In this document: positions 1 through 64,000 of the stretch, piece after piece
Layout: every line of letters begins with the position of its first letter
Position numbering within the stretch: the first letter of the stretch is position 1
From: Chitinophaga pinensis
GTDB lineage: Bacteria > Bacteroidota > Bacteroidia > Chitinophagales > CAMDFR01
Assembly (NCBI GenBank): GCA_945860705.1
Contig: CAMART010000011.1
Location: 1 to 64,000, forward strand
Length of the DNA stretch: 64,000 nt
Direction of reading: 5' to 3'
Position numbers and translations under genes: made by a program
Notes under the pieces: generated by a model
The model's input: only the letters and a program-made list of their open reading frames with translations
The model's database searches: none
What the model was told of the DNA's origin: nothing

Positions 1-45
1 AAAAAATGTTTAAAATGAAAAAATGTATAGATAAAAAAAAGAATT

Positions 46-660
46 TTAGAAAGGTATCTCACCTAACCCTTCTCTTATTAAAATTGGTTCGCTTTCACTG
101 CAATCAATAATCGTAGAAGCCATGTTGGCACAGCTTTCCCCATCTATCACTATATCTACTTTGTCTTTATACATTTCATATATTTCTTCAGCATCTGTCA
201 TATACTCTAGTATAGTATCGTCATGTTTTATAGATGCAGAAAAAATTGGTGCACCCAACATTGAAATTATTTCTCGGGTAATATTACTATCGGGTACTCT
301 TATACCAATTGTTTTTTTATTGTATCCAAAAAACGAAGGAATATTTTTATTTGCTTTTAAAATATATGTATAAGGACCCGGCAATGTTCTTTTCATTAAT
401 TTAAAAGTAGGAGTATCTAAGTTTAATGTGAAATCAGAAATATGACTTAAGTCATAACACACTATTGAAAAATTTGATTTTTTTGGCTCTACATTTTTAA
501 TTTTACAAATACGTTCAAATGCTTTTTTACTATGAATAGAAGCTCCTAGAGTATATACTGTATCTGTAGGGTAGATGATTACTCCATCATTTTTCAAACA
601 GTCAATTACTTTTGATAATCGATTTTGATCAGGTTTATCTTTATCTATTCTTAGTAGCAT
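46..660 (-). CDS. Sua5/YciO/YrdC family threonylcarbamoyl-AMP synthase-like protein
   Basis: ORF track; motifs GVIIYPTDTVYTLGA, KRTLPGPYTYIL, IGIRVPDS typical of the YrdC fold. Confidence 0.9.
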   Translation of the reverse strand: MLLRIDKDKPDQNRLSKVIDCLKNDGVIIYPTDTVYTLGASIHSKKAFERICKIKNVEPKKSNFSIVCYDLSHISDFTLNLDTPTFKLMKRTLPGPYTYILKANKNIPSFFGYNKKTIGIRVPDSNITREIISMLGAPIFSASIKHDDTILEYMTDAEEIYEMYKDKVDIVIDGESCANMASTIIDCSESEPILIREGLGEIPF

Positions 661-662
661 TA

Positions 663-1091
663 TTAGTTATTTACAATATTATCAAACTGTATGATTTTAT
701 TTTTTAAATGATTAGGTATAGGAATAGAGCTTTGAGTTTTATAATCAAACATAACTAAAACGGTAGTAGCATCTGCCAAAAGCTCCCAAGTATCATTTAC
801 TTTTTTTACTACTGTATAACTCAACTCAAAACTTTTCCCACCTACCTTACTTGTTTTTACAAATACATAAGCATCATCCAAAAATGTCATCGGAAATCTA
901 TAGTTGATATTTACGTTAGCTAAAATAATACCGTCTACATTCCAGTCCCATTTTGCAACTTCGTGCAGATATCTGCCACGAGCATCTTCAAGATAGGTAA
1001 GGTATACTGCGTTATTGATATGATGAAGCTCATCCATATCGCTCCATCTTGCTTGTATCTTAAATGAAAATTTATAATCTAGATAATTCAT
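663..1091 (-). CDS. acyl-CoA thioesterase, 4HBT hotdog fold
   Basis: RWSDMDELHHINNAVYLTYLEDAR motif. Confidence 0.85.
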   Translation of the reverse strand: MNYLDYKFSFKIQARWSDMDELHHINNAVYLTYLEDARGRYLHEVAKWDWNVDGIILANVNINYRFPMTFLDDAYVFVKTSKVGGKSFELSYTVVKKVNDTWELLADATTVLVMFDYKTQSSIPIPNHLKNKIIQFDNIVNN

Positions 1092-1138
1092 AAAATATAA
1101 TTTGATGCAAATTTAGTGATAAGTATACATATATATAG

Positions 1139-1789
1139 TTATACTATTATATCTTCTTTATGTGTTTTTACTTCTATTATGGAAGTATTCATATTTTTCA
1201 ATTCTATTTTCAATCCACTGAGTCTATTTCCATAGCATGATGCAGTGTCTATATTCCAACTATTAGACAAATCATTATACAAAGCTCCATTTTCTCTTAT
1301 TGGTGTGTGACCATGTACTTGAAGCTTGCCTATATTTTTCAATTCTCCTCTATACCAAAGTATTCCGTTTTTACTAGCTATATTCATTGCATCATCAAAT
1401 CCTGAAACTCCAGCGTGTGTGATCAGCACTTGTTCATTTTCAAAAAGTCTTGGTCTTTTTAGTATCCAATTATAATAATAGTTTATTCCCTTTGCAGATG
1501 CTGTCATTGCTCGTATCGTTTCTTCACCACCTTGTTTTAGCCAATTGGGATTATAGCCTGTTTCAATATGTTTTATAAATTCAGCTTCATGATTTCCCAT
1601 CAAAAAAACTGCTCCATATTCTTCTTCCAATCGTATCGATTCCTCTAAAGTTTCTATAGGAAAATTCCCTCTATCTATCAAATCACCAACTTGAACTAAC
1701 AAAGTATTTTCAAAATCTACTGTATTCAAAACAGATTTAAATGTATGATAGCAAGCATGTACATCACCAATAACAAATAAATTCTCCAT
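1139..1789 (-). CDS. metallophosphoesterase (PPP-type serine/threonine phosphatase-like)
   Basis: IGDVHACY, GDLIDRG, GNHEAE motifs. Confidence 0.9.
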   Translation of the reverse strand: MENLFVIGDVHACYHTFKSVLNTVDFENTLLVQVGDLIDRGNFPIETLEESIRLEEEYGAVFLMGNHEAEFIKHIETGYNPNWLKQGGEETIRAMTASAKGINYYYNWILKRPRLFENEQVLITHAGVSGFDDAMNIASKNGILWYRGELKNIGKLQVHGHTPIRENGALYNDLSNSWNIDTASCYGNRLSGLKIELKNMNTSIIEVKTHKEDIIV

Positions 1790-1805
1790 CCTTTTTATTA
1801 ATTTT

Positions 1806-2762
1806 GTGATAATGAAATCAAATTTAGCAGTATTCCTTCTATTAATATGTATAATATTTCTTTCGTGTAGAAAAGATATTCCTTTATATAGAAAATATAA
1901 AAGTACTAAAGTAATAGTATTGATAATTGATGGCCCTCGATACCAAGAAACCTATGGAAGAAATGATAGAAAATATATTCCTTTTCAAAATCAAATGTCA
2001 AAGGAAGGAACTTTATGTACTTCTTTTTATAACTATGGAGTGACAAATACCGTGAATGGTCATACTGCTATATGCACAGGAAACTATGAAAGCTTAAATA
2101 ATAGTGGACTAGATGTACCATCTTATCCATCTTATATGCAATACTATATAAAAAATAAAAAAGCTGACAAGAATAAAGTATGGATTATTGCATCTAAAGA
2201 CAAATTACAAGTATTAGCCAATACTACTAATAGTGAATACAAAAATAAATTTATGCCTCAAACCGATTGTGGCATCAATGGATTATTTACTGGATATAGA
2301 GAAGATAGTATCACACAATTTCATGTGATGACAACTTTGCAATCGCATCATCCAGATGTATTACTTGTAAACTATAAAGAACCTGATGTGAGTGGTCATG
2401 CTAATAATTGGGGAAAATATTTATTGGGAATACAAAATACCGATAAATATGTACATGAAGTTTGGGATTTTATTCAAAACGACCCATATTACAAAGACCA
2501 AACTACATTAATTATCACTAATGATCATGGTAGACATGATGATGGATGGAAAGATGGTTTTGTATCACATGGAGACAATTGCGATGGCTGTAGACATATT
2601 TCACTTTTGGCATTAGGGCCAGATATTAAAAAAAACTACGTATCTACTAATGATTATTCTCAGATAGATATCACTTCAACTATTGCAAGTATATTCCAAA
2701 TACAAATGCCATTTGTTAACGGTAAGTTGATGGAAGATATTTTTATAAAAAATCAAAAATAA
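1806..2762 (+). CDS. alkaline phosphatase/phosphodiesterase superfamily lipoprotein
   Basis: lipoprotein-like N-terminus (LLICIIFLSC), VLIIDGPRYQETYG, ITNDHGRHDDG metal-binding motifs. Confidence 0.75.
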   Translation: MIMKSNLAVFLLLICIIFLSCRKDIPLYRKYKSTKVIVLIIDGPRYQETYGRNDRKYIPFQNQMSKEGTLCTSFYNYGVTNTVNGHTAICTGNYESLNNSGLDVPSYPSYMQYYIKNKKADKNKVWIIASKDKLQVLANTTNSEYKNKFMPQTDCGINGLFTGYREDSITQFHVMTTLQSHHPDVLLVNYKEPDVSGHANNWGKYLLGIQNTDKYVHEVWDFIQNDPYYKDQTTLIITNDHGRHDDGWKDGFVSHGDNCDGCRHISLLALGPDIKKNYVSTNDYSQIDITSTIASIFQIQMPFVNGKLMEDIFIKNQK

Positions 2763-2768
2763 ACAAAA

Positions 2769-3140
2769 ATGAGCAATCCAATTGGTGCATTACTATGGAA
2801 CGATTTGACTGTAGAAAATGCTACAGAAGTAAAAGATTTTTATACATCAGTTATAGGATGGACTGCCACTGAACAAGCTATGGGAGACTATAATGACTAC
2901 AATATACATAATGCAACTGGTGAAGTGATAGCGGGTATCTGCCATGCTAGAGGAGTAAATAAAAACATACCTCCACAATGGCTACTATATATAAAAGTAA
3001 AAAATGTAGAAGAAAGTTTGAAAAATTGTACATCATTAGGAGGTACAATTATTGATGGTCCGAGAATGATGGGTAAAAATAATTTTGCAATCATTAAAGA
3101 CCCAGCAGGGGCTATTCTTGCAATAATTGAAGATAATTAA
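2769..3140 (+). CDS. VOC (glyoxalase/bleomycin resistance) family protein
   Basis: FYTSVIGWTATEQ and KDPAGAILAII motifs. Confidence 0.85.
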   Translation: MSNPIGALLWNDLTVENATEVKDFYTSVIGWTATEQAMGDYNDYNIHNATGEVIAGICHARGVNKNIPPQWLLYIKVKNVEESLKNCTSLGGTIIDGPRMMGKNNFAIIKDPAGAILAIIEDN

Positions 3141-3208
3141 ATGAGTTAATCATTGTTAAGAATAAAGTACAAATTCATTATTTTTAGTAGATTTGTAGAG
3201 CATAAAGA

Positions 3209-4735
3209 ATGAATAAAAATTTTATTATATCTATCATAGTATTATTAGCTATTGCCACAATAGGTATTGCTTACTTGCAAATAAAACTTATACGACAAGG
3301 TGTAGAACTCAGAGAAAAACAATTTGATAGCAATGTATACGCAGCACTTAATAGAACTGCATATCACCTCGAACAACTTTATGCTATCAAAAGACTCAAT
3401 AACCAATCTAAATTAGGAGCAAATAATTTTAAAAAATTATCATCGCAACTGGGCGAAAAGCTACTCAATAAATTAAAAATAGATAATAACCTAGGACAAA
3501 TAGATAGAAACTTTGTAGGTACGATAGATATAGACAATCCAAATACCGGTACAAAACTTCAAATAAAAATAGATACACAAAATGGAGTACAAACTATAGA
3601 GTATTTAAATAATAACCCTATGCTCAATGATCCTATCAACGATTTCTTTATGAAAAGTGGAGGATTTGGAATTCAAGAAAGTGGTGAAGATTTAAAAAAT
3701 GTACTAAGCAAAGAAGAAATAGAAAACACAATAGCCAATGAGCTCAAAAGTGCTGGTATTACTACAAAATATCAATATTCACTATTTGACCCAGCTACCT
3801 ACAATACTATTTATAGCAATATAAATAAAATGACTCCAAAGATTTTTGAAGACTCCTATCCTATTGCTATCTACAATAATCTTTTTGGAAATGAACTCAC
3901 TTTGCTTTTATATTTTCCTAAAAAAGATTTTTATATACTTACCAATCTTTGGGTGATGCTCACAGAATCTATAATATTTATTGGAGTCATCTTATTTTGT
4001 TTTGGTGCTTGCTTACTCATTATATATAGACAAAAAAAACTAAGCGACCTCACTACTGATTTTATAAACAATATGACTCATGAGCTCAAAACACCTGTAG
4101 CCACTATCACACTTGCTGGCGAAATGCTCAAAAATCAAAAAGTTTTAGCCGATACTGAAAAAGCTAGAAACTATGCTGGTATTATTTTAGAAGAAAATAA
4201 TAGACTTAGCTCACATATAGAACGAGTGCTTCAATTTGCGAAGTATGACAAGGGACAAGTAGAACTCAAAAAAGAATATTTTGATATACATGATATTATC
4301 AATAATGTAGTAGATAGCTCTATGCTTCGAGTACAAAATTTGAATGGAGAAGTGGTGCAAAATCTAACTGCAACTAAATCTATAATTATAGCAGATAAAC
4401 ATCATATACAAAATGTATTGAGCAATATTATTGATAATGCAATAAAATATACAGGCAATAATCCATTGTACATAGAAGTAGATACATTCAATAAATCGGA
4501 TGGAATTATCATTTCAATAAAAGATCATGGTATTGGTATGAGTAAAGAAACTCAAAAAAAGATTTTTGAAAAATTTTACAGAGTACCAACAGGAAACGTA
4601 CATGATGTAAAAGGTTTTGGACTAGGGCTGAGCTATGTAAAAGCCATGATGGACGCTCATAATGGACATATTACTGTGAATAGTGAACTGAATAAAGGCA
4701 GTAACTTCCAATTATTTCTGCCAATAAAAGAGTAA
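3209..4735 (+). CDS. sensor histidine kinase
   Basis: H-box NNMTHELKTPVATI, N-box NVLSNIIDNAIKYT, G-box GFGLGLSYVK; two TM segments. Confidence 0.93.
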   Translation: MNKNFIISIIVLLAIATIGIAYLQIKLIRQGVELREKQFDSNVYAALNRTAYHLEQLYAIKRLNNQSKLGANNFKKLSSQLGEKLLNKLKIDNNLGQIDRNFVGTIDIDNPNTGTKLQIKIDTQNGVQTIEYLNNNPMLNDPINDFFMKSGGFGIQESGEDLKNVLSKEEIENTIANELKSAGITTKYQYSLFDPATYNTIYSNINKMTPKIFEDSYPIAIYNNLFGNELTLLLYFPKKDFYILTNLWVMLTESIIFIGVILFCFGACLLIIYRQKKLSDLTTDFINNMTHELKTPVATITLAGEMLKNQKVLADTEKARNYAGIILEENNRLSSHIERVLQFAKYDKGQVELKKEYFDIHDIINNVVDSSMLRVQNLNGEVVQNLTATKSIIIADKHHIQNVLSNIIDNAIKYTGNNPLYIEVDTFNKSDGIIISIKDHGIGMSKETQKKIFEKFYRVPTGNVHDVKGFGLGLSYVKAMMDAHNGHITVNSELNKGSNFQLFLPIKE

Positions 4736-4896
4736 ATACAATTCTTTTATACTATACATATTATAGATTTGGCTTGTTGATATGTATAAAAACATCGAGA
4801 GTATACAATAAAATATTTCTGAATTTCGTATAAGGATAATACTATCTTATAACTTCTATTTTATAGAGGGCAAAATACAATTGAATATTATATAGA

Positions 4897-7626
4897 ATGG
4901 CTGATACTAAAGAAAAAAAAACAAGTACTACTAAAACACCTAAAAGTGCCACTACATCTACCAAAACTTTTGGGGAGATGATGACTGATAGACGTATACC
5001 AATAATACTAGGCATACTACTTTTATTGTTTTCATTTATGCTAGCGATGTCTTTGAGCTCATATGTTTCTTCTTATCAAGTAGATGAAAGCACGCTCACA
5101 CAAAGTATGAATACTGGCACTATAGCTTCAGATACAGCCAATCAAGCTGGACCAATAGGAGCTAGAATAGGTGCAATTTTCTTTGATAAACTATTTGGAT
5201 TTGCTTCATTTTTATTTGTGATTATTTTTGGTGCTTTAGGTATCAATCTTTTACTTAGAAGAAAAATATTCAAAATAGGAAAAATAGTACTTTATTGTTT
5301 ATTGTTCATGATATGGTTTTCTGTGATGTCTAGTTTTGCTCAAACACTTTTTAGTTCGAGTACAGGTCTTAGCTGGGGTGGCGCTTTTGGAGAATACTTC
5401 ACTGCACCCGATGGTATACTTTGTAAGTACCTAAAAGTATGGGTAACAGGTATTTTGTTATGTTCTATCACTCTTATCGCATTAGTGATTATGTTCAATT
5501 TTACATTTGACTTTTTAGGCAACTGGTGGGACAACTTAAAAGCTAAAAGAGAAAATGCACAACTTCTCAAAGAAGCTGCACTAGAAAAACAAGCTGTGAT
5601 AGGTACGGATGTTTCTATATTTGAAAAAGATGGATTAGAAAATCCAAACCCAATAGTAGAAGCTACATCGATACCAACTCCACCTCTTCAACCAAACTTA
5701 GACAATCAATCAAATATTGCAACCAAACTAAGTACGAAAGAAGAACAAGATAAAAATTTTCTAACTCTAGAATTGACTGAAGAGGATAGTGAAGATGATG
5801 AAGAAATAGAAATCAGTGAAGATTTATCTGTAGATGATTTAGAAGAGGAACCAATAGCTGAAGTAGAATCAGAAACTGATGATAGCAATATTTCTCTTGA
5901 ACTAAACAATCCAGAAGCTACAATAAATACCAATGATGCTACTGCATTTGAAATAAGTAATGAAGTAAATGATGATGAGAATGAGAACGAAACTCCTTTA
6001 GATGAAAATACACCTAAAGAGGATTTTATAGCCGAAGAAGTAAAGACAGATGATGAGCTAGATGAATTAAGTGATTTTGATAGCATGAGTTCGTACATGA
6101 ATTCAAAAGGGGAGTATGACCCAACTCTTGGGCTCAGTCGGTACAAGTTTCCTGATATCAATCTTCTACAAGACCATGGAAGTGATAAAATAAAAATTGA
6201 TAAAGATGAACTTGAAAAAAATAAAAATCAGATTATTCAGACGCTTATCAATTATAAAATAGAGATTTCAAAAATCATGGCTACTGTTGGGCCTACAGTG
6301 ACGCTCTATGAAATAGTACCAGCACCAGGAGTGCGTATTTCAAAAATAAAATCTCTAGAAGATGATATTGCACTTAGTCTTGCTGCATTGGGTATTCGTA
6401 TCATAGCGCCAATTCCGGGCAAAGGTACCATAGGTATAGAAGTACCAAATGTGCACAAAGAAATAGTAAGTATGAAGTCGATGATAGCTTCAGAAAAATT
6501 TAGAAATTCAAATATGGACTTACCTATTTGTTTAGGTAAAACCATCTCTAATGAAATATATATCGCAGATCTAGCAAAAATGCCGCACTTACTCATGGCA
6601 GGTGCTACGGGTCAAGGTAAGTCTGTTGGTATCAACTCTATATTAGTTTCACTACTATATAAGAGACATCCAGCAGAACTAAAATTTGTATTGGTAGATC
6701 CAAAAAAAGTAGAGCTCAGTATCTATAGTGCTATAGAAAAACATTTCTTAGCAAAACTACCAGGTGAGGAAGAAGCCATCATCACGGATACTAGAAAAGT
6801 GGTAGCTACACTTAATGCACTTTGTATAGAAATGGACAATAGATATGATTTATTGAAAAAAGCAAACGTGAGAAATCTAAAAGAATACAATGCGAAATTT
6901 GTAGCACGTAAACTTAATCCGCTAAAAGGACATGATTACATGCCGTTGATTGTTGTAATTGTAGATGAGTTTGCAGATTTAATTATGACTGCTGGAAAAG
7001 AAGTAGAAACGCCTATTGCACGTCTTGCTCAACTGGCGAGAGCTATTGGTATTCACTTAGTTTTAGCTACTCAAAGACCTTCTGTAAATATTATCACAGG
7101 CACTATCAAAGCCAATTTCCCAGGTAGAATATCTTTTAAAGTAGCATCAAAAATAGATTCGCGTACTATTTTAGACATGGGTGGTGCTGACCAGCTCATA
7201 GGTAGAGGAGATATGTTACTCAGTATGGGTAGTGACTTGATTCGTTTGCAATGCGGATTTGTAGATACTCCAGAAGTAGATGCTATAGTCAATAGTATTG
7301 GTAATCAAGATGGCTATGGCGAAGCATTTATGCTACCAGAAGTAGTAGACGAAAATAATATAGATGGTGGAATAAAAAACTCTGGATTTAATGGTGGAGA
7401 TAGAGATGATATGTTTGAAGATGCGGCAAGAGTAATCGTACAAAATCAAATGGGAAGTACTTCACTCATACAGCGTAGACTCAAACTTGGATACAACCGT
7501 GCAGGTAGATTGATGGATCAACTAGAAGAAGCAGGTATCGTAGGACCAAACCTTGGAAGCAAAGCCAGAGAAGTGCTCTACAACAACGAAACCGATTTGG
7601 AACGGTTTTTGAATACTCTTAAGTAA
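4897..7626 (+). CDS. ftsK: DNA translocase FtsK/SpoIIIE
   Basis: 4TM N-terminus, acidic linker, Walker A GATGQGKSVGIN, C-terminal winged-helix gamma domain. Confidence 0.95.
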   Translation: MADTKEKKTSTTKTPKSATTSTKTFGEMMTDRRIPIILGILLLLFSFMLAMSLSSYVSSYQVDESTLTQSMNTGTIASDTANQAGPIGARIGAIFFDKLFGFASFLFVIIFGALGINLLLRRKIFKIGKIVLYCLLFMIWFSVMSSFAQTLFSSSTGLSWGGAFGEYFTAPDGILCKYLKVWVTGILLCSITLIALVIMFNFTFDFLGNWWDNLKAKRENAQLLKEAALEKQAVIGTDVSIFEKDGLENPNPIVEATSIPTPPLQPNLDNQSNIATKLSTKEEQDKNFLTLELTEEDSEDDEEIEISEDLSVDDLEEEPIAEVESETDDSNISLELNNPEATINTNDATAFEISNEVNDDENENETPLDENTPKEDFIAEEVKTDDELDELSDFDSMSSYMNSKGEYDPTLGLSRYKFPDINLLQDHGSDKIKIDKDELEKNKNQIIQTLINYKIEISKIMATVGPTVTLYEIVPAPGVRISKIKSLEDDIALSLAALGIRIIAPIPGKGTIGIEVPNVHKEIVSMKSMIASEKFRNSNMDLPICLGKTISNEIYIADLAKMPHLLMAGATGQGKSVGINSILVSLLYKRHPAELKFVLVDPKKVELSIYSAIEKHFLAKLPGEEEAIITDTRKVVATLNALCIEMDNRYDLLKKANVRNLKEYNAKFVARKLNPLKGHDYMPLIVVIVDEFADLIMTAGKEVETPIARLAQLARAIGIHLVLATQRPSVNIITGTIKANFPGRISFKVASKIDSRTILDMGGADQLIGRGDMLLSMGSDLIRLQCGFVDTPEVDAIVNSIGNQDGYGEAFMLPEVVDENNIDGGIKNSGFNGGDRDDMFEDAARVIVQNQMGSTSLIQRRLKLGYNRAGRLMDQLEEAGIVGPNLGSKAREVLYNNETDLERFLNTLK

Positions 7627-7851
7627 GTGGTAAGAGATAAGTAAAAAGTATTAAGTAAGAAGATTTAAGTATTCATTAATATTAAAGATTAAAATAGATT
7701 TTTAGTAAAAATTCAATTACTTACTTAAATAGAAATTAGAAAGTTATATGTTTATTTAAAGATAAAATTTTATTAGACTATACTTAATTCTTTTAACTTA
7801 TTACTTAAAACTTTGAACTATAAACTTGAAACTTTGAACTATAATTAAAAG

Positions 7852-8496
7852 ATGAAAAGGATATATATAATATTATTGATGATGACGAGTGCACTTCTGA
7901 TGAATGCACAGATAGATCCAGAAGCAAGTGCTTTACTAAAAAAAGTAAGTGCGAAATACAAAGCGTATACCAGTAGTAAAACAGACTATACCATAAAAAT
8001 ACATTTTGCAGAAGCAAAAACCGATATAGTAAAGAAAGGTACTCTTTACTTAAAAGGTGCTAAGTTTAAAATGCAGATAGATGAAGTGATTTCTACCTGT
8101 GATGGCAAAAATATTTGGAATTATTTGCCAAACGAAAAACAAGTACAAATAAGTGTGTACGACAAAGCAGATGGCAATATTTCACCTGAAAAGTTTTTTA
8201 CACTTTGGGAAAAAGATTATATATACAGAATCAAAGAGAAAAAAACAGTAAATGGAAAAAACACCGCTGTTATTGAAATGAGTCCTACCACTAAAAAGAA
8301 CGGTGGTATTTTCAAAATAGATGTTACTATCAATACCTCTACAAATGAACTCATGAGTTTTTTGATATATGAAAAAAATGGAACTAGAACTACCTATACT
8401 ATCAATACTACAACACCAAATATCTCTTTAGTTGAAACATTCTTTGTTTTTGATGCTAAACAATTTCCTGGTGTGGAAGTGGTAGATTTGAGATAG
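7852..8496 (+). CDS. lolA: LolA-like outer membrane lipoprotein carrier protein
   Basis: signal peptide, KGTLYLKGAKFKMQ, IWNYLPNEKQVQI; located next to ftsK as commonly seen in Bacteroidota. Confidence 0.8.
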   Translation: MKRIYIILLMMTSALLMNAQIDPEASALLKKVSAKYKAYTSSKTDYTIKIHFAEAKTDIVKKGTLYLKGAKFKMQIDEVISTCDGKNIWNYLPNEKQVQISVYDKADGNISPEKFFTLWEKDYIYRIKEKKTVNGKNTAVIEMSPTTKKNGGIFKIDVTINTSTNELMSFLIYEKNGTRTTYTINTTTPNISLVETFFVFDAKQFPGVEVVDLR

Positions 8497-8497
8497 A

Positions 8498-9811
8498 TTA
8501 CACTTTCTCCATTTTCTTTTTATACTCACTTGGAGTATATCCCGTATACTGTTTGAATATATTATTGAAAGATGATTTAGAATTAAAACCACATTCAAAA
8601 GCTATGGCTAATAGCGTGAGATGATCAAATTTTGGGTCTTCTATCTTATTTTTCACCGCAATGATTCTATATTCATTGATATATGTAAAAAAGTTTTTTC
8701 CTATATGAAAATTGAGTACCTGAGTAAGATGATGTTTGGATACATTGAGCTTATTAGACAAATCTAAAATAGTCAACTCGGCATTTAAATAAGGACGTTC
8801 ATCCTTCATATATTTTTCTAAAGCTTCTATTATTTTATTCACTTCACTTTCTTTTAATGAAGATTTTTTATACTTATCATCTTGTTTGCTATTTACTTCA
8901 TCGATTATATCTGTAGGTTCTTCTATCTGCTCATCCGTATTACTTTTATTTTGGTCTGATAAATTTTCTTCTTCAATTAATACATTATTTGCTGGTAATT
9001 GAACTTCCGTTTCTTTTGCTACAGTACCTTTTCCTACATTATCTATTATAGTATCTACATAATTAGAATTAGATATTTCAGATAAATTATCATTGTTTTG
9101 AGAGATAGACCTAAATAAAGCTGGCTGACGAAGACCAAAGAAACTGACAGAAAACGCCAATAAAGTAAGACCTACAGATGATACTAGATTTCCATCATAT
9201 ACTTTAGCAAACATCACAGCATTGGTAAATCCGCAGAGAAAATAAATAAAGAAAGTGAGCGCAAAAAGTATCGCTAAATAATTGAGCCAATACAATCTGG
9301 TTTTTACAGTATTATATGATAGTGTATTCTGTATTTCTCTTCTATATCTTCTGAGCGATAAAAATGTAAGTAGCGTATATACAAGAATACTAGTAAAATA
9401 GGTCATTGCGTATAATATTCGTACCCAAAGCATACTGTCTTGTTTTAGATATTGGTCTTCTGTAAACGAAACTATATCATTGAAAAACATAAAGTAAACA
9501 ATCGTCATCAAAAAGAATGGTAGAAAATGTAATAAGTGTTTTGGTTTAAAATAATTTTCTTCATTCGTCAAAAACTTGGTATACAAATACAAGAATGGGC
9601 CAAATGTAAGTGGTATGAGTCCTGCACTAAAATTGATATTAAAAAACTCTCTATGTTCTTGATTGAGTAGATAGAGAATAAACTTGACCCCAATAGTCAC
9701 CAACCACCAGAGTAGCATCCTATCTGGCGACAATTTTTTCTTTTTGGTGAGTACGAGCACTGCAGCAAAAAAACACTGTGCTATACCTATATATAATATT
9801 GCGCTTATCAT
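8498..9811 (-). CDS. membrane-anchored AraC/XylS-type helix-turn-helix regulator
   Basis: 7-8 TM N-terminus; C-terminal FECGFNSKSSFNNIFKQYTGYTPSEYKK. Confidence 0.9.
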   Translation of the reverse strand: MISAILYIGIAQCFFAAVLVLTKKKKLSPDRMLLWWLVTIGVKFILYLLNQEHREFFNINFSAGLIPLTFGPFLYLYTKFLTNEENYFKPKHLLHFLPFFLMTIVYFMFFNDIVSFTEDQYLKQDSMLWVRILYAMTYFTSILVYTLLTFLSLRRYRREIQNTLSYNTVKTRLYWLNYLAILFALTFFIYFLCGFTNAVMFAKVYDGNLVSSVGLTLLAFSVSFFGLRQPALFRSISQNNDNLSEISNSNYVDTIIDNVGKGTVAKETEVQLPANNVLIEEENLSDQNKSNTDEQIEEPTDIIDEVNSKQDDKYKKSSLKESEVNKIIEALEKYMKDERPYLNAELTILDLSNKLNVSKHHLTQVLNFHIGKNFFTYINEYRIIAVKNKIEDPKFDHLTLLAIAFECGFNSKSSFNNIFKQYTGYTPSEYKKKMEKV

Positions 9812-9833
9812 TGGGTCTATCGCTTCTTCTTAT

Positions 9834-10271
9834 TTATTTTACTTTAGTATATGTTTTGGTACTACCCAAAAAAGACAAAAACCACCAATATCCATGTACT
9901 TCTAGATTGCCTTGACTATTGATACGCATTTTACCATTATAAGTATTTCCATTTTTATAATTATATATTTCACCACTTTTCCATTTATCTCTTCCTACTT
10001 TATATTCAAATTTGAGCAATACATCTATACCTGTAAGTACTCTACTTCTATATTGAGGATTTTCATTATATACATCTCGAGTAGCTTCTTCATTTGTAGT
10101 GCTATTCTTGAGCCAATGGATTTTACCATAATAATAGTGGTCTTTTATATAGATTTCTATCATCTCGGTTTTATCCTCATTATACCATAAGCCTATTATT
10201 TCGTCTTTGGTATTTTGTGCAAAAAGACCTAAACTTGCTATAAGAAATATAAGTGTGTGTATACTTTTCAT
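9834..10271 (-). CDS. DUF2147-like secreted protein
   Basis: signal peptide; IIGLWYNEDKTEMIEIY, GEIYNYKNGNTYNGKM. Confidence 0.75.
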   Translation of the reverse strand: MKSIHTLIFLIASLGLFAQNTKDEIIGLWYNEDKTEMIEIYIKDHYYYGKIHWLKNSTTNEEATRDVYNENPQYRSRVLTGIDVLLKFEYKVGRDKWKSGEIYNYKNGNTYNGKMRINSQGNLEVHGYWWFLSFLGSTKTYTKVK

Positions 10272-10651
10272 TTGAAATAGAAATTAGTAGTAAAGTACAA
10301 AGGTAAAAAGTATCAATCCTAATTTCATTTTAAAATAATTTATTCGACTATGAAACGGCTAAGAATTGAAAAGAGTTGCTTAAAAGTCTATATAAAAGAA
10401 AAAGACCCATCAAAAATTTTACTTTTTGATAGGTCGAAACGAAACACCCCTATATTTTTACTTCTTTAGATTATATTAAAAGAAGATGATTTCTTTGTGA
10501 TTTGATGATGCAAATAGAATAAATAAATACAAGCTGTGCGACTTTCTTTCATCAAGAGATGTCCAGAGTGATAGTCCAAACTTAGCGGATTTTATATTTA
10601 TTTGTCAATCAGATATTTATATCAAAATAAAAAAACAAAAACGTACTAAAT

Positions 10652-11254
10652 ATGATAAAAGATAGACCTGAAATCTCTAAAAAAATAAGCGATTATATCA
10701 ATCTTGCACCTCAAGAACATAAACTAGTACTTCAAAAACTTAGAAAAATTTTGCAAGAATCAAAATTGGAAATAATAGAAGATTGGAAATGGGGACCAAA
10801 CTACAATTATTTTGGAATGGTTTGAGGTATTGGGTATTTCAAAAAACATATAAAACTTACTTTTTTCAATGGTGCTTATTTATCAGACAAGTATCAACTA
10901 TTCAACTCAGGTTTTGATAATGAGCACAATAGATCCTACAATATAGAGCTAGCGACTGAGGTGAAATGGAAGGGAATACAAGAATATATAGAAGAGTCTT
11001 GTAGCTACAACGAAAAGAATAATACCAAAAAAGAGAAAATACTTAAACCAAAAATAAAAGTACAGCTAGAAATACCTGAGCTGATAATCAACTATTTAAA
11101 GCCTCACAATAAGGAATTGGATTATCTACAAAATCTCGCACATACCCATAAAAAAGAATATATTAACTGAATACTAGGAGCAAAAAAAGTGGAAACCCAA
11201 CATAGAAGATTGGAGAAAATGCTCCAAATGCTGCAGGATAAGAAACATATATAG
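10652..11254 (+). pseudogene. DUF1801/YdeI-like protein interrupted only by two in-frame TGA codons (10823-10825, 11168-11170)
   Basis: manual translation: MIKDRPEISKKISDYINLAPQEHKLVLQKLRKILQESKLEIIEDWKWGPNYNYFGMV[TGA]GIGYFKKHIKLTFFNGAYLSDKYQLFNSG...AHTHKKEYIN[TGA]ILGAKKVETQHRRLEKMLQMLQDKKHI-TAG; no frameshift over 603 nt. Confidence 0.7.
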
Positions 11255-11273
11255 ATATTTGATTTCATTTTAT

Positions 11274-11532
11274 AAAAAAGCTATTGAAATGCTGTCACGC
11301 TCTGGCGTGAGAAGCATCTTTCTCGCCTCGATGTTTGTCTCCACACATCGAAATATACTCACTAGACATTTTGCTCCATGGTTTATGTCTCAAAAACCAT
11401 TGGATTACAATTAATAAAAAAGCAATTGAAATGCTGACGTATGAAGCATCTATAATCCATTTATAGATTCCTCGTTCCTCGGAATGACATCTTGCTTCAT
11501 GTTTTGTGGCTCACAAACCATGTGTAATACAA
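11274..11532. repeat. two diverged tandem copies of a multi-hairpin intergenic element
   Basis: copy A 11274-11412 (aaaaagctattgaaatgctg ... gctccatggttt ... ggattacaatt) and copy B 11416-11532 (aaaaaagcaattgaaatgctg ... gcttcatgtttt ... tgtaatacaat); contains gattcctcgttcctcggaatgac. Confidence 0.65.
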
Positions 11533-11538
11533 TAAAAA

Positions 11539-11566
11539 AAAGCTCCAATCTTTCGATTAGAGCTTT
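11539..11566 (-). terminator. hairpin terminator of the TonB receptor gene
   Basis: aaagctccaatctttcgattagagcttt flanked by A/T tracts. Confidence 0.7.
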
Positions 11567-11588
11567 CAAAATATTAATTATTATTTTA

Positions 11589-14576
11589 CTAAAATGAGTA
11601 GGCTACTTTGAACATAAAGAATCTGCCTATTTGCGGTGTACCTGGGAATCTTTGGAATTTGTAGCCCAATACGTTGCTTACATTTACACCAAGATTGATT
11701 CCTTTTATCCATTTATTATCAGATACTGGTCTGTAGCTGATTCTCAAATCTACCAGATTTGCTGCATTTACAGTTCCTACATATATAGCACTATTTGCAG
11801 GGAACGCATCTTGCCATCTCCAGTTGATACCCCATCCTATTCCATATTTTTTTATTTCATGATCTATACCTACAGATGTTTTAAATCTAGGAGCATTCAA
11901 TCCTACAAATCCTCCAGCAGCACCCAACAATGGAATTCTGTCTTTATTGACAAATGACCCAGCAAACGATACTGTAAATCCGTCTACAACTTCATAACTA
12001 GCTCCAAGATCAATCCCAGTTACATCTACTTTGCCTAGATTTCTATATACTAGTATCACATCATTTCCTACTAATGAGTCATCTGGTGTGACAGTACCCA
12101 ATGGTATAGCTCTATTTGCGCCTTGTAGCAATGCTGTGATATCATCCCATACAGTACCATTGCCTACTCCTCCTGTGTATGCTCCATCAAGATTTGCTCC
12201 TAGCAAGGTAACTAATGATTGATCAACTGTAGCTCCCGGTACTAAAGTAGATGGTTTTTGTAGATTTTGATATAGCAATCCAGTTAAGTTTTGTGCACCT
12301 AGAGCTGCTGCTAAGTCAGATTCTTTGAATATGACACTACTAGAAGATAAAGTAAGTGGACTTACAAAATTTTTGATTCTAGTATAATAAACGTCTGCAG
12401 TGATAAATGCTTTTTTGCCGATAGCACCTTTGTATCCTAGCTCCCAAGTTTGAGTCACTGTACTTTTTATTTTTTCTACTTTACTATATCCTGCTGTCCA
12501 GTCTTGTTTTGTGAGGTAGTCTATATTTCTGTGGTTTGCATTAGTGATAGTACCTGTATCTCCTGCTATACCTGCAAACAATGTATTCAACAACGAATTA
12601 ACTATAGCTGTTGGGAAACCAGTTTTTGCTCCTAATCCATTTGCTATGATTTGTGTCATATTTCCAAATGCAGTAGCATTGATAGATTTGTCATTGATAT
12701 TATACCAGCTATTAGTATATGGACTTCTCATCATAGCGTTACCGTCGGTACCATATCTATAGTCTAGCCCTTGTGCATTACCAAATCCTCTCACATTGAT
12801 TCCATTTGGTATCAATCCATTTGATAAGTCTAAGAATAGGTTGAGTGAAGAAGGAGTAGAAAAGGCTCTATTGTATGTAAGACGAAGTGTATTATTATTA
12901 TTCACTTTATATACCAAAGCTGCTCTTGGAGAGAACATCACTTCTTTCATTCTGTCATGATAATCTACTCTGAAAGCTGCTACCAATTTTAATTGTTTGA
13001 TGATATCCCAATCGCCTTGTACGTATCCACCATATTGATTGATATTATCATTTTTTTCAAATCTACCATAGATAGTTCCATCAGATGCTGGTCGTGTCAT
13101 CAATATGTCCGCACCATATATTAGATTAATATTTGTTCTAGGTTTCCAGCTATGCTGAAGTTGTATTACATGTAGTTTACTTTTATCTACTAGTGGTTGT
13201 ATTTTATGAGGAGGCAATGCACCTGCACTTACTTGTGGTATCAAGAATGTATTGCCCGAATTGCTTCCATTTAAGTAGTATTGAAAGAATAAATTTTTCC
13301 ATTTAAATCTCATTTGACCATAGTAATATTTCCAACCTTGTGCTTGTCCAGCACCAAGTCCTGTAAGCTCTAGATTAGTACCATTGCTCATACCACCATT
13401 TACTATGATGCTGATATCTTTAGTTACTTTAAAATCAAACCTTGCATCAAAATTATATTTACGTACTCTAAAATCTCTATCGAATTTAGTATTACGTACA
13501 TAGCCCGTATCTTTTATTCCATTGATCACTGTATCAAATCTTACAGTACCATCATTATTTCTATCTTCTCTTATAGAGTCATTTTGAAAAACATTTCCTC
13601 CACTTGCAGTTCCATACCACATCACATCACCTACATTTGGCTCGCGTGGGTCATAGTATTTCCAGTCACTACCAGTTGCATAACTTCCACTCACTTTCAC
13701 ACCCATCCAGCTGGTAGGTTTTGCTGCTATTCTTACCTCAGGAGTATATACCCAAGTTTTATCAGTTTGCTGTGCTGGAGCATTTGAGTCTCTTGGAGCA
13801 TATTGATATTTTTGGTCACTAATACCAAAGGTATTAGATACGCTTACTGATAGTTTTTTATCCATATCTAGTGGGCTTTTTGTTTCTATGTACAAAACTC
13901 CATCACTAGCATTTGGTCCATATAATGCAGAACCCGGACCACGCACTAGCTCCAATTTGCTGATATCACCTTGAGAAGTTGGAATAAGTTGGTATGCATT
14001 TACTTTTAGAGATGGTACAGATGCTATTCTATTATCTACCAATGTCATCAATGAACCTGAGAATATTCCATTAAATCCTCTCACTGTTACGTTGTTTGAA
14101 AACAAACCTGTTTGCATGATGTCAACTCCTGGTACTTTTTTCAAATTATCAACCACCGTGAGTGGGGTGTTAGTGCTTAGTTTCTCTGCTGTAAGCACAG
14201 TTACAGATGCTGGTGCATCTATCAGCTTTTCTTTTCGTTTACTAGCACTCACTACTACTGTATTGAGTCCTATCTCTTCTTTCTCCATTTTAAAACCTAC
14301 TGTTTGCATACTTGCACCACTCATGTTCACGGTTTTTTCTACTGTGCCATAGCCAATAAACGAATAGGTAAGTATAGTTTCTTTTGGACCTGCTGGCAGT
14401 GTGATTTTATAGTTCCCACCTGCATCTGTACTAGTAGCAGTAGTGGTTCCCTTTATCATCACCGTTACTCCGGGCATAGGTTGGTTAGTTTCATCAAAGA
14501 TGGTTCCGTTTACAGTCACCTGCGCTTGCAGTGTATACGAAGCTAAAAAAACGAATAAGTAAATTAACTTTTTCAT
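11589..14576 (-). CDS. TonB-dependent receptor with N-terminal CarboxypepD_reg-like domain
   Basis: signal peptide, VTVNGTIFDETNQPMPGVTVMIKGT, plug PGVDIMQTGLFSNNVTVRGFNG, beta-barrel ending VAYSF. Confidence 0.95.
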   Translation of the reverse strand: MKKLIYLFVFLASYTLQAQVTVNGTIFDETNQPMPGVTVMIKGTTTATSTDAGGNYKITLPAGPKETILTYSFIGYGTVEKTVNMSGASMQTVGFKMEKEEIGLNTVVVSASKRKEKLIDAPASVTVLTAEKLSTNTPLTVVDNLKKVPGVDIMQTGLFSNNVTVRGFNGIFSGSLMTLVDNRIASVPSLKVNAYQLIPTSQGDISKLELVRGPGSALYGPNASDGVLYIETKSPLDMDKKLSVSVSNTFGISDQKYQYAPRDSNAPAQQTDKTWVYTPEVRIAAKPTSWMGVKVSGSYATGSDWKYYDPREPNVGDVMWYGTASGGNVFQNDSIREDRNNDGTVRFDTVINGIKDTGYVRNTKFDRDFRVRKYNFDARFDFKVTKDISIIVNGGMSNGTNLELTGLGAGQAQGWKYYYGQMRFKWKNLFFQYYLNGSNSGNTFLIPQVSAGALPPHKIQPLVDKSKLHVIQLQHSWKPRTNINLIYGADILMTRPASDGTIYGRFEKNDNINQYGGYVQGDWDIIKQLKLVAAFRVDYHDRMKEVMFSPRAALVYKVNNNNTLRLTYNRAFSTPSSLNLFLDLSNGLIPNGINVRGFGNAQGLDYRYGTDGNAMMRSPYTNSWYNINDKSINATAFGNMTQIIANGLGAKTGFPTAIVNSLLNTLFAGIAGDTGTITNANHRNIDYLTKQDWTAGYSKVEKIKSTVTQTWELGYKGAIGKKAFITADVYYTRIKNFVSPLTLSSSSVIFKESDLAAALGAQNLTGLLYQNLQKPSTLVPGATVDQSLVTLLGANLDGAYTGGVGNGTVWDDITALLQGANRAIPLGTVTPDDSLVGNDVILVYRNLGKVDVTGIDLGASYEVVDGFTVSFAGSFVNKDRIPLLGAAGGFVGLNAPRFKTSVGIDHEIKKYGIGWGINWRWQDAFPANSAIYVGTVNAANLVDLRISYRPVSDNKWIKGINLGVNVSNVLGYKFQRFPGTPQIGRFFMFKVAYSF

Positions 14577-14703
14577 AAAATATGGTTTGGTTTGAAATGT
14601 GAAAATAAGTTAAAATCTTATTAAATCAAATAAAAGAATTTAACAGCCTTATTGTGAGTAATTTTATATTATATGAATTTCTGATATATAAATACATATA
14701 CTT

Positions 14704-14845
14704 GGGCGTGCCCTTGCAAAAAAGCAAGGTCGGGTTTCCCGAATTTTCGGGACGCAACAAGTCCATACTCCTCTGTCGTATGGAGCTTTCCGAATGTTCG
14801 GAAAGCTACTATCCCTCATGCAGAGTCCGATCTAAAAGCCTATTT
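14704..14845. repeat. structured intergenic element with five consecutive inverted repeats
   Basis: GGGCGTGCCC; CCTTGC-AAAAAA-GCAAGG; TCCCGAA-TT-TTCGGGA; TCCATAC-N9-GTATGGA; AGCTTTCCGAA-TG-TTCGGAAAGCT. Confidence 0.75.
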
Positions 14846-14858
14846 TAAGTAAAGAAAT

Positions 14859-15404
14859 TTATTTATTGCTGAGCAATCTCGTTTTATCTATCATACGAGA
14901 GATACTTCTTCTATGATTATTGGCCAATGCCTCATCTAGCGAAAACCATTTCAAGTCTTTAGATTCTTCAGAAATGATGATGTCTTGACTATCATCTGCT
15001 ATAGCTAAAAATCGAGTATCAAAATGTAGATGTGCAGGTTCGTTTTTATAAGGAGCTATTTCGTGTACATCTATATCAAAAATAGAGTTGAGTACCATAT
15101 AATCACTCAACCCTGTTTCTTCTTCTAGTTCACGAACTGCAGATGCATACACATCTGTATCGCCATCACAGTGTCCACCAGGTTGAAGCCAAATACCTAT
15201 TTTGCTATGAAGTGTCATGAGTATTTTAGTATATGACGGATTTACGATCCATACAGACGCAGTGATATGTCCATGTGGATGTTCTCGCAAAAAACAATCG
15301 GGAGTACTCGATACAAAATCGATTGTATGTTGATGCATCATTTTCTCATCTTCTAAAGATGTTTGATAACTATTTAATAAATCTAAAAATGGTTTGCGAT
15401 GCAT
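14859..15404 (-). CDS. NUDIX hydrolase (likely start at internal Met MHRKPFLD)
   Basis: Nudix box GGHCDGDTDVYASAVRELEEETGL. Confidence 0.9.
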   Translation of the reverse strand: MHRKPFLDLLNSYQTSLEDEKMMHQHTIDFVSSTPDCFLREHPHGHITASVWIVNPSYTKILMTLHSKIGIWLQPGGHCDGDTDVYASAVRELEEETGLSDYMVLNSIFDIDVHEIAPYKNEPAHLHFDTRFLAIADDSQDIIISEESKDLKWFSLDEALANNHRRSISRMIDKTRLLSNK

Positions 15405-15497
15405 AATGATGTTGTAAAAATAATATGCATAATATATTCCATCACAAATATGATTAAACAATATGTGAATAAGCCCAAATTACGCGATAGGATTTGA

Positions 15498-15515
15498 GTC
15501 CCGAATCTTCGGGAC
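15498..15515. repeat. palindrome GTCCCGAA-TC-TTCGGGAC
   Basis: perfect 8-bp inverted repeat; same core as at 14737, 17715 and 41357. Confidence 0.8.
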
Positions 15516-15539
15516 GAGAATTCTAGTGTCTTAGTTGGG

Positions 15540-15635
15540 TTTATCCAGTATTAGTGTTTGTTTCAATAAATCTTTATTTATTGAAATACAAACACTTTGA
15601 CGATTCAGTATTTCTAATGCTGAATATGGGATAAA
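15540..15635. repeat. branched inverted-repeat structure
   Basis: outer TTTATCC/GGGATAAA; inner hairpin AGTGTTTGTTTCAATAAAT..TATTTATTGAAATACAAACACT; second hairpin ATTCAG..CTGAAT. Confidence 0.65.
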
Positions 15636-15711
15636 GTTTAATTCTATAGTTATGTGGAGTCTTGTAACAATATAAGTTTTTTTATAATTTTATAAAACAG
15701 AACAAAAACAG

Positions 15712-15999
15712 ATGGCAAAAAGTATAGGCATATCAGAAGAATTGATTGTAAATAAAATTTATCAAATACGAGGTCAGAAAGTAATGCTTGATAAAGATTT
15801 AGCAGAGATGTATGGAGTTGAAACAAGAGTATTTAATCAATCAATTAAGCCAAATATATAGCGATTCCCAGAAGACTTTATGTTTCAGTTAAATAAAAAA
15901 GAGTTCGAAAACTTGATATCACAAATTGTGACATCAAGTTGGGGAGGAACAAGGAAAATGCCTTATGCATTTACAGAACAAGGAGTAGCTATGTTATAA
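15712..15999 (+). pseudogene. ORF6N/KilA-N domain protein remnant
   Basis: ISEELIVNKIYQIRGQKVMLDKDLAEMYGVETRVFNQSIKPNI[TAG][18 protein letters not shown]...[22 protein letters not shown] then TAA; internal TAG and C-terminal truncation. Confidence 0.85.
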
Positions 16000-16047
16000 T
16001 GTTATTCATTAAAAAAATAATATACCTTTACATAAATCATATTTCAA

Positions 16048-16356
16048 ATGAAAAATCTAATCCTAATATTTTTTATACTCATAGCAGTATCTGATTCAAA
16101 GGCTCAAAAAGTTTTCAAAACTTCCTATAAATCTGAGGCAGATAAAATCATTTTTGTAACAGAATATAGAAGTGAAGCAGATATGATTGTATACGAAACT
16201 AAATACCAAAGCGAAGCGAAACCATATAGCGGCTCATGGTTTTGGACAAAATACAAAAGTGAAGCAGATTGGGTAGTATACTTTACTAAATACAAAAGTG
16301 AAGCAACACTAGTTGTCTTTTTTAGCAAGTATCAAAGCGAAGCTGGAATGAAATAG
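16048..16356 (+). CDS. secreted short-repeat protein with six Y-x-SEA-x units, DUF6150-like
   Basis: signal peptide then YKSEADKIIFVTEYRSEADMIVYETKYQSEAKPYSGSWFWTKYKSEADWVVYFTKYKSEATLVVFFSKYQSEAG. Confidence 0.75.
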   Translation: MKNLILIFFILIAVSDSKAQKVFKTSYKSEADKIIFVTEYRSEADMIVYETKYQSEAKPYSGSWFWTKYKSEADWVVYFTKYKSEATLVVFFSKYQSEAGMK

Positions 16357-16463
16357 TAAAAAAGAAAACTTATAAATTTTCATTAACTTCCTGTAATAAC
16401 AAAATCTGCAATTTGCTTCTTGCTGGGTCTCCTGCGGAAGACCCTACTAATAAATAGAAATAG

Positions 16464-16871
16464 CTAAAATCTATTTACGTTATCTTTTGTCCAACCTAAT
16501 AATTTATATGCTTGTTTTTCTAATACTATTATTTCTTTATCCGAAATTTTTATTTTTTTATTAATATTCAATTTGACATGATTTGTAAATTCAGTATTTA
16601 AATTAAAGTTTTCATATTTTTTTAAATATTCAACTATATACTGTGGCCATATCCATTCTCCATCTGTATATACTGCAACATATCCAAAAAACTCTTCATC
16701 TTTTTCTTCTATACAATTATCTACGCCACCCATAAATGGCAATAGTAAAATACCTTTATTTAAGTAATTAATTAGTGCTTCTCTATCATTATTTGGAGTT
16801 GATATATACTCAATAATATCAGTAGCATAAGTTCCTTTACTATGTTGTTTAATAAATCCTATTAGTTTCAT
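16464..16871 (-). CDS. small immunity-like protein of unknown family
   Basis: ORF track; acidic, YTDGEWIWPQYIVEYLKKY; clustered with a YrhB/Imm35-like gene. Confidence 0.5.
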   Translation of the reverse strand: MKLIGFIKQHSKGTYATDIIEYISTPNNDREALINYLNKGILLLPFMGGVDNCIEEKDEEFFGYVAVYTDGEWIWPQYIVEYLKKYENFNLNTEFTNHVKLNINKKIKISDKEIIVLEKQAYKLLGWTKDNVNRF

Positions 16872-16900
16872 AATATTATATATAATTAAGATGATAAATC

Positions 16901-17215
16901 TTAATCTCTTGGCAAACCAACTCTAAAATACCCTTTTTCATCTTTTTCTATATCAAATACTAATGTATTAAAATTCATATAGTATAGTGGCTCTCCTGTT
17001 TCATCAGAAACAACTAAAAAATCTAAATTATCGGCTAGCGAGTGTATACTAATAGACCATACTGCACCTTTTATATCCATGTTTTTGGCTATAAATGATT
17101 CATCTATATTTTTAAAAGTAGCTTTATTTACACAATCCTCAAAATAGTATTTGCCGTCTAAATCTTTTAATATTTCTTTTGCTTTTTCTATTATTTGTTC
17201 TTCTGTATGTTTCAT
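16901..17215 (-). CDS. small acidic protein, immunity-like
   Basis: ORF track; same strand and spacing as neighbours. Confidence 0.45.
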   Translation of the reverse strand: MKHTEEQIIEKAKEILKDLDGKYYFEDCVNKATFKNIDESFIAKNMDIKGAVWSISIHSLADNLDFLVVSDETGEPLYYMNFNTLVFDIEKDEKGYFRVGLPRD

Positions 17216-17232
17216 GATAGCTTACAATAAGT

Positions 17233-17589
17233 TTATCTATTTATAGCATCAAAATTTCCCCATTCATCCTCTTCTATTTGCAAGAAAATATCTTTGTCAT
17301 TTTTAAACTCATCTATTTGTTCTGGTATAAGTTGCCCTGTGCCTAACATATACATATTAAGTGTTTCTTTTTCTATCAACATAGGACCATTACCTATTAT
17401 TACTTTGTATGAATTTTTTGCATCTTCAGGTTTTACTTGCCAGTAGAAAACCCAACAAAACCCATAATCTTCTGTATGATTTTCATAGATAATAATTCCA
17501 GGATTTCTATCATGGTTTAGTTCCCAAATTTGATTATAATTATCTACATATTTTTGCATTTTTGCTTGTGCTTGTTCTATAGTGTACAT
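17233..17589 (-). CDS. YrhB/Imm35-like immunity domain protein (likely start MYTIEQ)
   Basis: pattern IIIYENHTEDYGFCWVFYWQ...IIGNGPMLIEKETL resembles the YrhB domain. Confidence 0.6.
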   Translation of the reverse strand: MYTIEQAQAKMQKYVDNYNQIWELNHDRNPGIIIYENHTEDYGFCWVFYWQVKPEDAKNSYKVIIGNGPMLIEKETLNMYMLGTGQLIPEQIDEFKNDKDIFLQIEEDEWGNFDAINR

Positions 17590-17714
17590 ATTAATATATA
17601 TGTATTTGAACAAAAATAAAAAAAATCGGCATGTGGTTGGTCTTTCGACCAATCCACGTAATACTGATTCTACTCATTAACAATCTTTCCATTCCCTATC
17701 ACTTTATTTTCTTT

Positions 17715-17732
17715 TCCCGAATCACCTCGGGA
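17715..17732. repeat. palindrome TCCCGA-N6-TCGGGA
   Basis: inverted repeat in intergenic DNA. Confidence 0.7.
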
Positions 17733-17885
17733 TAATATACGAATAATATATATATCTGCTCAGTTCGTTGATGTTTAGTTGGTAGTATCTCTCTTCATCA
17801 TATACTACTCGGAGTGGCATAGCTAAAGAGTATTTATCTTACTGCAATATAAAATGAAAAATAGAGAAAAGCAAATTCATCAAAT

Positions 17886-17923
17886 AAAAAAAATCCTTTT
17901 ACTCATTGAATAAAAGGATTTTT
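17886..17923 (-). terminator. rpoC terminator
   Basis: aaaaaaatccttttactcattgaataaaaggatttttt. Confidence 0.85.
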
Positions 17924-17945
17924 TAATTATGGTTATAAGTATTTA

Positions 17946-20900
17946 CTAATCTTCTAAGATAGCTTCTACTTTATTTTTCTTGTTGCGAAGTCTTTCAAGC
18001 TCTTCTTTATTTGCTACGATCATATTGTCAAACTTACGCATACCTGTACCTGCTGGTATTTTGTGTCCTACGATTACGTTTTCTTTTAGACCCATCAAAT
18101 TATCTTCTTGAGCTCCGATACTTGCAGTACTTAGTACTTTTGTAGTCTCTTGGAATGATGCAGCACTGATCCAACTGTTTGTACCCAATGAAGCTCTAGT
18201 GATACCTTGTAGCATAGTACTAGATGTTGCTGGTATAGCATCTCTAAATTCTACTAAAGCTAAATCACCTCTTTTCAATAAAGAATTTTCATCTTTTAGT
18301 TTTCTCAAACTTGCTATCTGACCTTTTTTATAGTTGGTAGAACCACCTGCTTCTACTACTACTTTTTTGTCATACAAGTCATCATTTACTCTCAAGAATT
18401 CAAATTTATCTACAGCGCTATCTTGTAGGAATCTTGTATCACCTGGATCTTCCACATTTACTTTGCTCATCATCTGACGAACTATAACTTCTATGTGTTT
18501 ATCTGAGATACGGATACCTTGAAGACGATATACTTCTTGTACTTCGTTCACTAAGTATTGTTGTACTGCAAATGGACCTTTGATTTTTAGAATATCTAAT
18601 GGAGTAACTGTACCATCGCTTAGAGGAGTACCTGATCTCACGAAATCTTGATCTTGTACTAGGATGTGTTTAGAAAGTTTTACTAAATATTTTTTCACCA
18701 CACCATCTTTTGCTTCGATAATGATTTCTCTATTACCTCTTTTGATAGTTCCAAATTTCACTACACCATCTATCTCTGCTACTACAGCTGGATTTAGAGG
18801 ATTACGAGCTTCAAACAACTCCGTTACTCTTGGAAGACCACCCGTGATATCTCTTGCTTTACTCATCACTCTAGGTATCTTAGCTAAGATAGCACCAGCT
18901 TTCACTTTTTGCTTTTCTTCTATAGCTAAGTGGGCACCCACAGGCATATTGTAATATTTACCACCTTCTTTTGTATCAAGTACTATAGAAGGAATCTTAG
19001 TTTTATCTTTAGACTCGATGATGATACGCTCTGTGTGACCAGTTTGCTCATCACTTTCTTCTGTGAAGGTGATATTTTCAATAATACTTTCAAATTTGAT
19101 AGTACCATCTTCGATAGCAAGAATCACGTTATTAAATGGATCCCATTTACAAATAAGATCATCTTTTTTCACTTTAGCACCATCTTTCACAGCCATAGTA
19201 GCACCGTATGGTATCAAATAGTTAAATAATACTTTATCTGTATCTGGTTTCATGATTTTAAGCTCACCAGTTCTACCGATTACGATATTTACTACTTCGC
19301 CATCTTCATTGGTAGATTTTACAGTTCTAAGACCATCATATACTACTTTACCTTCAAATATTGCTTTAAATTTATCTTCTGACTGAGAAAGTGAAGCGAC
19401 CCCACCCACGTGGAATGTACGAAGTGTAAGCTGTGTACCTGGCTCACCGATAGACTGTGCTGCTAAAATACCAACAGCATCACCCATTTCTGCAGTTCTG
19501 TTTCCTGCAAGGTTTCTACCATAGCATTTTACACAAACCCCTCTTTGAGTTTCGCAAGTCAATACCGAACGAATATCTACTGCTTCGATATGCGCTGCTT
19601 CTATAGTTTTAGCTATTTTCTCATTGATTTCAATACCAGCACTTACTAGTAACTCATCCGTTTCTGGATGATTGATATCATACAAACTAAATCTACCTAC
19701 GATTCTTTCTGCTAAAGATTCTACTACTAGATCATTGTCTTTAAGAGCACTCACTGAGATACCTCTTAGAGTCATACAATCTTCATCTCTGATTACTACA
19801 TCTTGAGCTACATCCACCAGTCTTCTTGTCAAGTAACCTGCATCGGCAGTTTTCAAAGCCGTATCTGCAAGACCTTTACGAGCACCGTGAGTAGAGATGA
19901 AGTATTCTAGAATCGAAAGACCTTCTTTAAAGTTTGATAAGATTGGATTTTCGATAACCTCTGAACCTGTAGAACCAGATTTACGTGGCTTAGCCATCAA
20001 ACCTCTGATACCACCCAACTGCTTGATTTGAGCTTTAGAACCCCTTGCACCAGAGTCTAGCATCATATATACAGAGTTGAATCCTTGTTTATCTTTAGCC
20101 AATCTATCCATAAGGATATTGGTCAATTTATTATCTGTTCTACCCCAAGTATCTACTACCTGATTAAATCTCTCAGAGTTAGTAATGAAACCATTTCCAT
20201 AGTTATCTTGAATCTCATCGATTTCTTTATTTGCTTGCTCTATGAATAGTTTTTTCTCTTCAGGGATAATGATATCACCTAAGTTGAAAGAAAGACCACC
20301 TTTGAAAGCCCAAGTAAATCCTAATGTTTTGATCTCATCTAGGAACTTAGCTGTTTTTTGTAAATTCGTATTTACGATGATATCTCCAATGATTTCTCTT
20401 AGTGAAGATTTTTTCAAATGTTTATCAATAAAACCTACTTCTTCAGGAACGAATTGATTGAATAATATTCTTCCTACAGTTGTTTCAATTATTTTATCTA
20501 CTAGATCATTACCTACTTTTACTTTAGTTTTTACTTTTACAAAAGCATGAATATCTACTTGTCCTTCGTTCATAGCTATAATAGCTTCTTCAGCACTATA
20601 GAATGTTCTACCTTCACCTTTCACAATATTTTCTTTTGTAGATCTTCTACCATTGGTGATATAGTATAGACCCAAGACCATATCCTGAGATGGAAGAGTG
20701 ATAGGAGTTCCATTCTGTGGATTCAAAATATTGTGTGAAGAAAGCATCAAAGTTTGAGCTTCTAATATTGCAGCATTGCTAAGTGGAACGTGCACAGCCA
20801 TCTGGTCACCATCAAAATCGGCATTGAATGAAGTAGTAACCAATGGGTGTAACTGAATAGCTTTACCTTCTACTAATTTTGGCGCAAATGCTTGTATAGA

Positions 20901-22280
20901 AAGACGGTGAAGTGTCGGAGCTCTATTCAATAATACTGGGTGACCTTTCAAAATATTTTCAAGAATATCCCAAACTACTGGCTCTTTTTTATCAACTAAT
21001 TTCTTAGCAGATTTCACAGTTTTGACGATACCTCTTTCGATAAGTTTTCTTATGATAAATGGTTTGAAAAGCTCTGAAGCCATTTCTTTAGGAATACCAC
21101 ACTCGTGTAGTTTCAATGTAGGTCCTACCACGATCACCGAACGACCAGAGTAATCTACCCTTTTACCTAATAAGTTTTGACGGAAACGACCTTGTTTACC
21201 TTTCAATACATCAGATAAAGATTTTAATGGTCTACCTCCTTCAGCTTTTACTGCATTCGATTTTTTAGAGTTATCAAATAATGAATCTATAGATTCTTGA
21301 AGCATTCTTTTTTCGTTTCTTAAGATTACTTCTGGAGCTTTTATTTCCAATAGTCTTTTCAAACGATTATTTCTGATAATGACTCTTCTATATAAATCAT
21401 TCAAATCAGAAGAAGCAAAACGTCCACCATCCAATGGCACCAATGGTCTTAACTCTGGTGGTACTACTGGTAAGTGAGTAATCACCATCCATTCTGGTTT
21501 ATTTTCAAGTCTTTCGTTTGCATCTCTAAATGCTTCAACTACGCTCAATCTTTTTAAAGCTTCTGATTTTTTTTGCTGAGAAGTTTCATTAGATGCTTGG
21601 TCTCTCAAACTAAATGAAAGAGAATCTAAATCTATTCTAGTAAGCATTTCTCTTACTGCTTCAGCACCCATCATAGCCATAAACTTATTAGTATCTGTAG
21701 TTGGCAAGTGACTGTTGCCATCTAATTCTGGTGCTTCTAGTGCAGATAAATATTCTTCTTCACTCAATAAATCACCAGCTACTAAAATTCTTCTTTCGTA
21801 TTCTTCTTTTTCGTTTAGCATAGTGATACCTTCTGATGCTTTACCAGCTTGAATCACTAAATATCTTTCGTAGTAAACGATTGATTCTAGTTTCTTTGAA
21901 GACATACCTAATAGATAACCAATTTTATTGGGAAGAGATTTGAAATACCAGATGTGAACTACAGGCACTACCAATTTGATATGACCCATACGCTCTCTAC
22001 GTACTTTCTTTTCTGTCACTTCCACACCACATCTATCACACACGATTCCTTTATATCGGATTCTCTTATATTTTCCACAGTAGCATTCGTAATCTTTTAC
22101 TGGTCCAAAAATTCTTTCGCAGAAAAGACCATCACGCTCTGGTTTATAAGTACGATAATTAATAGTCTCTGGTTTTAAAATCTCCCCAAAAGACTGCTCC
22201 AAAATTCTATCTGGAGACGCAAGACCAATAATGATTTTGTTAAAATCGTTTCTTATTTGTTTTTCCTTAACTACAGGCAT
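17946..22280 (-). CDS. rpoC: DNA-directed RNA polymerase subunit beta'
   Basis: [12 protein letters not shown], zinc-binding [22 protein letters not shown]. Confidence 0.99.
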
Positions 22281-22340
22281 ATTATTGATATTTTATTATT
22301 TACTAAAAAATTTGTTTTGCTTTTGAAATTAAAAATGATC

Positions 22341-25300
22341 TTATTCAAATTTTAAATCTAAAGCTAAACCTCTCAACTCTTGCACTAATACGTTGAATGA
22401 TTCTGGAATACCTGGTGTTGGAAGGTTTTCGCCTTTTACGATAGCTTCGTAAGTTTTAGCTCTACCTATGATATCATCAGATTTTACAGTGATTAACTCT
22501 CTCAATATATTAGATGCACCAAATGCTTCTAGTGCCCATACCTCCATCTCACCAAAACGCTGACCACCAAACTGAGCTTTACCACCCAATGGTTGTTGTG
22601 TAATCAATGAGTATGGTCCTATAGAACGTGCGTGCATTTTATCATCTACCATGTGTGCAAGTTTCAGCATATAGATAACCCCTACTGTAGTTGGCTGGTG
22701 GAATCTCTCTCCAGTTTCACCATCATGTAAGTATGTTCTACCAAACTCTGGAAGACCTGCTTCATCTATATAATGTTTGATTTCGCTCAAGTGTGCACCA
22801 TCAAAGATTGGAGTTGCAAATTTTAATCCTAACTCCATACCTGCCCAACCTAGAACTGATTCATAAATCTGACCTAAGTTCATACGTGAAGGCACCCCTA
22901 GTGGATTCAATACAATATCTACTGGTGTTCCGTCTTCAAGGAATGGCATATCTTCTTTACGTACTATTTTAGATACGATACCTTTGTTACCGTGTCTACC
23001 TGCCATCTTATCACCTACTTTAAGTTTACGCTTTTTAGCTATATAAACTTTTGCAAGTTTCAATACTCCTGCAGGAAGTTCATCACCAATAGTCAATGCA
23101 AATCTTTCTCTTTTGTATCTTGCCACTTCTTCGTTTGAACGAATAGTAAAGTTATGCAAAAGGAATTTGATCATTTCATTAGTATCTTCTTCTTTTGTCC
23201 ATTTAGCAGCATCAAGATTTGTAAAATCTAAATCTTTCATTACTTTTAAAGAGAACTTAGCACCTTTTGGAAGAACTTCTTCTTTGTAGTTTGTATAAAC
23301 ACCTGCAGTAGTTTTTCCGTCAATTAGATGTAGTAATTTATCTAACATCACTTTTTTAATTTCTGCAAGATTTTTGCTATGTTCTGTTTCTAGATTATCT
23401 ACTACAACTTTTTCGTGAGCTTTAGAGTTCTTATCTTTTTTTACTTTTTCAAAAAGTTTTTTACCAATAATAACTCCTCTTGTACTTGGTGGTACTTTCA
23501 ATGATGCATCTTTTACATCACCTGCTTTATCACCAAATATAGCTCTTAAAAGTTTTTCTTCTGGTGTAGGATCACTTTCTCCTTTTGGAGTAATTTTTCC
23601 TATCAAAATATCACCTTCTTTCACATTTGCACCGATACGGATGATTCCATACTCATCTAAGTCTTTTGTAGCTTCTTCACTTACGTTTGGAATATCTGCA
23701 GTCAATTCTTCCTCTCCAAGTTTTGTATCTCTTACATCCAATTCATACTCTTCGATATGTAATGAAGTAAATACATCTTCATGTACTACTCTTTCAGAAA
23801 TCACGATAGCATCCTCAAAGTTGTATCCTTTCCATGGCATGAATGCTACTTTAAGGTTACGTCCTAAAGCTAACTCACCATTTTGAGTAGCAAATCCTTC
23901 ACAAAGAATTTGACCTTTTTTTACTTTTTGACCTTTCTTTACGATTGGTTTCAAGTTGATACAAGTATCTTGGTTGGTTCTTCTAAATTTAGGAAGTCTA
24001 TATGATTTTACATCTTCTTGGAATGAAATAGATTTTGCTTTTTCATCTCTATCATATCTGATAATGATTTCATTTGCATCTACATATTCTACTACTCCAT
24101 CGCCATCTGCATTAATTAGGTTTCTAGAATATTGAGCTACATCTTTTTCTACACCTGTACCTACTATTGGAGACTCTGGTCTCAATAAAGGTACCGCTTG
24201 ACGTTGCATGTTCGAACCCATCAAGGCACGATTGGCATCATCATGCTCTAAGAACGGAATCAATGAAGCAGAAACACCCACGATTTGGTTTGGTGCCACA
24301 TCCATAAATTCTACATCATCTGGAGCTAAAATTGGGAAATCACCTTGCTCACGAGCTTTTACTTTATCGTTTTCAAATGCACCATTATCATGAAGCATTT
24401 CATTTGCTTGAGCTATTTTTTTATCATCTTCTTCTTCTGCAGATAAATAAGTAATATCCGATTTTAAATCTACTTTACCTTTTACTACTTTTCTATATGG
24501 AGTTTCGATGAAACCCATTCTATTTACTTTTGCGTGTACACAAAGAGTAGATATCAAACCAATGTTTGGTCCTTCTGGAGTTTCAATAGTACATAATCTA
24601 CCATAGTGAGAATAATGAACATCTCGCACCTCGAAACCTGCTCTTTCTCTACTCAAACCTCCAGGTCCTAATGCTGAAATTCTTCTTTTATTTGTAATCT
24701 CTGCAAGTGGATTTGTTTGATCTAAGAATTGAGATAATTGAGAAGTACCAAAGAATGAATTGATAACAGATGAAAGTGTTCTTGAGTTGATCAAATCTGT
24801 AGGAGTAAATACTTCATTATCTCTTACGTTCATTCTTTCTCTGATAGTACGAGCCATACGAGCTAAACCAACACCAAACTGAGCATATAACTGCTCTCCT
24901 ACTGTACGTACTCTTCTATTGCTCAAGTGATCGATATCATCTATCTCTGCTTTAGCATTAGTCAATTGTACTAAATACTTGATGATAGAAACGATATCTT
25001 CTTTAGACATTGTTTTGTTTTCATACGAAGCATTTAAGCCCAATTTTTTATTCATTTTGTATCTACCTACTTCGCCCAAATCATATCTCTTATCAGAGAA
25101 GAATAATTTGTCGATGATACCTCTAGCAGTATCTTCATCAGGTGGATCTGTACCTCTTAATTGTCTGTAGATGTGGTTAAGTGCCTCCATCTCAGAGTTA
25201 GAAGTATCTTTTTGTAATGTATTTGCTATGATAGAGAAATCTGCAGATAATACTTCTTTTTGAAGAATCACTGTTTTAGCGCCTGATTCTACAATCAAGT

Positions 25301-26159
25301 CAATCATTTCTTCTTCTATCACTAAATCTCTTTCTAGCAATACTTCATTTCTTTCGATAGAAACTACCTCTCCAGTATCTTCATCTACGAAATCTTCAAT
25401 CCATGTTTTTAAAACTCTAGCAGCTAATCTTCTACCTACAACAGCTTTAATAGATTTTTTACTTATTTGTATTTCATCTGCAAGATCAAATAGAGATAAA
25501 ATAGAAGCATCTGTATCGTATCCTATTGCTCTCAAAAGCATAGTAACAGGAAACTTCTTTTTTCTATCAATATAAGCGTACATTACGTTATTGATATCTG
25601 TAGCAAACTCCATCCAAGCACCCTTGAAAGGAATCACTCTAGCAGAATATATTTTTGTACCATTTGGGTGATAACTTTGACCGAAGAATACACCAGGTGA
25701 ACGGTGAAGCTGAGATACAACTACACGTTCTGCACCATTTATAATAAAAGTTCCTTTATGTGTCATGTAAGGAATATTTCCTAAGAACACTTCTTGAACT
25801 ATTGTTTTAAAATCTATGTGCTCTACATCATTACATGACAGTTTTAATTTTGCCTTTATAGGCACACTGTATGTAACACCTCTTTCTATACATTCGTCTA
25901 TTGTAAAACGAGGAGGATCTATAGAGAAATCAAGAAATTCTAAGTTGAAGATATTTCTTGCATCAGAAATTGGAAAGTTTTCTAAAAACACATTATATAA
26001 ACCTTCTTTTTTTCTATTTTCTGGAGTAGTTTCTATTTGAAAAAACTCTTTGAAAGACTGTAACTGTATATCCAAAAAGTCAGGATACGGAGCTCTTTGT
26101 TTGGTTTTACCAAAATTGATTCTCTCGCCAGCCACTATGTTATTTTTGCTTTGAGCCAT
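22341..26159 (-). CDS. rpoB: DNA-directed RNA polymerase subunit beta
   Basis: full-length homology, [15 protein letters not shown]. Confidence 0.99.
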
Positions 26160-26203
26160 TATTTATTGTTATTATTATTGTTAAACGCCTATAAATAAGT
26201 TTA

Positions 26204-26236
26204 GGTTTGGATGCATTTTGCAATGCAATCCAAACC
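26204..26236 (-). promoter_or_regulatory. stable hairpin in the rplL-rpoB intergenic region
   Basis: ggtttggatgcattttgcaatgcaatccaaacc: 9 bp plus 5 bp stem with one bulged base. Confidence 0.75.
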
Positions 26237-26262
26237 CTAATGTATTGATAACTAGTATCTTA

Positions 26263-26637
26263 CTATTTAATTTCAACCTCAGCTCCTGCTTCAGTTAATT
26301 GTTTAGCTACAGTTTCAGCATCTGCTTTAGAGATTTTTTCTTTGATAACACCGTTACCTGCATCTACTAAGTCTTTAGCTTCTTTCAAACCTAAACCTGT
26401 AATATCTTTAACGATTTTTACTACGTTTAGTTTTTGAGCTCCTGCACTTTTAAGAATTACATCGAATTCAGTTTTTTCAACTTCAGCTGCTGCGCCACCG
26501 CCACCTGCTGCTGCTACTGCTACTGCCGCTGCTGCTGGTTCGATACCGTACTCATCTTTTAAGATTTTAGCTAATTCGTTTACATCTTTTACTGAAAGAT
26601 TTACTAGTTGGTCTGCTAATGATTTTAAATCTGCCAT
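26263..26637 (-). CDS. rplL: 50S ribosomal protein L7/L12
   Basis: [18 protein letters not shown]. Confidence 0.98.
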
Positions 26638-26687
26638 TTTTTATTTTTGTTTAATTGGTTAAAAATTTTTGTTTGAATTTTTATAGA

Positions 26688-27212
26688 CTATTCTGGTCTT
26701 TCTGATAAGGTCTTAACGATACCTGCAAGTTTGCCACCACTTGATTGTAATGCAGAGAGAACGTTTTTAGCAGGAGATTGTAACAATCCAATGATTTCGC
26801 CTACTAATTCTTCTTTCGATTTTAGTTTGCTTAATACATCGATTTGGTTGTCTCCTTCAAAAATAGATGATTCTATATAAGCAACCTTTAATACTGGTTT
26901 CTCATTAGACTCTCTAAATTCTTTCAATACAGTTGCTGGCGTTTTTGCTACTGAAGAGAACATTACAGATGTAGGACCATTTAAAGAGCTATAAACTCCG
27001 CTATAATCTACACCTTCTTGTGCTTCAAGTGCTTTACGTATCAACGTATTTTTCGCTACTCTGAATTCAATTCCTTTTTCAAAACATTTTCTTCTGAACT
27101 TGTTGATAGTTTCAACAGTAAGAGCAGAAGCATCTGTAATATAAAAGATATTGTTTGACGCAAACTTTTCAGTAAGTTCGATAAGAACTTGATTTTTTTC
27201 TTGTTTTGTCAT
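26688..27212 (-). CDS. rplJ: 50S ribosomal protein L10
   Basis: RVAKNTLIRKALE, SLNGPTSVMFS, and synteny. Confidence 0.97.
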   Translation of the reverse strand: MTKQEKNQVLIELTEKFASNNIFYITDASALTVETINKFRRKCFEKGIEFRVAKNTLIRKALEAQEGVDYSGVYSSLNGPTSVMFSSVAKTPATVLKEFRESNEKPVLKVAYIESSIFEGDNQIDVLSKLKSKEELVGEIIGLLQSPAKNVLSALQSSGGKLAGIVKTLSERPE

Positions 27213-27214
27213 AA

Positions 27215-27910
27215 TTAATTTCCGCTTACAGATTTAGGATCAATTTTAATACCTGGACTCATTGTAGAAGCCATAGAAATGCTTTTCATATAAGTACCTT
27301 TAGCAGAAGATGGTTTCATCTTTACTAATGTGCTTAATAATTCATCAGCATTGTCTTTAATCTGCTCTGGAGTAAATGATACTTTGCCAATAGATGCATG
27401 AACGATACCGAACTTGTCTACTCTGAAGGCAATTTTACCTTTTTTTACTTCTTCTACAGCTTTCCCAACCTCAGGTGTAACTGTTCCTGATTTAGGATTT
27501 GGCATAAGGTTACGTGGTCCTAGTACGCGGCCTAATCTTGCGATTTTAGCCATTACGTTAGGGGAAGCTACTACCACATCAACGTCTGTCCAACCTTTTT
27601 CTATTTTTTCTATAAATTCGTCTAAGCCTACGTAGTCTGCACCTGCTGCTCTTGCTTCTTCTTCTTTATCTGGAGTAGTCAATACTAGCACTGACTTAGT
27701 TCTACCAGAACCATGAGGCAAAGATACAGTTCCTCTAAGTGCTTGATCTGCTTTACGTGGATCTACTCCTAAACGTACGTGCAAATCTACAGATGCATTA
27801 AATTTTGCAATGTTAACTTCTTTAACAAGTGCTGCGGCATTTTCAAGAGAATATAGCTTTGTGCTATCTACTTTCCCATCTACTGCCTTCCTCTTTTTTG
27901 TTGTATTCAT
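27215..27910 (-). CDS. rplA: 50S ribosomal protein L1
   Basis: [18 protein letters not shown]. Confidence 0.98.
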
Positions 27911-27953
27911 ACTGAGGTTTTTTTGATTTGATGATTAAATAATAAATAAATTT

Positions 27954-28397
27954 TTAGTTTTCCCAAGGTGCTTTACCTGAAACTGTAACACCCATACTAC
28001 GAGCAGTACCTGCTACCATTTTCATAGCAGACTCTTCTGTAAAACAGTTTAAGTCTGGCATTTTAATAGCTGCGATGTCTTTAATTTGATCCCAATTGAT
28101 AGAACCCATTTTAAGACGATTGCTTTGAGCAGAACCTTTAGCTATTTTGATAGATTCCATAATCAAATTTGCTGCAGGTGGAGTTTTGATCTCAAATGTG
28201 AAAGATTTGTCTTTGTAAACTGTAAGAATCACTGGACAAACTTTGCCCATTTTGTCTTGTGTTCTAGCATTGAACTGTTTACAAAATTCCATAATGTTCA
28301 CCCCTTTAGAACCTAGTGCTGGTCCGATCGGTGGTGCCGGGTTCGCTTGCCCTCCCTTTACTTGTAACTTTACAAAGGTTTCGATTTCTTTTGCCAT
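27954..28397 (-). CDS. rplK: 50S ribosomal protein L11
   Basis: [34 protein letters not shown]. Confidence 0.98.
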
Positions 28398-28420
28398 GAT
28401 AAATATTTGTTATATAAAAT

Positions 28421-28993
28421 TTATGATACTTTTTCTACCTGAACGAAGTTTACCTCTACTGGTGTTCTTCTTCCAAATATTTTTACTATTACTTTTAATT
28501 TTTTCTTTTCTTCAAAAATTTCTTCAATGGTTCCTGAGAATTCATTGAATGGTCCATCTATTATTTTCACTGTTTCATTGATGATATATGGTTCTACGTT
28601 TACTTCTCCTGTTTCTGTTATTTCATCAAATTTTCCAAATAATTTTTGTACCTCACTATTTCTTAATGGCTCAGGTTTATTGTCTTTACCACCTAAGAAA
28701 TTCATAACATTTGGTAAGCTTCTCAGTTCTGCAACTATATCAGAGTTGAGTCCTGGGGGAGCAACTTCTATATATAAATATCCAGGAAAAAGTGTTTTTT
28801 CTTTTACTACTTTTTTACCTGCTTTAATTTGATATACTTTTTCAGTTGGGATAAGTACTTGAGTCACTACTTTGTCCATTCCTGAACGTTTCAACTCTAT
28901 ATCCATATGAGCCTTGATTTTATTCTCTTGGCCACTGAATACTTTTAGTACGTACCACTTACTTTCTTTCTTATTTTCCAATGTTATCATCAT
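28421..28993 (-). CDS. nusG: transcription termination/antitermination protein NusG
   Basis: KWYVLKVFSGQENKIK, KOW region GPFNEFSGTIEEI. Confidence 0.98.
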   Translation of the reverse strand: MMITLENKKESKWYVLKVFSGQENKIKAHMDIELKRSGMDKVVTQVLIPTEKVYQIKAGKKVVKEKTLFPGYLYIEVAPPGLNSDIVAELRSLPNVMNFLGGKDNKPEPLRNSEVQKLFGKFDEITETGEVNVEPYIINETVKIIDGPFNEFSGTIEEIFEEKKKLKVIVKIFGRRTPVEVNFVQVEKVS

Positions 28994-29024
28994 ATAATTA
29001 GCTTTCTACTTTTTTGAATTTTTA

Positions 29025-29225
29025 TTATCCAAATATTTTTTTGTATAATAATTCTACAATAGTGTATCTAGCTGCTGTATCCATCAACCATACAATAATA
29101 GATATGATAAGCGTACCTATCAAAACTACTATAGTGCTAGATTGTAGCTCTTGCCATGTAGGCCAGCTTACTTTATTTACTAGCTCATTGTACGACTCTT
29201 GTATATATAGTTTTACACGATCCAT
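29025..29225 (-). CDS. secE: preprotein translocase subunit SecE
   Basis: ESYNELVNKVSWPTWQELQSSTIVVLI. Confidence 0.95.
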   Translation of the reverse strand: MDRVKLYIQESYNELVNKVSWPTWQELQSSTIVVLIGTLIISIIVWLMDTAARYTIVELLYKKIFG

Positions 29226-29276
29226 TTTTATTTTATATTTAATACACTTTCGTGTGTTTTATTTTACTTTATCTAG

Positions 29277-29347
29277 CACGGGTACTAGGATTCGAACCCA
29301 GATCAAAGGTTTTGGAGACCCGTATGCTACCATTGCACCATACCCGT
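29277..29347 (-). tRNA. tRNA-Trp (CCA)
   Basis: ACGGGUA-UG-GUGC-AAUGGUA-GCAU-A-CGGGU-CUCCAAA-ACCUU-UGAU-CUGGG-UUCGAAU-CCUAG-UACCCGU-G; anticodon CCA; 27-43 mismatch noted. Confidence 0.95.
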
Positions 29348-29355
29348 ATTAAAGA

Positions 29356-29384
29356 AGTATAGTTAGGCTGTGCCTAACTATACT
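29356..29384 (-). terminator. hairpin between tuf and tRNA-Trp
   Basis: AGTATAGTTAGGC-TGT-GCCTAACTATACT, 13-bp perfect stem. Confidence 0.75.
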
Positions 29385-29395
29385 CTTATTTAATA

Positions 29396-30583
29396 CTATT
29401 TAATGATTTCTGTAACTTGACCAGCACCTACTGTTCTACCACCCTCACGGATAGCGAAACGTAAACCTTTCTCTAACGCTACTGGGTAGATAAGTTTTAC
29501 TGAAAGTGTGATATTGTCACCTGGCATAACCATTTCAGTGTTTTCTGGAAGTGTAATTTCACCAGTAACATCTGTAGTTCTTAAATAGAACTGTGGTCTA
29601 TACTTATTGAAGAATGGAGTATGACGTCCACCTTCTTCTTTGCTCAATACGTAAACCTCACATTTGAATTCTGTATGTGGGTTACCAGTACCTGGTTTGC
29701 AGATAACTTGACCTCTTTTGATGTCAGTTTTCTCAACACCTCTTAAAAGGATACCAACGTTTTCACCAGCTTCACCAGTATCAAGGATTTTTCTAAACAT
29801 CTCTACCCCTGTACAAGTTGATTTCATTGGAGCTTCGTTAGAAAGACCTACGATTTCTACTGCATCACCTGTATTGATAACACCTCTCTCGATTCTACCT
29901 GTAGCTACAGTACCTCTACCTGTGATAGAGAATACATCTTCTACTGGCATCAAGAATGGAAGATCAACTGGTCTTGGTGGAACTGGAATCCAGCTATCCA
30001 CTGCGTCCATCAATTTCTCGATAGCAGCAACACCGTTTGGCTCACCATTCAAAGCTGCTAAAGCAGAACCTTGAATAACTGGAGAACTTTCTTCAAATCC
30101 GTAGAATTTCAAAAGATCTCTGATTTCCATTTCACCTAATTCTAAGAATTCAGGATCGTCAACTAAGTCAACTTTATTCATGAAAACTACGATTTTAGGC
30201 ACCCCTACTTGACGAGCTAAAAGTATATGCTCTCTAGTTTGTGGCATAGGACCATCAGTAGCAGCTACTACTAGGATAGCTCCATCCATTTGAGCTGCAC
30301 CTGTTACCATGTTTTTAATATAATCCGCGTGACCTGGACAATCTACGTGAGCGTAGTGTCTAGACGTTGTTTGATATTCTACGTGAGCTGTATTAATAGT
30401 AATACCTCTTTCTTTTTCTTCTGGAGCTGCATCGATAGAATCATAATCTTTTTTCTCTGCAAGACCTTTTCCTGCTAGTACGTTTGTGATTGCGGCAGTT
30501 AAAGTAGTTTTACCGTGATCTACGTGACCAATTGTACCAATGTTTACATGGGGCTTGGTTCTTTCAAATTTCTCTTTAGCCAT
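29396..30583 (-). CDS. tuf: elongation factor Tu
   Basis: [27 protein letters not shown]. Confidence 0.99.
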
Positions 30584-30743
30584 TTTGTTTTTTTGTTTTT
30601 GTTATTGAATTAATAATAATAGATTGAGTAACATTTTTATTAAAAGTAGTGCTTTCGCTATATATAAAAATAGAGCATATATGCACTATCGATTAATTGT
30701 TTTTTTTGTAAAGTGTCTACTATAGTTTGGTTATAAAAACATG

Positions 30744-30815
<72 letters not shown>

Positions 30816-30880
30816 TAGTAAATTAGTACAAAAAAATGGAAGCTTATTTTATACTAATTTTTCTTTACAGATATAAATGG

Positions 30881-30953
30881 AGCGGGAGACGAGGCTCGAA
30901 CCCGCGACCTACAGCTTGGAAGGCTGTCGCTCTACCAACTGAGCTACTCCCGC
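30881..30953 (-). tRNA. tRNA-Gly (TCC)
   Basis: cloverleaf with anticodon arm ACAGC-CTTCCAA-GCTGT. Confidence 0.95.
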
Positions 30954-31064
30954 ATTTATATTTTTGTGATCAAAGAACGCTTATATATGACAAAAATAGA
31001 CCCCCTATTGGCGTCTTTTTTTAAAATATAAAAATATAATATCCGTTTTTTAGTGCTTTGATGG

Positions 31065-31147
31065 TGGGGAGAGCAGGATTCGAACCTACGAAGTCGAAAG
31101 ACAACAGATTTACAGTCTGCCCCATTTGGCCGCTCTGGAATCTCCCC
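31065..31147 (-). tRNA. tRNA-Tyr (GTA)
   Basis: class II long variable arm, anticodon arm GCAGA-CTGTAAA-TCTGT; CCA encoded (31062-31064). Confidence 0.95.
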
Positions 31148-31179
31148 CAAGATTTTTCTTGTGATGTTTTATAAAAAAG

Positions 31180-31253
31180 AGCCAGCGGAGGGATTCGAAC
31201 CCCCGACCCACTGATTACAAATCAGTAGCTCTGGCCAACTGAGCTACGCCGGC
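31180..31253 (-). tRNA. tRNA-Thr (TGT)
   Basis: cloverleaf with anticodon arm ACTGA-TTTGTAA-TCAGT. Confidence 0.95.
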
Positions 31254-31419
31254 TTATAATATTCACACAAAAAAAATACCTCAAAAAACTATTGATATCG
31301 TGATTTATTGCTAAACCTTTTTATCAAACGGGACGCAAATGTACGAAATATTTTTGCAAACAAGCAAATACTATGCTAATTTTTTTTAAAATATTTTATA
31401 GAGATGTATAAAAGTCTTG

Positions 31420-31806
31420 CTAATTCAATGATGTAAGGTCATCTAAAGAATTAATATCTTCTAAATCTAACTCGTCTACAGCTAACTGATCTATTGTATT
31501 AGCAGCTTTCGACACTGTGAGTTTATCTTTTCTTTTGCTTAGTTGTCTTTTTATTGACTCCAAAACCAAATCTGTGCTTTCTTCAAATGCTTTTGTAGTC
31601 TCTGTAGCAAATAATGTAGCACCTGGTATATTTAATTTTATTTCTACTACTTTATCTTTTACATGATCGTGGCTATCTAGTTTTAAATAGACATCTGCAC
31701 TAGTTATTTTATCATGTATTACGTCAAGTTTATTTAATTTTTTTTGAATGAATTCTTCTAATTTTACATCTGTTGTAAACCCTACTGAATGAAATTTTAC
31801 GTTCAT
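31420..31806 (-). CDS. hpf: ribosome hibernation promoting factor, HPF/YfiA family
   Basis: KLNKLDVIHDKITSADVYLKLD; HPF fold and synteny. Confidence 0.9.
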   Translation of the reverse strand: MNVKFHSVGFTTDVKLEEFIQKKLNKLDVIHDKITSADVYLKLDSHDHVKDKVVEIKLNIPGATLFATETTKAFEESTDLVLESIKRQLSKRKDKLTVSKAANTIDQLAVDELDLEDINSLDDLTSLN

Positions 31807-31832
31807 AGTTTTCGATTTTAATAGTTAATAAA

Positions 31833-32741
31833 TTATGATTTGGGATGTGCTTGTTTATGCACGTTTTTTAGTTTTTGAATAGTATTATGCGTATATACTT
31901 GAGTAGCTGCGAGGCTACTATGTCCTAATAATTCTTTTACTGCATTTAGCTCTGCTCCTTCGTTTACCATATGTGTTGCAAATGTGTGTCTCAATATATG
32001 GGGACTTTTTTTCTGTAATGTTGTAACTAAAGATAAGTATGAATTTATCTTTCTGTATATTAATTTATGATAAATTTTTTGACCTTTGGATGTTAGGAAT
32101 AAAAGTTCTTGATTTTCATTGAATTGCGAGTTTTTTATATTTATATAATTATTTATTTTAGTCAAAATTTGAGGGGGAAGTGGTATCAATCTTTCTTTAT
32201 TTCCTTTCCCTATTACTTTTACCAATCCATTTATAGTATCAATGCTAGTGGTTTTAAGCGCACAAAGCTCAGATAAACGCATACCAGTAGCATAAAACAA
32301 TTCAACAATTATTTTGTCTCTCCATCCTTCATAATCATCAGTAAAATCAATATCTTCAAGCAATCTGTCAATATCTTTTGTATCTACAAATTGAGGTAAT
32401 CTACTAGCTACTTTTAATCCACTTATTTTAGTCAGTGGGTTACTCTCTAATAGATTTTTTGACAATAAAAATTTATAAAAGCTTCTTAGTGAAGATATCT
32501 TTCTATTGATGGATTTTGGCACTATTCCATCATTCATAAGCGTGACTACCCAAGAGCGAATTTGTTTATGATTTGCTGTAAGTATTTCTTCTGACTCGTA
32601 TGTTTTTTTGTAAAATTCTACAAACTCTAAAATGTCTGTATTATAGGCGGTACTAGTATGTGCAGAATATCTGCGCTCATACTTTAGGTAGTTTTGAAAA
32701 CTATTGATATGGTCTTGTATATACATAAAAACGGATAGCAA
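31833..32741 (-). CDS. xerC: tyrosine recombinase XerC-like
   Basis: ATGMRLSELCAL, SPHILRHTFATHM, LLGHSSLAATQVYTH. Confidence 0.93.
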   Translation of the reverse strand: MLSVFMYIQDHINSFQNYLKYERRYSAHTSTAYNTDILEFVEFYKKTYESEEILTANHKQIRSWVVTLMNDGIVPKSINRKISSLRSFYKFLLSKNLLESNPLTKISGLKVASRLPQFVDTKDIDRLLEDIDFTDDYEGWRDKIIVELFYATGMRLSELCALKTTSIDTINGLVKVIGKGNKERLIPLPPQILTKINNYINIKNSQFNENQELLFLTSKGQKIYHKLIYRKINSYLSLVTTLQKKSPHILRHTFATHMVNEGAELNAVKELLGHSSLAATQVYTHNTIQKLKNVHKQAHPKS

Positions 32742-32787
32742 TGTACTACATTACTATCCGTTTTCCAAATTTATTTTTAAAAAAATA

Positions 32788-32982
32788 CTAAGCTTCAGTA
32801 TTTCCGAACATCACCTCTTTATAGGCTGCTTTCAAAACCTCACCTCTTCTTACTACAGATTTTTTCGTAAAATTCTTTTTACCTCTTAAGATTCTTAAAA
32901 TCTGAGCTTTTTCGTATTTTTTCTTATATTTTTTTAAAGCTTTGTCTATTGAATCACTTTCTCTTGCGTCTACTATTAACAT
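32788..32982 (-). CDS. rpsU: 30S ribosomal protein S21
   Basis: short basic protein, ESDSIDKALKKYKKKYEK, RRGEVLKAAY. Confidence 0.93.
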   Translation of the reverse strand: MLIVDARESDSIDKALKKYKKKYEKAQILRILRGKKNFTKKSVVRRGEVLKAAYKEVMFGNTEA

Positions 32983-33089
32983 TTGTCTTATAATTTTTGA
33001 GGGTGCGAATTTAGTAACTTTTTACTAGAATGCAAAATAAATTTCGATTTAATCATTTTAAGAACTAATAATTCGATATTTGCAAAGTA

Positions 33090-34859
33090 ATGATATGGAC
33101 TAAAACATTGAATATTATAGAGAAATCTATTGGATGGCTATTATTGCTTGCCGGAACTATATTGTTGTTTTTAGTTTGTTGGGGATTTAATAAAGGATTT
33201 GATTTCAGTGATGAGGGATTTATGATGATGGGGTATACGCTTCCACATGATATCCAATGTGGTGGTGCTTATCAAGTTTTATTCAATAAAATTTTTTGTT
33301 TTTTTAATCCTGGAATTATTTTTTATAGATATATACGATTGATTCTTGGAATAATAGCCAGCGTTTTTTTATATAATAGCATCATCAAATATTTTGAGCA
33401 CAATCAGATTTTAATAACAAAAAAAAATAAAATCATTTTAGTAGGAATGATGCTTATTGGTTTGATGAGTAGCTATTCTATTTTCACGAGTATACTTTCC
33501 TACAACAGCATCACGTTTATATTAGGTATTTTATTTTGCATGAGTATGATAGAAATACTTTTTTGTACTGATATAAAAAACACACTAAAATGGATAGTAC
33601 TAATTTCTATCATTATATCTATACAATTAATCAGCAGATTTCCTACAGCTATAGTAATGATGGGCATTGTACCTTGCTTTATTTTAGTAAGCAAGCTTAA
33701 TTTCAAACAAAAAATTTCATCAACTATTTTATTAGTTATATTATCAATTCTTGGTATTTTTTTAATGATACAATTTAGCTATGGGAGTATGGAAGAATAT
33801 TTAACAGATTATAAAATCTCCATAAAAATGATGGAGCATCACAATAGTGATAGTATCATACAACTTTATAAAGATAGTTTTAGGTATGCCTATGAACAAG
33901 CTGTGAAAAATAACAGCACAATTTTCTATCTATTAATAATAAGTGCTATCATCTCTCGATTTTTTGAGCAAAAACGAATGATTCAATTGTTATTTTTTAT
34001 TGTTCAGGTGATATGCATTGGCTATTATATAGACGTAATCATCAGTGATGAACTGTATGAAAGTGGTATGCTTTTTTTGTATCGCGCCTTGGATCCGTAT
34101 ATTTTTTTAGGTTTAAGTTTTTTACTAATAAATATTTTGTCTACGAATTTCTCTTTAAAAAATATTCTACATAACACAAGTATTATTTTACTTTTAGTTC
34201 TTTATCCTTTTATCTGTGGAGTAGGCACGAACAATGAGCTCACCTTACAATCCTTACAATTTTTATTGTTTTGGATGGTATTATTTTTCTTCTATTATCA
34301 ACTCAATTATGAGAAAAAAATAGTTAGAAGTATTAATCTAGTATATATTTTAGTATTTGCTACACTGGCTATCTCTCAAACTATTTCTGGATATATTTTC
34401 CATCCATATAGGCTCACAAGCTCTTTAGATAAGTTGAATATAAAATTTAAAAATGAAAAACTTCATCAAATATATACTGATAAAAACATGTATGAAACCA
34501 TGGAGCATTTTGAAAAAATAATTCCTAAGTCTAATAAAGAGCTACAAATAATTGATTTTTGTAAAGTGCCAGGAATCATCTATGCACTAAATGGATATAC
34601 TCCAAGAAATGCATGGATAAGCAGAAGCTCAGTAGCTACCAATATATATAATTTTAAAACCTGCAAAACAGCGTATGTAGCAGATTATATTTTTGTACCA
34701 AATACACTAGATAAAGAAACTGAGATAAATGAATTTTTTAAAGGGGTTGATATAAATTTAGAAAATGATTATACGTTTATAGATTCTGTGACACATCCTT
34801 TATACAACTATAATCCATTAACCATTAGAGAAAAAATATGGGTCTATGGAAAAAAATAA
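33090..34859 (+). CDS. polytopic membrane protein, glycosyltransferase-like
   Basis: about 12 hydrophobic segments; FDFSDEGFMMMGYTLPHDIQCGGAYQVLF. Confidence 0.55.
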   Translation: MIWTKTLNIIEKSIGWLLLLAGTILLFLVCWGFNKGFDFSDEGFMMMGYTLPHDIQCGGAYQVLFNKIFCFFNPGIIFYRYIRLILGIIASVFLYNSIIKYFEHNQILITKKNKIILVGMMLIGLMSSYSIFTSILSYNSITFILGILFCMSMIEILFCTDIKNTLKWIVLISIIISIQLISRFPTAIVMMGIVPCFILVSKLNFKQKISSTILLVILSILGIFLMIQFSYGSMEEYLTDYKISIKMMEHHNSDSIIQLYKDSFRYAYEQAVKNNSTIFYLLIISAIISRFFEQKRMIQLLFFIVQVICIGYYIDVIISDELYESGMLFLYRALDPYIFLGLSFLLINILSTNFSLKNILHNTSIILLLVLYPFICGVGTNNELTLQSLQFLLFWMVLFFFYYQLNYEKKIVRSINLVYILVFATLAISQTISGYIFHPYRLTSSLDKLNIKFKNEKLHQIYTDKNMYETMEHFEKIIPKSNKELQIIDFCKVPGIIYALNGYTPRNAWISRSSVATNIYNFKTCKTAYVADYIFVPNTLDKETEINEFFKGVDINLENDYTFIDSVTHPLYNYNPLTIREKIWVYGKK

Positions 34860-35337
34860 ACTATTTATTTTCATAAGTGTCATACTCATTTTGATACAAG
34901 TTTTCTTTACCTATAAAGGAATTGAAAATGCTCCTTTTTTTCATTATGGAATGTTTTCGGAGCCAGCTAAAAAACAAGTAAAAATATACTATGTAAAAAT
35001 AGATAATCAAGAACTACCCTTAAGTAAAAATCATGGATATAATAAAGAAGTTTTATTATACAATCTAGAAAATTACGAATTGACAATAGCAGGTGATACT
35101 CAAGTAAATCAAGTGATTCATCAGAGATTGGATAGATTTAATGACGCACAAAAAACAGATTATTTTATCACCAACTTAAGTAATCATTTAGATAAAGAAG
35201 TTTATCAAAAATGGATTTGCAATTATGTACAGCAAGAATTTTCTTCATCAAAAAAAATAGAATTAGGGTATTATATTCTTGATGAAAACACAACTATTTT
35301 ATCTTCTAAAATCTTAATGAGTGATGAAAGAAATTAG
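34846..35337 (+). CDS. membrane-anchored protein of unknown function
   Basis: N-terminal TM; overlaps upstream CDS by 14 nt and downstream CDS by 17 nt. Confidence 0.6.
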   Translation: MEKNKLFIFISVILILIQVFFTYKGIENAPFFHYGMFSEPAKKQVKIYYVKIDNQELPLSKNHGYNKEVLLYNLENYELTIAGDTQVNQVIHQRLDRFNDAQKTDYFITNLSNHLDKEVYQKWICNYVQQEFSSSKKIELGYYILDENTTILSSKILMSDERN

Positions 35338-36118
35338 TATAGATAAATATGCACGATACTATTATTTGATGGTTTTTGTATTCATCATTAAGCAATTTTT
35401 TGATGGTTTATTTTTACATCAATTTAATAATCCAGTTCTTATTTATCCTCATATAGATAATTCATACTGGGTATTTCACCTACTACAAATTCCTCAATTC
35501 ATAGTATCAAATACATACATTACTATTGCATTTGATCTTATATTAATATCTACAAGTTTTGCATTGATATTTCTCTTTAAAAACAGACTCTTAACAAGAC
35601 TTTTTGCTATTTGGTTTTTTATATATTTTATATGTGTGAATAGTTTTTCGGGACATCACTCTCATATGCTTGTAGGAATATTATTGAGCAATTTAATATT
35701 TTGTTTTAATGATAGTAATCTGCAAGTGAAATTAATAAAATGGATGCGTTACTATTTGTTATTTATAATGAGTAGTGCTGCAATATGGAAAATATGGAGA
35801 GGAAGTGTGTTTGATATCAATCATTTTAGCAATCTACTGTACAACCAACATATCTACGAAATCTATGAAAATAAGAATGGGATATTGATGCAACTCATTC
35901 AATATTTAATCACACATAAAAACTTTGCTCATATCCTATATATATTAGCTACAGGACTGGAACTAATTTTTATTATTGGTTTTTTCACTAGAAAATTTGA
36001 CAAAATACTTATTGCTCTATTCATAGTATTTTTTGTAATGAACTATTTTTTGATGGGACTCAATTTTGTAGAGCTATCTATACTATTGCTGAGTTTTTGG
36101 AGAATGAAGAGGGATTAG
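35321..36118 (+). CDS. HTTM/DoxX-like polytopic membrane protein
   Basis: multiple TM segments; NSFSGHHSHMLVGILL. Confidence 0.5.
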   Translation: MMKEISIDKYARYYYLMVFVFIIKQFFDGLFLHQFNNPVLIYPHIDNSYWVFHLLQIPQFIVSNTYITIAFDLILISTSFALIFLFKNRLLTRLFAIWFFIYFICVNSFSGHHSHMLVGILLSNLIFCFNDSNLQVKLIKWMRYYLLFIMSSAAIWKIWRGSVFDINHFSNLLYNQHIYEIYENKNGILMQLIQYLITHKNFAHILYILATGLELIFIIGFFTRKFDKILIALFIVFFVMNYFLMGLNFVELSILLLSFWRMKRD

Positions 36119-37185
36119 AAAATTCGTCTATACAATTCTTTGTATTCCTGTACAGTCTTACTCAACTCAAATTTTTTAAATTCAATGTTTTGCCAATCTG
36201 CTTGTAAGGCTTTATTGATGGATGATTCTATATCATTATTTTGAATGTATATATGTTTGCCAGATACCGTTTCGAGTAGTGCTGTATTGTGCGAAGCTAC
36301 AACTGGAATCTGCATAGCACTACATTCTACTGCATTAAAACAAAAGCCTTCGCTTAATGATGGAATAACTACAAAAGATGTTTTAGATATAGTACTAAAC
36401 AACTCTTCATCCGATAAATTATGTTTGATAGTTGTTTTGTCAATGAGTTGATTTTGTTCTAGTTTTTTTAGTACTTGTTTTAAAATAAAAGCAGGTTGTT
36501 TAGGAATAATCAATAACAGCTTATATCTACTTTTAATATTTTGTAATGCATCTAAAAGATTGTCCAATCCCTTGCTTGCACCTAATCTACCATAATAACA
36601 AATAGTAGGTGTCTGTGGAGGTTCATGGATGCATTTTGTAAATGAATCATAATTGATACCATTGTATATCATAGTAATTTTTCGTGTATCAATTCCTGAT
36701 TTTATAAGTGCTTTTTTGGTAGAATCTGATACTGCTATATATTGGTCAAATGGTAATGCTAAAATTATTTTTTCGAATAAATAAAACAACAATCGAACTC
36801 CAAAAAAATAATATGGCAGACTCCACCAGAGCGAATCCCATACTTCATGAAAAGTAATGATGCATTTTTTTCTTGTCAATACTGATGCAAGCCATGCGGG
36901 CAATGCAGCATTATAACTGGTGGTATGTATCAAGTCAACTTGATTTGCATATTTAAGGATATAAGGCAAACTAAAAAAAGTAAATAAAAAACGATTGCTA
37001 AATGGTAGTCGTATGATTTTTATTCCTTGATAAATTTCTTCTTTTGCTTGAGAATTATCAGTACGTGATGTGATGACGGTGATATCATGATATTCTTTTG
37101 CTAGCTCAGTAGCTAATGATAGAAACAAGCGTTCTACACCGCCTTTGTCAGGATAGAAATGTTCCAATACAAATAAGATCTTCAT
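36115..37185 (-). CDS. glycosyltransferase family 4
   Basis: PDKGGVERLFLSLA, YGRLGASKGLDNLLDAL, PSLSEGFCFNAVECSAMQIPVV. Confidence 0.92.
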   Translation of the reverse strand: MKILFVLEHFYPDKGGVERLFLSLATELAKEYHDITVITSRTDNSQAKEEIYQGIKIIRLPFSNRFLFTFFSLPYILKYANQVDLIHTTSYNAALPAWLASVLTRKKCIITFHEVWDSLWWSLPYYFFGVRLLFYLFEKIILALPFDQYIAVSDSTKKALIKSGIDTRKITMIYNGINYDSFTKCIHEPPQTPTICYYGRLGASKGLDNLLDALQNIKSRYKLLLIIPKQPAFILKQVLKKLEQNQLIDKTTIKHNLSDEELFSTISKTSFVVIPSLSEGFCFNAVECSAMQIPVVASHNTALLETVSGKHIYIQNNDIESSINKALQADWQNIEFKKFELSKTVQEYKELYRRIF

Positions 37186-37190
37186 ATTAC

Positions 37191-37529
37191 TTATTGCTTT
37201 TTATCTTGTTCTTGCAAAGCAATTTTTTTGACCAACTCTGTGATAGTTTTGTTTTGTCTTTTTATGGCAACAAATAAATTGTATTGAATAAAAAACAAGA
37301 CCCCAAGTCCAAGAAATATAATAGCATTTATATTACTTTTAATACCAAAAATACGTGCAAGATTATCGGTAATAAAGTCTGGGAAAATGGCAATAGAGGC
37401 AATAGCCACCCATATCAATGACCAAAGAATGGTTTCAATGAGTGTGTTTTTTCCAAGCCTATATTGATTAAACGAATAAACAATAAACGCCAGTGAAATA
37501 ATCGGTACTATTATTTTATATAGCAACAT
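37191..37529 (-). CDS. DUF2304-like membrane protein
   Basis: small 3-TM protein next to a GT2. Confidence 0.75.
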   Translation of the reverse strand: MLLYKIIVPIISLAFIVYSFNQYRLGKNTLIETILWSLIWVAIASIAIFPDFITDNLARIFGIKSNINAIIFLGLGVLFFIQYNLFVAIKRQNKTITELVKKIALQEQDKKQ

Positions 37530-37571
37530 TGATTTTCAAATATAAGAAAAAATGAGTGGAATAGCTATTAT

Positions 37572-38267
37572 TTAGTCTTTATCTTTTACTAATAAATTGG
37601 CTAGCAGATTGAAAACTGTAACAAAACCCATCAGGATGCCTTGTCCTTTTGCCATTGAATATTCTGTATAAAAAACACTTACTGGCACTTCTTCTATTTT
37701 CAATTTATTATCAAAAGCTTTGATGATTATTTCACTACAAAACTCATAACCATCTGTTTGTATTTGTATTGTTTCCAAGGCTTTTTCTGCAAATAATTTT
37801 AGTCCACTTTGAGTATCTGTGATATGTCTATTCGTAAAAATTCTTGTAAAAATATTTGCTATCAGATTATAGCATTTTCTAAAAAATGGAATTTTATTAT
37901 TCGCTTTTAAGAATCTACTTCCTATGATAAGATCGGCATTTGTTTCTAAATATTTTTGATACAATACATCTATATCAGCTACTTGATGCTGTGCATCTGC
38001 ATCTATTGTTACTACTACTTTATAACAATGTATTCGAGCATATTTTAGTCCTGTAGCTGTAGCTGCACCGACACCTCTATTGATGATATGATGGAGCATA
38101 ATTATATTTTTGTCAAAGACTAAAGAAGGAGTTTCATCAGTGCTACCATCATTAACAATACAAATATTTTGATACCCTAATTGCTGAATTTCACTACATA
38201 AAACCCGTAAATGAGTTGCTTCATTATATGCTGGAAGTAAAATTAATATGTCGTTTTTTTGTAACAA
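37572..38267 (-). CDS. glycosyltransferase family 2, dolichol-phosphate mannosyltransferase-like
   Basis: LLPAYNEATHL, IVNDGSTDET, VVTIDADAQHQ. Confidence 0.92.
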   Translation of the reverse strand: MLQKNDILILLPAYNEATHLRVLCSEIQQLGYQNICIVNDGSTDETPSLVFDKNIIMLHHIINRGVGAATATGLKYARIHCYKVVVTIDADAQHQVADIDVLYQKYLETNADLIIGSRFLKANNKIPFFRKCYNLIANIFTRIFTNRHITDTQSGLKLFAEKALETIQIQTDGYEFCSEIIIKAFDNKLKIEEVPVSVFYTEYSMAKGQGILMGFVTVFNLLANLLVKDKD

Positions 38268-38268
38268 A

Positions 38269-41268
38269 TTATTTGATTTTAAAAAGCACTACACTACCTG
38301 GTCTTAAAACTCTAGTGCCGTATATACTGTTGCTTACAGGGGTTTTTACTCCAGATATCATTGCAAAAGTTTTCGAATATGGATCCTCTACTTGCCTATC
38401 TGTCACTACTAATTGTAGATTTGGATTGGCACTGATATATTCATAAAACTTTTGAAGTTTTTTGGTCAAAGATTTATCTGGAGTCTTATCAATACCTCCT
38501 GTATTCAAATCAAATAATATATATTCTACTCCTGCTTTTTTTAGAGTGGTATTCATCACATCTTTCACACCATAAGAACGATTGTATAAAAATATAAAAT
38601 TGTCTAACTGATTATCTTCATATACTCTTTCGTTATTATTATCAATAAAATAATTGACATAAGTACCTATTCTTATTACTTTCTTAGTGGGATTGGCATT
38701 CATTTCATCTACTGCTGTGGCTATAGCTGCATTTACTTCTGACATAGCAGATGAGTTATCTAATGAATTACCAGCGTATTGCAAAAATATTTTATTCAGT
38801 TTAGAATCATACTCGTATGAGGCAATCATACTAGATGTTCTTTGTAGCGTAGCTAGAGATAATGATAAAATGAAAACAAATAATACGATATATGATAAGA
38901 TACTTTTTTGTTTATCGATAGTGCCTGAAGAATCTTGGATGTGTAAACTAACGAATAGAATAATAGCGCTACCAAAAAGTGGTAAACCGTACCAAGATAT
39001 AGCGTTGCCAAGCATCCACCAAAGTATGAAACTTATAGCTACAAACAATAATAGCAATTGCTGTATCGGCTTCCAAGTTTTTATCTGTTTCAAATTGACA
39101 ATAGAAATCAATACTACCAATATTAAAATAATAAGAAAAGATTGAAAAGTATTTTGTTTAGTAAATACAACTAGTAATGGTTTTAGAATATTCGTTAAAC
39201 TAAGCGCTATCGGTTGCAGTAATAAATAAATCTGTTTAGCTAATCCATTCATATCTGGATTTTGTTTTGTTAAAGTTTGCATATAATCTACTAAACTGAT
39301 ATTTGTATTAGTATAAAACACAGTATATAATGACAAGCATAATAAAAATAACACTATTAAAATGTTTGCTAAATTTTGAAGTAAAAATTCTTTATTAGAA
39401 TTAATAAACAATAGTGGTAAAAGTATAAAACACACTAAACCTATATCTGTAGGTATAGTGGCTACATTTTTGAGCGTACACATGTCATATATGACAGATG
39501 CATATTTTACAAACCCATTTTCATAACCTAAATACCTCAATACTTCTTCATAAGCACCAGTATTGGCACTAAGATTATATTTATTTTCAAATTGTGAAAC
39601 GTCAGTAGAATTTTGAGCAACAAGCGATGCCGAACTATGAGCAAGCTCAGAACTCAATGGTCTTATTTTAGAGATTACTTTTATAAAAGGTTCTTGTCGA
39701 TTATCTCCATTGAGCAGTTTTGAAATCGCAAAACTTTTTGTTTCTGTGTAGTTTTTTATAATCCATGGACTAAAAGTAATAGAAAGTACTATGAAAAATA
39801 TAGCTAAATAGTAGAATATTGAAAGATATTTTAGTTTATGTTTTACTATATGTAAGGTAAAAAATGCAATAGCAGCAACAGCTGTGAGCATGACTAATAT
39901 TTTGGGCTCTTTTGCATCTGAGAAAAATATACCTGAAAACTCATAAAGCCTTAACATAAATACTGATGCGATAGATAATAAAAAAGCACTCAAGCTTAGT
40001 GAAAACGATTTACTATATGCATAGATGAATGTGACTACTGCACCTATAATAAAAAAGAACGATGTATATTTTATACCAAAAGAAAATGCACAAAATACTG
40101 CCAATAATACAACTACAACAAACCAAGGATTTTTAAAAAAAGAACTTAACTTAAAATCTTCATTGTCTTTGATAGACATAAAGCTACTTATCAATAATAA
40201 TAAACTAATACACACATAAAAACATAAAGCTAAATCTACTTTAGCATCAGCGCTACTCTGCCACAGAAATGTAGGCAACATGTAAAAACTGATAGCAGAA
40301 AGTGCACTATAAGATGCAGTGGTATAATATCTTGCAATTTTATACACTACACCAATAGCAAGGATTCCAGGAACTATAGATAATAAGGTAGCTAAAGAAA
40401 CATTGCCCCCAAATAAATATCCCACAGCCATCATCAACGACCAATTATATGCCTGACCTCCACTCAACAAAGCATGAGTATCTGCTATTGATTTAGGTAT
40501 ATTCATATAGATACTTAACTCGTCAAATCCAATAGGGAAAGGTCTAAAAGAGGTAGTGATATTAAACGCTGCAAATACTATAAGTAAAAAAAATGAAAAA
40601 ACACCTAGAGGATTAATCTCTATTATGTCTAAACTATTGATAAAAATATCTTTAGCAAAACTTATTGTTTGTTTATAGAATATACCTAGTGGAAGCGCTA
40701 ATACAACTAATACTGACATTGATGTAAACAAATGAAACATGGCTAAAAAGTAGAAGCACAAACAGAAAACTATTAAGCCTAATGCAAGCGATAATAGATT
40801 AATTGTGCTGACATCTTGTATAGTAGAAGACAACTTTTTAGTAAGATAACGTCCGAGAATAGTTGCGCTAAAAAATATAAGAATCAAGAATGCACTATTA
40901 TATATAAGCTTAAAACTAAAATCAAGTACATATGAATTGGTACTTTCTTCAAATGCTTTGATATCTCCTCCATACATTGTAAAAAAAGTAATAATAGATA
41001 CAATAACTAAGAGGAGTATTTTCCAGCCAGATAATTTTTGTAAAATTATTTTTCTAAATGAACTTAGTTTTTTGTCGGCATGTAAAAAAAGAAAAATTGC
41101 GTATACAATGAACATCATAAACAAACCACCCATAAAATGAGGAGTTTTTAGTGCTTTAGAAACAAATTTGTTGTGTGCTAAATAAGTAGATAACAAGAGT
41201 AGACTCCAAAAAGAAGTAAAAATAATAATTCCCCACTTATTGATAAGTTCGCGTATATCTTTTTGCAT
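38269..41268 (-). CDS. large polytopic membrane protein, GT39/GT83-like
   Basis: 999 aa, many TM segments, soluble C-terminal domain. Confidence 0.6.
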   Translation of the reverse strand: MQKDIRELINKWGIIIFTSFWSLLLLSTYLAHNKFVSKALKTPHFMGGLFMMFIVYAIFLFLHADKKLSSFRKIILQKLSGWKILLLVIVSIITFFTMYGGDIKAFEESTNSYVLDFSFKLIYNSAFLILIFFSATILGRYLTKKLSSTIQDVSTINLLSLALGLIVFCLCFYFLAMFHLFTSMSVLVVLALPLGIFYKQTISFAKDIFINSLDIIEINPLGVFSFFLLIVFAAFNITTSFRPFPIGFDELSIYMNIPKSIADTHALLSGGQAYNWSLMMAVGYLFGGNVSLATLLSIVPGILAIGVVYKIARYYTTASYSALSAISFYMLPTFLWQSSADAKVDLALCFYVCISLLLLISSFMSIKDNEDFKLSSFFKNPWFVVVVLLAVFCAFSFGIKYTSFFFIIGAVVTFIYAYSKSFSLSLSAFLLSIASVFMLRLYEFSGIFFSDAKEPKILVMLTAVAAIAFFTLHIVKHKLKYLSIFYYLAIFFIVLSITFSPWIIKNYTETKSFAISKLLNGDNRQEPFIKVISKIRPLSSELAHSSASLVAQNSTDVSQFENKYNLSANTGAYEEVLRYLGYENGFVKYASVIYDMCTLKNVATIPTDIGLVCFILLPLLFINSNKEFLLQNLANILIVLFLLCLSLYTVFYTNTNISLVDYMQTLTKQNPDMNGLAKQIYLLLQPIALSLTNILKPLLVVFTKQNTFQSFLIILILVVLISIVNLKQIKTWKPIQQLLLLFVAISFILWWMLGNAISWYGLPLFGSAIILFVSLHIQDSSGTIDKQKSILSYIVLFVFILSLSLATLQRTSSMIASYEYDSKLNKIFLQYAGNSLDNSSAMSEVNAAIATAVDEMNANPTKKVIRIGTYVNYFIDNNNERVYEDNQLDNFIFLYNRSYGVKDVMNTTLKKAGVEYILFDLNTGGIDKTPDKSLTKKLQKFYEYISANPNLQLVVTDRQVEDPYSKTFAMISGVKTPVSNSIYGTRVLRPGSVVLFKIK

Positions 41269-41320
41269 AGTATTAAATATGCAATAAAGTTAAGGAATTT
41301 TTTAATTGTATGAAAAAAAT

Positions 41321-42892
41321 CTAATGAAGCACCAAAAATTTACCTTTGAAAATTTGTCCCGAAGCTTCGGGATTTATAATCAATTGCACCATATACATCC
41401 CGTTTGATAATGTAGAGATATCAATGATATTATTTGTTATTTTTTCATTTCTTATAGTAGTTCCATTCATAGAAATAATCTGCATTTGAGCATCCGCTAT
41501 AGGGCCATCTAGTGTAATAAATTGAATATAATCTGCACTAGGATTTGGTAGTATCGAAATCATATTATTAGATACAATATAATTATCTGGTATACTTGTA
41601 TTAATAGTATCTACACAGGTATAAAATTCCAAACTAAATTGGTCTAAAATAAATACTTGTTTATCTACTATAAATGGTTTTAGTCCTTTTGTGATAAAAG
41701 TATCCCAAGTACCTGGAAAAATTTCAACTGCCTCTGAAAGATTATACACAATACTAGAATCAAATTGATTATAGGTATAAAATCCATTCGGATCGTTAGC
41801 AACACTGGTACTTATGAGTGTTTTTGTATCATCTATAAAATCTTCTATATGATCTAAAGTCATGATATTTGAATTTACATCGCATAAATAATCAAAATAT
41901 TTTTTCTTCCAATCTGGATTATTAAAACATTTATTAATAAGTGGTTTTCTACCTCGGCTATCTGGCAATAGAATCTCATAATCTTGGTCTGCAAAAGCTA
42001 GATTATAATCCCAAGGAATCCATTGAAATTTTTTAGTAATTGTGTCATTGTACAAATAAAAATTTCTACCATGTTCAAAATACGAATCCCAATTATTGAG
42101 TGATACATCTACAGCAAGTGTCTTTAAAAAACCATCTAGATTGATAATCTTATGAATGCTATCTGCTGGTTTATCACGAATAGTTTTTGTAAGGTCTATT
42201 AAGTCTGACCAATCATTGGCACTTTCGTTTGATTTTTTTTCAAACTCTTCTTCATAGGCAGATATAGAAGTGCCTAAATATCTTAAATCTGTAGAAATAG
42301 TTTTGTATAAATTTCCATTATTATCTCCAAAATGTTCATCTAAAAATTTAGGCCCTACTTGCTCTACCAATACATACAAACTCCATAAATCATCATTTAT
42401 ATATACATTGGCATAAGAAGTTCTGGAAGCTGGCAAATTGAAATCTCTCAAAATCTTATAACTCAAATGATCATGCATCATAGTTGGATCTTGAAATGCA
42501 TTTGCTAAATTTATTTCTTTCAGACCATCGTATCTTTGACCTCTTACAAATTCATTAAACTCTATTTTTAATGGTTTTTTTAAGCTTGGATCAGCTCCCC
42601 AATTAGAATAAAATCCCTTTTGTTTTACTCCACAAGAGTCTACTCTATTGCCATCTATTAATATAGAATCAAAAAGAATAGGATCATTACTACCGAGAGG
42701 CATCCCTCCTCCTCCACCAAAATCAATGCTTTCATTGTATCTTACTGACATTGTATCCCAAAAATTTGGAAATGAAGTATACATTTTTATGGTATGTACA
42801 CTACTGTTATTGAAGATATTTACTCCACTTTGTGCTAGTAAAAGTGAAATAGTAGATAATGTTAAAAAAAGTAGAAGTAATAGTTTTTTCAT
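41321..42892 (-). CDS. CotH kinase family protein with T9SS sorting domain
   Basis: KKPLKIEFNEFVRGQRYDGLKEINLANAFQDPTMMHDHLSYKI; C-terminal ILPNPSADYIQF...LSNGMYMVQLI. Confidence 0.88.
   Translation of the reverse strand: MKKLLLLLFLTLSTISLLLAQSGVNIFNNSSVHTIKMYTSFPNFWDTMSVRYNESIDFGGGGGMPLGSNDPILFDSILIDGNRVDSCGVKQKGFYSNWGADPSLKKPLKIEFNEFVRGQRYDGLKEINLANAFQDPTMMHDHLSYKILRDFNLPASRTSYANVYINDDLWSLYVLVEQVGPKFLDEHFGDNNGNLYKTISTDLRYLGTSISAYEEEFEKKSNESANDWSDLIDLTKTIRDKPADSIHKIINLDGFLKTLAVDVSLNNWDSYFEHGRNFYLYNDTITKKFQWIPWDYNLAFADQDYEILLPDSRGRKPLINKCFNNPDWKKKYFDYLCDVNSNIMTLDHIEDFIDDTKTLISTSVANDPNGFYTYNQFDSSIVYNLSEAVEIFPGTWDTFITKGLKPFIVDKQVFILDQFSLEFYTCVDTINTSIPDNYIVSNNMISILPNPSADYIQFITLDGPIADAQMQIISMNGTTIRNEKITNNIIDISTLSNGMYMVQLIINPEASGQIFKGKFLVLH
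41357..41372. repeat. palindrome TCCCGAAGCTTCGGGA inside CDS
   Basis: perfect 16-bp palindrome, encodes PEAS in the T9SS domain. Confidence 0.85.
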
Positions 42893-42978
42893 AAATTTTA
42901 TATGGTATTGTAAATATAATCATTCTAAGAACGAAAAATTCTATAGCTTCGTTGCCTCATTAAAATTTTTACATTAGT

Positions 42979-43509
42979 ATGACTGAACTAGAAGCTCGAA
43001 TAAAAAACACGATAAGAACTATAGCCGATTTCCCTATCAAAGGAATTCAATACAAAGATATCACTACTCTTTTTTTAGATTATGAGTTATGTAATGACAT
43101 AGCAGATTTTCTTGCTGAAAAATCGAGAGGGAAAGTGGATATAGTATGTGGTGTAGAAAGCAGAGGGTTTCTATTTGGTGCACAGATAGCACAGAAACTT
43201 GGACTTCCTTTCATCATGGTTCGCAAAGCTGGTAAGCTCCCTGGAGAAACTATTCGTGAAGATTATCAACTAGAGTACGGTACTGCATCTATAGAAATAC
43301 ATAAAGGATTTATCAAAGAAGGCCAACGAGCACTAATTCATGACGACTTGCTGGCTACTGGTGGCACAGCCAATGCCACAGCTTCTTTGATTCAAAAATT
43401 TGGAGCTGTACCTTCTCAGTTTTCATTTATAGTAGAGCTATCCTATCTGCACGGAAGAGACCGATTAAAACCAATACATGACAATATCGTTTCTATAGTT
43501 TCTTACTAA
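42979..43509 (+). CDS. apt: adenine phosphoribosyltransferase
   Basis: GVESRGFLFGAQIA, LIHDDLLATGGTANA. Confidence 0.97.
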   Translation: MTELEARIKNTIRTIADFPIKGIQYKDITTLFLDYELCNDIADFLAEKSRGKVDIVCGVESRGFLFGAQIAQKLGLPFIMVRKAGKLPGETIREDYQLEYGTASIEIHKGFIKEGQRALIHDDLLATGGTANATASLIQKFGAVPSQFSFIVELSYLHGRDRLKPIHDNIVSIVSY

Positions 43510-44390
43510 AGCATTATTTCTCGTTCTTGTATCAACTGCCCTTCACTAAATACTCTTGCTAGATATTTACCCGCTGGCAAAAATGAAGTTTCCCATGTAA
43601 ACTGATAATCATAATGCCCTCTTTGTAGCATTCTTTCTTGCATAGGCACTTTGAGTATTTCTTCATGCGCATTGCATATCTGCACGGTCACAGCAGTTTC
43701 TTTTGCTAAATTAAAATCCATAATAGCAATCAGTTTAGATGTAGTCATTTGTAGTCTACCGGCACTATCTACATCATATTTTTTGGTATACCATGGTACA
43801 GGCAAACCAGTGATTTCTGATACTGTTTTTTTTAGCTCTTGTACGCTTGTCATATCGTCTGCATAGATGCCATCTATATTCGCTCCATTACATACCACCC
43901 ATACGGCGTGTTGCACTGCATGCAAGTCTAGTTGAGGATGTGTATTCAAGTATTTTGCTAATATTAGCTCTTTGCTCACTGTATCACGAGTATGTCTAAA
44001 AGCTATATCTAGCTCAGGAGCACTTTTAGAGGATGCACAACAAAATCCAGTAACTTTAGTTTGTTTTTTTGATAACGGTGCCAATACAATATATTGAGTT
44101 TGAGTCACAAAAATATTTTGCATTGCCTCGTCTTCACACATCAGCTTATCACCTGCTTCGAGTAGCAATTTTTGTTCTGTATTGGTATTATTTTCTAGAT
44201 GCAGTACTACGCAGTCGCCACTATAGTTTCCTGTACTTTTAAATTTTGCCTTGATGCTATGATTACTTATCTTTTCATTGATAGGAGTATACGTAGTTTT
44301 CAAATCTGCATTGCTTGCTAGCAAAATATAGGGGAAAAGCAAAAACTTTAAAACCATTGGATATTTCATGATATAGTATTTTATATTCAT
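43506..44390 (-). CDS. secreted protein of unknown function
   Basis: signal-peptide-like N-terminus; intact ORF. Confidence 0.65.
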   Translation of the reverse strand: MNIKYYIMKYPMVLKFLLFPYILLASNADLKTTYTPINEKISNHSIKAKFKSTGNYSGDCVVLHLENNTNTEQKLLLEAGDKLMCEDEAMQNIFVTQTQYIVLAPLSKKQTKVTGFCCASSKSAPELDIAFRHTRDTVSKELILAKYLNTHPQLDLHAVQHAVWVVCNGANIDGIYADDMTSVQELKKTVSEITGLPVPWYTKKYDVDSAGRLQMTTSKLIAIMDFNLAKETAVTVQICNAHEEILKVPMQERMLQRGHYDYQFTWETSFLPAGKYLARVFSEGQLIQEREIML

Positions 44391-44473
44391 GAAACGAAAT
44401 AGGAGAAGAGAATATTGTATTACATAGTTATATACAATGAATATTATAAAATGAATACAAAAATTTATCTAAA

Positions 44474-44507
44474 ACAAAAAGGCTACCTATGGCAGCCTTT
44501 TTGTTTA
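44474..44507 (-). terminator. terminator hairpin of M43 protease gene
   Basis: aacaaaaaggctacctatggcagcctttttgttt. Confidence 0.75.
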
Positions 44508-44526
44508 ATTTTAATTACTTAGTCTT

Positions 44527-46401
44527 CTACTGTATCACCAATCTTATATTTTTATTGGTATTGTTATATTGTATATTGATCATATAAACTCCACTCGACA
44601 AATTAGCAGTGGAAAGTTTAATAGTATTTTCTCCTTCCGAAATAGAAGCATTTGTATTAATCACATCTTCTCCAGTCATAGAATAAACTTTTATAAATGC
44701 TGTTGATGATTTATCTGTTGCTATATTTAAGTATGTATTTGCATTGCTAGAGTTTGGATTTGGATATATTTTTATAATATCCTCATTAGATGAAGTGTTA
44801 ACTATACTGTTATATAGAATTGTTTTGGATGTACTACATCCAAATTGATCAGTTACAGTTACAGTCACGTTACCAATATTTGGGCTATTCTGTTGAGTAT
44901 TTACTCCATTTGACCATGTGTAAGTGTATGGCCCACCATTTCCACCTGTTGCTTCTGCTGTTATTTGATTTACTGATGTTGGAAATATATTAATATTGAT
45001 AGACGGTCCATCTGGCAATACAATTGTAGCAAACATAGTTCTACCTAACAAATCTGTAATAGTAAGTGAATAGGTATTTGCTACTAAATCTGTGATAGGA
45101 TTGAACCCATCTCCTGTACTCCATGTAAAAGTGTAAGGTGCACTTCCTCCACTTGGAGAAATATTTATAGCACCATCATTTCCACCTGGACAAGTAATAT
45201 TTGTAATAACTAAAGAAGCACTAAGTGCTGAAGTAGTAAATGATCTTGTAGGAGTATAAGTACCACAAGTAGCCCCCAATGTCATTGGTAATACTTTCCA
45301 ATAATATGTAGTAGCTGTGTTTGCACCACGAAGTAAAAAAGAAGTATCTGCAGTGATGGTATCTATCAATACATTAAATGCAAATGAACTAGAGGTACTC
45401 ATCATTACATGATAGTGAGTAGCATCTGCTGATTTATTCCATACCAATGATGTAAATGGAGCTACATTTATAGATGCATTTGTTGGAGATACTAAATTTG
45501 TACTCGCAGGATTAAGTACTGAGGGAACAGTATATCTATTCATACCACTTCTACTTATATTTCTTACTTCGACCATTTCTGCCTCTTGATCTATACTAAA
45601 TTTAGTTTGACAACCGTCATTTGAATAGCTCATAAAAAACTGACCATCAAGAACTGTTCTGTATAAGTCGCCATTAAAATCTGTTTTTGCACCAGTATAT
45701 GGGCAATTCCATCTATCTGAAATAAAATCTGCAGGCGTATCACAAAATCTATCTCCTCTAGTAGCACAGTTTGAACCATTTACACGCTCATCTGTAGATG
45801 TAGCCGCTGCAGTTGCATCTCTTCCTTCCCATCCTGAAAATGTATGAGGCAATCCTAAAAAATGTCCCATTTCATGTGTCAATGTAGAGCTAGTAGCATC
45901 CATACAACTTTTTTGAACTACTATACCTTGACGACCAAATCCTGGAAATGTTGCATAACCACATACCGTCACGCCACTGCTTACAGCATTTTGCACTATA
46001 TAAACATTACAAACATCTGCTATATTATTACCATTTTTCATATCTCTATCTACGTTTCCGTCAGACATATTAAAATATCTAGTATTTTTAATATAATGAG
46101 GTGCTGCGTATAAATAGAACTGTATCTGTGAACGAGAAAATCGTTGATTCATTAAACAATGAACAGCCAATAAATCTTTTATAGGATAATAACCAGTACC
46201 TGCATCTGTGCCTATAATATGATACTGTATTGGTACATATACAATTGCATTAGCATCTCTAGAGCCAGATTCATTCAAGTAGCTCATGTCTTTATTCATG
46301 TAATATTCTAAAAACTCAGGACTTGGATTGGTACCACAAAAAGACTGTGCAAATAGTTGAATGCTTATAAATGTAATAGCAATTAAAAATAGGTTTTTCA
46401 T
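44527..46401 (-). CDS. M43-like zinc metalloprotease with SprB-like repeats and T9SS domain
   Basis: HEMGHFLGLPHTF; NITCPGGNDGAINISPSGGSAPYTFTWSTG repeat; C-terminal IYPNPNSSNANTY...LSSGVYMINI. Confidence 0.93.
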   Translation of the reverse strand: MKNLFLIAITFISIQLFAQSFCGTNPSPEFLEYYMNKDMSYLNESGSRDANAIVYVPIQYHIIGTDAGTGYYPIKDLLAVHCLMNQRFSRSQIQFYLYAAPHYIKNTRYFNMSDGNVDRDMKNGNNIADVCNVYIVQNAVSSGVTVCGYATFPGFGRQGIVVQKSCMDATSSTLTHEMGHFLGLPHTFSGWEGRDATAAATSTDERVNGSNCATRGDRFCDTPADFISDRWNCPYTGAKTDFNGDLYRTVLDGQFFMSYSNDGCQTKFSIDQEAEMVEVRNISRSGMNRYTVPSVLNPASTNLVSPTNASINVAPFTSLVWNKSADATHYHVMMSTSSSFAFNVLIDTITADTSFLLRGANTATTYYWKVLPMTLGATCGTYTPTRSFTTSALSASLVITNITCPGGNDGAINISPSGGSAPYTFTWSTGDGFNPITDLVANTYSLTITDLLGRTMFATIVLPDGPSININIFPTSVNQITAEATGGNGGPYTYTWSNGVNTQQNSPNIGNVTVTVTDQFGCSTSKTILYNSIVNTSSNEDIIKIYPNPNSSNANTYLNIATDKSSTAFIKVYSMTGEDVINTNASISEGENTIKLSTANLSSGVYMINIQYNNTNKNIRLVIQ

Positions 46402-46565
46402 TTAATTAGTTTAGTTTGATAAATCAAAGTTATAACATATATTTCTTTATACAAAATGTATGAAATTCTTCTACTTAACTTTAAAGACTAGTAAATTGTT
46501 TAAATTGTTGCATCTATGTGATAGAATTTTGATTTTCAATGCTTAAAAACAAGAAAATTTATATG

Positions 46566-46573
46566 TACCTTTG
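46566..46573 (+). promoter_or_regulatory. Bacteroidota -7 motif TAccTTTG upstream of mdh
   Basis: matches TAnnTTTG; a good -33 TTTG at proper spacing was not found. Confidence 0.5.
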
Positions 46574-46615
46574 CACCACGAAAAATCATTTTTAACTTAA
46601 ATTTCAAATAAAAAT

Positions 46616-47545
46616 ATGAAAGTAACAGTAGTAGGTGCAGGAGCAGTAGGCGCAACATGTGCAGACAATATAGCTAGAAGACAATTAGCTACAGAATTAG
46701 TTTTATTAGACATCAAAGAAGGTTTGGCAGAAGGCAAAAGCATAGATATGATGCAGACTGCTACTTTATTAGGATTTAATACAAAAATAATAGGAAGCAC
46801 GAATGATTATACAAAAACTGCTGGTAGTGATGTAGTTGTTATTACTTCTGGTATTCCTCGTAAGCCAGGTATGACTCGTGAAGAATTGATTGGTATCAAT
46901 GCAGGAATCGTAAAAGGAGTAACTGAAAATATTTTAAAACATTCTCCAAATGCAATCATCATCATCATCAGTAATCCTATGGATACTATGACATATTTGG
47001 CATTAAAATCTAGCGGATTGCCAAAAAACAGAATCATCGGTATGGGTGGGATACTAGATAGCTCTAGATTTAAATATTATTTGAGTCAAGCAATCAACTG
47101 CTCACCAAATGATTTACTGGCTAACGTAATAGGTGGACATGGCGATACAACTATGATTCCTCTTCATAGATTGGCTACTATGCAATCATCTCCAGTATCA
47201 TCTTTACTAGATAAAACTACACTTGATAAAGTAGTAGCAGATACAATGGTAGGTGGTGCTACTCTTACTGGTTTATTAGGTACTTCTGCATGGTATGCAC
47301 CAGGTGCTGCAGGTGCAGACTTAGTAGAAAATATAGTGAGAGATCAAAAAAGAGTAATGCCATGTTGCGTTTCTTTGGAAGGTGAATATGGACAATCTGA
47401 TATCTGTCTTGGTGTACCAGTAGTAATAGGTAGAAATGGTTGGGAAAAAATCATAGACTTAAAACTAAATGAAGAAGAACAAGCATTATTTAATAAAAGT
47501 GCAGATGCTGTAAGAAATATGAATACTGTATTAGCTACATTATAA
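46616..47545 (+). CDS. mdh: malate dehydrogenase
   Basis: VTVVGAGAVGATCADNIA, GGHGDTTMIPL, SLEGEYGQSDICLGVPVVIG. Confidence 0.95.
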   Translation: MKVTVVGAGAVGATCADNIARRQLATELVLLDIKEGLAEGKSIDMMQTATLLGFNTKIIGSTNDYTKTAGSDVVVITSGIPRKPGMTREELIGINAGIVKGVTENILKHSPNAIIIIISNPMDTMTYLALKSSGLPKNRIIGMGGILDSSRFKYYLSQAINCSPNDLLANVIGGHGDTTMIPLHRLATMQSSPVSSLLDKTTLDKVVADTMVGGATLTGLLGTSAWYAPGAAGADLVENIVRDQKRVMPCCVSLEGEYGQSDICLGVPVVIGRNGWEKIIDLKLNEEEQALFNKSADAVRNMNTVLATL

Positions 47546-47563
47546 TATAAAATAAATGAATAA

Positions 47564-47594
47564 GAAAAGATGAAGCTTCGGTTTCATCTTTTTT
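47564..47594 (+). terminator. mdh terminator
   Basis: AAAGATGAAGC-TTCG-GTTTCATCTTTTTTTTT. Confidence 0.8.
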
Positions 47595-47626
47595 TTTGTG
47601 CTAGATTTACAATACAAAATTACAAG

Positions 47627-47932
47627 ATGCAATACCTATTTATTATTCTAATTATCTTACTAGGAGCTGTGGGATATACGTTCATGATAAAGGATATCAA
47701 AAATCCAAATAGAAATAATCAAGAACTTATCAATAGACCATATTACTGGTGTTTATTGTTTTTTATTGGTGGCATTACTACTATATCTATTGGTGTACTA
47801 TCAGAGATTTTTCATTTGCCAGCAGATTCAAAATGGTCTGTGATTATTTTAGGAAGTATACTCATGATACTTTATACTATTACTTTTTTATTTTTACCTA
47901 GAAAATATTTTATCAGTAAATACAAAAAATAA
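47627..47932 (+). CDS. small 3-TM membrane protein (likely start MQYLF)
   Basis: hydrophobic ORF directly before the aminotransferase. Confidence 0.55.
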   Translation: MQYLFIILIILLGAVGYTFMIKDIKNPNRNNQELINRPYYWCLLFFIGGITTISIGVLSEIFHLPADSKWSVIILGSILMILYTITFLFLPRKYFISKYKK

Positions 47933-49126
47933 ATGCTACTACCCTCCTACTCAAGACATATAGAACATTGGTCACTTGATAGAAATATGGTATTTCTAAA
48001 TCATGGTTCATTTGGTGCCACACCCACAAAAATACTCGAACTCCAACAAAAATATATCTATCAAATGGAAGCAGAGCCTGTACGATATATGATACGTGAG
48101 TTGGAGCCATTATGGTGGGAAGCCAAGGAAAAAACAGCTAATTTTTTAGGTGCAAATCCGAGTAATTTGGTATTTGTAAAAAATGCCACTATGGGTGTCA
48201 ATACTATTTTACACTCTTTGCAATTTGAAAGTGGTGATGAAGTACTCACTACCAACCATGCTTATGGAGCTTGTATGAATACACTTCAACAGTATGCAAA
48301 AATTAAAAAATTTAACGTAGTAGTTGCATCTATCCCATTCCCATTTAAAGATGAAGAAGAAATTATAGAAGCTTTGGTACAAAAGATTACTGCTAAAACG
48401 AAACTCTTGATGATAGATCATATCACATCGGCTACTGGTACTATTTTCCCTATAGAAAAAATCATAAAACTATTTGAAGAGAAAGGTATAGAGGTACTAG
48501 TAGATGGAGCACATGCACCTGGTATGATTCATCTAGAATTAGAAAAAATGGGTGCTTCATATTATGTAGGCAATTGTCATAAATGGATATGTTCACCAAA
48601 GGGAAGCGCTATACTTCATGTAAGAAAAGACAAACAAGAAAAAATACATCCACTACAATATAGTCATATACATGATAGAAAAAATGGAAGTGATGATGAG
48701 TGGAGTGCGCAGTTCTTTTGGCCCGGAACCGATGATATCAGTGCTTATCTATGTGTGCCAGAAGCAATAAAATATATGGGAAATATGTTAGGCTCATGGG
48801 AAGAACTGAGAAATAACAATAAGCAATTAATAGTAAATGCGAGAAACATGCTTTCAAAAACACTGAGTACAGATTTGCCAGTACCAGAAAAAAACATTGG
48901 TTTTATATCAAATATTCTCATTGGAAAAGGAGAACTGCCAGAAAAATATTTTAATAATATTACCTTGCTACAGGAAACTCTTTTTCAAAAATATAAAATA
49001 GAAGTGCCCATTTTTGTATTCAACAAAGACAACCCAAGACTTTGGGTAAGAATAGCTACGCAAGTATATAACTCTATGGAGCAATATGAATATTTAGCTG
49101 AAGCAATTATGGATGCTAGACGATAG
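47933..49126 (+). CDS. aminotransferase class V, isopenicillin-N epimerase-like
   Basis: FLNHGSFGATP, VDGAHAPGMI, GNCHKWICSPKGSAIL. Confidence 0.92.
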   Translation: MLLPSYSRHIEHWSLDRNMVFLNHGSFGATPTKILELQQKYIYQMEAEPVRYMIRELEPLWWEAKEKTANFLGANPSNLVFVKNATMGVNTILHSLQFESGDEVLTTNHAYGACMNTLQQYAKIKKFNVVVASIPFPFKDEEEIIEALVQKITAKTKLLMIDHITSATGTIFPIEKIIKLFEEKGIEVLVDGAHAPGMIHLELEKMGASYYVGNCHKWICSPKGSAILHVRKDKQEKIHPLQYSHIHDRKNGSDDEWSAQFFWPGTDDISAYLCVPEAIKYMGNMLGSWEELRNNNKQLIVNARNMLSKTLSTDLPVPEKNIGFISNILIGKGELPEKYFNNITLLQETLFQKYKIEVPIFVFNKDNPRLWVRIATQVYNSMEQYEYLAEAIMDARR

Positions 49127-49328
49127 ATAAAAAAACAGATTCTAGATGTTAGATAATTGACTAATGTCCGTCCATGATATAACTTGTAAATTACAAATTC
49201 CCCATTTATTATTTTTATATACGTACTAGTACTTATATAAAATCATTGAAGTTGAGTATATATTATTAATGAATTAATAGCTACTTTTGAATTAATAAAT
49301 TTTTAATCACTAAAATAAATATCGACAA

Positions 49329-50003
49329 ATGAAAAACATTAGAAACAACACGTTAATCGTACTCATGTTAATATTAACAAGCAGTATTTTCGCACAATTT
49401 GGAGGAATGACTGGAGCTTTGATGCCACAAGTAGTAGTAGCAAAAGTAAAATTGGTAAGTGGTGACTTATCACAAATCAAAGGTAAGAAACTAAAACTAC
49501 AACTAACTTTTGATGGTATGCTAGTAAGCAAATACAAAATGATGTTTGGTAAAAAAATATCTGAAGATGAATTTATCAAAAACAAATCAGCAGACCTAAA
49601 TGAAAAAGAAGCTGGTAAAGGTGATGAGTGGGCTAGCAAATGGAAATCAGATAAAGAGAATAGATATGTTCCATCTTTTATTACCAAATTCAATGAATTG
49701 TCAAATGAATTTGGAACCACAATTAGCAGTACAGAAGGCGATATTACTGTGATAGTTCATACAAGTTATACAGAGCCAGGTTATTTTATAGGAATAGATA
49801 AAGCACCTGCTATCATTGCTACTGATATTACTTTTAAAGATGCAAGTGGAGCTACACTAGCAGTAGTAACCATAGAAAACTGTGCTGGTCAGGCTTTTGG
49901 ATTTGGGGATACAGATACTGGAGCTAGAATGGGTGAAGCATACGAAAAACTTGCTAAAGAATTAGCTCAACTTTGTATCAAAAAAGGTGGATGGAAGAAA
50001 TAA
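49329..50003 (+). CDS. secreted protein of unknown function
   Basis: signal peptide; intact ORF. Confidence 0.7.
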   Translation: MKNIRNNTLIVLMLILTSSIFAQFGGMTGALMPQVVVAKVKLVSGDLSQIKGKKLKLQLTFDGMLVSKYKMMFGKKISEDEFIKNKSADLNEKEAGKGDEWASKWKSDKENRYVPSFITKFNELSNEFGTTISSTEGDITVIVHTSYTEPGYFIGIDKAPAIIATDITFKDASGATLAVVTIENCAGQAFGFGDTDTGARMGEAYEKLAKELAQLCIKKGGWKK

Positions 50004-50050
50004 CAATTTAGATATTAGATACTAGACTTTAGATTTTAGATTTTAGAAAA

Positions 50051-50082
50051 AACGCCATTATCAAATTTGATAATGGCGTTTT
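50051..50082. terminator. bidirectional terminator hairpin
   Basis: aacgccattatcaaatttgataatggcgtt flanked by A and T runs. Confidence 0.85.
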
Positions 50083-50179
50083 ATATTATTAAATTATATT
50101 ACGACAAAAAATAACTAAAATACATTCTGGCTTTGGTGTGACTTAATTTAAAATTCATCATTTAAAATTTATAATTATA

Positions 50180-52816
50180 TTACCATGGTAGTTTTATTTT
50201 ATTCTTCAATTGCTGTTGTGCTTTTTTTAATTCTTCTTGTGCACGTTTTTCAGCATCTTGTTTAGCTTTGTCTATTTGTTGTTGGGCTTGTTGTTTAGCT
50301 ATATCTACTTGCTTTTGTGCTTCTTGCTGTGCTTGATTTTTTAGTTTTTCAGCTTCTTGATTTACAGTATTAGTGATAGTTTCTTTAGCTTGTTCTTGAA
50401 TAGTTTTACCAGCGTTTCCAGCACTCATTTTACCGAGAGTCACTGTCGGTTTATCTATGGTTCCACCTACTTTCAGATTAAAGGTAAGCATATCTGGCAC
50501 TAGTCCATTTAAGCCAGGGATAGGTGATTTAGCCAATAAATTATCTACTACACTTCTTGCATTTCCTAGTTTGGCAGTAGGTACTTGTATTGCTACTGTA
50601 TAGTCATTGGTATTATCAAAACCTTGCGAACCACTAAAAGTGATAGCATAGTCTTGAATTTTTAATGTATACGGTTTTTCTATATATACTCTACCATTAT
50701 TAAATTTCAGCTCTGTCCATGCATCTTTTACTTCCATAGGATCAAGTTCTTTCAGTTTTGTAATCTCAAATATTTTTTTGAGTACAGGCATATTTACAAT
50801 TTTTGCTAAATCTATTTTTACAATTGCTTTTCCATTCATAGTTTTATAGTCTGGAGTCATATCGCTATTCAGCTGTGTATTCAAGTTCATATTTGTACTA
50901 AAAATGCCATTTAAGTATTTGGCTACTGGTGCCAATTTTTCCATAGATGGAATAGCTGCAAATGACTTTTGAAAATCTATTTTAGTAATATCGTAACTAA
51001 AATTTACTTTTGGATTATAGGCATCTTTGGTATCGTATGTACCATTTAGTTTTACAGTTCCACCAAGTACTTCTGCATATAGTCCAGATAAATCGAGTGT
51101 TTTATCAGCAAGTTTTACCACACCTGTCAGATTTTTCATTTCTATTTTATCATATTCCATGCTGCCTATTTTTGCATCACATACAAAATTGATATTGGCT
51201 GGAAGTTCTACAGGTTCAGAACTTTTGCTACTTGTAGTGGTATTAGTAGCTGTAGAAGTAGTTCCCATAAACTCATTTAAATTGATATGAGAGGATACAA
51301 AATTTAGATTCCCTTTTATAACATCATCTGCAAAAATATATGGAAGAAAATTACTCAATGATCCATTGGCCTTAAAGTCACTCGTGCCGATATTCCCTGT
51401 AAAATCAGTCATTTCCACTGTCTTTGGATTAAATAGTAGATTAATATTTTGTGCTTTCACGGGCCAGTCTAGTGTAGTAGCTTCATATTTAAAATTTGAG
51501 ATTCGTGCATTTCCCGAAAAGAAAACAGATTGATATTGCTCTTTTTGAATTTGACTCATTTTTGCTTTAGCTGTAATATCTGCTACCATCAAACCTTCCA
51601 ATTTTTTCAATCCTTCTATAGGATAAAACTGGGGTACTTTAGATAAATTTAATTTACCTTTTACTTTTGCATCTACGTATGGATCGCTCATAGGAGTTGC
51701 AATATAAAGTACTGCATCTATTGGTTCATTATCTATAGCTAAGTGTAGTTTGGGTATATTGATAATTGTATTATCCAAACTTCCTCCTTTATTGCTTATA
51801 TCTGCAAGAGCATTGATATTACTCACTGTTGAAGGCAAGTCAGGATATTTAAACATAGCATTATTTATTTTGAAATGCAAATTGAATGCTGGATAAGAAT
51901 TGTCTGTTAGCTTACCTTTTACATTTCCATTCAGTTCAAAATTGCCTGATGTTTTTACTTGATTAAAATCTTTAGCATATATATTAGGTATCAAAGAAAG
52001 TACACTTTTAAAATCTGTATTTTCTGTACTAAACTTCAAATCCATATCTGTAGCAGTTTTCAAGAGTTTTACAAATCCTTCATAATTCACCACCAAGTCA
52101 TTTATTTTTATTTTGTTTTTATCAAATGAATATTTATTTTGGATATTATCTATCTTCACTATTGCATCTGATACTATATGCGCTTTTGATAAATAGGCTA
52201 TATTATCTCCTTTGTAGCTAAGCGATTTAATATCAGTCTTGGTTTCAAAATTAAAAATATCTTGACTAAAATCTCCTTTGCCTAAAAAATCTAGACCATC
52301 AATAATGGCATACATATTTGAACTCATATCACTATAAGCTATTTTTCCATCTTCGATTTTGATTCTATACAATGCTAAATCTAATGGTTGGCTTTCGGTA
52401 GTAGTTTGTTCATTACTTGGTTTTACAATATCCCAGTTGGCTCTACCGTCAGACAAAACAATAGCTTTAATGTGTGGCTCTACCAGAGTAATCCCATATA
52501 CTTTCATCTTCTGTCCACTTTTTATTACGCTCATTATATCGAGAGCAATATTCACATCTTTGATATGTGCGAGTGTATCTCCTTCAAAAGTTTTTACACC
52601 CACAATTTCTAAATCACTAAGTGTTAGTGTGAGTTTTGGAAAACTCTTAAAAATAGAAATTCCTACATCATCATAATTTACTTTTGCATTCAGCTGATTA
52701 TTTATTTGTGTTTTTACAGCCTGAGCTATTTTATCTTTAAATAAAAATGGAAATGCTACAAGTGCTATAATTAAGACTAATAAAAAAATTGCGGTGCCTT
52801 TGAGGATATTTTTCAT
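50180..52816 (-). CDS. AsmA-like outer membrane biogenesis protein
   Basis: N-terminal TM; DVGISIFKSFPKLTLTLSDLEI; AsmA_2-like C-terminus then a KQQAQQQIDKAKQDAEKRAQEE coiled-coil tail. Confidence 0.88.
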   Translation of the reverse strand: MKNILKGTAIFLLVLIIALVAFPFLFKDKIAQAVKTQINNQLNAKVNYDDVGISIFKSFPKLTLTLSDLEIVGVKTFEGDTLAHIKDVNIALDIMSVIKSGQKMKVYGITLVEPHIKAIVLSDGRANWDIVKPSNEQTTTESQPLDLALYRIKIEDGKIAYSDMSSNMYAIIDGLDFLGKGDFSQDIFNFETKTDIKSLSYKGDNIAYLSKAHIVSDAIVKIDNIQNKYSFDKNKIKINDLVVNYEGFVKLLKTATDMDLKFSTENTDFKSVLSLIPNIYAKDFNQVKTSGNFELNGNVKGKLTDNSYPAFNLHFKINNAMFKYPDLPSTVSNINALADISNKGGSLDNTIINIPKLHLAIDNEPIDAVLYIATPMSDPYVDAKVKGKLNLSKVPQFYPIEGLKKLEGLMVADITAKAKMSQIQKEQYQSVFFSGNARISNFKYEATTLDWPVKAQNINLLFNPKTVEMTDFTGNIGTSDFKANGSLSNFLPYIFADDVIKGNLNFVSSHINLNEFMGTTSTATNTTTSSKSSEPVELPANINFVCDAKIGSMEYDKIEMKNLTGVVKLADKTLDLSGLYAEVLGGTVKLNGTYDTKDAYNPKVNFSYDITKIDFQKSFAAIPSMEKLAPVAKYLNGIFSTNMNLNTQLNSDMTPDYKTMNGKAIVKIDLAKIVNMPVLKKIFEITKLKELDPMEVKDAWTELKFNNGRVYIEKPYTLKIQDYAITFSGSQGFDNTNDYTVAIQVPTAKLGNARSVVDNLLAKSPIPGLNGLVPDMLTFNLKVGGTIDKPTVTLGKMSAGNAGKTIQEQAKETITNTVNQEAEKLKNQAQQEAQKQVDIAKQQAQQQIDKAKQDAEKRAQEELKKAQQQLKNKIKLPW

Positions 52817-52953
52817 AAGAAATTTATATTTTTTGTAATATACACAAAATTAATGCCTAAAAGGGTTTATTGATGTGAAAATTTATGTTAAATATAACAA
52901 AAGAAAGAAGTAGATTTCTTATTTTTGCATACAAATAAAATATACAACAGATA

Positions 52954-53661
52954 ATGGGAAGAGCATTTGAATATAGAAAAGCCTCGAAGATGGCTCGTTG
53001 GGACAAAATGGCTAAAGCATTTACAAGAGTTGGAAGAGAAATAGCTATAGCTGTGAAAGCTGGTGGACCTTTGGCAGAAACTAATCCATCTCTTAGAAGA
53101 GCTATACAGAATGCAAAAGGGGTAAATATGCCGAAAGACCGTGTAGAGGCAGCTATTAAAAAAGCAAGTAGCAAAGACAGCGAAAACTTTGATGAAGTAG
53201 CATACGAAGGATATGGACCTCATGGTATAGCTATAGTAGTAGAAACTGCAACTAATAATACCACACGAACAGTTGCAAATCTTAGAAATATATTTTTAAA
53301 AAATGATGGAACACTTGGCAATAGTGGCTCGGTGAGTTTTATGTTTGAAAGAAAAGGAGTTTTCAAATTTCCTCTAGGAGAAAGAGACCCTGAAGAATTG
53401 GAATTTCAGCTTATAGATATAGGACTAGACTCAATAGAAGTAGAAGATGGCAATGTCACAGCTTATAGCAAATTTGAGGATTTTGGTGCATTCTCAAAAG
53501 GACTAGACGAACTAGGTATTGAAGCTACTAGCCAAGAATTACAAAGATTACCTAATGCTACCAAAGAACTTAATGAAGAACAAACTGATGAAATACTAGA
53601 ATTGATAGACAAACTAGAGCAAGATGATGATGTACAAAATGTATATCATACATTGGCTTAA
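52954..53661 (+). CDS. YebC/PmpR family regulator/translation factor
   Basis: MGRAFEYRKASKMARWDKMAKAFTRVGREI, YEGYGPHGIAIVVE. Confidence 0.95.
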   Translation: MGRAFEYRKASKMARWDKMAKAFTRVGREIAIAVKAGGPLAETNPSLRRAIQNAKGVNMPKDRVEAAIKKASSKDSENFDEVAYEGYGPHGIAIVVETATNNTTRTVANLRNIFLKNDGTLGNSGSVSFMFERKGVFKFPLGERDPEELEFQLIDIGLDSIEVEDGNVTAYSKFEDFGAFSKGLDELGIEATSQELQRLPNATKELNEEQTDEILELIDKLEQDDDVQNVYHTLA

Positions 53662-53694
53662 AATTATATAATTTTAGTTTTAAATATTTATGAA

Positions 53695-53725
53695 TGCAGT
53701 GAATTTTTTACTGCATTTTTACTTT
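53695..53725 (+). terminator. hairpin after the YebC gene
   Basis: atgcagt-gaatttttt-actgcatttttac. Confidence 0.65.
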
Positions 53726-53753
53726 AAAAAATAAACAATCTAGATAAAAAGAA

Positions 53754-56282
53754 TTGAACTATACAATAAAAAAAATAAAAGAAATCATACAAGCAGATGC
53801 TGTAGCTATGCCTGATGAAGATTGCACTATCAAACATTTATTGATAGATAGTAGAAAAATTTTATTTCCAAAAGAAAGTGTGTTTTTTGCACTTCCAGGC
53901 TCTAGGCTAGATGGACATTCATTTATGGATGATGCCTATAAAAAAGGAGTACGCAATTTTATTGTATCAAAAAACATAGATTTTACAGATTACAAACGTG
54001 CCAATATATTGTGGGTAGAAAACACCAATAAAGCACTCCAAAAATTAGCCACTTTTCATAGAAAACAATTTCAATTTCCTATCATAGGTATAACAGGTAG
54101 CAATGGTAAAACTATAGTAAAAGAATGGCTCTATCAACTGCTACAAGAAGACTACAACATAGTGCGAAGTCCGAAAAGTTACAACTCTCAAATAGGTGTA
54201 CCATTGAGTATCTGGCAAATAGAATCAGACCATAATCTAGGTATTTTTGAAGCTGGTATCAGTGAGTCTGGCGAAATGGAAAAACTAGAAATGATGATAA
54301 AACCAAATATTGGAATCTTTACTAGTATAGGTGATGCACACAACGAAGGTTTTCTGAATATACAACATAAAATACGTGAAAAACTACGATTGTTTATCAA
54401 TAGCGAAATCATTATTTATTGTAAAGACTATCCAGATTTAAACCAGGCTGTAGCCAGCGTAGCTTCGCAACTCAATAGAGGTAATGGCGAAACAGAAACT
54501 CAAAAATTTAGAACCTTTACATGGAGTATCAGTACCGACGCAGATATACGAGTAGTGAAATACGAAAAAGATGAACGCAATACTACCATAGAAATAGACT
54601 ATAAAGACGAATCATATCGATATAAAATTCCATTTAATGATAAAGCCTCTGTAGAAAATTCTATTCATTGTATAGCTACAATGATTTATTTAAAAATTGA
54701 GCCTAAAAAAATTCAACAAAAAATTTTAGAGCTCACCGGTATTTCTATGCGACTTGAACTGAAAAACGGAATTAATAACTGCACTATTATCAATGATAGT
54801 TATAATTCTGATATCAATTCATTGAAAATAGCTATTGATTTTTTGATGCAACAAGGCAATAGAAAAAGAAAAACATTGATACTCTCTGATATACTTCAAA
54901 GTGGCAAGAATGAAATAGATTTATATAATGAAATAGCATCTATCATAGAACATAAAAAAATAAATAGAGTACTTGCAGTAGGCACCGCACTTAAAAGACA
55001 ACAAAAAAAACTAGAAGATATTGAAAATTTGGAAGTAGAATTTTTTGCATCTACTCAAGAGCTGATGAACGAAATAGAGCTGGAAACATTTAGAGACGAA
55101 GATATACTCATCAAAGGTGCTCGCCAATTTAAATTTGAACGTATCGGTAGAATGCTCGAACAGAAAGCACACGACACAGTGCTGGAAGTAAACTTAGCGG
55201 CAATAAAAAACAATCTAAAGAAATTTCAATCCTACCTGAAACCTGAAACAAAAATGATGGTAATGGTAAAAGCTTTTGCTTATGGTACTGGCTCATTTGA
55301 GATAGCAAACCTACTTCAGTTTAATAAAGTAGATTATCTGGGAGTAGCCTATACCGATGAAGGAGTAGAACTCCGCAAGGCTGGTATTACATTGCCCATC
55401 ATGGTAATGAATGCAGACAAAGTAAATTTTGAAAATATTATTAATTATGATTTAGAACCTGAAATATATAGCATCCATCAGCTTAAAGAATTTTTAAAAG
55501 TACAACGAAATCTAAACCTAGAAGGCAAGCCTGATTTGTATCCTATTCATATAGAATTAGAAACTGGAATGAATCGTTTGGGTTTTGATGAAGCAGATTT
55601 AAAAGCTCTTATCACAACTATCAAAGAAAGCGAACAAGTGAAAATAGTAAGTGTATTTTCGCATCTTGTAGCTAGTGAAGATGCTACTCTCAACGATTTC
55701 ACACAATCACAGATAGAAAAATTTGAGCGTATGTGTAGAATTATTTCAGAACAAATCAATTACCCATTTTTAAAACATATATTAAATAGTGCTGGAATCA
55801 TACATCATCCTCAAGCACATTTTGATATGGTGCGACTTGGATTGGGCATCTATGGTGTAGATGGAAGCAATACGATACAGAATGATTTAGAATCTGTAGG
55901 TACGCTGAAAACTACCATATCGCAAATAAAGAAAATAAACAAAGGCGATACCATCGGCTACGGACGAGTAGGCAAAGCAGACACCGACAAAACGATAGCC
56001 ACAGTGAGTATAGGATATGCAGATGGATACGATAGAAGATTTAGCAATGGCAGAGGAGTGATGAAAATAAATGGCAAACTAGCAAAGGTGATTGGCAATG
56101 TGTGTATGGATATGACTATGCTAGACATTACAGATATAGAGGACGTAAAAGAAGGCGATACAGCTATAATTTTTGATAAAGAAAAGCCTATACAAGAAGT
56201 ATGTAAATCTATAGATAAAATACCCTACGAAATGCTCACAAGTATTTCACCCAGAGTAAAAAGAATTTATTTTGATGAATAA
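53754..56282 (+). CDS. bifunctional UDP-MurNAc-tripeptide:D-Ala-D-Ala ligase/alanine racemase
   Basis: MurF half GITGSNGKTIVKEW; Alr half MVMVKAFAYGTGS, ELETGMNRLGF; TTG start. Confidence 0.95.
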   Translation: MNYTIKKIKEIIQADAVAMPDEDCTIKHLLIDSRKILFPKESVFFALPGSRLDGHSFMDDAYKKGVRNFIVSKNIDFTDYKRANILWVENTNKALQKLATFHRKQFQFPIIGITGSNGKTIVKEWLYQLLQEDYNIVRSPKSYNSQIGVPLSIWQIESDHNLGIFEAGISESGEMEKLEMMIKPNIGIFTSIGDAHNEGFLNIQHKIREKLRLFINSEIIIYCKDYPDLNQAVASVASQLNRGNGETETQKFRTFTWSISTDADIRVVKYEKDERNTTIEIDYKDESYRYKIPFNDKASVENSIHCIATMIYLKIEPKKIQQKILELTGISMRLELKNGINNCTIINDSYNSDINSLKIAIDFLMQQGNRKRKTLILSDILQSGKNEIDLYNEIASIIEHKKINRVLAVGTALKRQQKKLEDIENLEVEFFASTQELMNEIELETFRDEDILIKGARQFKFERIGRMLEQKAHDTVLEVNLAAIKNNLKKFQSYLKPETKMMVMVKAFAYGTGSFEIANLLQFNKVDYLGVAYTDEGVELRKAGITLPIMVMNADKVNFENIINYDLEPEIYSIHQLKEFLKVQRNLNLEGKPDLYPIHIELETGMNRLGFDEADLKALITTIKESEQVKIVSVFSHLVASEDATLNDFTQSQIEKFERMCRIISEQINYPFLKHILNSAGIIHHPQAHFDMVRLGLGIYGVDGSNTIQNDLESVGTLKTTISQIKKINKGDTIGYGRVGKADTDKTIATVSIGYADGYDRRFSNGRGVMKINGKLAKVIGNVCMDMTMLDITDIEDVKEGDTAIIFDKEKPIQEVCKSIDKIPYEMLTSISPRVKRIYFDE

Positions 56283-56462
56283 AAAAAATAATTAGCAAAT
56301 TAATCAATTAGCAGATTAGCAAATTATAAAAAAAAATTAAAATCAAATTTTGAATATTTATAATAAGCAAAAAACAAATTATATTTTGATTCTTAATTCT
56401 TGGCTCTTGATTCTTGGTTCTTAATACTTAATTCTTGATACTTAAATCTTAATACTTAAAAA

Positions 56463-56960
56463 ATGAATAAAATAAAAGAAATAATAGAAGACACTACAGG
56501 TAGAGTAAAAGAAACATTTTTTACTGTGAAGGTAGGTTATGACAATATGAAAGAGCACTTTGAAGAAGGCAGTGAAAGTATGCTATCTTCCCTCAAAAAA
56601 TTGACCGATATTTCTACACTTTCGAAAGATAAGTTAGCTGAATTTACAAATAAAATAATTGGCTTGAGTCCATTGCTAGAATCTATAGGATTTAGCATGA
56701 ATGGCATTAGTGTGGGAGTGACTTTGCCACCCAAAATCTCTATATCACTTTCTAAAGTAAGTGATGTTGATGATTTAGAAATCAATAAAATACTCGAAGA
56801 GAATAAAGGCAATGAAGTACTCACTTTGATTATTAAAACTTTGATATCCATCAACAATTTCGAAGAAAAACTCACCCTAGCTAACTATGAACTAGCTGGT
56901 ATAGATATAGACATCAGTATTCCTCCAGGGGTGAGTTTGAAGTTGAAGAAGAAGGAGTAG
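56463..56960 (+). CDS. protein of unknown function
   Basis: intact ORF, no recognised motif. Confidence 0.6.
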   Translation: MNKIKEIIEDTTGRVKETFFTVKVGYDNMKEHFEEGSESMLSSLKKLTDISTLSKDKLAEFTNKIIGLSPLLESIGFSMNGISVGVTLPPKISISLSKVSDVDDLEINKILEENKGNEVLTLIIKTLISINNFEEKLTLANYELAGIDIDISIPPGVSLKLKKKE

Positions 56961-57066
56961 AAATTATTTTATGTACCATCATTTAAGTCTTCTTAAAGTT
57001 GAAGTCAGGCTTTTTTATATCTCGGTATATAATATCAGGTTTTCATCAATACCTATTTTTATTTTG

Positions 57067-57162
57067 TCAATTTTCGTCACTTTAGTGACGCAATTATATT
57101 GATTTCCGTCAGTGTACTGACGGTATTTTATTGAATTCCGTCAATTAGTTGACGGAATTCAA
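57067..57162. repeat. three gapless 32-bp tandem units, each a CGTCA..TGACG palindrome
   Basis: palindrome centres at 57082.5, 57114.5 and 57146.5. Confidence 0.9.
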
Positions 57163-57298
57163 TATTTTTTTTATTTCTGCACCATCATATATTGTCATGA
57201 AAGACATTGATAGAATATATAATACACTCACCACAAACGCTCATCAATCAAGAAAATTATTTGGATTATATTCTATAACAAAGATGTTACAATAAAAA

Positions 57299-57328
57299 AA
57301 GCTTTGACTCCTCGCGGAGCCAAAGCTT
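57299..57328. terminator. terminator hairpin, probably for icd
   Basis: aagctttgactcctcgcggagccaaagctt between A and T runs. Confidence 0.8.
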
Positions 57329-57416
57329 AATTTTTTATAGATTAAATTGTCCAGTATCTTATATCTTAATACTAATATCTTGATACTTAAATCTTGATAC
57401 TTGATACTAAAAAAGA

Positions 57417-58679
57417 CTACATATTCTTAATAATCTCTTGTCCAAACTCAGAACATTTCAATTCGGTAGCACCTGACATTGTACGAGCAAAATCATAAGT
57501 TACTCTTTTGTTAGTGATAGAAGCTTCTAGACCTTTTAAAATTAAATCAGCTGCTTCTTTCCATCCCATATATTCAAACATCATTACACCTGACAAAATC
57601 ACTGAACTAGGATTTACTTTATCTTGACCAGCATATTTTGGAGCTGTACCATGAGTAGCTTCAAATATTGCATGACCCGTGATATAGTTGATATTTGCAC
57701 CTGGAGCAATACCGATACCTCCAACCTCTGCAGCCAAAGCATCAGAAATATAATCTCCATTTAAGTTCAATGTAGCAACTAAATCATACTCCGATGGACG
57801 TAATAAAATTTGTTGTAAGAAGTTATCTGCAATAGCATCTTTTACAAGTATTTTACCACTAGCAAGTGCAGCAGATTGCTCATCATTAGCAGCTTTTTCA
57901 CCACTTGCAGCTTTAGTTTTTTCCCACTGATTCCAAGTATAAAATTTATCGCCAAATTCTCTTTCTGCTAACTCATAACCCCATTGTTTGAACTGACCTT
58001 CAGTAAATTTCATGATATTTCCTTTATGAACTAAGGTTACACTTTTTCTATTGTTTTTAATACAATATTCTAATGCACTTCTTACCAATCTTTCAGTACC
58101 TTCTTTAGATACTGGTTTTACACCTAAAGATGAAGTCTCTGGGAAACGAATATTTTTTACACCCATTTCATTGATTAAGAAATCTCTTAATTTTTTTACT
58201 TCTGGTGAACCTGCCATGAACTCAATACCAGCATAGATATCTTCTGTATTCTCTCTGAAAATAACCATATCCACATCTTGTGGTCTTACCACTGGTGAAG
58301 GTACTCCTGTAAAGTATTTTACAGGACGAACACAAGCATAAAGATCTAATTGCTGACGAAGTGCTACATTCAACGAACGAATACCGCCTCCAACTGGAGT
58401 TGTTAATGGTCCTTTGATAGCAAAAAGATATTCATTGATGGTATCTAAAGTTTCTTGAGGTAACCAATTTCCTGTTTTGTTAAAAGCCTTTTCACCAGCT
58501 AAAACTTCTGTCCACTCGATTTTACGAGCACCACCATAAGCTTTTTCTACAGCTGCATCAAATACTGCCTGAGATGCTGGCCAGATATCTACCCCTATTC
58601 CATCACCTTCTATAAAAGGGATTACAGGATGATTTGGTACTGTAAGTACGCCATTTTCAATTCTTATTTTTTCTCCCAT
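57417..58679 (-). CDS. icd: NADP-dependent isocitrate dehydrogenase
   Basis: [40 protein letters not shown]. Confidence 0.97.
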
Positions 58680-58764
58680 TGTTAATATATTTTTTGTTTA
58701 AATTTTCGATGTGCAAAAGTATAGATTTTTTTGATGAATTTTACCCTTAAAACAATATATAATT

Positions 58765-59307
58765 ATGATTATCAGTTCAACTAATATTTCCATACGAGAT
58801 TGGAAACAAAATGACATAGAAAAAATTAGTCACTGGTATACAGGACAACATGCTTGGATGAAACTCGATGCCCCTTATTTTGCAAAACCTAATGATGAGG
58901 CATTACAAAAAAGAATAGAATATTATCAAACTCTGACTGATGATGATAAACTAACGCACCCTAGGAAAAATTTAGTTATTGCATTAAATGATGAATTGAT
59001 AGGCAATATAAACTGGTACTTTACTAGCAAAGAAACCAATTGGGTAAGCTTAGGAATCTCTATTTTCGACCCTGTTCATTGGCAGAAAGGATATGGAACG
59101 GAAGCATTATATTTATGGACAGATTATCTATTTGAACATATGCCACAAATAGCTAGGCTCGACTTGTATACATGGAGTGGAAATATAGGCATGCAAAAAA
59201 CCGCTTTGAAACTCGGATATAAAGAAGAAGCGCGTTTTAGAAATGCTCGAATAGTGGAGGATATTTATTATGATTCGCTAGGATTCGGAATATTAAGAAA
59301 AGAATAG
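58765..59307 (+). CDS. GNAT family N-acetyltransferase
   Basis: HWQKGYGTEALYLWTDYLF. Confidence 0.88.
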   Translation: MIISSTNISIRDWKQNDIEKISHWYTGQHAWMKLDAPYFAKPNDEALQKRIEYYQTLTDDDKLTHPRKNLVIALNDELIGNINWYFTSKETNWVSLGISIFDPVHWQKGYGTEALYLWTDYLFEHMPQIARLDLYTWSGNIGMQKTALKLGYKEEARFRNARIVEDIYYDSLGFGILRKE

Positions 59308-59323
59308 GAAGCTCTGAGAGAAT

Positions 59324-59662
59324 CTATGCAAAAGAAGTACCACAGCCACAAGTCTTTGTAGCATTTGGATTATTATAGATAAAACCTCTATTGTTTAGCC
59401 CATCTTGATAATCTATCTCTATCCCTTCCAGATAAAGCGAATGAGCAATATTCATCACTACTTTCACTCCATCTATATCAAACTCATCATCACCTTCTTG
59501 TTTGCTATCAAAATCTAATATATAAGAAAATCCAGCACAACCTCCTCCTTTTACTCCTATTCTTAAAAAAGATTTTGAAGTATTAGAATTGGCTTGTGAG
59601 AGTCTTTTTATCTCGTCTATTGCTCCTTTAGTAAGACTTACAGGTATTTTTAGTGTATTCAT
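59324..59662 (-). CDS. HesB/IscA-type iron-sulfur assembly protein
   Basis: GVKGGGCAGFSY, CGCGTSF. Confidence 0.95.
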   Translation of the reverse strand: MNTLKIPVSLTKGAIDEIKRLSQANSNTSKSFLRIGVKGGGCAGFSYILDFDSKQEGDDEFDIDGVKVVMNIAHSLYLEGIEIDYQDGLNNRGFIYNNPNATKTCGCGTSFA

Positions 59663-59762
59663 TTTTATAGTATCTACAAATTTATAAACTATTTATGTAT
59701 ATATAAAGTTCCATAATAAAATATATTGCACTTATTTTGCGTTTGATATAATAAACTATAAA

Positions 59763-60290
59763 ATGGGCACAGAAATTTTAGAAATAGCAAAATACGTATT
59801 ACCATCTTTGATATCACTAACAGCAGCTATTTTGATAGTACGTATGTTTATGAAGCGGGATGAAGATTACAAAAAATTTGAAATAGCTGTAAAAAATAAA
59901 AATACTACACTACCTCTTAGACTTCAATCATATGAAAGATTGACTTTGCTACTAGAAAGACTAGAACCTAGTAGTTTAATAACACGACTTGTTCCTAATG
60001 ATCTTACATCCAAAGATTATCAACTAATACTAATATCAAATATAAAAGCCGAATTTGAACATAATCTTTCTCAACAAATTTATGTATCATCCAATGTTTG
60101 GAATTCTGTAGTTCTTGTAAAAAACGACTTGATAAAAACCGTAATCATGAAAGGTGCAGAACTAGGACCAGACGCATCTGGATTGCAACTCAGCAGAGCT
60201 ATACTCACTCACTATCATGAACTTGAAACAGCTAGCCCAAATGGTGCAGCATTAGATATGATAAGTATGGAAGTGAAATCTTTATTTTAA
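59763..60290 (+). CDS. DUF7935-like membrane-anchored protein
   Basis: N-terminal TM; RLQSYERLTLLLERLEPSSLI. Confidence 0.65.
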   Translation: MGTEILEIAKYVLPSLISLTAAILIVRMFMKRDEDYKKFEIAVKNKNTTLPLRLQSYERLTLLLERLEPSSLITRLVPNDLTSKDYQLILISNIKAEFEHNLSQQIYVSSNVWNSVVLVKNDLIKTVIMKGAELGPDASGLQLSRAILTHYHELETASPNGAALDMISMEVKSLF

Positions 60291-60346
60291 GATTGTTCCA
60301 TTTTTTAGAGTAATTCAAAATCTATTTTTCAAGCATGAATAATTCT

Positions 60347-60354
60347 TACCTTTG
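60347..60354 (+). promoter_or_regulatory. Bacteroidota -7 motif TAccTTTG upstream of mutase
   Basis: TACCTTTG 22 nt before the ATG at 60376. Confidence 0.55.
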
Positions 60355-60375
60355 TAGGACTAAGAATTATTAGAT

Positions 60376-61923
60376 ATGGCAAAACATCAAACCGATTCAG
60401 GTATTATTATAAAGCCTGATTATGAGCAACCAGAAAGTAAATTAAGCAAAGCAGGACATTTCCCTTTTACTAGAGGCATACACGAAAGCATGTATAGAGA
60501 TAGGCTCTGGACCATGCGTCAGTATGCAGGGTTTTCTACAGCAGAAGAAAGCAATAAACGATATAAATATTTATTGGCAAATGGAGTGATGGGTTTGAGT
60601 GTAGCTTTTGATTTGCCTACACAAATAGGTTATGACTCTGACCATGAACTAGCAGAAGGCGAAGTAGGCAAAGTAGGTGTAGCTATAGATAGCATAGAAG
60701 ATATGGAGATACTTTTTGATGGTATAAAATTGGAAGATATTTCTACATCTATGACCATCAATGCCAGTGGTTATATTTTACTCGCATTATATATTGCACT
60801 TGCAAAAAAACAAGGAGCAGATATCAAGAAAATCAGTGGTACTATACAAAACGATATACTCAAAGAATATGCGGCTCGAGGCACTTATATTTATCCTCCA
60901 AAGGCATCTATGAAAATCATTACAGATATTTTTGAATATTGTAGCAAAGAAGTACCAAAATGGAATACGATTTCTATATCAGGATATCATATACGTGAAG
61001 CAGGTTCTACAGCCGTGCAAGAGTTGGCATTTACTTTAGCTAATGGAAAAGCATATGTAGAAGCTGCACAAAAAAAAGGATTGGATATAAATGTATTTGG
61101 AAAAAGATTGAGTTTCTTTTTCAATGCACATAATAATTTTTTTGAAGAAATAGCTAAATTTAGAGCAGCTAGAAGCATGTGGGCAAAAATGATGAAAGAG
61201 CTGGGTGCTACGGATGAAAAAGCCATGCAACTAAGATTTCACTCACAAACTGGTGGAAGTACGCTCACTGCACAACAGCCAAAAAACAACATCACCCGAG
61301 TGACACTTCAGGCATTAGCAGCGGTGATGGGAGGCACACAATCACTTCACACTAATGGATACGACGAAGCGCTTTCACTTCCTACAGAAGAAGCAGCTCG
61401 TATAGCATTACGTACACAGCAAATCATAGGACTTGAAAGTGGCGTAAGCAGTGCTGTAGACCCTATGGGTGGTTCGTATTTTGTAGAGGCGCTTACTGCA
61501 GAAATAGAAGCAAAAGCATTTGAACTAATTCAAAAAATAGATAAAATGGGTGGTGCTGTGAGTGCAATTGAAAAAGGTTTTATGCAAGAAGAGATCGCTA
61601 GAAGTAGCTATGCATATCAAAAGTCAATAGAATCAAAAGAGCAAATAATAGTAGGTGTCAATGATTTTTTAGTTGATGAACCAAAATATGAAGGGGTTTT
61701 TAAAATTGACGATAGTATACGAAAAATACAAAGTGATAAACTCGCTAAACTTAGAGCTAATAGAAATCAATCACTTGTAGATACACATATTAATTCAATA
61801 AAAGAAGCAGCAAAAAATGACACGAATATAATGCCCCATGTAATAGAAGCTGTAGAATGCAAAGCTACGCTGGGTGAAATTGCTAACGCTTTACGTGAAG
61901 TATATGGAGAATTTATTGGCTAA
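60376..61923 (+). CDS. methylmalonyl-CoA mutase family catalytic subunit (no B12-binding domain)
   Basis: [53 protein letters not shown]. Confidence 0.95.
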
Positions 61924-63307
61924 GCTTTTCTATAAACCAAGCTTTTTCTGATAATACTTTTTCATTACTAATGTCTAGAATTAATTTTTCTTTTGCTTTA
62001 GTAGCATAGGGTGCTAAGTGAATGAGCTTCGTCATATACTTTGCTATTTTACTAAAATTAGTTTTGTGATAGGCTAGTATATTTTTTCTTTTGAGCATTT
62101 GTTTAAAATTAGCAATAAACGATTCTGCTAAATTATACTCATCTAACTCTATAAATATTTTTAATTGGATGATTCTCAACTGAAGTTGAGTGAGTAAATC
62201 TTGTATATCTGTTTTATTTATAAAATCTAGTGCTTCAGAATACTTTTTAATAGCTACTAAATATTTTGATTTATTGAGTGCGTAATAATCTTCTGGATTT
62301 TCAGTATCTAAATTATTTTTATATTTCTCTATAAAAACTTCTACCCATTCGATTTCGTTTTGTTTAATAGCTATATTCACTGCATTGCTATATGTAAATG
62401 GAGAAAGTTTGTTTTTATCAAGTAATATTTCAAATTCAATACCTATTTTGTAGTGATCAAAGACTCTTTTTTCAAATTCTTTATTTCCTTGATTGATTTG
62501 TCTTATACAAAAGTTTATCAATAATAATAAAGCATCTTTTATTTCTAATTTATTTTTGATAGCTAAACAAGTATTGAATGAATCGTGAGTAGGTATATAT
62601 TGTTCTATCTTATTTTCTAAAATTAGTTTATAAATATGATAGTATAATGCGATCATAGGATTTTGTAAATAATTACTTTGTGTAAACTCTAGTATATCTT
62701 TAAAAAAGCCATCATTTATTGTTTGATTAAAAATAGCTTGTTGGTTTATTATGCTACAAGCTACCTTTAGTTTACTTAGTATAAAAAATTCATCTAATGA
62801 CTTATTTAATTCTTGTAATAAACCTATCTCTGTTCTATTTGATTTTATTGAATGATTATAAAAAAGTGTATAAATATTGTATTTGGTATAGGATTCTTGG
62901 GGAGTATTAATCTTTGATTTTTCTAGTGTTGTATTAAAAGAATATTGTGTTTCCTCAATACCTTTAGTAAAATCTTTTTCACTATAAAAACTTAACTGTT
63001 TATATATAGGCTCAAAACTATTTTGTTTTTCTATTTGAATATATCCAAACTCTTCTACCAATTTTAAGGTATAAGACATCAAATGCCTTAGTTTCAAATC
63101 ATTAAATTTTTCTTTTGGAAATAGTTTTTTAAAAACCTTTTCTTTTTCTAAAGCTACTAATGAATCAAAATTCAATTGTATGTAAGTAAATAATTCTTTA
63201 ACTTTATCATGTTTATTGAAATTCGGGTCATTTATGTAGTTATTAAGCATTTCCAATTCATAAGTTGAAAATACTTTTAATATTTTATATAATTTACTTT
63301 TATACAT
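61913..63307 (-). CDS. helical-repeat-like protein of unknown function (likely start MYKSKL)
   Basis: long intact ORF, helical character. Confidence 0.65.
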
Positions 63308-63439
63308 GATAGACAAAAATAGCAATAAAACATTTATTTTAAAATAATTTTTAATATTTAAAATCCGACAAATGCATTATATTGACCTTTTTTTTGACAT
63401 ATTATCTTCTCATGTTTGTATTATCAAAAATTCTATAAA

Positions 63440-64000
63440 ATGAAAAATTTAAAACTCATACTTATTACATTATGCATTTTTGCATCAGTATTAACATATG
63501 CAACATCATATACTGTAAGTTCTATTTCTTATGTTCCTTATCCATATACTGGTGGCACATCTCTTACATTAGGAGATGATGTAAACTCTGCCCCAATTCC
63601 ATTAGGATTTAGTTTTCAATTTTTCGATCAAACACATACTAGTGTAATAATAAACTCAAATGCTGTACTAGCATTTGGTAATTATTCTGCCTTTAGATAC
63701 ACACCAGGTACTAATTTTAGAGAGGTATATGTAAACATGCATGATATTCACCCAGGGCTAGCATCACATCCAGGCAATATCAATTACTATACTCTAGGCA
63801 CTGCTCCAAATAGAATTTTTGTAGTAAACTATTATGATATTGTGAAATTTGGTACTACATGCAACACACATAATTATACTGGACAAGTAGTACTTCATGA
63901 AACTTCAAATAATATTGATATCTATCTACAGCAAAAAGATTCGTGTAATGGGGTGATTCCGCAAAGTTGCATAGGAGTAGCGGATACTGGAGGCACCAAT
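63440..64000 (+). CDS. secreted surface protein, truncated by window end
   Basis: open to the edge: MKNLKLILITLCIFASVLTYATSYTVSSISYVPYPYTGGTSLTLGDDVNSAPIPLGFSFQFFDQTHTSVIINSNAVLAFG. Confidence 0.75.
   Translation, partial: MKNLKLILITLCIFASVLTYATSYTVSSISYVPYPYTGGTSLTLGDDVNSAPIPLGFSFQFFDQTHTSVIINSNAVLAFGNYSAFRYTPGTNFREVYVNMHDIHPGLASHPGNINYYTLGTAPNRIFVVNYYDIVKFGTTCNTHNYTGQVVLHETSNNIDIYLQQKDSCNGVIPQSCIGVADTGGTN

Follow-up and report, generated by a model that had tools for sequence, protein, structure and literature searches.

A tRNA-Trp(CCA) gene between tuf and nusG

The stretch of DNA that we analyzed (64,000 nucleotides, from here on the window) carries on its reverse strand a gene for tRNA-Trp(CCA), with the gene for EF-Tu directly upstream and nusG downstream. 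Table 1 gives the coordinates. ARAGORN places the tRNA at 29276-29347, and the Rfam match flags the uppermost pair of the anticodon stem as non-standard. In standard numbering, the stem CGGGU/ACCUU consists of C27 G28 G29 G30 U31 and A39 C40 C41 U42 U43, that is, Watson-Crick pairs at 29-41, 30-40 and 31-39, a G·U wobble at 28-42, and a C·U mismatch at 27-43, and the anticodon loop has 7 nt. Direct reading also gives a UGAU variable region and a U11-A24 pair. A preliminary description of this DNA had proposed the same stem and variable region, and ARAGORN, Rfam and direct reading all bear it out. It had also reported fully paired anticodon stems for the other four tRNAs in the window; none of them has a mismatch, though tRNA-Tyr carries a G27·U43 wobble. 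Of all 29 tRNAs detected in the genome, tRNA-Trp has the weakest anticodon stem and the only true mismatch, and some of the others have one or two wobbles.

Table 1. Coordinates in the window of the tRNA-Trp(CCA) gene, its neighbors, and the tRNA positions discussed in the text
Feature	Position	Strand	Evidence
tRNA-Trp(CCA), single tRNA-Trp detected in the genome	29277..29347	-	ARAGORN; Rfam RF00005, 60.2 bits
Anticodon CCA, positions 34-36	29313..29315	-	ARAGORN and direct reading
C27 and G28, 5′ side of the weak anticodon-stem top	29322, 29321	-	Direct reading, Rfam alignment
U43 and U42, 3′ side (C27·U43 mismatch, G28·U42 wobble)	29306, 29307	-	Direct reading, Rfam alignment
G9, core position (A9 in G27·U43 relatives)	29339	-	Comparison with relatives
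G12 of pair G12-C23 (U12-A23 in G27·U43 relatives)	29336	-	Comparison with relatives
C23 of pair G12-C23	29326	-	Comparison with relatives
tuf (EF-Tu), directly upstream of tRNA-Trp	29396..30583	-	Pfam GTP_EFTU domains, synteny
nusG, downstream of tRNA-Trp	28421..28993	-	Pfam NusG, synteny

The possibility of an additional tRNA-Trp, especially one with a TCA anticodon, had been raised in the preliminary description. The 29 genome tRNAs include neither a second tRNA-Trp nor any tRNA with a UCA anticodon, and a tRNA-Trp pattern search of the draft assembly gave one match. The genome is available as a draft of 46 contigs, in which we found no tRNA-Ala and no tRNA-Ile(GAU), so that a second tRNA-Trp in unassembled sequence is improbable but conceivable.

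Across the order, tuf and nusG flank tRNA-Trp in most relatives, with either type of stem. A second tRNA-Trp does occur at L376 (G530:C2), within a phage- or plasmid-like array of about 14 different tRNA genes; the ordinary tRNA-Trp is present in that genome as well. At 53754-56282 on the forward strand, the window also encodes a fusion of a Mur ligase and an alanine racemase.

Conservation and spread of the mismatch

All four genomes of the genus carry C27·U43. The tRNA-Trp sequence of G002 is identical to that of the window, and the two that differ, G001 and G003 (L010 and L011), have A-U instead of G-C at 29-41 while keeping both C27·U43 and G28·U42. Since these two pairs are kept, the mismatch cannot be put down to faulty sequencing or to decay of the gene, and the compensatory nature of the change at 29-41 indicates that the stem is under constraint.

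What did the mismatch replace? In the majority of the order members that were sampled and gave a match, the pair is G27·U43, followed by A28-U42, C28-G42 or U28-A42, so a G·U wobble, and not a strong pair, gave way to the C·U mismatch. The U11-A24 pair and the UGAU variable region are also present in many G27·U43 relatives, and for that reason they cannot mark a special function. The preliminary description was right to call U11-A24 natural in other bacteria, as it is common to most close relatives.

The C27..U43 pattern matches 63 of 349 genomes of the order, of which about 60 are genuine and three are chance or variant hits, and the matches fall mostly in one family (f21). The stem is frequent in Chitinophagaceae and also in other groups. 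A pattern scan of named genomes found at least 117 stretches with C27·U43; carriers among the matches listed include Chitinophaga, Taibaiella, Edaphocola, Sediminibacterium, Lacibacter, Chryseobacterium, Kaistella, Clostridia and Acholeplasmatales, among others. Both states of 27-43 can be found within single genera, five of them in f21 (g90, g54, g64, g111, g124) and one in f9 (g26).

Relation to known tRNA-Trp(CCA) with a 4-bp anticodon stem

The tRNA belongs to a known class. Fakih et al. (2026, Nucleic Acids Res., PMC13092985) surveyed tRNA-Trp(CCA) in 42,109 genomes and found a 4-bp anticodon stem in 8.9% of the genes, across 34 phyla, and as the only form in 2,677 standard-code genomes. 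In 13 of 19 orders the carriers use UGA less, but none of those with the standard code has given it up. Over-expression of a C27A tRNA-Trp in E. coli increased UGA readthrough about 2.5-fold; C27A alone had been without effect when tested earlier in vitro. The same work ties a hinge that includes positions 9, 12 and 23 to readthrough.

Our tRNA-Trp has the broken top pair, the other four pairs formed, the 7-nt loop and the CCA anticodon of this class, and, like many of its members, it is the sole tRNA-Trp of a standard-code genome; the tuf/secE/nusG neighborhood is also the one named in the Figure 3 legend of PMC13092985. It differs from the class by its additional G28·U42 wobble. Position 24 is an A and position 9 a G, and A24 places it within the large set-aside group (A9C/G24A) and not among the 757 "Blastocrithidia-like" genes, which are those without A9C and G24A (PMC13092985).

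In the 4-bp tRNA-Trp(CCA) of Blastocrithidia nonstop and Condylostoma, the anticodon stem is likewise broken at its top by a C-U, but there UGA has been reassigned to Trp, whereas here UGA is a stop and RF2 is intact. The U11-A24 pair is shared with the Hirsh UGA suppressor of E. coli (tRNA-Trp G24A), in which A24 is a mutation in a U11-G24 background, whereas here A24 is native. Schultz and Yarus reportedly engineered 27-43 variants of E. coli tRNA-Trp suppressors in 1994, and a second paper of theirs is said to describe how 27-43 interacts with other tRNA mutations. The position altered is the same, engineered there and natural here. The preliminary description was correct on both this suppressor genetics (Schultz and Yarus 1994 is cited in PMC13092985) and the link to protists, since the Blastocrithidia tRNA-Trp has the same kind of C-U break.

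A possible coupled switch at positions 9, 12-23 and 27-43

In Bacteroidota, the mismatch mostly changes together with other positions. Over 48 genomes of the order, chiefly from families f9 and f21, C27 occurs with a residue other than A at position 23 in 18 of 18 cases (17 C, 1 G). With G27 or A27, the residue is A23 without exception (non-A23 in 0 of 30). The C27·U43 genomes in a sample of the phylum are likewise non-A23, and on the other side the sole exception to A23 is a second tRNA-Trp in a tRNA array. Counting distinct tRNAs, and ignoring kinship, the 12-23 pair is changed in 8/8 with C27·U43 vs. 1/34 of the others. Position 9 usually follows, as G9 with G12-C23 or as C9 with C12-G23 (Chryseobacterium), with A9 and G12-C23 in some. 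There are exceptions: among the matches listed for named genomes, L207, L188, L278 and several Clostridia have C27·U43 with U12-A23.

Because positions 9, 12 and 23 lie in the hinge linked to readthrough (PMC13092985), structural compensation is a reasonable reading, and the joint switching in Bacteroidota suggests it. A stronger version, which we put forward tentatively and consider less probable than its opposite, is that the break at 27-43 in Bacteroidota is half of a coupled switch between G27·U43 with A9/U12-A23 and C27·U43 with G9, A9 or C9 and G12-C23 or C12-G23, that the switch arose in several families, and that the core change would set how much UGA the weakened tRNA reads. If so, the within-genus pairs would be natural material in which to measure how the tRNA hinge controls stop-codon readthrough. 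Since both states of the linked switch occur side by side within genera, nature itself provides a test of how the core tunes decoding accuracy.

UGA is still a stop codon

In the window, 0 of 47 open reading frames (ORFs) end in TGA. In a 464-kb sample of the genome, on which our TGA counts for this genome rest, TGA ends 20 of 375 ORFs (5.3%), and given this sample the probability of 0/47 is about 0.05-0.08. The loss of TGA stops claimed in the preliminary description holds inside the window and fails genome-wide. Mirroring the local shortage of TGA, TAG ends 36% of the ORFs in the window vs. about 23% in the genome sample.

Release factor RF2 is present, at 482 bits and over the curated cut-off, with its SPF and GGQ motifs intact. 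Past the TGA that ends an ORF, the frame stays open for a median of 2 codons before the next in-frame stop, and therefore TGA-ended genes are not read on. UGA is used as a stop and RF2 is neither lost nor altered, which is the opposite of what characterizes UGA-to-Trp reassignment. In this genome, the tRNA-Trp leaves UGA in place as a stop codon.

The RF2 gene, at L059 (G000:C3:124259-125275), has no internal stop in its matched part, and the classic autoregulatory TGA frameshift site seems to be absent from it. Some members of the order (G005, G024, G037, G048) have an RF2 with one internal TGA.

Does the mismatch predict lower TGA use?

We compared TGA use between genomes using samples of about 11-460 kb per genome. 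The TGA share in C27·U43 carriers goes from 0 to 31% depending on the genome. Two of them, G269 and G343 (G+C 0.49-0.52), have the mismatch, yet 29-31% of their ORFs end in TGA; relatives of this sort, with the same mismatch and ordinary TGA stops, are what the preliminary description had itself named as refuting its proposal.

In a logistic regression over 24 genomes, G+C content is a strong predictor of the TGA share (p = 3e-5), and the G+C-adjusted odds ratio of TGA for C27·U43 is 0.66 (95% 0.43-1.01, p = 0.056). The Mantel-Haenszel odds ratio over the five f21 genera in which the two states coexist is 0.88 (p = 0.6). Mixed genera go both ways: in g90, TGA ends 25.8% of ORFs in C27·U43 genomes vs. 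15.7% in the others, and in g54 the values are 10.0% vs. 30.5%, with a large difference in G+C too. Lower TGA use by carriers had been suggested by the first five genomes, and it weakened to these two odds ratios once G+C was included and once genera were compared within themselves. A real but small lowering is possible, in view of the adjusted ratio and of the survey, in which UGA is used less in 13 of 19 orders (PMC13092985).

An excess of backup stops after TGA appeared in G000 (p = 0.006) and G003 (p = 0.019), and also in a G27·U43 genome, G011 (p = 0.03), and we rejected it as a signature. With the ATGA overlaps removed and the genomes pooled, C27·U43 genomes have no such excess.

The preliminary description had suggested that the tRNA could raise UGA readthrough and in this way account for the missing TGA stops; on this view, the weak stem makes it read UGA appreciably, and selection has depleted TGA stops in the genome. 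The readthrough produced by the over-expressed C27A tRNA, simulations in which C:U is among the more flexible breaks, the survey by orders and the adjusted odds ratio would all fit with it. We find it unlikely, given carriers with almost a third of their stops TGA, the opposite direction of g90, a within-genus ratio close to one and no backup-stop excess; there is no support for the tRNA as the cause of a TGA loss in a genome that uses TGA throughout and has an intact RF2, with TGA frequency following G+C.

It is very improbable that the lineage is starting to reassign UGA to Trp, or once did so, and that the mismatch belongs to such a process: the break resembles the one in Blastocrithidia, and a few bacteria that have only a 4-bp tRNA-Trp(CCA) did reassign UGA, but RF2 and the short open frames after TGA speak against it here, as do the TGA stops kept by carriers in many genera. 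And a defective or duplicate copy under relaxed constraint, for which one could quote that no other tRNA detected has a true mismatch, is ruled out, barring a second tRNA-Trp in unassembled sequence, for a gene that is the only tRNA-Trp found, is unchanged in G002, shows a compensatory 29-41 change in G001 and G003, and keeps its place between tuf and nusG across the order.

Probably a normal tRNA-Trp, with a weak anticodon stem

From the observed sequence, conservation, synteny, RF2 and ongoing use of TGA stops, we consider it probable that we are dealing with the normal tRNA-Trp(CCA) of a standard-code member of Chitinophagales, which is essential and the only one detected, that C27·U43 is a lineage-fixed variant, and that TGA is rare mainly because of low G+C. 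The tRNA would read UGG. Its C27·U43 would derive from the G27·U43 wobble of most relatives, in a switch accompanied by the changes at 9 and 12-23. The looser top of the stem may slightly raise near-cognate reading of UGA; RF2 would win the competition for that codon, and the altered core would keep the tRNA functional. The contribution of the tRNA to the low TGA use would be small at most. By analogy, a modest tendency of this tRNA-Trp toward UGA readthrough is plausible, because a 4-bp stem gave about 2.5-fold in the E. coli over-expression.

Taken on its own, the mismatch is natural variation of an ordinary kind in an essential tRNA. It also warns against quick conclusions: a genome whose sole tRNA-Trp has 27-43 unpaired can use UGA normally as a stop, in up to about 30% of the genes in relatives.

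Another kind of weakened anticodon stem is present in family f17 of the same order, where the tRNA-Trp at L012, L013, L014 and L016 has an internal U28·U42 mismatch beneath a G27-C43 pair.
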